From a virus: a stretch of 30,343 nt of DNA. The position numbers and the translations under genes are program-made. The notes below the pieces were generated by a model. The model saw only the letters and a program-made list of their open reading frames with translations, had not been told where the DNA came from and ran no database searches. Position 1 is the stretch's first letter. The number at the start of each line of letters is the position of its first letter. The DNA lies in IMG/VR virus record IMGVR_UViG_3300042465_000166, positions 1 to 30,343 of that record; one strand, written 5' to 3'. Below are positions 1 through 30,343 of the stretch, in pieces.

Positions 1-546
1 GTAGGCACGGCTGTCGCCAGTGAGAATCAACTGCCCAACTGGCTGTCCGTGCCTGACCCAGAACCCCTTAGAACCTCGAAGGAGGCAAGGGCGTTGCTGC
101 ATGTCGAATATGAGCAGATCTTCGAGCGAGTCGTAGAAGACATCTACCGGGGCAGATCCCTGCAATCGCTGATCGAGGATGACCACAGGGCCATCTCGTA
201 TGAGGACTTCCTGCGCTGGGTCAAGCGGGATGCCACCCGCCATGAACGGTTCAAAGAAGCGCAGGAGATGCGCACTGAGTTCCTTGCAGGCGAGATCCTA
301 GAAATTGCCGATGGGGTTGAAGCCGTTGACCCACACTCGAACGATACGGTGAACCGGGACAAGTTGCGCATCGACACGCGCAAGTGGCTCATGGGGGCGC
401 ACAACAGGAAACGCTACGGTGAGACTAAACAGATTGAACTGGGTGGCACCATCTCCATCACCGAGGCGCTGGCTCAGGCACAGGCCAGAGTGATCGAGGG
501 TGAGGTCGTTGACGTGTCGGATGTAACCCCTCGATTGGAGAACTGA
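1..546 (+). CDS. Terminase small subunit, Sf6-like (5' end off window)
   Basis: Recognises phage DNA and recruits the large terminase to start packaging. The reading frame is open from base 1 and ends at the TGA at 544-546. The only usable start in view is a GTG at 49, which has no Shine-Dalgarno site before it, so the gene probably begins upstream of the window. From that GTG it would be 165 residues. It is rich in charged helices: an N-terminal helix-turn-helix-like part (YEDFLRWVKRD), then a segment KLRIDTRKWLMGAHN typical of Sf6-type small terminases, and a C-terminal tail with IEGEVVDVS. The large terminase starts inside its stop codon (TGATG), which supports the pairing. The family call rests on sequence resemblance and gene order. 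Confidence 0.8.
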   Translation, partial: VGTAVASENQLPNWLSVPDPEPLRTSKEARALLHVEYEQIFERVVEDIYRGRSLQSLIEDDHRAISYEDFLRWVKRDATRHERFKEAQEMRTEFLAGEILEIADGVEAVDPHSNDTVNRDKLRIDTRKWLMGAHNRKRYGETKQIELGGTISITEALAQAQARVIEGEVVDVSDVTPRLEN

Positions 547-2087
547 TGCAGCGAATGCGGTACAGCCCAGAAGATGAGCAAACACTCATGGCGCAGCTTT
601 GGAGTCCGTCTATCAAGGACGACCCTGAGGCGTTTGTGCTCTTTGCGTTCCCTTGGGGGCAGAAGAACACCCCCCTCGAACACTTCAAAGCCCCTCGTGC
701 GTGGCAGAGAAGGACGCTGCGCAGGATACGGGACTTTATCAAAGAGAACCGGGGCAAGCTGAGTAACGAGGAGTTGATCGACGCCATGCGCAGGGCCATC
801 AGTTCCGGGCGAGGGGTGGGTAAGTCAGCACTCGTGTCGTGGCTGATCCTGTGGATGCTGAGTACTCGGATCGGCAGTTCCGTCATCGTGTCGGCTAACA
901 GCGAGAACCAGTTGCGTAAAGTGACGTGGGGTGAGTTGACCAAGTGGGTCACCATGAGCCTGAACGCGCACTGGTGGGAACCAACGGCTACATCGCTGAA
1001 CCCTGCTAGCTGGTTGACTGAGTTGGTTGAGCGTGACCTGCGTAAAGGCACCCGGTACTGGGGAGCCGAGGGTAAGCTGTGGAGCGAGGAGAACCCAGAC
1101 GCCTATGCCGGTGTTCACAACATGGACGGCATGATGGTAATCTTTGACGAGGCGTCAGGTATACCGGACAGCATCTGGTCCGTGGCTGCGGGCTTCTTTA
1201 CAGAGAACATCTTGGACCGATACTGGCTGGCGTTCAGCAACGGTCGTCGCAACACCGGGTACTTCTACGAGGCCGTGGACGGGTCTAAGCGGGAGTTCTG
1301 GGAGAGCGAGAAGATCGACGCCCGCACAGTCGAGGGCACCGACAAGAGCATCTACCAGCAGATCATCAACGAGTACGGTGAGGACAGCGATGAGGCGCGT
1401 GTCGAGGTGTATGGCGACTTTCCCAAGTCGGGCCAAGACCAGTTTATCGCACCACACAGCGTGGATGACGCCATGAAGCGGCCACAGTACAAGGACATGA
1501 CCGCGCCCATCATTGTGGGTGTGGACCCGGCCCGGGGCGGCATGGACAGCACCGTGATCGCCGTGCGCCGTGGGCGTGACATCGTGGCGATCAAGCGGTT
1601 CAAGGGTGAGGACACCATGAGCGTGGTGGGTCACGTCATCGACGCCATCGAGGAGTACCGACCAGCGTTGACCGTGATCGACGAGGGTGGTCTGGGCTAC
1701 GGCATCCTTGACAGATTGACCGAGCAGAAGTACAAAGTGCGTGGGGTCAACTTTGGCTGGAAGGCCAAGAACCCGACCATGTGGGGTAACAAGCGGGCCG
1801 AGATTTGGGGTGCGATGCGCGATTGGCTCAAGACCGCCAGCATCCCGCAAGACAGACTGCTCAAGAGCGATCTGGTCGGCCCGATGAAGAAGCCCAACTC
1901 GGCTGGCACTATCTTTTTGGAAGGCAAGAAGGAAATGAAAGCCCGTGGACTGGCCTCACCTGATGCAGCCGATGCGATTGCCGTGACGTTCGCACATCCC
2001 GTGGCACATCGGGAGTACAATGAACGAACAACCACCCGGCGCAACGCTCAAAACGGTGCTGCCCTTACTTCATGGATGGGTTCGTGA
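546..2087 (+). CDS. Terminase large subunit (packaging ATPase and nuclease)
   Basis: This is the motor that drives DNA into the prohead through the portal and cuts the concatemer. The 513-residue length is usual for the family. The ATPase domain has a Walker A motif at about residues 87-94 (SGRGVGKS), a Walker B at 198-203 (VIFDEA) and a coupling-type SN at 231-232. The RNase H-like nuclease domain shows its acidic residues in VGVDPARGG (D327), LTVIDEGG (D379) and SPDAADAIA (D473, D476). All catalytic residues appear intact. The ATG at 546 overlaps the TerS stop (TGATG), so translation is probably coupled. P22-type packaging is normally headful, which would fit a circularly permuted genome, but that is inference. 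Confidence 0.95.
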   Translation: MQRMRYSPEDEQTLMAQLWSPSIKDDPEAFVLFAFPWGQKNTPLEHFKAPRAWQRRTLRRIRDFIKENRGKLSNEELIDAMRRAISSGRGVGKSALVSWLILWMLSTRIGSSVIVSANSENQLRKVTWGELTKWVTMSLNAHWWEPTATSLNPASWLTELVERDLRKGTRYWGAEGKLWSEENPDAYAGVHNMDGMMVIFDEASGIPDSIWSVAAGFFTENILDRYWLAFSNGRRNTGYFYEAVDGSKREFWESEKIDARTVEGTDKSIYQQIINEYGEDSDEARVEVYGDFPKSGQDQFIAPHSVDDAMKRPQYKDMTAPIIVGVDPARGGMDSTVIAVRRGRDIVAIKRFKGEDTMSVVGHVIDAIEEYRPALTVIDEGGLGYGILDRLTEQKYKVRGVNFGWKAKNPTMWGNKRAEIWGAMRDWLKTASIPQDRLLKSDLVGPMKKPNSAGTIFLEGKKEMKARGLASPDAADAIAVTFAHPVAHREYNERTTTRRNAQNGAALTSWMGS

Positions 2088-2350
2088 TGGCTACCAAGAA
2101 AAGCGTTTCTCTGAGTGTCGGTCGTGGCGAGAAGCTGCCTGCATCCAAGGGTGCGGGCTTGACAGCCAAGGGCCGCGAAAAGTACAACGCAGCTACTGGC
2201 AGCAATCTCAAAGCGCCAGCGCCCAGTCCCAAGACAAAGGCCGACCAAGGGCGTAAAGACTCGTTCTGTGCCCGCATGGAAGGGGTTGTCAAAAACGCCA
2301 AAGGTCCAGCAGAACGGGCCAAGGCATCACTCAAACGATGGAAGTGCTGA
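2087..2350 (+). CDS. Small basic phage protein (DUF6321-like)
   Basis: Encodes 87 residues. The ATG at 2087 overlaps the TerL stop (TGATG) exactly as TerL overlaps TerS, so I prefer it to the in-frame ATG at 2072. The protein is very rich in Lys, Arg, Gly and Ser. It has the blocks GAGLTAKGREKYNAATGSNL, then DSFCARMEGV, then ASLKRWKC at the end, which match a small phage family seen near terminase genes (DUF6321-like, from memory). No catalytic motif or membrane segment is visible. Its position between TerL and portal and its strong positive charge suggest a DNA- or packaging-related role, but the function is unknown. Confidence 0.75.
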   Translation: MATKKSVSLSVGRGEKLPASKGAGLTAKGREKYNAATGSNLKAPAPSPKTKADQGRKDSFCARMEGVVKNAKGPAERAKASLKRWKC

Positions 2351-2352
2351 TC

Positions 2353-2517
2353 ATGGCTACAAAACCCGGACTCTACGCCAACATTAACGCCAAACGCGCC
2401 CGTATTGCCGCAGGTAGCGGCGAGAAGATGCGCAAACCCGGCGCTGCTGGCGCACCCACGGCCAAAGACTTCAAAGAGTCGGCCAAGACCGCCAAACCTG
2501 CCAAAAAGGCCAAGTGA
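2353..2517 (+). CDS. Tiny basic protein, 54 residues
   Basis: The frame runs ATG (2353) to TGA (2515-2517). It begins two bases after the previous stop, and its own stop overlaps the next start (TGATG). The product is Lys/Ala-rich, with the blocks GLYANINAKRARIAAGSGEK and MRKPGAAGAPTAKDF and a lysine-rich end. This arrangement resembles a small conserved phage protein usually found with the next ORF in head gene clusters. No domain of known function is seen. Tight spacing in a run of coupled genes is the main evidence that it is translated. Confidence 0.7.
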   Translation: MATKPGLYANINAKRARIAAGSGEKMRKPGAAGAPTAKDFKESAKTAKPAKKAK

Positions 2518-2669
2518 TGCCACTCGTCAAATCACCCTCAAAAGAGGCATTTCGCAAGAACGTCAAGGCCGAAGTGTCTGCGGGTAAACCCGTAAAGCAG
2601 GCGGTTGCGATTGCCTACTCTGTCAAGCGTGAAGCTGCCAAAAAACCAACAATGAAGACCAAAAAATGA
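2517..2669 (+). CDS. Tiny basic protein, 50 residues (DUF6496-like)
   Basis: Starts at the ATG at 2517, overlapping the previous stop, and ends at the TGA at 2667-2669, which overlaps the next ATG. The product has the pattern LVKSPSKEAFRKNV, then GKPVKQAVAIAYSVKREA, then a lysine-rich tail. This is a common small-phage-protein pattern (xxNIxxExxxGKPxKQAVAIAxxxxR) resembling DUF6496. It probably forms one or two helices. The function is unknown; the extreme basic charge would allow nucleic acid binding. Confidence 0.7.
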   Translation: MPLVKSPSKEAFRKNVKAEVSAGKPVKQAVAIAYSVKREAAKKPTMKTKK

Positions 2670-2914
2670 GCCTCCAAGCCCTGCAAGACTGCCTAATCGT
2701 CCGTCCCGACATGGAAAAACATGAGCTTTTCATCCTGTTGCGCGACAAACAAACTGGCACGGGTGTGGTAATCTCCGCTGGGCCTGATGCCAAGGACGTA
2801 AAAGTCGGCGACAAGGTGCTATTTGGTGATTCCATCGGTCAAGACCTAAAATACGAGGGTGACAACCTTCTGGTCATGAGGGAATCACACACCCTCGGAG
2901 TATTTGACGCATGA
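2666..2914 (+). CDS. GroES-like co-chaperonin
   Basis: Encodes 82 residues, shorter than the roughly 97 of bacterial GroES. It keeps the Cpn10 pattern: an N-terminal strand LQDCLIVRPD, a loop region with hydrophobic FILL (about residues 22-25) where the GroEL-binding mobile loop would lie, then GTGVVISAGPDAKDVKVGDK, the VLFG turn, and YEGDNLLVMRESHTLGVF at the end. Co-chaperonins cap the GroEL folding chamber. P22-type coat protein is a known GroEL client, so a phage-supplied cap would make sense here, as with T4 gp31. The ATG at 2666 overlaps the previous stop (ATGA) and the portal ATG overlaps this gene's stop. Confidence 0.85.
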   Translation: MSLQALQDCLIVRPDMEKHELFILLRDKQTGTGVVISAGPDAKDVKVGDKVLFGDSIGQDLKYEGDNLLVMRESHTLGVFDA

Positions 2915-5094
2915 AAGACACCACCGGAATCGTAGCCGCAGCAAATGTGGCAAAAAACGGACCGTACCCGTCAAAAGGCGGTTCCGAGGAGATCCTGACC
3001 GTTGCCCGATCACGCATGAAGACGGCAATGGCGGCGTTTTCCCAGACTCGGGAAGACGAACTTGACGATCTGCGGTTCTACGCAGGCTCCCCAGACAACC
3101 AGTGGCAGTGGCCTGCTGACGTGCTCCAGACCCGTGGCGCGGTGCAGGGTCAAACGATCAACGCCCGTCCGTGTCTCACTATCAACAAGCTACCGCAGCA
3201 CGTTCACCAAGTGACGAACGAGCAGCGCATGAACCGTCCCGGCATCAAGGTGATCCCGGCTGACGACAAGGCCGATGTGGACATGGCAGACGTGTTCAAC
3301 GGCGTGATTCGTCACATCGAGTACATCTCCGATGCTGACGTGGCCTACGACACCGCCTGCGAGAACCAAGTGTCCTACGGCGAAGGCTACATCCGACTGC
3401 TGACCGAGTACTGCGACGAAGACACGTTCGATCAGGACATCAAGATTGGGCGCATCCGCAACAGCTTCAGCGTCTACATGGACCCCCTGATCCAAGACCC
3501 CACTGGCGCAGATGCCAAGTGGTGCTTTGTGACGGAAGACTTGCCCAAAGCCGAGTACGAGCGCCTGTACCCCGATGCAGCGCCCATCAGCACCTTGATG
3601 AGTCTTGGTGTTGGCGATCAGTCCATTGCCCAATGGATCGGTGAGAACACCATCCGCATCGCCGAGTACTTCTACATCGAATACGAGAAGCAAACGCTCA
3701 ACCTGTACCCCGGCAACCAAACTGCGTTTAGCGGTACGCCCGAGGACAAGACACTGCGCATGATGTTTGGCAAGCCGATCCGCACCCGCGAAGCTGACCG
3801 CAAAAAGGTCAAGTGGTGCAAGATCAACGGCTACGACATCCTTGAGGAGCGCGAGTGGGCTGGTGCCTACATCCCCGTGGTGCGCGTGGTCGGTAACGAG
3901 TTTGAAGTTGACGGCCAGATGTACGTGTCGGGCTTGGTGCGCAACGCCAAGGATGCCCAGCGCATGTACAACTACTGGGTGTCGCAGGAAGCTGAGATGC
4001 TGGCGCTGGCCCCCAAAGCCCCGTTTATCGGGTACGGCGGGCAGTTTGAAGGCTACGAGCAGCAGTGGAAGACTGCCAACACAAACAACTGGCCCTATCT
4101 GGAGGTTAATCCAGACGTTACAGACGGCCAAGGCGCTGTGTTGCCACTACCCCAGCGGGCACAGCCTCCAATGGCCTCCAGCGGCCTGCTGCAAGCCAAG
4201 GCGGGGGCTGCTGAAGACATCAAGTCGGCCACCGGTCAGTACAACGCATCGCTGGGCATGACCAGCAACGAGCGTTCTGGCAAAGCCATCTTGGCCCGCC
4301 AGCGTGAGGGCGACATCGGCACATACCACTACGTTGACAACTTGGCCCGTGCGATCCGTCACATTGGTCGTCAACTCGTGGACCTGATTCCCAAGATTTA
4401 CGACACTGAGCGCATCGCCCGCATTATCGGTGAAGACGGCGAGCCAGATACTGTCAAGATGAACCCGATGCAGGACGAACCAGTCAAGCGCATCGTGGAC
4501 CAAGAGGGTGCGCTGATCGAAAAGATTTACAACCCGGCTGTTGGCAAGTACGATGTGCGCGTGATCACTGGTCCCGGCTACGCTACCAAGCGTCAGGAGG
4601 CTTTGGAGAGCATGGCCCAGTTGCTGCAAGGCAACCCACAGTTGTGGCAAGTCGCTGGCGACCTGTTTGTCAAGAACATGGACTGGCCCGGTGCTCAAGA
4701 CCTTGCCAAGCGGTTCAAGAAAACCATCGACCCCAAAGTGCTGGCCGACGAAGACGATCCAGCTTTGGCCGCTGCCAACCAGCAGATGGAGGCGATGGCC
4801 GCTGAGATGGAAAACATGTTCCAGATGTTGCAAAACGTCAACCAGAGCATGGAAGCCCGCGAGATGCAGATCAAGCAGTTTGAGGCCGACATCAAGGCCT
4901 ATTCTGCCGAGACACAGCGCATCAGCGCGGTGCAGGCCGGTATGTCACCAGAGCAGATTCAGGACATCGTGATGGGCACCATTGCCGCAGCGATGGACAC
5001 TGGCGATCTGGTTGCAGGCGCACCGCAGATGCCTGAGATGCCGATGCAGCCCGAGATGCCGCAGGGTCAAATGCCACCTGAAGGGATGATGTAA
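2911..5094 (+). CDS. Portal protein, P22 gp1-like
   Basis: Forms the dodecameric ring at one capsid vertex through which DNA enters and leaves; it binds terminase outside and tail factors later. The 727 residues match P22 gp1 in size (about 725). Recognisable blocks are the N-terminal DDLRFYAGSPDNQW, NKLPQHVHQVTNEQRMNRPG, FSVYMDPLIQDPTGADAKWC and a central region SLGMTSNERSGKAILARQ. A long helical stretch follows, with a predicted coiled-coil barrel at roughly residues 620-680. The last 25 or so residues are Met/Pro-rich (PEMPMQPEMPQGQMPPEGMM). The ATG overlaps the GroES-like stop by four bases. Confidence 0.95.
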   Translation: MKDTTGIVAAANVAKNGPYPSKGGSEEILTVARSRMKTAMAAFSQTREDELDDLRFYAGSPDNQWQWPADVLQTRGAVQGQTINARPCLTINKLPQHVHQVTNEQRMNRPGIKVIPADDKADVDMADVFNGVIRHIEYISDADVAYDTACENQVSYGEGYIRLLTEYCDEDTFDQDIKIGRIRNSFSVYMDPLIQDPTGADAKWCFVTEDLPKAEYERLYPDAAPISTLMSLGVGDQSIAQWIGENTIRIAEYFYIEYEKQTLNLYPGNQTAFSGTPEDKTLRMMFGKPIRTREADRKKVKWCKINGYDILEEREWAGAYIPVVRVVGNEFEVDGQMYVSGLVRNAKDAQRMYNYWVSQEAEMLALAPKAPFIGYGGQFEGYEQQWKTANTNNWPYLEVNPDVTDGQGAVLPLPQRAQPPMASSGLLQAKAGAAEDIKSATGQYNASLGMTSNERSGKAILARQREGDIGTYHYVDNLARAIRHIGRQLVDLIPKIYDTERIARIIGEDGEPDTVKMNPMQDEPVKRIVDQEGALIEKIYNPAVGKYDVRVITGPGYATKRQEALESMAQLLQGNPQLWQVAGDLFVKNMDWPGAQDLAKRFKKTIDPKVLADEDDPALAAANQQMEAMAAEMENMFQMLQNVNQSMEAREMQIKQFEADIKAYSAETQRISAVQAGMSPEQIQDIVMGTIAAAMDTGDLVAGAPQMPEMPMQPEMPQGQMPPEGMM

Positions 5095-5456
5095 TGAGTT
5101 GCGCTGAATTTGTTGGTGAGTTGTTTTTGGCGCGGGATGTGGCCCATTCCGTCCACCTCAACACCCGTTCCTACTCAAAACACAAGGCGCTGCGGCACTT
5201 TTACAAGGACGTTCTGGAAGCTGCCGACAAGTTTGCCGAGGCATACCAAGGCCGTCATGGTTTAATTGGTCCTATCTCGCTCAAGTCAGCCCGCAAGGAC
5301 GGTGCAATCTTGCCGTTCTTGGAGGACTCGCTGGCCTACATCGAAGAAAACCGGTACAAGGTCTGCGGCAAGACCGACACCACCTTGCAGAACATCATTG
5401 ACGAGATCATTGCTGTCTACCTGTCGGCGCTCTATAAACTGAGGTTTTTGGCATGA
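5094..5456 (+). CDS. DUF5856 family protein, Dps-like helical fold
   Basis: Encodes 120 residues, starting in the TAATG that ends the portal gene. It looks fully helical. The N-terminal part ARDVAHSVHLNTRSYSKHKA followed by FYKDVLEAADKFAEAYQGRHG resembles the first helices of Dps/ferritin-like proteins and the phage family DUF5856 (recalled, not searched). A His/Asp/Glu set is present that could bind metal, but no ferroxidase site can be assigned. The function in phages is not known. Its placement between portal and virion genes would fit a virion or DNA-associated protein. Confidence 0.65.
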   Translation: MSCAEFVGELFLARDVAHSVHLNTRSYSKHKALRHFYKDVLEAADKFAEAYQGRHGLIGPISLKSARKDGAILPFLEDSLAYIEENRYKVCGKTDTTLQNIIDEIIAVYLSALYKLRFLA

Positions 5457-6217
5457 CAACACCCACCGCATCACTTAGCTACTTTGGCCGCACCGAGCCG
5501 TTTGACCTTCAAGTTGCTCGCGGCTTGATCGGTGGGCACTCCGTGGTGACCGTGTTTGGCTACAACCCCGATGTGGACACCACTGAGGAGTCGATCTGGC
5601 CTGATGGCGGCACAATCCCGCACCCCACAGTGGCCTCGGTGCTCAGTATCGTGTCCACAGACGCTGCCGATGACTCCGCTGGCACAGGCGCACGCACTGT
5701 GTACATCGAGGGTGTGAATAACAACTACGAGATCGTTCACGAAACGGTGACTCTGGACGGCACGACCCCGGTATCTACCGTGCGCACGTATCTGTACGTC
5801 AACCAGTTTTACGTGGCAACAGTTGGGTCTGGTGGCGCAAACGCAGGCGAGATCACCGCCAAGGTCAGCACAACCCTGTACGACCTGATTGCCGCTGGCT
5901 ACAACCAGCGCACAACCGGTCACTACTGCGTCCCGGCTGGCTACACCGGCTACATGACCGAGGGTGTCATCACCACAGGTCAAGCGTCTGGGTCTACCTC
6001 AGTCACAGCGTTCTTGAAGCAACACGGTCCTGATGGTATCCTTCGCGTAGGTGCAGTTTCGACGTTGAACAACGGCTCTGTGCAGTACGACTTTTCCCCT
6101 CCGTACCGCATCCCCGAAAAAAATTGTATTGGTGCGTCAGTCATTGGCTCTGCCAGCAACAACTCGGCCAGTTCGTTTTTCAACATCATCCTCATTCAAA
6201 ATTCACCGGGCTATTGA
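5453..6217 (+). CDS. Putative virion structural protein
   Basis: Encodes 254 residues, with an ATGA overlap with the previous gene. The protein is rich in Thr, Ser, Gly and Val and looks all-beta, with segments such as GHSVVTVFGYNPDVDT, an SIWPDGG turn and ARTVYIEGVNNNYEIVHETV. Similar proteins occur beside portal or neck genes in environmental podoviruses and are usually listed as structural. No enzymatic motif is seen. A capsid-surface or neck component is possible. This is inference from composition and location. Confidence 0.6.
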   Translation: MTTPTASLSYFGRTEPFDLQVARGLIGGHSVVTVFGYNPDVDTTEESIWPDGGTIPHPTVASVLSIVSTDAADDSAGTGARTVYIEGVNNNYEIVHETVTLDGTTPVSTVRTYLYVNQFYVATVGSGGANAGEITAKVSTTLYDLIAAGYNQRTTGHYCVPAGYTGYMTEGVITTGQASGSTSVTAFLKQHGPDGILRVGAVSTLNNGSVQYDFSPPYRIPEKNCIGASVIGSASNNSASSFFNIILIQNSPGY

Positions 6218-6241
6218 GTACAATACCCACAAGGAGCCATC

Positions 6242-6544
6242 ATGGAACTTCTCAACCCTCTTGCCCGCACGGACTTCCCTGCGCAATCTGTTGCGTTCAC
6301 AGGAACCGCTGGCTCCACTTCTGGCTGGAACGCTGGCCCTGAAGGTGTCATGGTCTGGTCCACAGAACCTTGCTACATTGCTGTTGGCGAGGGTGTGACA
6401 GCTACCACCAGCGATACGCCAATTCCCGCATTCACACCGATTCCGTTCAAAGTGCAGCCCACTGTGTCCGGTCTGTGGCGAGTGAGCGCCATCCAGATTT
6501 CCTCTGGTGGCACGGTGTACTGCAAACCGATGAACACCAAATGA
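6242..6544 (+). CDS. Hypothetical small virion-type protein
   Basis: Encodes 100 residues behind a strong ribosome site (AAGGAG, seven bases before the ATG). The product is beta-rich and Thr/Pro-rich, without Lys clusters or membrane segments. I recognise no domain. Its place in the structural cluster, and its stop codon overlapping the next start, suggest a structural or accessory virion protein. Confidence 0.6.
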   Translation: MELLNPLARTDFPAQSVAFTGTAGSTSGWNAGPEGVMVWSTEPCYIAVGEGVTATTSDTPIPAFTPIPFKVQPTVSGLWRVSAIQISSGGTVYCKPMNTK

Positions 6545-6699
6545 GCTTCCTTGCTGTTCGCAACGCTGTTGGCATTGGACTGGGTGGCATTATTTCGCTG
6601 TTCGGCGGTCGCGGCAGCGAACAGGCACAGAGCAACCTTCTCACCGAATCAGGCGCAAACCTCGTGCAAGAGGACGGTGGCTTGATCCTTTTGGAGTAA
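6541..6699 (+). CDS. Small hypothetical protein, 52 residues
   Basis: Uses the ATG at 6541, which overlaps the preceding TGA (ATGA). The same frame can be read open from further upstream, but that would run through the preceding gene. The product starts with a short hydrophobic, glycine-rich helix (VGIGLGGIISLFGG) and ends with NLLTESGANLVQEDGGLILL, a Leu/Glu pattern seen at the ends of small phage structural proteins. The function is unknown. Confidence 0.55.
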   Translation: MSFLAVRNAVGIGLGGIISLFGGRGSEQAQSNLLTESGANLVQEDGGLILLE

Positions 6700-6702
6700 C
6701 AC

Positions 6703-7206
6703 ATGCCCGCTGTATCGCTTTCAATTTTTGGCGGCGTTGGTGCTCAGTTTTTTGACAACAACGGCAACCCGCTGTCTGGTGGCAAGATTTACACCTACGA
6801 GGCTGGAACAACCACTCCGTTGGCCTCGTACACGTCAAGTACTGGCGTCACTGCCCACACAAACCCCATCGTGCTGGACTCGGCTGGCCGTGTGCCATCT
6901 GGTGGTGAAATCTGGAATCAGTTGCAACTGTACAAGTTTGTGCTGAAGACCAGTGCGGACGTGACGATTGCCACGTATGACAACGTGGGTAGCAGCTTCA
7001 ACGCTACTGCAATCATCGCCAACTTTACAGGGAATGGCAGCACGGTTGCATTTACGCTGGCAAGCGCACCAGCGGGTGAAAATTCCACCAACGTGTATAT
7101 CAACGGTGTGTACCAGCAAAAGAACACGTACAGTGTTGCTGGCGCTGTTCTCACGTTTTCAGAAGCACCTCCAGTTACTTCGTCAATTGAAGTCAACTAC
7201 GTTTAA
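6703..7206 (+). CDS. Tail fibre / head-binding adaptor-like protein
   Basis: Encodes 167 residues, preceded by TTGGAG. The N-terminal half holds the block FDNNGNPLSGGKIYTYEAGT followed by LASYTSSTG and NPIVLDSAGRVP, a pattern common at the virion-binding ends of tailspikes and tail fibres of P22-like phages. The C-terminal part (FTGNGSTVAFTLASAP, then VYINGVYQQKNTYSV and LTFSEAPP) is a small beta domain also frequent in fibre proteins. It lacks a long shaft and an enzyme domain, so it may be an adaptor that carries the following fibre proteins. Confidence 0.7.
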   Translation: MPAVSLSIFGGVGAQFFDNNGNPLSGGKIYTYEAGTTTPLASYTSSTGVTAHTNPIVLDSAGRVPSGGEIWNQLQLYKFVLKTSADVTIATYDNVGSSFNATAIIANFTGNGSTVAFTLASAPAGENSTNVYINGVYQQKNTYSVAGAVLTFSEAPPVTSSIEVNYV

Positions 7207-7215
7207 GGAACAATC

Positions 7216-7830
7216 ATGGCAGATACCAAAATCTCAGCACTTCCTGCGTCAACGACTCCGCTTGCTGGCACCGAGGTGCTGCCGATTGTTCAAGGTGGTG
7301 TAACCAAACAGGTCAGCGTTGCTAACTTGACCGCAGGCCGTGCAGTCAGTGCGACTGAATTAACCCTGACAACGGGTAATTTGATTGTCAGCAATGGCAA
7401 AGGCATCGACTTTTCTGCCACACCGGGCACAGGCACAAGCGAGTTGCTGAGTGACTATGAAGAAGGTACTTGGACGCCTAGTTTGGGTGGCAGCACTACA
7501 TACACACTTCAAACAGGTCGATATACCAAGGTAGGACGTCTTGTGACGGCAACTGGTATTTTGACCATAAATGTACTTGGTACAGGCGTTACTTCTAGCA
7601 TTTTGGGACTTCCGTTTGTGGCTGGCGGTGTGTCAGGTGAACCGTATGGTGGGTCCATCAGTTACTTTGCAAACGTTGATACAAACGTCACGGCTATTTT
7701 TGCGCGGGTAAACCCAACGACGTCACAAATTGACCTTGGTGCTTCTACTGCTGCACAAGCAACTATCTCCACGGTGAACATTTTTAACAATGGCACAATT
7801 TTGTCTTTTGTTGTGCAGTACGAAGTTTAA
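7216..7830 (+). CDS. Putative tail fibre protein
   Basis: Encodes 204 residues behind AAGGA. The N-terminus ADTKISALPASTTPLAGTEV and QVSVANLTAGRAVSA is a widespread fibre start. The middle carries the YEEGTWTPSLGG motif found in phage fibres and related surface proteins, followed by a beta-rich C-terminal domain with many Thr, Gly and Val. It is probably a short receptor-binding or branching fibre. Codon and base use are AT-richer than in the packaging genes, suggesting recent exchange of this module. Confidence 0.7.
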   Translation: MADTKISALPASTTPLAGTEVLPIVQGGVTKQVSVANLTAGRAVSATELTLTTGNLIVSNGKGIDFSATPGTGTSELLSDYEEGTWTPSLGGSTTYTLQTGRYTKVGRLVTATGILTINVLGTGVTSSILGLPFVAGGVSGEPYGGSISYFANVDTNVTAIFARVNPTTSQIDLGASTAAQATISTVNIFNNGTILSFVVQYEV

Positions 7831-7839
7831 GGATCTGTC

Positions 7840-9201
7840 ATGGCATTGACCAAAGTAACCTATTCGATGATAGATTCGGCTCCAGCAAACATCAAAGATT
7901 TTGGTGCGGTTGGAGATGGAGTTACAAATGACACTGCTGCAATTCAAACAGCTTTAAACAGCGGTGCAGCCATTATTTTTGCTCCTGCTGGAACATATCT
8001 GTTTACAACGCTAACCATTCCAGAAAATGTTTCACTTGAAGGTGAAGGGTCTACTCAGACGTTTTTTCAAACGGCAACGTCCAACAACGCCATCACATTT
8101 GATGGAACATACAACACTCAGCTTCACGGCTTTACACTGAACCAAACGGGCGCAGTGCAGGGTAAAGGTCTGTACCTGATTGACCAGTATTTTGTCACAA
8201 TGATTGATGTGACAACCAATGGGTTTGAGTATGGTTTATACGCAGAGAAATCGCTTTACCACTACACCCGAGAGTGTAAATTTGAAGGTGGAACCTACGG
8301 CGCGTATTACGGCGGCACGGGAACTGTTTGGAACGTGGACTGGTTTAACAACGTTTTGACGTTTGAAAACTGCCGATTCAACGGAAACGCAACCATCGGC
8401 GCTTATATTAAGGGATGTGAGGTTATATTTATCAATCCTGATTTTTCTAATCTGCCACTAGCAAACGCAATTGGTTTAAAGGTTGAAGGCGTTAACGCTG
8501 GCTATCCTGCGCATGGTGTGCAAGTCATTCAGCCATACGCTGAAAACACTGACATTGTGTTTTCGTTCAGCTACGCCAGAGTTCAGATTGATGGCGGCTT
8601 TGTGCAAGGCGGCGGCGTATCAACAACGTTTACGTCAATCATCGACGTTGCGGACTACTCCACAGTATTTTGGAATGGTCGGCCAAGAGATTCGGACTAT
8701 TGGGATTTCGGCTACCGTGTAACCAACAACTCGTCGATCAGTTTTGACATTGGATTTACTCAGTCTGTCAGAGCAAGCAATACTGTCGATGGCACAAGTT
8801 CTGTGACTTACACGGCGCAGGAAACAACTCCCGGCGCAACCTTGGCTGCTGTTGCAAGCTACAACACCGCTGGCCGTAAGATCAATTACACAGACACTGT
8901 TGTCGCTGTTCCAACTGCGACCGCGACAAACACTGGTGTTTTGACTAATAGGACTACGTCTGGGATTGGAGACACGTATCTTGTCTCGGCGAACGGATGG
9001 GACAACACGGCTACGCAATTGATCAGCGGTCTTGCTTTTGTCACCTTATATAACGATGGCGTGACAAAGAGGGCTGCGATCAATTCTATTTCAACGCAAA
9101 GTCTCACTTGGTCGTCGATTGCGGCTGATGGAACGATAACTTTTGAGCAATCGTCAACAAACCCAACAAGCATTACTTTTAACGCAATCCAAATGGATTA
9201 A
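7840..9201 (+). CDS. Tailspike with pectate-lyase-like beta-helix
   Basis: Encodes 453 residues behind AAGGA. Residues from about 18 to 75 match the start of the pectate lyase superfamily fold: IKDFGAVGDGVTNDTAAIQ, then APAGTYLF and a VSLEGEGS turn. A right-handed beta-helix of repeated short strands follows to about residue 300, and a beta-rich C-terminal domain after that. Such spikes bind and often cleave surface polysaccharide. No specific catalytic residues can be assigned by eye, so polysaccharide lyase or hydrolase activity is inferred from the fold. The leading segment ALTKVTYSMID is probably the virion anchor. Confidence 0.8.
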   Translation: MALTKVTYSMIDSAPANIKDFGAVGDGVTNDTAAIQTALNSGAAIIFAPAGTYLFTTLTIPENVSLEGEGSTQTFFQTATSNNAITFDGTYNTQLHGFTLNQTGAVQGKGLYLIDQYFVTMIDVTTNGFEYGLYAEKSLYHYTRECKFEGGTYGAYYGGTGTVWNVDWFNNVLTFENCRFNGNATIGAYIKGCEVIFINPDFSNLPLANAIGLKVEGVNAGYPAHGVQVIQPYAENTDIVFSFSYARVQIDGGFVQGGGVSTTFTSIIDVADYSTVFWNGRPRDSDYWDFGYRVTNNSSISFDIGFTQSVRASNTVDGTSSVTYTAQETTPGATLAAVASYNTAGRKINYTDTVVAVPTATATNTGVLTNRTTSGIGDTYLVSANGWDNTATQLISGLAFVTLYNDGVTKRAAINSISTQSLTWSSIAADGTITFEQSSTNPTSITFNAIQMD

Positions 9202-9211
9202 GGAAAACATT

Positions 9212-9460
9212 ATGGCACTGGCAAAAACACTTGAGGTCAACGGCGTTAACGTACCTAACGCTTACGTTAGAGTTTCAAAATATTTTGGGACAAAATCTCA
9301 AATTACTGCAACTGTTGATATTTGCGCCAATTCTGACACAAAGCCAATTCACCAGCAAGAAATTCAAACAGGTATCAAACCTGACGGAAATAATGTACTG
9401 TCGCAGGTGTATACACACCTCAAAACAACGCCTTATTTTGCTGGCGCAACCGATTGTTAA
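9212..9460 (+). CDS. Small hypothetical protein after the tailspike
   Basis: Encodes 82 residues from the ATG at 9212, chosen because AAGGA lies just ahead; an upstream in-frame start at 9143 would sit inside the tailspike gene. The sequence ALAKTLEVNGVNVPNAYVRV looks beta-rich, and no known domain is recognised. AT-rich like the fibre genes, it may belong to the same exchanged module. Confidence 0.55.
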   Translation: MALAKTLEVNGVNVPNAYVRVSKYFGTKSQITATVDICANSDTKPIHQQEIQTGIKPDGNNVLSQVYTHLKTTPYFAGATDC

Positions 9461-9503
9461 ACCAAAGCCCAAGTGGATTCTTGGGTCATACTAGGAGAGC
9501 ATC

Positions 9504-9755
9504 ATGCTTGAAAAAATCGAAGTAGTTGACCGTATCGAAGTGGTCGAATCTGGTGTTGTGCAAGTCCGCACCAAGACTGCCATCAAAGAAGATGACGTTG
9601 AAATCAGCAGCAAGTTTGCCCGTCACGTTGTTGTGCCCGGTGCTGATTACAGCGCCGAAGATGCCCGTGTAAAGGCCATCTGCGCTGTCATGCACACTGC
9701 TGACGTTGTGGTCGCATACAAAGCCGCGCAAACGAATGTTGCACAGCCGGAGTAA
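9504..9755 (+). CDS. Small hypothetical protein, 83 residues
   Basis: Has a strong ribosome site (AGGAG, then eight bases to the ATG). The product is acidic and valine-rich (MLEKIEVVDRIEVVESGVVQ), with strands followed by a C-terminal helix. The pattern VRTKTAIKEDDVEISSKFAR resembles small proteins found near head genes in many podoviruses, but the function is not known. Base composition returns to that of the structural genes here. Confidence 0.6.
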   Translation: MLEKIEVVDRIEVVESGVVQVRTKTAIKEDDVEISSKFARHVVVPGADYSAEDARVKAICAVMHTADVVVAYKAAQTNVAQPE

Positions 9756-9768
9756 TCTGCTGTAAGAT
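9739..9768 (+). promoter_or_regulatory. Possible sigma70 promoter before the scaffold gene
   Basis: TTGCAC at 9739-9744 and TAAGAT at 9763-9768 are separated by 18 bases. The start of transcription would fall near 9775, just ahead of a hairpin at 9781-9797 and the scaffold start at 9817. The match is moderate and seen by eye only. Confidence 0.3.
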
Positions 9769-9780
9769 AACCCAACCGTA

Positions 9781-9797
9781 CCGGTGAGGTTCACCGG
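9781..9797 (+). repeat. Perfect 7-bp inverted repeat in the scaffold leader
   Basis: CCGGTGA, loop GGT, TCACCGG. The stem ends 19 bases before the scaffold ATG and is not followed by a T run, so it is not a classical terminator. It could be a leader hairpin affecting translation or mRNA stability, or an operator. Confidence 0.5.
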
Positions 9798-9816
9798 GAA
9801 CTCACACGAGTTAAAA

Positions 9817-10605
9817 ATGACTGATGAAGTCCAAGCCTTAGCGGAAGTAGACTCCGCGCAAGCACCCGAGGTGACGGCCACCACGGACAATGCACAAAAT
9901 GCGCCGGTAGTAGCTGAGAATCAAGACGGTAGCACCCAAGAGGAAAAGAAGTACTCGCAGGCTGAAATCGACGCGATGATTGGCAAGCGCCTCGCAAGAG
10001 AACAGCGCAAATGGGAACGTGAGCAGCAGGCAAAGCAGGCACCCGTGCCAGCAATGCCAACGGATATTCCGAGTGCTGACCAATTTGACAGCCCACAGGC
10101 ATACGGTGATTTCATCCGTGCCGAAGCTGAAAAGCTGGTCCAACATCGGGAAATCCAGAAACAACGCGCTGAGATTGAAGAAACCTTCGCAGAGCGTGAG
10201 GAGGAGGCCCGGTCTAAATACGATGACTTCGACCAAGTTGCGTATAACCCGAACCTTCGCGTCACCGATGTGATGGCCGAAACCATCAAAGCGTCTGACC
10301 TTGGACCTGATCTGGCATATTGGCTGGGCAGCAACCCCAAGGAAGCTGAACGCATTTCTCGCTTGTCGCCACTGTTGCAAGCGCGTGAGATTGGAAAAGT
10401 CGAAGCTAAAATATCTGCCGAGCCTTTCCAAAAGAAAACCTCGTCTGCGCCTGACCCGATTCGTCCGGTGACTGCACGAGCAACAACCACTGGTGTCACT
10501 GACACTACCGATCCTCGTTCTGTCAAAAGCATGAGTACATCGGACTGGATTGCTGCCGAGCGTCAACGACAACTCGACAAGGCACGGGCACTTCGCAACC
10601 GCTAA
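9817..10605 (+). CDS. Scaffolding protein
   Basis: Guides coat assembly into a prohead and leaves before or during packaging. I chose the ATG at 9817 (262 residues) because the upstream GTG at 9784 falls within a hairpin and would add an atypical leader. The protein is very charged and helical: an acidic N-terminus, then KYSQAEIDAMIGKRLAREQR, a motif frequent in podovirus scaffolds, long Glu/Arg helices, and a basic C-terminal helix (WIAAERQRQLDKARALRNR) like the coat-binding end of P22 gp8. The coat gene follows 15 bases later. The ribosome site is weak. Confidence 0.85.
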   Translation: MTDEVQALAEVDSAQAPEVTATTDNAQNAPVVAENQDGSTQEEKKYSQAEIDAMIGKRLAREQRKWEREQQAKQAPVPAMPTDIPSADQFDSPQAYGDFIRAEAEKLVQHREIQKQRAEIEETFAEREEEARSKYDDFDQVAYNPNLRVTDVMAETIKASDLGPDLAYWLGSNPKEAERISRLSPLLQAREIGKVEAKISAEPFQKKTSSAPDPIRPVTARATTTGVTDTTDPRSVKSMSTSDWIAAERQRQLDKARALRNR

Positions 10606-10620
10606 TTTTAGGAAATCATC

Positions 10621-11820
10621 ATGAGTAACAGTCTCTTAACCATTGACATGATCACCCGCAAATCGCTGGAGATCTTGGAAAACAACCTCGTCATCACCCG
10701 CAACGTGAACCGCCAGTACGACGACAGCTTCGCTGTTGAAGGTGCGAAGATCGGCTCCACACTGCGTATCCGTTTGCCCGATCGCGCTCTGGTCACTGAC
10801 GGTGCTGCCCTGCAAGTTCAGGACGACAACGAACAGTTCACCACTCTGACTGTCTCCAGCCAGAAGCACATCGGTATCAACTTCACATCCGCTGAATTGA
10901 CCATGCAGTTGGACGACTTCGCAGAGCGTGTCTTGAAGCCACGTATCAGCCAGTTGGCCTCCACCGTGGACGCTGACGTTGCCAACGCATACAAACTGAT
11001 CGGTAACACTGTCGGCTCCCCCGGCAATGCCCCCTCGACCGCTTTGGTGCTGTTGCAAGCCCAGCAGAAGCTGAACGAGAACGCCGCCACAATGTCGCCT
11101 CGTTACGCTACTGTGAACCCTGCCGCTAACGCTGCTTTGGTGAACGGTCTGTCTGGTTTCTTCAACCCCACAGACGTCATTTCTCGCCAGTTCAAGAACG
11201 GCATGATGGGTGAGCAAGTGTTGGGCTACGAAGAAGTCAACATGAGCCAGTCGATCAAGGTCCACACTTGCGGTACTCGCGCTGCCACTGGCACCGTGAC
11301 TGCTGCTGCCGTGACTGCTGAAGGTGCAACCACTCTGACTCTGACTGTCGGCTCTGGCGAAACCATCAACCCCGGTGACGTGTTCACAATCGCTGACTGC
11401 TTTGCAGCCAACCCACAGACTCGTGAGTCCACAGGTTCGTTGTTCCAGTTCGTGGCGATCTCGTCCTCCACCACCAGCACCACAGCCACTGTGACTGTCG
11501 CCCCGATCTACTCGGCTGGCAACGCTCTGTGCACCGTGGTGTCCTTGCCTGCCACCAACAAGGCAGTCGTGTTTGTTGGTGCTGCTGGCCTGTCTTACCC
11601 ACAGAACATGGTGTACCACCGCGACGCCATCGCGTTCGCCACTGCTGACCTGTTGCTGCCACAAGGCGTTGACATGGCTAGCCGTGCCGTTCACAACGGT
11701 ATCAGCCTGCGCGTTGTTCGTCAGTACGACATCAACAACGACCGTATGCCTTGCCGTGTTGACGTGCTGTATGGCTACAACACGATTCGTCCACAAATGG
11801 GTTGCCGCATCTGGGGCTAA
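10621..11820 (+). CDS. Major capsid protein, P22 gp5-like
   Basis: Main shell subunit with the HK97-type fold. The 399 residues compare with 430 in P22. The N-terminal part (ITRKSLEILENNLVITRNVN, then YDDSFAVEGAKIGSTLRIR) and the block FTSAELTMQLDDFAERVLKP are characteristic of the P22 coat family. A Thr/Ala/Val-rich middle part may correspond to the inserted I-domain. The C-terminus RVDVLYGYNTIRPQMGCRIW is also typical. AGGA precedes the ATG, and a terminator-like hairpin follows directly at 11828, as expected for the most abundant late transcript. Confidence 0.93.
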   Translation: MSNSLLTIDMITRKSLEILENNLVITRNVNRQYDDSFAVEGAKIGSTLRIRLPDRALVTDGAALQVQDDNEQFTTLTVSSQKHIGINFTSAELTMQLDDFAERVLKPRISQLASTVDADVANAYKLIGNTVGSPGNAPSTALVLLQAQQKLNENAATMSPRYATVNPAANAALVNGLSGFFNPTDVISRQFKNGMMGEQVLGYEEVNMSQSIKVHTCGTRAATGTVTAAAVTAEGATTLTLTVGSGETINPGDVFTIADCFAANPQTRESTGSLFQFVAISSSTTSTTATVTVAPIYSAGNALCTVVSLPATNKAVVFVGAAGLSYPQNMVYHRDAIAFATADLLLPQGVDMASRAVHNGISLRVVRQYDINNDRMPCRVDVLYGYNTIRPQMGCRIWG

Positions 11821-11827
11821 TCCAAGC

Positions 11828-11848
11828 GGGGGCTTCGGCCCCTGTTTT
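11828..11848 (+). terminator. Rho-independent terminator after the coat gene
   Basis: Stem GGGGC/GCCCC closed by a UUCG tetraloop, extended by a G-U pair, then TGTTTT. It lies eight bases after the coat stop codon. The short stem and interrupted T run suggest partial readthrough into the next gene, which has no clear promoter of its own. Confidence 0.7.
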
Positions 11849-11873
11849 CAAATCAATCTGAAAGGAAATTATC

Positions 11874-12272
11874 ATGGCACTCCCTAACGGCGCAGGTGGT
11901 TATCAAGTCGGCGACGGTAACGTCGGTGAAGCTCAACTGTTCGTGCAAGGCGCTCCCACCGCGCTGACCGCTGACGCAACTCTGACTGCTGCCCAACTGG
12001 CAAACGGTCTGTTCACCAGCGACTCTGCTGCTGACATCACTGCCACTTTGCCTACTGTGGCTAATCTGGAAGCTGGTATCTCCAGCGCCACCAAACCCAA
12101 CGCAGCTTTCGAGTTTGCGATTGTGGTGGTTGACGCTTCTTACCAAGTCACTGTTGCCACCGCAACAGGATGGACTTTGGTTGGCAACATGGTTGCCTTG
12201 GAAAGCACATCGGCTCGCTTCCTCGCCCGTAAAACCGGCGAAGGTGCTTGGACGCTGTATCGCGTTGCTTAA
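11874..12272 (+). CDS. Probable capsid decoration / head accessory protein
   Basis: Encodes 132 residues with AAAGGA ahead of the ATG. The start ALPNGAGGYQVGDGNVGEA is a frequent beginning of proteins coded directly after the coat gene in podoviruses. The rest is beta-rich and Ala/Thr-rich (APTALTADATLTAAQLANG, then TATGWTLVGN). The size and place match decoration proteins that stud or stabilise the shell. The role is inferred from position and composition. It sits alone between two terminators. Confidence 0.65.
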   Translation: MALPNGAGGYQVGDGNVGEAQLFVQGAPTALTADATLTAAQLANGLFTSDSAADITATLPTVANLEAGISSATKPNAAFEFAIVVVDASYQVTVATATGWTLVGNMVALESTSARFLARKTGEGAWTLYRVA

Positions 12273-12290
12273 TTTTTAAGCAGCAAATGA

Positions 12291-12313
12291 AACGGGGCTT
12301 CGGCCCCGTTTTC
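12291..12313 (+). terminator. Strong rho-independent terminator
   Basis: A perfect 9-bp stem AAACGGGGC/GCCCCGTTT with a UUCG tetraloop. The A/T end of the stem supplies the T run on either strand, so it may work in both directions. It lies 18 bases after the decoration gene stop and ends the capsid transcript. Confidence 0.85.
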
Positions 12314-12327
12314 ACATGGAGATTTGA

Positions 12328-12576
12328 ATGAACGTCACCCTTGTACACCCCATCCACGGTGCGAAAATTGCCACCAACGAAGTGGAGATGGCTGAAGATG
12401 AAAAAAACGGCTGGACACAGTACAATCCTGCTACACCTGTCGAGGTGGCATCTGAGCCGGTAGTCGAAGCGCCAAAGCGCAAGTACACTCGCAAAGTGAC
12501 CGATCAACCTGTCGAACAGCCCAACGAAGTCCCATCTTTTCTGACTTCGGCAAGCGACGAATCCGAAGGAAACTGA
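12328..12576 (+). CDS. Small hypothetical protein, 82 residues
   Basis: GGAG precedes the ATG at 12328, and the stop is one base before the next ATG. The N-terminus NVTLVHPIHGAKIATNEVEM looks like two strands; the rest is acidic and Pro/Glu/Val-rich with a basic island (PKRKYTRK), so it is probably disordered. No domain is recognised. Position between decoration and tail genes suggests a virion accessory protein. Confidence 0.6.
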   Translation: MNVTLVHPIHGAKIATNEVEMAEDEKNGWTQYNPATPVEVASEPVVEAPKRKYTRKVTDQPVEQPNEVPSFLTSASDESEGN

Positions 12577-12577
12577 A

Positions 12578-13288
12578 ATGGCTTATACCGCTGGCGACCA
12601 GATCAACCGAGCACTCAGGCTGCTTGGTATTCTTGCCGAAGGTGAAACGGCGTCAGCGGCTACCAGTCAGGATGCCTTGACTGCAATGAACCAGATGATC
12701 GACTCGTGGAACACCGAGCGTCTGTCTGTGTTCTGCACCCAAGATCAGATCTTCAACTGGCCCGTGGGTGAGATCAAGCGCACCCTTGGCCCGACTGGTG
12801 ACTTTGTGGGCAACCGCCCCATCCAACTCGATGACGGTACGTACTACCGCGCTCCCAGCGGCGTGTCCTACGGCATCAAGTTCATCAACCAAGACCAGTA
12901 CAACGGCATCGCTGTCAAGACCTCGACTTCGACATTCCCGCAGGTCATTTTTGTCAACAACACGTTCCCCAACGTGGAGATGTACATCTACCCCAAGCCA
13001 ACGCAGTTGCTGGAGTGGCACTTCATCTCGGTGCAAGAGTTGACGCAGCCTGCCACACTGGCGACCGAGTTGTTCTTCCCACCGGGTTACATGCGGGCGT
13101 TTGCCTACAACTTGGCGATGGAGATCGCGCCTGAGTTTGGCGTGGAGCCAAGCCCACAGGTGCAGCGCATCGCCATGACCAGCAAGCGCAACTTGAAGCG
13201 CATCAACAACCCATACGATGTGATGAGTCTGCCCTACGCCATTGTGGCAAACCGTCAGCGGTTCAACATCTACGCTGGTAACTTTTGA
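12578..13288 (+). CDS. Tail accessory / head-completion protein, P22 gp4-like
   Basis: Binds the portal after packaging and is the first ring of the tail machine. The 236 residues are longer than P22 gp4 (166). The N-terminal helical segment INRALRLLGILAEGETASA, then DALTAMNQMIDSWNTERLSV, is the family signature. A beta-rich insert and a C-terminal helical part (YMRAFAYNLAMEIAPEFGV) follow. AAGGA precedes the start. The gene is directly followed, with overlapping codons, by the gp10-like gene, the same order as in P22. Confidence 0.85.
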   Translation: MAYTAGDQINRALRLLGILAEGETASAATSQDALTAMNQMIDSWNTERLSVFCTQDQIFNWPVGEIKRTLGPTGDFVGNRPIQLDDGTYYRAPSGVSYGIKFINQDQYNGIAVKTSTSTFPQVIFVNNTFPNVEMYIYPKPTQLLEWHFISVQELTQPATLATELFFPPGYMRAFAYNLAMEIAPEFGVEPSPQVQRIAMTSKRNLKRINNPYDVMSLPYAIVANRQRFNIYAGNF

Positions 13289-14727
13289 TGAAGACGCCCA
13301 TCCTCGGTTCATCCTACGTGGCCCGCAGCATCAACGCTGCGGACGCCAGAATGATCAATCTTTTTCCAGAAATTGTGCCCGAGGCTGGCAAAGAACCTGC
13401 GTTTCTGAACCGTGCCCCCGGCCTCAACCTGCTCAACACGATTGGCAATGGCCCGATCCGTGGCTTGTGGGCATTCTCGTCGAACGATGGTACAGGCTTC
13501 GTGGTGTCGGGCACCCAGTTGTTCAAGATCGACAACGCCTACGCTGCCACGCTGATCGGCAACGTCAGTGGCACTGGCCCCGTCAGCATGTCGGACAACG
13601 GCACACAGTTGTTCATTGCCTGCAATGGCCCCAGCTTCATCTACAACGCCAACACAAACGCATTTGGTCCAATCACTGACCCAGACTTTCCCGGCGCGGT
13701 GACCGTGGCGTATCTGGACGGCTACTTCGTGTTCAACGAGCCGAACAGCCAGAAGATGTGGGTCACGGCTATTCTGGACGGCACATCAATTGACCCACTG
13801 GAGTTTGCCAGCACCGAAGGATCTCCTGACGGCTTGGTGGCTGTGATTGCCAACTTCCGCGAGGTTTGGGCTTTTGGAACCAACTCGATTGAAGTCTGGT
13901 CTGACACTGCCGCGCTGGACTTTCCTCTTGAGCGCATTCCCGGTGCATTCAACGAGTTGGGCTGCGCTGCCCCTTATTCCATCGCCAAGATGGACAACGG
14001 CTTGTTTTGGCTTGGCCGTGACCGCCGTGGTCAGGGAATCGTCTACCGGGCCAACGGCTACGCAGGTCAACGCATCTCGACCCATGCTGTCGAGTGGCAG
14101 ATCCAGCAGTACTCTGACATCTCAGACGCCATCGCCTACACGTACCAGCAAGACGGTCACAGCTTCTATGTGCTCATCTTTCCCACGGCCAACACCACAT
14201 GGGTGTATGACGTGGCAACGCAGGCGTGGCACGAGAGGGCAGGGTTTGCCAATGGTGCGTTTACCCGTCACCGCAGCAACTGCCAGATGTCGTTCAACAA
14301 CAAAGTTGTTGTGGGTGACTTCCAAAACGGCAACATCTACTCGTTCGACCTTGAGGACTACTCGGACAACGGGCAGATTCAAAAGTGGCTACGCTCGTGG
14401 AGAGCACTGCCCACCGGTCAGAACAACCTCAAGCGCACCGCGCAGCACAGCCTCCAGCTTGACTGCGAGTCGGGCACTGGTTTGAACATCGGTCAAGGCA
14501 GTGACCCACAGGTCATGCTGCGCTGGTCCGACGATGGTGGGCACACATGGTCCAACGAGCACTGGGTCAGCATCGGCAAGATCGGCGAATACTATCGCCG
14601 TGCCATCTGGCGCAGACTGGGCATGACTCTGAAGCTGCGTGATCGCGTCTACGAGGTGTCAGGTACTGACCCCGTGAAAATCGCCATCATGGGCGCTGAA
14701 CTGATCCTGAGTCCGACCAATGCTTAA
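13288..14727 (+). CDS. Packaged-DNA stabilisation protein, P22 gp10-like tail hub
   Basis: Sits below the gp4 ring and forms the hub for the tailspikes and needle. The 479 residues match P22 gp10 (472). The start SYVARSINAADARMINLFPE and blocks such as APGLNLLNTIGNGPIRGLW and REVWAFGTNSIEVWSDT fit a beta-propeller-like fold. I use the ATG at 13288, overlapping the previous TGA, in preference to the TTG at 13285. The sequence appears complete, with no frameshift. Confidence 0.9.
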   Translation: MKTPILGSSYVARSINAADARMINLFPEIVPEAGKEPAFLNRAPGLNLLNTIGNGPIRGLWAFSSNDGTGFVVSGTQLFKIDNAYAATLIGNVSGTGPVSMSDNGTQLFIACNGPSFIYNANTNAFGPITDPDFPGAVTVAYLDGYFVFNEPNSQKMWVTAILDGTSIDPLEFASTEGSPDGLVAVIANFREVWAFGTNSIEVWSDTAALDFPLERIPGAFNELGCAAPYSIAKMDNGLFWLGRDRRGQGIVYRANGYAGQRISTHAVEWQIQQYSDISDAIAYTYQQDGHSFYVLIFPTANTTWVYDVATQAWHERAGFANGAFTRHRSNCQMSFNNKVVVGDFQNGNIYSFDLEDYSDNGQIQKWLRSWRALPTGQNNLKRTAQHSLQLDCESGTGLNIGQGSDPQVMLRWSDDGGHTWSNEHWVSIGKIGEYYRRAIWRRLGMTLKLRDRVYEVSGTDPVKIAIMGAELILSPTNA

Positions 14728-15136
14728 CCCCATCATCACGCCTCCACGGGTGCCGCTGGTTGACCCCAACACGGGCTTGATTAGCAGGGCGTGGTACTTG
14801 TTCTTCCTGTCGCTGAACAACGTAGCGAATGATGTCGTAAACGATCCCGTTGTCGGCCCCAGTGCTGAGTCGCTGATTGCCAGCTATGACGCAGTGCTTC
14901 AGACGCTGACGCAGGAAGTGCAGACACAACCAAGCCCTAGCGATCTGGTGTCGCAAGTGGCTGAGATGCAAAAGCAGATTGAGGCGTTGTCGTTGATACC
15001 TGCCCAAGTAACCGCTATGTTGGCTCAATTGGCCGATGTGAGCGCTATGAACCCATCGGACGGCGACAAGCTGATCTACGATGCAACCCTAGGTAAGTGG
15101 AAGCAAGACTCCCGCAGCTACCTGATGCTTGAATAA
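14720..15136 (+). CDS. Small tail-associated protein, possible needle or plug analogue
   Basis: Encodes 138 residues and overlaps the gp10-like gene by eight bases. The N-terminus PRVPLVDPNTGLISRAWYLF is a widespread podovirus block. It is followed by a helical, Gln/Leu-rich stretch (about residues 55-105) able to form a coiled coil, and a short C-terminal beta part (SDGDKLIYDATLGKWKQ). P22 has the gp26 needle at this locus, so a trimeric needle or plug is possible, but there is no sequence proof. Confidence 0.55.
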   Translation: MLNPIITPPRVPLVDPNTGLISRAWYLFFLSLNNVANDVVNDPVVGPSAESLIASYDAVLQTLTQEVQTQPSPSDLVSQVAEMQKQIEALSLIPAQVTAMLAQLADVSAMNPSDGDKLIYDATLGKWKQDSRSYLMLE

Positions 15137-15148
15137 GGAGAAACCCTA

Positions 15149-15484
15149 ATGACCGTCATCGTCAAGAATCTGGTGCCATCGAAAGATGTGGCAAACACCC
15201 AGACAACCCAGTACACCGCCAACGGTGTGACCACGATCATCGACAAGTTCACTGCGACAAATTACAGCGCCAGTGCTGCCACGATCTCGGTCAACTTGGT
15301 GGGCAACGCAGGCTCTGCTGGCAACATCAACCTGATCACCAAGACCAAGGCGCTTCAGCCGTCCGAGGTTTACACGTTCCCCGAGTTGGTCGGACAAGTT
15401 TTGAACCCCGGCGACTTCATCAGTACAATCGCTGGAACCGCCAGCGCCATCAACATGCGCGTCAGCGGACGCGAAGTGACATAA
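15149..15484 (+). CDS. Small virion-type protein, 111 residues
   Basis: A strong AAGGAG lies nine bases before the ATG. The product is beta-rich with many Thr, Ser, Asn and Val (IIDKFTATNYSASAATISVN), without charged clusters. This is a jelly-roll-like composition seen in small virion proteins placed before ejection-protein genes. No function is recognised. The next gene starts ten bases downstream. Confidence 0.6.
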   Translation: MTVIVKNLVPSKDVANTQTTQYTANGVTTIIDKFTATNYSASAATISVNLVGNAGSAGNINLITKTKALQPSEVYTFPELVGQVLNPGDFISTIAGTASAINMRVSGREVT

Positions 15485-15494
15485 GGAGACCGCA

Positions 15495-16187
15495 ATGGTT
15501 TGGAACTTAATCATCCCAGCAGCCGCTGCGCTAATTGGCGGAAAAATGGCGTCCAGTGGGGCAAAAAGTGCTGCTGCCACTTCTGCCGCAGCATCTGACC
15601 GTGCTTCTGACGTTCAACGCGAGATGTTTGAACGCAACGTTGAGTTGAACGCTCCGTTTCGTGAAGCTGGCGTCAACGCTTTGAACAAACTGGTACCGCT
15701 AACCGAATACCAAAACTTCGGCATGAATCAGTTTCAACAAGACCCCGGTTATGCGTTTCGCATGTCCGAGGGTATGAAAGGTTTGGAACGATCCGCTGCT
15801 GCCCGTGGTGGCTTGTTGTCAGGCGGTACGCTCAAAGGCATCCAGCGGTACGGTCAAGACATGGCGTCACAGGAATACCAAAACGCATTTAATCGCTACG
15901 GCATCGAGCGTGAGCGCCGATTGAATCCTTTGCAATCGCTGGCCGGTATCGGTCAAACCACATCGCAGCAACTCGGTGCAGCCGGTACGCAGTTTGCCAA
16001 CACGATGGGCAACATTGGCATGAACCAAGCCAACGTAATGGGCAACGCGCAAATGGCTCGTGCATCGGCCTACGGTGATACCACAAACCAACTTGCCAAT
16101 TTGGCAGGTCGTTACTACGGTGGTGGCGGGTTTGGCGGTTCACCGTCCAACAGGGACATTGAACGCTCCTACCTCGGTATGGACTAA
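15495..16187 (+). CDS. DNA transfer / ejection protein, gp7-like
   Basis: AAGGAG precedes the ATG. The 230 residues match P22 gp7 in size (229). The N-terminus is a hydrophobic Ala-rich segment (IIPAAAALIGGKMASSGAKS) followed by Ala-rich helices, the block PGYAFRMSEGMKGLERSAAA with RGGLLSGGTLKGIQRYGQ, and a Gly/Asn/Gln-rich C-terminal part. This pattern is common in proteins listed as DNA transfer proteins in podoviruses. They are ejected with the DNA and are thought to help it cross the envelope. Confidence 0.75.
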   Translation: MVWNLIIPAAAALIGGKMASSGAKSAAATSAAASDRASDVQREMFERNVELNAPFREAGVNALNKLVPLTEYQNFGMNQFQQDPGYAFRMSEGMKGLERSAAARGGLLSGGTLKGIQRYGQDMASQEYQNAFNRYGIERERRLNPLQSLAGIGQTTSQQLGAAGTQFANTMGNIGMNQANVMGNAQMARASAYGDTTNQLANLAGRYYGGGGFGGSPSNRDIERSYLGMD

Positions 16188-16196
16188 GGAAGAAAT

Positions 16197-17465
16197 ATGG
16201 CGCTTGATTTCAATCTTCTTCGACCCGCAGGCGGTTCAAACCCTGTCAATGCGTTTTTCCAAGGTCAGCAGGCCACGATGGACCGCGAGTTGGCGCAGCA
16301 AAAGATGGCGCAAGATCAGGAGATGAACGCTCTTCGTCGTCAGCAGTTGACCGGTCAACTTCAGACACAGGAGGAAACTCGCGTTAAAAACAAAGCCGCT
16401 GAAAAAACCGGCATGTTCCGCGAGCGCCTGCTCCGTGCCCGCACACCGGACGATGCGCGGAACATTGTGCGGATGCAATACGCTGACCCAGATCTTGCCC
16501 CCATCATCTCGCAAGGTGGTTCGCTGGATCAAGCCCTTGCTGAAATTTCAGACGACCCTACTGAGTTTGAAAGATACCGCCAGCAAGAGGCGATGGGCAT
16601 GGCTGAATGGATGAAGTCGCAAATGCCAAAAGTGGCAGGCAACGCTGTGTTCTTGCCCGGTGAAAACCGGTTCATCACAGCGCCTCGTGAGCCTGCACCT
16701 GTTGCACCTGTTGCGCCTAGCGCACCTGTTGCTGTCATGGGTCCAGACGGCAGGCCGCAGTACGTCACCCGTGAGCAAGCTATTGGCATGACACCCTTTA
16801 CAGCACCCGCTATCAAGATGATGGGTGGTGGTGCTGGTGGTGGTGCTGGTGGCACTCGTGCTGCACCGGCTGCGCCTGCGCCCAAGCCGATGACCGAGTT
16901 GCAGCAACAGTCGTCACGCAAAGTAATGGCTGCTGACAAGACCAGTGTGAAAAACGCACAGTCTGTTGTTGGTGAACTTGAAAAATTGACTGACGAGTTG
17001 GTGGGCAGCCCTGAAAAAGGCATTCGTCCTGACCCCGGTTTAAGCGGCATCACAGGTTTCCAAGCCTTGATTCCATCACTGCCTAAGTCAGATGCACGGA
17101 AAGCACAGCAGAAACTGGAAACAATGAAGGGCAAGGTCATGGCGTTTGGTCGTCAGCTTGCATCGTTGGAAGGCAAACTGGGCAACATGGCCGTGCAGGA
17201 ATGGAAGTTTGTGTCTGACAGTATTCAAGCACTGGACCCCGCTGCTGGTAACCTCGATGTGCAACTGCGCGACATTGTTCGTCAAGCCAAAAACTTTGCC
17301 AACACTGTGCAAGAACGATACGATCTGACATATGAAGGTGCTGAACCAGCCGCTGCGCCGACTGCTGCACCATCCCGTGCGGGTGGTAATGCGCCTGCTA
17401 CCGGTGGTCTTACTCCAGCCGAGCAAGCCGAGTTGGACCAACTTCGTAAACGATTTGGGAAGTAA
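16197..17465 (+). CDS. Putative ejection (internal virion) protein, medium
   Basis: Encodes 422 residues with AAGGAAG before the ATG. The N-terminal 140 residues are Gln/Met/Arg-rich helices. A low-complexity linker follows (PVAPVAPSAP, later GGGAGGGAGG and AAPAAPAPKP), then a second helical domain (about 230-390) and a short Ala/Pro-rich end. The order matches the P22 gp7-gp20-gp16 ejection set, and I place it there by position, size and composition. No enzyme motif was found. Confidence 0.6.
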   Translation: MALDFNLLRPAGGSNPVNAFFQGQQATMDRELAQQKMAQDQEMNALRRQQLTGQLQTQEETRVKNKAAEKTGMFRERLLRARTPDDARNIVRMQYADPDLAPIISQGGSLDQALAEISDDPTEFERYRQQEAMGMAEWMKSQMPKVAGNAVFLPGENRFITAPREPAPVAPVAPSAPVAVMGPDGRPQYVTREQAIGMTPFTAPAIKMMGGGAGGGAGGTRAAPAAPAPKPMTELQQQSSRKVMAADKTSVKNAQSVVGELEKLTDELVGSPEKGIRPDPGLSGITGFQALIPSLPKSDARKAQQKLETMKGKVMAFGRQLASLEGKLGNMAVQEWKFVSDSIQALDPAAGNLDVQLRDIVRQAKNFANTVQERYDLTYEGAEPAAAPTAAPSRAGGNAPATGGLTPAEQAELDQLRKRFGK

Positions 17466-17468
17466 GCC

Positions 17469-19583
17469 ATGACACCTCGTGAAGAACTGGCAGCATTGCG
17501 CCGCATGGCTGAACTGGAAGCAAAAGCTGCTGGTCAGTCAATGAGTGCTGCGCCGGGTGAAATACCCGGTCCCCGCATGACTGGTACCATTGTCGATCAA
17601 ATTCCCGGCTCCAGCGTTCGCGCTCCCGCAGCCGTGCCGACACAGAATGTGTCTACTGGTCAAAAAGTGTATCGCAACATCGTGCGCCCAGTTCTTGCGC
17701 CCACAATCGAAACACTCGGCAGCATTGGTGGAGGTATTGCTGGAGCAACTCTTGGACCAGCCGGTGTTGTGGGTGGTGCAGGTTTGGGTTACGGTATGGC
17801 AAAAGAAGCCCTCAAAATGGGCGATATTTACCTCGGCGGTCAAACACCCGATCAAGCCCAAACACAGCCAATTCGCAACATCCTTGAAGGTGCGACTTTT
17901 GAGGCGGGTGGTCGTGCAATCGGTCCAGCGCTTGGTTACGTTGGTGGCAAAATTGCCGACCTTCGCAACATCCCTCAGCAACGCGCTGCCAAACTTGCAA
18001 AACAGGCTGTGGGTTCTGACCTCAAAGCCGTAGTCAACGCGCTCCGCGAAACTCCCTCAAATGTGGGCGTGGGACAAGCCACGGCCAAGTTTCAAAACCC
18101 CGCGCTTCAGGCATTGATTAAAGACTCGCTGGAGGCAACGCCCGAGGGTGCTCAGTACTTGAACAAATTGGGCACCATGACCGACGATGAAGCTGTAAAC
18201 GCTTTGTCTAAATTGGTGGGAGGTAAAACAGCAACGGATGTTAGAGACACCTTAGCGGCTGCGAAAAACGCCGCCCGTGCAATTACAACACCAATGCGCG
18301 ATACGGCGCTTGCGCGAGGGAATCTGGGTAAAGAGGTTGCTCGACTTGAAACTATGTCTGCCGAGTTGGGTGAACAGGCTGCGGCTAAAGTGCAAGAAGT
18401 TCGCCGGTTGATTGATCTGGGCGACCATGCTGCGGCTGCTGCACGATTAAAAACAATTACGGCAGGTTTGCCAGCAAGTTCCCGACTTGCTCCAGCTAAG
18501 TCGCAAGCAGGTTTTTCAGACGAGTTTGCGTCAAAGTTTTTCTATCCCGGCAAGCTGGCGCAGATGTCAGACGAATGGGCTTCTCAGGCTGCTACGGCAT
18601 CTCTCGATCTGGGTCAAGGCGCTCGTTTCTCACAAGCCGCCGCAGATGCGTTGCGTAAATCTGGCATTCAGCCTCTCAGAGGTGATGCGCTGATAAGCAA
18701 CATCCAAAATATTGGAAATAAACCTGAGTTTGCGGGCAATGACTTGCTGTTGGGTGCTTTGCGCAACGTCAGCGACGATATTGCAAAATGGACAAATAGT
18801 GGCGGTGTCGTTGATTTGGTGGCTCTTGATGCTATTCGTAAGAACTCGGTTAATGCTGTGATCCAGCAACTTCGTCCCGGCATGGACGCCGCCAGTCAGC
18901 GAAATGCTGCGGCTGGTGTTCTCAGTCGAATCAAACCAGTGATTGACGATGCCATCGAAACAGCGGGTGGTACAGGGTATCGTGACTATTTGAAAAAACA
19001 TGCCGAACTGTCTCAAAAAATAGCCCAAAAAGAACTGACCGGTGAAGCGTTGCGTTTATGGAAACGGCCAAACAAAGACGCTTTTGTTGATTTGGTGCAA
19101 AACGAGTCGCCAGATGTTGTGGAAAAAATCCTTGGTCCGGGCAAGTACAACATCGCAGTTGAGTTGGCAGACAGCACAATGGGCGTGTTGCGCAAACAAG
19201 CCAGCGATCACTTGCTTCGCGTTGCCTCTGCAAAACAGGCAACCGAAGGGCAAAAAGCACTGGCAAATTTAGTAGCTCAAAACACGTCCATGTTGCGCCT
19301 CCCCTCGTTTGTCAATGCTTGGGCTGCTGCGGGTAACAAGACAATTGGTGAGTTGGAAAAGCGCCTTGGTCAAAAGACCATGAAAACATTGTCAGACGCC
19401 ATGCGCAGTCCCGAATCTGCTGCAAATCTGCTGGAGTCGCTTCCGCCGTCCGAGCGTAGTCGGGTTATCCAGTTTTTAAACAACCCCGGCGAATTGAAAC
19501 AGCGACTTGTTGCGCCAACTATTCGTGGTGCCACCAACGCGCTGGCTGGTGAGTCGGAAAATCAAAACGCTCTTGCCCGGTAA
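17469..19583 (+). CDS. Putative ejection (internal virion) protein, large
   Basis: Encodes 704 residues, starting four bases after the previous stop. A Gly/Ala-rich hydrophobic stretch at about residues 82-110 (GSIGGGIAGATLGPAGVVGG) could insert into a membrane. The rest is long Ala/Lys/Leu helices. P22 gp16 is similar in size (609) and is released from the virion to form a membrane channel. The match is by position and composition, and no lytic transglycosylase motif was seen. It ends the virion gene block. Confidence 0.6.
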   Translation: MTPREELAALRRMAELEAKAAGQSMSAAPGEIPGPRMTGTIVDQIPGSSVRAPAAVPTQNVSTGQKVYRNIVRPVLAPTIETLGSIGGGIAGATLGPAGVVGGAGLGYGMAKEALKMGDIYLGGQTPDQAQTQPIRNILEGATFEAGGRAIGPALGYVGGKIADLRNIPQQRAAKLAKQAVGSDLKAVVNALRETPSNVGVGQATAKFQNPALQALIKDSLEATPEGAQYLNKLGTMTDDEAVNALSKLVGGKTATDVRDTLAAAKNAARAITTPMRDTALARGNLGKEVARLETMSAELGEQAAAKVQEVRRLIDLGDHAAAAARLKTITAGLPASSRLAPAKSQAGFSDEFASKFFYPGKLAQMSDEWASQAATASLDLGQGARFSQAAADALRKSGIQPLRGDALISNIQNIGNKPEFAGNDLLLGALRNVSDDIAKWTNSGGVVDLVALDAIRKNSVNAVIQQLRPGMDAASQRNAAAGVLSRIKPVIDDAIETAGGTGYRDYLKKHAELSQKIAQKELTGEALRLWKRPNKDAFVDLVQNESPDVVEKILGPGKYNIAVELADSTMGVLRKQASDHLLRVASAKQATEGQKALANLVAQNTSMLRLPSFVNAWAAAGNKTIGELEKRLGQKTMKTLSDAMRSPESAANLLESLPPSERSRVIQFLNNPGELKQRLVAPTIRGATNALAGESENQNALAR

Positions 19584-19600
19584 TACAAATTAGTTAAAAT
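19573..19600 (+). promoter_or_regulatory. Possible sigma70 promoter before the lysis genes
   Basis: TTGCCC at 19573-19578 and TAAAAT at 19595-19600 are separated by 16 bases, in an AT-rich 32-base gap. The predicted start of transcription is near 19607, which would leave a very short leader to the ATG at 19616. The -35 box overlaps the end of the previous gene. Confidence 0.3.
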
Positions 19601-19615
19601 ACGGAATCTTTCATC

Positions 19616-19858
19616 ATGGAAGCAGTTGACATGGCCGAGATTGACCTAGTGAAATACGGCGCACTTTGGGAGCGTGTGAAAAGCTACGAGCGCCGGTTTG
19701 ACGAGATGTCGGTCAAGATAGACAAACTCGAAGTCAGCGTTGAGAAACTGGTGGCTATGGCTAACCAAGGGCGCGGCGGGTTCTGGGCAGGAATGGCGTT
19801 CGTATCGTTTGTCTCCAGCGCCGTGGGGTTTGCACTCAGTTGGTTTAAGGGGAACTGA
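19616..19858 (+). CDS. Small membrane protein, XhlA/holin-like
   Basis: Encodes 80 residues. The pattern is acidic N-terminus, a coiled-coil segment (ERVKSYERRFDEMSVKIDKL, about residues 19-46) and one C-terminal membrane helix (about 55-77), then KGN. This is the arrangement of haemolysin XhlA-type proteins, which act with holins in phage lysis. A second in-frame ATG at 19631 has GGAAG eight bases ahead, so two products differing by five residues are possible. It heads the lysis region. Confidence 0.65.
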   Translation: MEAVDMAEIDLVKYGALWERVKSYERRFDEMSVKIDKLEVSVEKLVAMANQGRGGFWAGMAFVSFVSSAVGFALSWFKGN

Positions 19859-19859
19859 C

Positions 19860-20306
19860 GTGCTGGCTGAGATCGCAGCAGCCAATGCTGCGTTTGCGGT
19901 CATCAAAGGCGCACTGGCAAACGGTAAAGAACTGTCAGCCCTTGGATCAAGGGTCTTTGATTACTTCGACAACAAAGCCAAAATTCAGGAAAACGCTACC
20001 AAGAAAGGTGGCGGCTCAGATCTTGAAGAATTCATGGCGCTTGAGCAGTTGCGCCAACAGGAAGAAGAACTGCGTGAGCGCATGGTCTACGCCGGTCGCC
20101 CCGGAATGTGGAACGACTGGTTGAAGTTCCAAGCTGCTGCCGCCAGAAGGCGCAGAGAAGCCAAAGAAGAAGCTGCCAGAGAAGCCAAAAGGCGCAAGGA
20201 GCAGCTTGAAAACATGGCAGAGTACATTGCCATCGGTTTGGCTGTAATCGTGCTTGCTGGCCTTCTGGTCGGCGGCTTCATCATCTACATGAACCACCTG
20301 AGATGA
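19860..20306 (+). CDS. Conserved phage protein with C-terminal membrane anchor
   Basis: Encodes 148 residues from the GTG at 19860. I prefer this start because AGGGG lies seven bases ahead and it follows the previous stop; the open frame upstream would overlap that gene. The N-terminus AEIAAANAAFAVIKGALANG is followed by LEEFMALEQLRQQEEELRER and YAGRPGMWNDWLKFQAAAAR, blocks seen in many marine and freshwater phages. Then comes a very basic helix and a membrane helix at about 121-143. A lysis or membrane-remodelling role is inferred from its neighbours only. Confidence 0.65.
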   Translation: MLAEIAAANAAFAVIKGALANGKELSALGSRVFDYFDNKAKIQENATKKGGGSDLEEFMALEQLRQQEEELRERMVYAGRPGMWNDWLKFQAAAARRRREAKEEAAREAKRRKEQLENMAEYIAIGLAVIVLAGLLVGGFIIYMNHLR

Positions 20307-20920
20307 GCGACGAGAAACTAAACGCCAACTCCACCCTCGACAAAGTGCTCGGGTATGTGGACTCGCCGTTCAAGCTGTTTGCCATCCTTGTGATGGGCGT
20401 GGTAGCCTTTGCCGGGTACTTCTTGTGGCAGAACCAGACCTTCATGATGGATGCCTACAAGGAGTCCAAGAAGCTGCCTGAAATCAACACCAACCGCACG
20501 GACGATGCCAGCGCCATGCTGTTCAAGAAAACGGGTGCTACTGCCGTGGCAATTTTCAAGGTCAACCCACTTTTCAACAGCCGGGTGTTGTACCGGGCCT
20601 ACACCAAGGACGGCAGGGACAAGAGCATTGAAGACATCGACGTAGGCCTGTTTACACAAAACGCATCTAACAACGCTGATGTGGTCAAGCTGATGACCAA
20701 CGAGATTCCGTGCAGCGAGTACCGTTACGCCCAGTCCGAGGTGGGCCTGTGGTACATCGAGAAAGGTGTGACCTACACCTGCCGGGTCAGCGTCCCACCA
20801 GACAGTCCTAGGTTTGTCGGTCAGATCACAGTCGGGTGGGCCGAGCAGCCCCAAGACCTTCAACAAGTAAAATTCATGCTGGAAATTGCTTCAGCTATGC
20901 TAACCAAAAGGGGTAACTGA
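20303..20920 (+). CDS. Membrane-anchored protein with periplasmic domain
   Basis: Encodes 205 residues, with an ATGA overlap with the previous gene. There is one membrane helix at about residues 22-42 with a short positive/negative N-terminus, so the remaining 160 residues probably face the periplasm. That domain has two cysteines (in EIPCSEYRY and VTYTCRVSV) that could pair. I do not recognise the family. Its place between small membrane proteins and the holin suggests a lysis, spanin-like or superinfection role, but it lacks the long coiled coil of i-spanins. Confidence 0.6.
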   Translation: MSDEKLNANSTLDKVLGYVDSPFKLFAILVMGVVAFAGYFLWQNQTFMMDAYKESKKLPEINTNRTDDASAMLFKKTGATAVAIFKVNPLFNSRVLYRAYTKDGRDKSIEDIDVGLFTQNASNNADVVKLMTNEIPCSEYRYAQSEVGLWYIEKGVTYTCRVSVPPDSPRFVGQITVGWAEQPQDLQQVKFMLEIASAMLTKRGN

Positions 20921-20921
20921 T

Positions 20922-21413
20922 ATGGATTGGCTTAAACAAATCGCACCGACCATTGCCACGGCGATGGGTGGACCACTGGCAGGCATGGCTGTGTCGGCCA
21001 TCTCCAAGGCCATCGGGGTTGACGAGGCGAAGGTGGGCGACTTGATCGCCAACAACAAGCTGTCAGCCGAGCAGATCGCACAGGTCAAGATTGCAGAGAT
21101 TGAGTTGCAAAAGCAGGCGCAGGAACTGGGTCTGAACTTTGAGAAGCTGGAAGTGGAGGACCGCAAATCAGCGCGTGAGATGCAGGCCACTACTCGGTCG
21201 ATGATGCCTCCCATCTTGGCTGGCGCAGTCACCATCGGTTTCTTCGGCATCATGGTCATGATGTTCTTCAACCAGATCGACAGCAGCAACCCCGCCATCT
21301 TGATGATGCTGGGCAGCTTGGGTACGGCGTGGACGGGCATCATCGCCTACTACTTCGGCTCGTCTGCTGGATCGCAGGCCAAGACTGACATTCTCTCAAA
21401 GGCAGCAAAATGA
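20922..21413 (+). CDS. Holin (3TM family-like)
   Basis: Encodes 163 residues. There is a hydrophobic N-terminal segment (ATAMGGPLAGMAVSAISKAI), a charged helical linker, and two clear membrane helices at about 96-116 and 124-146. The end GTAWTGIIAYYFGSSAGSQA is strongly typical of this holin family (holin_3TMs type). Holins form holes in the inner membrane that time lysis. AGGGG precedes the ATG. The endolysin gene overlaps its stop codon (ATGA), the usual holin-endolysin pairing. Confidence 0.85.
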   Translation: MDWLKQIAPTIATAMGGPLAGMAVSAISKAIGVDEAKVGDLIANNKLSAEQIAQVKIAEIELQKQAQELGLNFEKLEVEDRKSAREMQATTRSMMPPILAGAVTIGFFGIMVMMFFNQIDSSNPAILMMLGSLGTAWTGIIAYYFGSSAGSQAKTDILSKAAK

Positions 21414-21847
21414 ATTTAACACCCAACTTCACCCTTGACGAGTTGACAGCATCCGAGTCAGCAGAGCGCAACGGCTGGGACAACAGCCCCAACGATGCTG
21501 AACTCGAAAACCTCAAGCGACTGGCTGACTTTCTGGAGCAGGTCAAGGTTGTGCTGGGCGGCAAACCGGTCATGATCAACTCGGCTTTTCGGTCCAAGAA
21601 GGTCAACGATGCCGTGGGCAGCAAGGACACCAGCCAGCACCGCATCGGGTGCGCTGCTGACATTCGTGTGCCCGGTATGACCCCTGACCAAGTTGTCAAG
21701 GCTGTCATCGCCAGTGGCATCGGCTACGACCAAGTGATCCGCGAGTTCGACCGCTGGACACACATCAGCATCCCCAACAGCGTAGACACCAGCCCCCGCA
21801 AGCAGGCGCTGATCATCGACAAAGCCGGGGCACGGGCCTACGCCTAA
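21410..21847 (+). CDS. Endolysin, peptidase M15A family
   Basis: Cleaves peptide cross-links of peptidoglycan at lysis; a zinc enzyme of the D-Ala-D-Ala carboxypeptidase type. The 145 residues are usual. Visible motifs are INSAFRSKKVNDAVGS, SQHRIGCAADI (H77 and D84 as zinc ligands) and WTHIS (H118, third ligand). There is no signal peptide, which fits release by the holin. Its TAA stop overlaps the stop of the convergent minus-strand gene. Confidence 0.9.
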   Translation: MNLTPNFTLDELTASESAERNGWDNSPNDAELENLKRLADFLEQVKVVLGGKPVMINSAFRSKKVNDAVGSKDTSQHRIGCAADIRVPGMTPDQVVKAVIASGIGYDQVIREFDRWTHISIPNSVDTSPRKQALIIDKAGARAYA

Positions 21848-22050
21848 GCAACGCAGGCGGTTAGAACCCCAATCGCCAGCGATCCAATCACTGCGACCAG
21901 CATCCAAAACGCCAGTCGCCTGATCTGGTCACGCCAGATAGATGTGGGCAGTGGGTCAGCGGACTTCATGCGCTGCCCAATTCTCGCTACTCGGACCGGA
22001 CAATCCCGGCCTTGGTTGCATTTCCCGCAATCGTCGCAGCAGTTCGTCAT
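21844..22050 (-). CDS. Small Cys-rich membrane protein
   Basis: Encodes 68 residues from the ATG at 22050, chosen because AAAGGA lies about seven bases ahead; a longer version from 22113 lacks such a site. The N-terminus is a Cys cluster (C4, C5, C8, C11, C17 in TNCCDDCGKCNQGRDCPVR) that could bind zinc, and the C-terminus is one membrane helix at about 47-66. It overlaps the upstream zinc-ribbon gene by 95 bases in another frame. The function is unknown. It is the last gene of the minus-strand block. Confidence 0.6.
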   Translation of the reverse strand: MTNCCDDCGKCNQGRDCPVRVARIGQRMKSADPLPTSIWRDQIRRLAFWMLVAVIGSLAIGVLTACVA

Positions 22051-22183
22051 CTCGTATCCTTTCTTCAGTTGAGAATCGGTGCAGGTTGCCACACTCGTAT
22101 CGCCTGACAACAACGCCAGTCTTACGGGTGCGTGTTTCTTTGACTGTGGTCCACGAGCCGCAGTGGGGGCATACGATGCTCAA
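21956..22183 (-). CDS. Zinc-ribbon protein, NrdR-type N-terminal domain-like
   Basis: Encodes 75 residues. The zinc-binding pattern CPHCGS (C5, C8) is followed by KETRTRKTGVVVRRYECGNLH (C31, H35), close to the zinc ribbon of NrdR repressors but with His as the fourth ligand and no ATP-cone domain. The rest is Arg/Glu-rich. It is probably a nucleic-acid-binding early regulator. Its ATG overlaps the upstream stop (ATGA). The last 95 bases overlap the next gene, which is unusual but leaves both domains intact. Confidence 0.6.
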   Translation of the reverse strand: MSIVCPHCGSWTTVKETRTRKTGVVVRRYECGNLHRFSTEERIRDDELLRRLREMQPRPGLSGPSSENWAAHEVR

Positions 22184-22569
22184 AGCGATCTCCTCAGTTC
22201 CCGCACCTTGTCGCGTGGGAGTGCCAAGTTAAACACGCTGCTCATGCGAATGGCCTTGATGGTCTTGTGCTCACTGCGCTGTCGGTTCAGCCGGATGTTT
22301 GGCTTTGGTTTCTTCTTGTCCTCCTTGTCACCCACTGCGAACACGGCACGGGGGTAGCGCCGAGCGTCATCGTGGGCGTAGGTCCAGTCGGCAACGTAGA
22401 TGCGCTTGACGCCAGCCTTGGTGCGCTTGCTCATGCGGTTCAGCACAGCGTGGGCATCGTATCGTCCGATGTCGGCGTAGTCGGCAAACTCTTGGGCTGT
22501 GATCTTGCCAAACTCAGCCAGTGCAGCCCAAGCCTGCGTCACCAGAACGCCCTTGTTTGTGGTGGTCAT
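22180..22569 (-). CDS. Winged-helix-like early protein, 129 residues
   Basis: The N-terminal 60 residues look like a helix-turn-helix: AWAALAEFGKITAQEFADYA then IGRYDAHAVLNRMSK, followed by a strand KRIYVADWTY. The middle is very basic (KEDKKKPKPNIRLNRQRSEH). DNA binding is likely. It starts four bases inside the end of the upstream gene and overlaps the next start. It could be a transcription or replication regulator; the exact role is unknown. Confidence 0.6.
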   Translation of the reverse strand: MTTTNKGVLVTQAWAALAEFGKITAQEFADYADIGRYDAHAVLNRMSKRTKAGVKRIYVADWTYAHDDARRYPRAVFAVGDKEDKKKPKPNIRLNRQRSEHKTIKAIRMSSVFNLALPRDKVRELRRSL

Positions 22570-22775
22570 GCTGCGTCCTCAGTGGCCTTGTGCAAATAGG
22601 CCGTCAGGCGCTTAATCTGTGCTTCCCGGTACTTGCACATGGACTCGGCGTATTCACGCGCTGTCTGGGCCTCCAGCAGCCTGCGCTTGCTGTCCTCCAA
22701 CTCGCGCAGTGCCAGTGCTTCGGCACTCGGTGTGGTGTAGGCGTTTTTCACCCAGTTAACAAGTTCGTTGATCAT
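22566..22775 (-). CDS. Small coiled-coil protein, 69 residues
   Basis: The leader CTGGAGTAACTGTA directly precedes the ATG. The product is helical throughout, with ALALRELEDSKRRLLEAQTA, REYAESMCKYREAQI and KRLTAYL, a pattern common in short phage early proteins. It can form a coiled coil. No function is assigned. A promoter-like sequence and a palindrome lie just upstream, so it may start its own transcript. Confidence 0.65.
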   Translation of the reverse strand: MINELVNWVKNAYTTPSAEALALRELEDSKRRLLEAQTAREYAESMCKYREAQIKRLTAYLHKATEDAA

Positions 22776-22797
22776 TACAGTTACTCCAGTGGTTGAT

Positions 22798-22836
22798 GTG
22801 ACACAAGTGTATCACACTTTTAATAAAGGCCGTCAA
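22798..22836 (-). promoter_or_regulatory. Minus-strand promoter with operator-like palindrome
   Basis: On the minus strand, TTGACG (22836-22831) and GATACA (22813-22808) are separated by 17 bases, with an extended -10 TG. The sequence GTGATACAC-TT-GTGTCAC (22815-22798), a near-perfect palindrome, overlaps the -10 box and would fit a repressor site. The -35 box lies in the end of the MazG-like gene. Transcription would cover the four small genes 22775 to 21844. Confidence 0.45.
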
Positions 22837-23251
22837 GCACTGGCGGCTGATAATTTGGACCTTTTTTGATCTTGCCGTTGGCGTCACGAATGGGCTGGCC
22901 GTTGTGGTCGAACTTGGACCAGTTGCTGGTGTTCACCCGGTCACAGGCATCGGCTGCTTTCATGCCCGCGCAGTAGGCTGCACCAATGCCGGTGACCACC
23001 TGATCTGCGATGCTGTCAAGGAACTCGTTACGGTCATCAACACGGACTTTCAATTCGCCCAGCTTCAACAGCTTGGACAACACATAGATTTGTGAACGCA
23101 CTTCCTGCCACACCTCCTCATCATCAGTAACGATGGATTGCATCATCTCCTCGATCTCCTCGAAGTGGCATCCAAGCTGCACGTTGAAATCGGCAGCGGT
23201 GGGTTCAGGGCGGGCACGTTTGTGCCAAAGTTCAATTGCTTCAGTGCTCAT
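22820..23251 (-). CDS. MazG / PRA-PH-like nucleotide pyrophosphohydrolase
   Basis: Encodes 143 residues. I take the ATG at 23251 because AAGGAG is seven bases ahead of it; the ATG at 23257 would be only one base away. The helical body has GCHFEEIEEMMQSI (E31, E32, E34, E35) and FLDSIADQVVTGIG (D79, D83), the metal-binding pattern of all-alpha NTP pyrophosphohydrolases. The C-terminal NTSNWSKFDHNGQPIRDANG is typical of phage members. Such enzymes clean or modulate nucleotide pools. It follows the helicase gene directly. Confidence 0.75.
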   Translation of the reverse strand: MSTEAIELWHKRARPEPTAADFNVQLGCHFEEIEEMMQSIVTDDEEVWQEVRSQIYVLSKLLKLGELKVRVDDRNEFLDSIADQVVTGIGAAYCAGMKAADACDRVNTSNWSKFDHNGQPIRDANGKIKKGPNYQPPVLDGLY

Positions 23252-23253
23252 GT

Positions 23254-24660
23254 TCATACTCCTTTGGATTGGCGATATTGTTTGACTGCGTTACGCAGCC
23301 CTGCTTGGGTTGTGGCTTTCTCATCGAGGGCCAGTGCTTGTGCTTGGTCCAGTGTGTCTTGCATCAGGATGCGGTGGCACATTACAGGTGCCCCTTGGCC
23401 CTGACGGCGCACACGGGCGTTGAACTGCTCGTACAGGTCCAGTGACCAGTTGAGGCCATACCACACGAGGATGTGGCCGTTCTTCTGCAAACCGTCAATG
23501 CCGTGTCCCATGCTGGCCGGGTGGCCGATCATCAGGGAGCAGTCACCAGTCTTCCAGCGGTGCATGGCGTTGGTCAGCGATGCTTCGGTCTTGCACTCGG
23601 TCAGGTTGATGGGTCGCAGCGCCTTGAACCTCTCCATGATCCTCTGGGCATCGGACCGGTACGCATAGGCGCACAGGATGGGCGACCCTTGAGCCTCGTC
23701 AATGATGTCCTCCAGCGCGTCCAGCTTCATGTCATGCACCGGCTCCCACAGGGGCATCCCGGCGATCGGGTACATCGCACCGTTGGAGAACTGCAAGCAC
23801 TTGTTTGTGAGAGCCGCTTGGTTGAACGCCTCGATCTCCTTGCCGCTGTCCAGCACCATGAAGAACTCTTTTTCCAGCCTGTCGTACTTGGTCCTCAACT
23901 CGTCAGGCATCTCGATCTCGATGTTGTTGACGATCAGGTCAGGCAGCGGGTTGTAGTCCTCGGCTGACATCTCAAGCGTGATGTCCCCGATCAGCTTCTT
24001 GATGGTGTCCTCGGTGTCCTCGTAGGCCACCTCTTTGTAGGGTCCGACCTTCTTGTAGAACCGGGTGCGAAACGCCGTCTTGCTTGTACCCAGACGTTCA
24101 CCCTTGTCCACCACAAGGAACTGACCGTGCAGGTCTTTGTACCCGTTGCTGGCAGGGGTGCCCGTCAAGCCCGTGGTCCAGTCGAACTGGTCAGCAATCT
24201 TGCGAAACGCCTTGACCCGGTTCGTGGCGCTGTTCTTCATCTTGCTGATTTCGTCCCACACAATGCCGTTGAAGGGCATGGGGCGACCCTTCTTGACGAA
24301 GTATGTTTGCAGCGTTTCAGCAAGCCAGCCGAGGTTCTCGTAGTTCACCATGTAGACATCAGCAGGGCGCAGCAGGGCGCGGGTGCGCTGGTCCTTTGTG
24401 CCTGCGACCATGCTGAACTTGAGGTGCTTGGTGTGTTCCCACTTCGCAGCCTCTTGACGCCACACCAGTCGGATGACTCGGATGGGGGCCACGATGATCA
24501 CACCCCGCAGGAAGCTGGTGCGGATCAGGTGGGCCAGCGTGGTCAAGGTGACCACTGTCTTGCCCAGCCCCATGTCCAGCCACAGCATCGAGTGGGGGTG
24601 CGTGGACTGAAAGTTGACAGCCTTTTGCTGGTAGCCGTGCAGCAAGTCAGGTGTCAGCAT
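23254..24660 (-). CDS. SNF2-type DEAD-box helicase / translocase
   Basis: Encodes 468 residues. RecA-like motifs in order: Walker A DMGLGKT (29-35), Walker B WDEIS (135-139, DEIS in place of DEAH), TGTPASNG (166-173, motif III), and the C-terminal QFNARVRRQGQ (412-422, motif VI with arginine finger). It is a DNA translocase of the short phage SNF2 class, usually in replication modules with VRR-NUC and DUF2800/DUF2815 genes. It overlaps the nuclease gene by seven bases, so the two are probably co-translated and may work together. Confidence 0.9.
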   Translation of the reverse strand: MLTPDLLHGYQQKAVNFQSTHPHSMLWLDMGLGKTVVTLTTLAHLIRTSFLRGVIIVAPIRVIRLVWRQEAAKWEHTKHLKFSMVAGTKDQRTRALLRPADVYMVNYENLGWLAETLQTYFVKKGRPMPFNGIVWDEISKMKNSATNRVKAFRKIADQFDWTTGLTGTPASNGYKDLHGQFLVVDKGERLGTSKTAFRTRFYKKVGPYKEVAYEDTEDTIKKLIGDITLEMSAEDYNPLPDLIVNNIEIEMPDELRTKYDRLEKEFFMVLDSGKEIEAFNQAALTNKCLQFSNGAMYPIAGMPLWEPVHDMKLDALEDIIDEAQGSPILCAYAYRSDAQRIMERFKALRPINLTECKTEASLTNAMHRWKTGDCSLMIGHPASMGHGIDGLQKNGHILVWYGLNWSLDLYEQFNARVRRQGQGAPVMCHRILMQDTLDQAQALALDEKATTQAGLRNAVKQYRQSKGV

Positions 24661-24950
24661 ATACCGTTCTCAATCAGTCCGCACATGGTGTCGATGCACT
24701 CTTTACCGGCGTCTACGTTGTCCACCACGAATACGTTGATCAACTGCTGGCGCAGCCTGTGGTGCTCACGCTCTTGCGCAGGCGTGGCCTTCTGGCCCTC
24801 ACGCTTGAACTCGATGAAGAACACCCGACCGTTCAGGATGAACAGACGATCAGGCACAGCGGCCCGTGCGGGGCTGGTGAACTTGTAAACCATCATGCCC
24901 TTAGTCTTGGCGTAGTCGCAGACCTTGGCCTCAATCTGTTTTTCCAGCAC
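24654..24950 (-). CDS. VRR-NUC domain nuclease
   Basis: Encodes 98 residues from the GTG at 24950, which has GGAG seven bases ahead; a longer reading from 25001 has no support. The PD-(D/E)xK site is clear: VPDRLF (D34), then FFIEFKREG (E47, K49), with TPAQ further on. The family cuts branched or flap DNA and is a usual partner of phage SNF2 helicases. A role in processing replication or recombination intermediates is inferred. Confidence 0.88.
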   Translation of the reverse strand: MLEKQIEAKVCDYAKTKGMMVYKFTSPARAAVPDRLFILNGRVFFIEFKREGQKATPAQEREHHRLRQQLINVFVVDNVDAGKECIDTMCGLIENGIC

Positions 24951-25194
24951 GGCGTGTCTCCAGTTCGATGAGCAATTCGATGTAGTGCTTGGCCTTTTCA
25001 AGATCAGCGATGCCGTTCTTCTTGCGCCAGCGGGAAACGTACTTGATCACGTTACCCTCAAAGTAGCCAATCGCGTTGGCGTAGATGTACTCGACTGGCT
25101 GGATCGGCAGGTCTTTGTAGTGGTTGCCCGCAACCTGTTTGTCCAGTGCGTCAAACGCTTCATCTTCTTCCATCGTCACTTCAAACTGAGACAT
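24931..25194 (-). CDS. DUF3310 protein
   Basis: Encodes 87 residues. After a short acidic start it shows the DUF3310 pattern: ALDKQVAGNHYKDLPIQPVE, then FEGNVIKYVSRWRKKNG and DLEKAKHYIELLIELE. This small helical protein is common in phage replication regions and sometimes listed as a nucleotide kinase, although no kinase motif is present. The function is unproven. It overlaps the polymerase gene by 19 bases and the nuclease gene by 20. Confidence 0.85.
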   Translation of the reverse strand: MSQFEVTMEEDEAFDALDKQVAGNHYKDLPIQPVEYIYANAIGYFEGNVIKYVSRWRKKNGIADLEKAKHYIELLIELETRRAGKTD

Positions 25195-27029
25195 AGTTTC
25201 TCCACTTCTTGAACGTAGTAGTCAAAATCCACTGGCAGCTTGCCAGCATCCTTGATGTCGTTGCAAGGCTGTACACCCCAGCCTGACTCGACGCCAATCT
25301 TTCGCCACTCACCGGGCTTCTTTGCCAGTGGCGGCATCCACTTGAACAGGCGACCACCGCCCTTGGCGATGTAGTAGCGCGTGGTGTTTTGCAACTGCGA
25401 GGTCACGCCGTCACGCTCAATACCCAAGTGACTCGACCGGGGCACTTTGGTGCGCAGCATGAAGTCCATGATGTCAGGCCACTGCTCCACGGTCTGCCTG
25501 ATCGGCGCACCCTCGACCAGCACCTTCTCGGCCACCTTGGCGATCACAAGACCACCGGCGTTCTGGTGCCAGCCCATGTTGTACTCGTATGCGCCCTTAC
25601 GCTTGGTGCTGCCGTTCTCAAACACGCCGATGTAGTTGTTGACATCGCGCACCATCATGGCCTTGTAGACAGCTTCCTCAAGGTTCAACCCTGTGCGCTC
25701 TTGCCATGCCATACGGGCCAGATCGACAAGCACCTTATGGGTGCGGGGTACACGCACGGTCAGGCCGTCAGTGTTCACTTGGATGAGGCGCAGCCCCTCG
25801 ATGTGCATCAACCCCTCGGCCAGCAGGCACAGCAGCAGTTGACCGTTGAGCGTGATCGACATGGTGAACAGCGGGTCGTAGAAGACAGAGAACTGGTTGT
25901 TGCTGTCACCGTACACGCCGTTCAGCGCCAGCTTGAGCATCGCGCTTTCTGCTGACTTCTTGGGGTACGACTTGCGCTGCTCAAACAGAAATTTGTAGAT
26001 GCTTACGAAATCCTTGCCCAGATGTGCAGGATGAAAACCGTTAGTGATAGCCAGATTGGGATAGTAAGAAGTGACATCGAGATCCACAATGACATACTGA
26101 TCATCAGACTCGATGACTTCCGACTCGACACTTCCATGAATGCCACCCAGACCAAACACAAAAGTAAAACCGTTGACAGTTGCAGTAAGGTCATTGAAGA
26201 CTCCTTTGGTTTCGGTGATTGACTGAGCCTTGAGCCAGTTCAACACTCGGGTGAACTCGGGGTCATCGAACTTGATCCACGGCAGTATGGCGTCCTTGAG
26301 GTGGATCACCGGGCGCTTGGTCTGCCGGGGTGTGCGGCCCTTGGAGCCAAAGTCGTAGCAGGCGACACCAGCTTCTTCCAGCTTCATGACGAAGTAGTCT
26401 TTGCCGATCTTGGTGTCGTTGTGGTTCATGAAGTCACGCTGGTACTTGCGCGTGAGTTCTTCACGAAAGTGGATCATGTCAAGCGTGTGGTGATAGAACG
26501 CCTTGGTCTGCGCCACATCGTGCTTGTTGTACTCCTTGAGCACTTCGATTTGCTCACGGTTCAGGACAGTGCCCACGGGGAACGGCAGATCTTCAATGCT
26601 GTCCGATCTCATGTTGAACTCCAGCACTTTGAGGCTGGTGGACCGTGCGCGGTTGTCAAAGTGATGAATCTTGAACAGGTCGATCTGAGTCACGAACTGG
26701 TCAGTGGGCTTGACGAGGTGCATCCACCTGCTGCCGTCTTCATCCTGCGAGTTGATGATCGCCATTGCCTTTTGGTACAGCGTGTTGGCATCGCTGTGAC
26801 CCATGCGGATCAGGGTATGCACCACGGGGTAATCGAACCCCAAGTTGTTAAAGCCGACCATGCGTGAGTCGGTGTCCTTGAGGAACTGGAGGAACTCAAC
26901 GATCTGGCGGCTGTCATTGCGTAGGTCACTGATCTCGAACATCCAGTGCAGAGGTGCTTCTGCGTGTTCCACTGCCAGCGTGAACACGTTGGGATAGGTT
27001 TCCACATCGAATACATAATCATTGCGCAT
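25176..27029 (-). CDS. Family B DNA polymerase with 3'-5' exonuclease
   Basis: Replicates the phage genome. Encodes 617 residues from the ATG at 27029, chosen for GGAG seven bases ahead. The exonuclease motifs are FDVET (D8, E10), FNNLGFDYP (N62, D66) and YNKHD (Y167, D171). Polymerase motif A is DVTSYYP (D318), motif B is KLALNGVYG (366-374), and motif C is VNTDG (D421). Motif C is NTD in place of the usual DTD. The length is short for family B, without large insertions. It overlaps the HNH gene by 11 bases. Confidence 0.9.
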   Translation of the reverse strand: MRNDYVFDVETYPNVFTLAVEHAEAPLHWMFEISDLRNDSRQIVEFLQFLKDTDSRMVGFNNLGFDYPVVHTLIRMGHSDANTLYQKAMAIINSQDEDGSRWMHLVKPTDQFVTQIDLFKIHHFDNRARSTSLKVLEFNMRSDSIEDLPFPVGTVLNREQIEVLKEYNKHDVAQTKAFYHHTLDMIHFREELTRKYQRDFMNHNDTKIGKDYFVMKLEEAGVACYDFGSKGRTPRQTKRPVIHLKDAILPWIKFDDPEFTRVLNWLKAQSITETKGVFNDLTATVNGFTFVFGLGGIHGSVESEVIESDDQYVIVDLDVTSYYPNLAITNGFHPAHLGKDFVSIYKFLFEQRKSYPKKSAESAMLKLALNGVYGDSNNQFSVFYDPLFTMSITLNGQLLLCLLAEGLMHIEGLRLIQVNTDGLTVRVPRTHKVLVDLARMAWQERTGLNLEEAVYKAMMVRDVNNYIGVFENGSTKRKGAYEYNMGWHQNAGGLVIAKVAEKVLVEGAPIRQTVEQWPDIMDFMLRTKVPRSSHLGIERDGVTSQLQNTTRYYIAKGGGRLFKWMPPLAKKPGEWRKIGVESGWGVQPCNDIKDAGKLPVDFDYYVQEVEKLCLSLK

Positions 27030-27444
27030 ATTTTTTCTCCGACCAGCAATTTGGCTTCGGAGGGTATGTGTAGCCACCATCGGTGCGCCCTTCACACCAT
27101 GCTTTGACTCTGCTGACTGTCACACCAACGGCGGCAGCGGCTTCGCTCAAACTGGCGTAACGTGCGCCGTCAATGACCCACCATTTACTGAGTCGGGTGT
27201 TTTGCATTTGTGGTTTCTTCTCAACCCAGTGGCAGTTCTCTTTCGAGTAACCCTTGGTGTTGTTGCGCCGGTCAAGTTGATGCTTGGCGCTTGGTCGCAA
27301 ACCCATGTCTGCAACGAATCTCGCAAAGTCGTTCCATTCATCGCACACCGAAATGTCAATGTAGTAAATGGCGTTGTGACCATGTGGGTTGTTGCATCTT
27401 TGACGCATGTTGACCCATGCGATGTATTCAGGTGTTTTACTCAT
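27019..27444 (-). CDS. HNH homing-type endonuclease
   Basis: Encodes 141 residues. The conserved frame is YIAWVNMRQRCNNP, then VCDEWNDFARF, DMGLRPS, HQLDRRNN (H55, D58, N61), GYSKENCHWV (N70, C71, W73) and QNTRLS. The C-terminal part (about 97-118, SLSEAAAAVGVTVSRVKAW) is a helix-turn-helix that probably binds DNA. Free-standing genes of this kind are mobile and often sit next to polymerase genes. The ribosome site is weak (GGTAACCGTA). It overlaps the polymerase start by 11 bases. An inverted repeat lies just upstream. Confidence 0.85.
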   Translation of the reverse strand: MSKTPEYIAWVNMRQRCNNPHGHNAIYYIDISVCDEWNDFARFVADMGLRPSAKHQLDRRNNTKGYSKENCHWVEKKPQMQNTRLSKWWVIDGARYASLSEAAAAVGVTVSRVKAWCEGRTDGGYTYPPKPNCWSEKKYAQ

Positions 27445-27462
27445 TACGGTTACCGGGTAGGT

Positions 27463-27508
27463 GGGGCCACTGGCCGGTCCTCCGGGAACCCCCAGAGGCA
27501 GTGGCCCC
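27463..27508 (-). repeat. 10-bp inverted repeat between ssDNA-binding and HNH genes
   Basis: GGGGCCACTG at 27463-27472 is matched by CAGTGGCCCC at 27499-27508, with a 26-base GC-rich interior that has its own small CCGG-TCCT-CCGG hairpin. No T run follows on either strand, so it is not a standard terminator. It could be an RNA processing or attenuation structure, or a scar of HNH gene insertion. Confidence 0.7.
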
Positions 27509-27515
27509 GATTTAA

Positions 27516-28202
27516 TTACTGGCTCAGAAATGAAGGAAGACCGACTTGCGCCGCAAACGGCGCAGCAGGCATCGCAGGCGAACCTTGAGGCGCAGCGCCG
27601 AACATACCAGCAGGAGCGCCCGCCACCGCACCAAACAAGTTAGACGCATCAACGGCTCCTTCACCGAATGGGGTATCGTCACCAGCAAACTGCACAGCAA
27701 TCAGATCGCAGCGGATGCCACGGCCATGCTTGTTGTCCTGCGGCCAAGGCTTGATCGCAGCGTTGACACGGCAACCGCCGTACATCTTGCGGGCCAACTG
27801 CTGATACGCCATCGTGTTGGTGGGGTCGATGGGTGTGCCATCGGCTTGGATCATCTGAGGCGCGGTGTCGCGGCCTGCGGTGATGAACACATGGCCTGCG
27901 TAGCCATCGTAGGGCTGGAAGGTTTTCTTGTTGACCTTCTCCTCACCACGGCCAAAGCAGCGGGTCTTGCGATCCTGCTGGATCATGCCCATGACAGCTT
28001 GAGCGTGTTCCTTCCACTTGTCCAGCGCCAAGGCACCGTAGCGGGCCATGAACTGAGCGAAGCCGGGGTGGCTCTCAGGCATGATGAACTCGCAGTTGTA
28101 CGAGATGCGTTCCTTACCGGTCTGCTCATTGATCTGGCGCTGTGGTTCAGCGAGATGTGGAAAGGACAGACGGACGTTCGACAAAAAGATGATTTCAGAC
28201 AT
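27516..28202 (-). CDS. Single-stranded DNA-binding protein, DUF2815
   Basis: Coats single-stranded DNA during replication. Encodes 228 residues. The leader CTGGAGTAAATGTA is just before the ATG. The core matches DUF2815 (gp2.5-like OB fold): VRLSFPHLAEPQRQ, YNCEFIMPESHP, FGRGEEKVNKKTFQPYDGY and GCRVNAAIKPWPQDNKHGRG. The C-terminal 50 residues are a Gly/Ala/Pro-rich linker ending in LPSFLSQ, without the acidic tail typical of T7 gp2.5. Confidence 0.88.
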   Translation of the reverse strand: MSEIIFLSNVRLSFPHLAEPQRQINEQTGKERISYNCEFIMPESHPGFAQFMARYGALALDKWKEHAQAVMGMIQQDRKTRCFGRGEEKVNKKTFQPYDGYAGHVFITAGRDTAPQMIQADGTPIDPTNTMAYQQLARKMYGGCRVNAAIKPWPQDNKHGRGIRCDLIAVQFAGDDTPFGEGAVDASNLFGAVAGAPAGMFGAAPQGSPAMPAAPFAAQVGLPSFLSQ

Positions 28203-28220
28203 TACATTTACTCCAGTAAT

Positions 28221-29072
28221 TTACGATTGTGCGAGTTGATGATCTCGCGGGACTTTGAAACCAGCGGCGCGGACATGACCGCCACCGCCGTACTGCTTTG
28301 CGATCTCGCTTACATCAAGACCGCTTTCTTCACTACGCAATCCGAACACGCGCCCTTCGGCAGTGTCCCAATAACAAGCGGAGAACTTTTCACCCTTTGC
28401 CATTAAATGACCGGCATCGCTGCCCATCACGTAAGGCAAAGAAGCAACGGGTACATCGTACCCACCTATGACCATGCGGCGCTTGCAAACGCCCACCAAT
28501 TCAGCAACGTCTTTGTGGTGTTTACGCTCGATTGCTGCACCCGCTGCTGTCATTTTCAACAACTCAATTTGATCAGCAGACATCAGCTTGTCCCACAGTT
28601 GAAAACTGTACTCATGGGAGAACACAAATGCCTGAATCTCACGGGTGCCTGCCAACTTGAAGCGCCACAGATCACGGTCTTCGACATGCCCGAGCAATAA
28701 GGGACGATCTTCATCGGGGAACAAGTAGTCCCACGCTAAAGTTGCGCCGCTGCGATTCAAGTCAGTGAAATGAGCCAACTGTTTTGGTTCACCCATCCAA
28801 CTGTCTTGCATGAACAATGGTTGCAAGTCATCAATCGCTGACTTGTGATGGTCGATCAATGTGACGGTGTTTGCAACAGTCAACATTTGCTCAACGACTT
28901 GACGTTTGTAACTGAAATCAACCAGATATACATCGCGCCCAGTCACATCAGGAGGGTCTTGCTGGTACACGCCTGCGTGGTAATCAGCACCCTCACCGTA
29001 TTTGCGCCAAAAACACCATGCAGCACTGAATCCGTCAGCACAGTTGCCGTGATAAATCACCAATGGTTTCAT
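28221..29072 (-). CDS. DHH-family phosphoesterase (nanoRNase/RecJ-like)
   Basis: Encodes 283 residues. I take the ATG at 29072, with GGGAGG about six bases ahead; a longer reading from 29093 would include that site. The motifs are HGNCADGFSAAW (D13), YLVDFS (D52), LIDHHKS (D74, H75, H76), and the DHHA1 signature GGGGHVRAAGF (about 262-272). These enzymes remove short RNA or cyclic dinucleotide substrates, or act as 5'-exonucleases. The exact substrate is not shown. It overlaps the DUF2800 stop by four bases (ATGA). Confidence 0.85.
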   Translation of the reverse strand: MKPLVIYHGNCADGFSAAWCFWRKYGEGADYHAGVYQQDPPDVTGRDVYLVDFSYKRQVVEQMLTVANTVTLIDHHKSAIDDLQPLFMQDSWMGEPKQLAHFTDLNRSGATLAWDYLFPDEDRPLLLGHVEDRDLWRFKLAGTREIQAFVFSHEYSFQLWDKLMSADQIELLKMTAAGAAIERKHHKDVAELVGVCKRRMVIGGYDVPVASLPYVMGSDAGHLMAKGEKFSACYWDTAEGRVFGLRSEESGLDVSEIAKQYGGGGHVRAAGFKVPRDHQLAQS

Positions 29073-30343
29073 GATGCACCTCCCATGAGCCATGACGGCA
29101 GGGATTCGGCAGCGGGTGCTGCTTCTACTGCGCTAAACAGCGGCGCAACATTCATGATGACAGCCGGACGGCCATCGGATTCAGGGACCACGGTCAGTTT
29201 GCCCGCCAACTTACTGACGTACTCCTGCTCCATGCGTTTAAGTTGGCGCTCGGTCAACGTTACCTTAGTGCCGTCTTTCTTCTCCCACGTCAGCTTCTCA
29301 GCTTTGGCGGGTGTGACGAGTTTGGTTTCGTAGATCGCGCCCTTGGGGATGCCCATCTTGACCAGCTTCTCGGCCATCTCGGCTTCAGGGAGTGCCCAAG
29401 CGCGGGAGCCGCGACCGTTGACCAGTTTGAGGCCGGGGATCGAGATGCCTGACTCCATGCGGCGCATGGCTTCTTTTTCCACCGCTTCGAGGAGTTGGCG
29501 CATCAGGGGTGCAGCTTCCATGATCTGACGGATCTGGGCATCGTCCATCTGGGCCGGGTCTTTATCGGCAGATTGCTGCGCGACATCGAGTGTTTCGGTT
29601 ACGACTGGCTGGAACATGATTCCTACCTCCTTCATTACGTTACCTGCCAGCGCAGAGCATGAACCCTTGGCACGGCAGAATTTACATTGACTTTCACCCG
29701 GTACAAGCGGTGCATCTGGTTTGTCAGTTGCAGCAGCTTGAGCGATGATTGTACCCATGTTGTCGAGCAAAGACTTCACGGTGACATCGTGCGATGTGAT
29801 GGCAGGCATCCCACGCAGCGCCAGCTTAGGCTGGATGATCGTCATGCGAACTGTGCTGAACGGGTATTGACCATTGACGGGTAACCGCAGTCGGGCCAGC
29901 ACCCCGTAGGCGTACTGTTCAAGCTGCAAGTTACCTTCGGCTGACACCACGCCCATGCCGTCTTTGTAGTCAATCAACTCAAGAAAATCAGGTCCAAGAA
30001 TCTGGCAGTCCACAGTGCCCGACAGGTCATCACGACCCAGCAGGAACTCGGGGTTTACCTTTTGCTCAGAGATGACCGGGAACAAACCGTTTACTGAACG
30101 CTCACGAATGTAGTCAAGAGCCAATTGGACACGAATCGCACGTTCACCAGTCACTATGAACTCACCTTCGTGATCTTTCAATGTGTCAAAAACAAACTTG
30201 TCTGCACTTTTGCCAGTCTTGATGCAGTGCTCAAGCAGCGTGTGCGAGTGTGTGCCATCGGCAGCAGCGGGGCCGCTACCGGTGTCAGGGTACTTGGCCT
30301 CCTCTCGAATGCTGCCGGGGCACAAGGCCCAGCGGCTGCGCTT
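29069..30343 (-). CDS. DUF2800 nuclease-like protein (5' end off window)
   Basis: The frame is open to the window end, and the residues just before the internal TTG at 30325 (RWALCPGS) match the usual start of the family, so the gene continues beyond the window. Visible parts are GTHSHTLLEHC, LSGTVDCQIL, LELIDYKDG (E/D-x-K pattern of Cas4/RecB-like nucleases), LQLEQYAYG, and a Cys pair CKFCRAKGSC that with a further Cys may bind an Fe-S cluster or zinc. It belongs to the DUF2800 class, common with DUF2815 in phage replication modules. The C-terminal part is helical and binds an unknown partner. Confidence 0.85.
   Translation of the reverse strand, partial: KRSRWALCPGSIREEAKYPDTGSGPAAADGTHSHTLLEHCIKTGKSADKFVFDTLKDHEGEFIVTGERAIRVQLALDYIRERSVNGLFPVISEQKVNPEFLLGRDDLSGTVDCQILGPDFLELIDYKDGMGVVSAEGNLQLEQYAYGVLARLRLPVNGQYPFSTVRMTIIQPKLALRGMPAITSHDVTVKSLLDNMGTIIAQAAATDKPDAPLVPGESQCKFCRAKGSCSALAGNVMKEVGIMFQPVVTETLDVAQQSADKDPAQMDDAQIRQIMEAAPLMRQLLEAVEKEAMRRMESGISIPGLKLVNGRGSRAWALPEAEMAEKLVKMGIPKGAIYETKLVTPAKAEKLTWEKKDGTKVTLTERQLKRMEQEYVSKLAGKLTVVPESDGRPAVIMNVAPLFSAVEAAPAAESLPSWLMGGAS

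Follow-up and report, generated by a model that had tools for sequence, protein, structure and literature searches.

A phage family B DNA polymerase with NTD in motif C, in a replication module that carries either PolA or PolB

The replication cluster and its polymerase

The window, a 30,343-base virus record, contains a cluster of replication genes, all of them on the minus strand. A gene for a DUF2800/PD-(D/E)XK exonuclease (29069-30343) is open at the window edge (Pfam DUF2800, E = 8.1e-60; PDDEXK_1, E = 1.3e-6; PHROG 69, exonuclease). A DHH phosphoesterase gene (28221-29093; PHROG 4771, E = 1.4e-102) lies between this gene and that of a DUF2815-like ssDNA-binding/annealing protein of the Enc34_ssDNA-bd type (27516-28202; Pfam PF10991, E = 4e-18; PHROG 112). 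These are followed by a free-standing HNH endonuclease (27019-27444; PHROG 3377, HNH endonuclease, E = 1e-30), the DNA polymerase (25176-27029) and a DUF3310 protein, the 'nucleotide kinase' of the PHROGs (24931-25194; Pfam PF11753, E = 3.1e-12; PHROG 236). A VRR-NUC-like nuclease (24654-24956; PHROG 93, endonuclease, E = 5.4e-27; Pfam VRR_NUC at 0.017, below the cut-off) and a SNF2-type helicase/ATPase (23254-24660; Pfam SNF2-rel_dom, E = 1.5e-19; PHROG 62) come next, with a MazG-like nucleotide pyrophosphohydrolase as the downstream neighbour (22820-23257; PHROG 671, E = 1.6e-28; no Pfam match over the cut-off). The DUF2800, DUF2815, VRR-NUC and SNF2 partners named by the first-pass annotation are therefore all recovered by Pfam and PHROG, VRR-NUC with a weak Pfam signal; the HNH and DHH genes, which also lie inside the cluster, were absent from it. 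Judged from this co-location, the polymerase would work together with the ssDNA-binding protein, the exonuclease, the VRR-like nuclease and the SNF2 helicase.

The HNH gene overlaps the start of the polymerase gene by 11 bases. Of 162 close loci, a figure that counts some contigs twice, 12 have a match to it, directly upstream of the polymerase in all ten listed, and the gene is possibly an intronless homing element. The DHH gene had no match in any of the 141 close loci that possess both DUF2800 and ssDNA-binding neighbours. In 172 close loci the matches to the ssDNA-binding protein and to the polymerase are separated by as little as 45 and as much as about 1,100 bases, so this region upstream of the polymerase seems to accommodate variable genes.

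The polymerase gene starts with an ATG at 27029 and stops at 25176, with the open frame reaching back to a GTG at 27095. The bases before the ATG, ...GGTCGGAGAAAAAAT, are a plausible ribosome-binding site. The protein, of 617 amino acids, begins with MRNDYVFDVETYPN and comprises 3'-5' exonuclease and polymerase domains. It contains the residues D8/E10, N61/D66 and Y167/D171, which we take to be exonuclease motifs I-III, followed by D318-VTSYYP, presumably motif A (DxxSxYP), by K366/N370/G374, presumably motif B (KxxxNxxxG), and by N419-T-D421-G, which we read as motif C (VNTDG at residues 418-422). The family B motifs, the complete exonuclease motifs and the VNTDG sequence that had been pointed out earlier are all present in the open reading frame.

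Membership of family B is not apparent from Pfam. No Pfam PolB family matches the window protein above its cut-off, PF00136 is without a match in the whole record, and the sole polymerase-related Pfam family to appear is PF10108, a PolB-related exonuclease, at E = 3e-4 (21 bits, with a cut-off of 24). PF00136 and PF03175 do not match the window protein, and at E <= 0.01 they match 6 and 4 of 52 homologues, respectively. The match to the PHROG 1252 'DNA polymerase' family is far above chance (E = 4.5e-189; residues 2-612 against 52-647 of 663). A profile built from the 52 homologues (A2) has 112 distinct matches among PDB sequences at E <= 10, with a KOD-type PolB as the best (E = 1.5e-11) and the KOD-type DTDG standing opposite NTDG in the alignment. 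The best 60 of these 112 matches are DNA polymerases, presumably of family B, going by their names.

The AlphaFold2 model of the protein (mean pLDDT 95.2, pTM 0.91) leads to the same placement. Foldseek gave a best E of 2.1e-16, and VIA-align superimposed residues 1-617 of the model on KOD residues 134-748 (Z 16.2, rmsd 6.0, 465 residues); in the VIA-align alignment no counterpart was seen for the part of KOD before residue 134. The 50 Foldseek and 50 VIA-align matches listed are all, as we take them, family B DNA polymerases, one title (9leb) being unspecific. The window protein is hence a family B polymerase, by its right-hand fold with an exonuclease domain and by its sequence-profile relation, as the first-pass annotation had proposed. 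A family A enzyme or an unknown fold is rejected, as the A2 profile against PDB sequences, Foldseek and VIA-align all led to PolB.

Asparagine in motif C across the phage homologues

Homologues of the polymerase are widespread. In a tblastn search the polymerase was found in 948 of 50,697 phage records, with 748 covering at least 80% of the query, and the 80 loci kept from IMG/VR have polymerases of 85-98% identity. The most distant homologues are about 22% identical. BLAST or peptide patterns outside motif C were used to collect the PolB loci, so that a count of N-T-D among them is not circular. The first 96 loci read NTDG in 95 cases and NTDA in one. A profile alignment of 349 loci, in which 335 open reading frames were matched, has N-T-D in all 315 with letters at motif C (313 NTDG, one NTDS and one NTDA), corresponding to 240 of 240 distinct open reading frames. 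After further loci had been added, N-T-D was present in 248 of 248 distinct open reading frames with letters at motif C; 20 without such letters were dropped from each N-T-D count, and in the alignment of the first profile the 11 of 230 lacking them were fragments and the open reading frame of GP55.

The invariance of N419 equals that of D318 and D421. D8, E10, D66, D171, K366 and N370 are likewise invariant in the homologues, and Y167 and G374 are also kept. The second Asp of motif C, which had been noted as retained in the window enzyme, is thus retained throughout. The suggestion that NTD is a peculiarity of this one enzyme did not hold up, and with NTD invariant in the homologues that have letters there, nothing suggests that the window enzyme in particular would differ in fidelity or metal use. 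NTD is instead the mark of a large branch of phage family B polymerases, comprising PHROG 1252 and its kin and reaching the crAss-like phages, and is carried by every member examined. The homologues with NTD include those of crAss-like phages, Nonagvirus, Sashavirus, Kilunavirus, Barbavirus and phages of Leuconostoc and Enterococcus. An exception is GP55 of phage 1706, a distant relative that does not belong to the core family, which reads KTDS.

The best tblastn match is the polymerase of phage DSL-LC05 (OR003940), which is 91.6% identical to that of the window over its full length and has NTDG. DSL-LC05 has a circular genome of 37.6 kb and comes from a lake metagenome; PMC10611076 proposes the family name 'Luchaoviridae' for it. 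Its cluster resembles that of the window in having a RecB exonuclease, SSB, PolB, 'nucleotide kinase', nuclease and SNF2 protein, but has neither an HNH nor a DHH gene annotated in it. More distant polymerases with NTDG, at 47-54% identity in alignment A1, are those of Salmonella phage Sasha, Edwardsiella phage MSW-3, Vibrio phage 1.046.O and Rheinheimera phage Barba30A, whose gene neighbourhoods are partly unlike that of the window. The polymerase of crAss-like phage cr1_1 is also a homologue with NTDG, although only 26% identical, and relates the family to the crAss-like PolB group of Kazlauskas et al. (2020, PMC7544198).

A search of the open-licence literature for 'NTDG' with 'DNA polymerase' and 'phage' gave no match. 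The Asn may well already stand in the motif figure of PMC7544198, since its text, in the part concerned with crAss-like phages, says that motif C and KxY of the crAss-like PolB group differ profoundly. What is provided here are numbers for an Asn in place of the first motif C Asp across a large phage family B branch.

As an observation on gene structure, a T5orf172-type gene separates the two pieces in which the homologous polymerase of Klebsiella phage FZ14 (L087, 4878-7682) is annotated, and KpV79 and Flavobacterium phage Fpv20 likewise have two polymerase pieces and an endonuclease.

Exchange of PolA and PolB within one module

The gene order of exonuclease, SSB, polymerase, nuclease and SNF2-type helicase seen in the window is also that of Chivirus 118970_sal1, whose DUF2800, Enc34 SSB and SNF2 assignments are confirmed by Pfam, and of Bordetella phage BPP-1, where small genes lie between the shared genes. 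In contrast to the window, both have a family A polymerase (PF00476). According to the first-pass annotation, modules with these partners usually carry family A, and the loci agree: the 160 fetched by BPP-1-like or PS6-like SNF2 helicases comprise 122 with PolA, 7 with PolB and 31 with neither in the stretch covered, so that PolA occupies 122 of 129 classifiable loci. The labels were assigned by profiles within at most 8 kb on each side, which left these 31 of 160 unclassified, and the PolA profile had no match at 1e-8 in loci classed as PolB.

The window's own lineage is different. Among 60 newly fetched SNF2-centred loci, which exclude 20 already obtained by the PolB search, 52 have PolB, none PolA and 8 neither. 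The 63 new DUF2800-centred loci also have no PolA, with 51 PolB and 12 under the threshold (three of these 12 having a PolB fragment at a contig end). No recent swap from PolA to PolB was found among the window's close relatives in these two sets. A family B enzyme with these partners, presented earlier as an unusual combination, is therefore common in related phages as far as the window's own lineage is concerned (52 of 60 loci, and the same cluster in DSL-LC05), and as no PolA was found there, the exchange in this lineage is old.

Across the wider module, the earlier proposal of a polymerase exchange among conserved neighbours is borne out by gene order and by the SNF2 tree. Locus L353 has PolA and loci L354 and L380 have PolB, yet all three are syntenic with BPP-1 in the order exonuclease, SSB, polymerase, VRR, SNF2, and identity to the BPP-1 SNF2 protein is 81% in L353, 76% in L354 and 78% in L380. 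The BPP-1-like clusters from IMG/VR thus differ, in L354 and L380 versus L353 and L223, by PolA or PolB in one slot. For a tree of SNF2 proteins, 218 rows were thinned at 75% identity within each label to 80 (49 PolA and 31 PolB). This tree requires at least seven changes between the PolA and PolB labels, and strongly supported branches force four of these. When the labels were shuffled, the mean was 24.9 changes, and none of 500 shuffles was as low as seven. The labels are hence clustered, given so few changes relative to the shuffles, but with at least seven they switch repeatedly. Searches with the polymerase supplied the loci of 23 of the 31 PolB rows and searches with SNF2 those of 6; the window and PS6 make up the remainder. 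The SNF2 and PolB trees were both made by a quick method with SH-aLRT only, and the SNF2 tree is unrooted.

The window's SNF2 protein groups with those of four PolB loci at an SH-aLRT of 100, and the window's own exchange must therefore predate that group. In the PolB tree (85 of 303 rows) the window enzyme is found among Sashavirus-like enzymes, whereas L354, L380 and L428 are in another large group, so that the module contains enzymes from more than one branch of the NTD family. The label 'M' in this tree denotes a SNF2 match in the fetched stretch, and the label 'n' can be a miss; a long-branch warning applies to L094-L097 and L207, with L095 meeting L096.

The polymerase slot has been exchanged repeatedly within the module. 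Situated between the ssDNA-binding protein and the nuclease, it contains PolA in most related phages and PolB in the window's lineage, and the tree and the gene order show in-place exchange of the polymerase, whichever its direction, to be the cause of this alternation. The opposite polarity, in which the module ancestrally had PolB, PolA modules are derived and the window's lineage has simply kept the old polymerase, draws on the fact that change counts on an unrooted SNF2 tree cannot separate gain from loss. We consider it unlikely; it would alter the direction alone, as at least seven label changes are needed either way.

In-place exchange of PolA and PolB in tailed phages with conserved neighbourhoods has been described in the swapping section of Yutin et al. 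(2024, PMC11348598). The PolB cases in Table 1 of that paper include Marinobacter phage PS6 and Vibrio phage 1.089.O, and the clades include Sashavirus and Barbavirus. The polymerases of PS6 and 1.089.O, whose genomes are MF959998 and MG592464 in that table, share 45% and 48% identity with their homologue in the window. The phenomenon, with homologues of the window polymerase, is therefore already in print. The section on swapping of PMC11348598 names neither the DSL-LC05-like nor the BPP-1-like lineages. Relative to the sections of the prior literature covered here, the new elements are the DSL-LC05-like lineage, the pairs of BPP-1-like clusters and the tally for the Asn. One replication module can take PolA or PolB in place, and the BPP-1-like phages offer a close pair in which to study the exchange.

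Probable catalysis with Asn in motif C

The first Asp of motif C is usual in family B without being a defining feature. In RB69 it is part of the catalytic triad D411, D621 and D623, according to the passage concerned in PMC3792054. It is absent in B2, PolB_SITDG and primer-independent PolBs (piPolBs), and polymerisation by piPolBs is nonetheless highly efficient, as stated in the description of these groups in PMC7544198, from which the piPolBs are known here. GP55 of lactococcal phage 1706, a family B enzyme also without the first Asp, is reported in the pertinent part of PMC12205980 to perform primer extension at 1.25 nM and to have proofreading potential. By analogy with GP55 (KTDS) and the piPolBs, both reported as active, loss of the first motif C Asp appears compatible with activity. 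GP55 and the piPolBs are distant from the window enzyme; GP55 has a Lys rather than an Asn, and in contrast to the window polymerase it is fused to helicase and primase domains.

Among the literature matches listed, none was recognised as a biochemical study of a polymerase from this family, and we therefore infer the activity of the window polymerase. An active proofreading replicase would be by far the likeliest, because the exonuclease motifs are intact and the gene sits in a replication cluster. Ordinary two-metal catalysis would be most likely, with D318 of motif A and D421 of motif C as the metal ligands, and the first position of motif C, usually an Asp, would need no carboxylate here. 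Overall, we hold with considerable confidence that the window encodes the replicative, proofreading family B polymerase of a tailed phage related to DSL-LC05, a member of the NTD branch with presumed two-metal catalysis, in a slot exchanged in place, long ago in this lineage.

What the Asn itself does can be read in several ways. A single base change is sufficient to turn Asp into Asn, and a recent mutation or a sequencing error in one phage might thus be suspected; with N-T-D in all 248 distinct homologous open reading frames that have letters at motif C, this is hardly credible and is rejected, NTD being family-wide. It is very improbable, too, that the Asn marks a weakened or specialised polymerase for translesion or damage-tolerant synthesis. 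The model for such an enzyme is crenarchaeal PolB2/Dpo2, which lacks the first Asp of YGDTDS, has low primer extension and is assigned a role in damage tolerance in the relevant parts of PMC7390963 and PMC7544198. The same parts describe Dpo2/B2 as being without a recognisable proofreading domain, whereas the exonuclease motifs are invariant in the window's family. The window gene also occupies the main-polymerase slot of a replication cluster, in a lineage in which no PolA was found. A translesion enzyme of the PolB2 type is disfavoured, the exonuclease motifs being intact rather than degenerate or absent.

More weight can be given, tentatively, to the Asn being a selected trait of the whole branch, in which a replicative proofreading site operates without the first carboxylate and the Asn itself has a fixed role. 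It may, for example, set metal preference or nucleotide acceptance, or provide escape from polymerase-directed host defences. If the Asn does have a role of its own, the branch would represent a natural experiment on the number of carboxylates that a replicative polymerase needs. Alternatively, D316, which precedes the motif A Asp by two residues, could compensate for the lost motif C Asp and restore a third carboxylate. Compensation by a nearby Asp has been proposed for archaeal B2 polymerases in the corresponding part of PMC7544198. Of the 242 distinct open reading frames of the window's family with letters at position 316, 229 have D and 2 have E, and in the AlphaFold2 model D316 and D318 are on one predicted strand (312-319). 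We regard such compensation as unlikely, however, as the remaining 11 carry a different residue at position 316 (S, L, T, M, N or Q) and yet keep NTD, and GP55 has a Leu at the matching position in an alignment read by eye.
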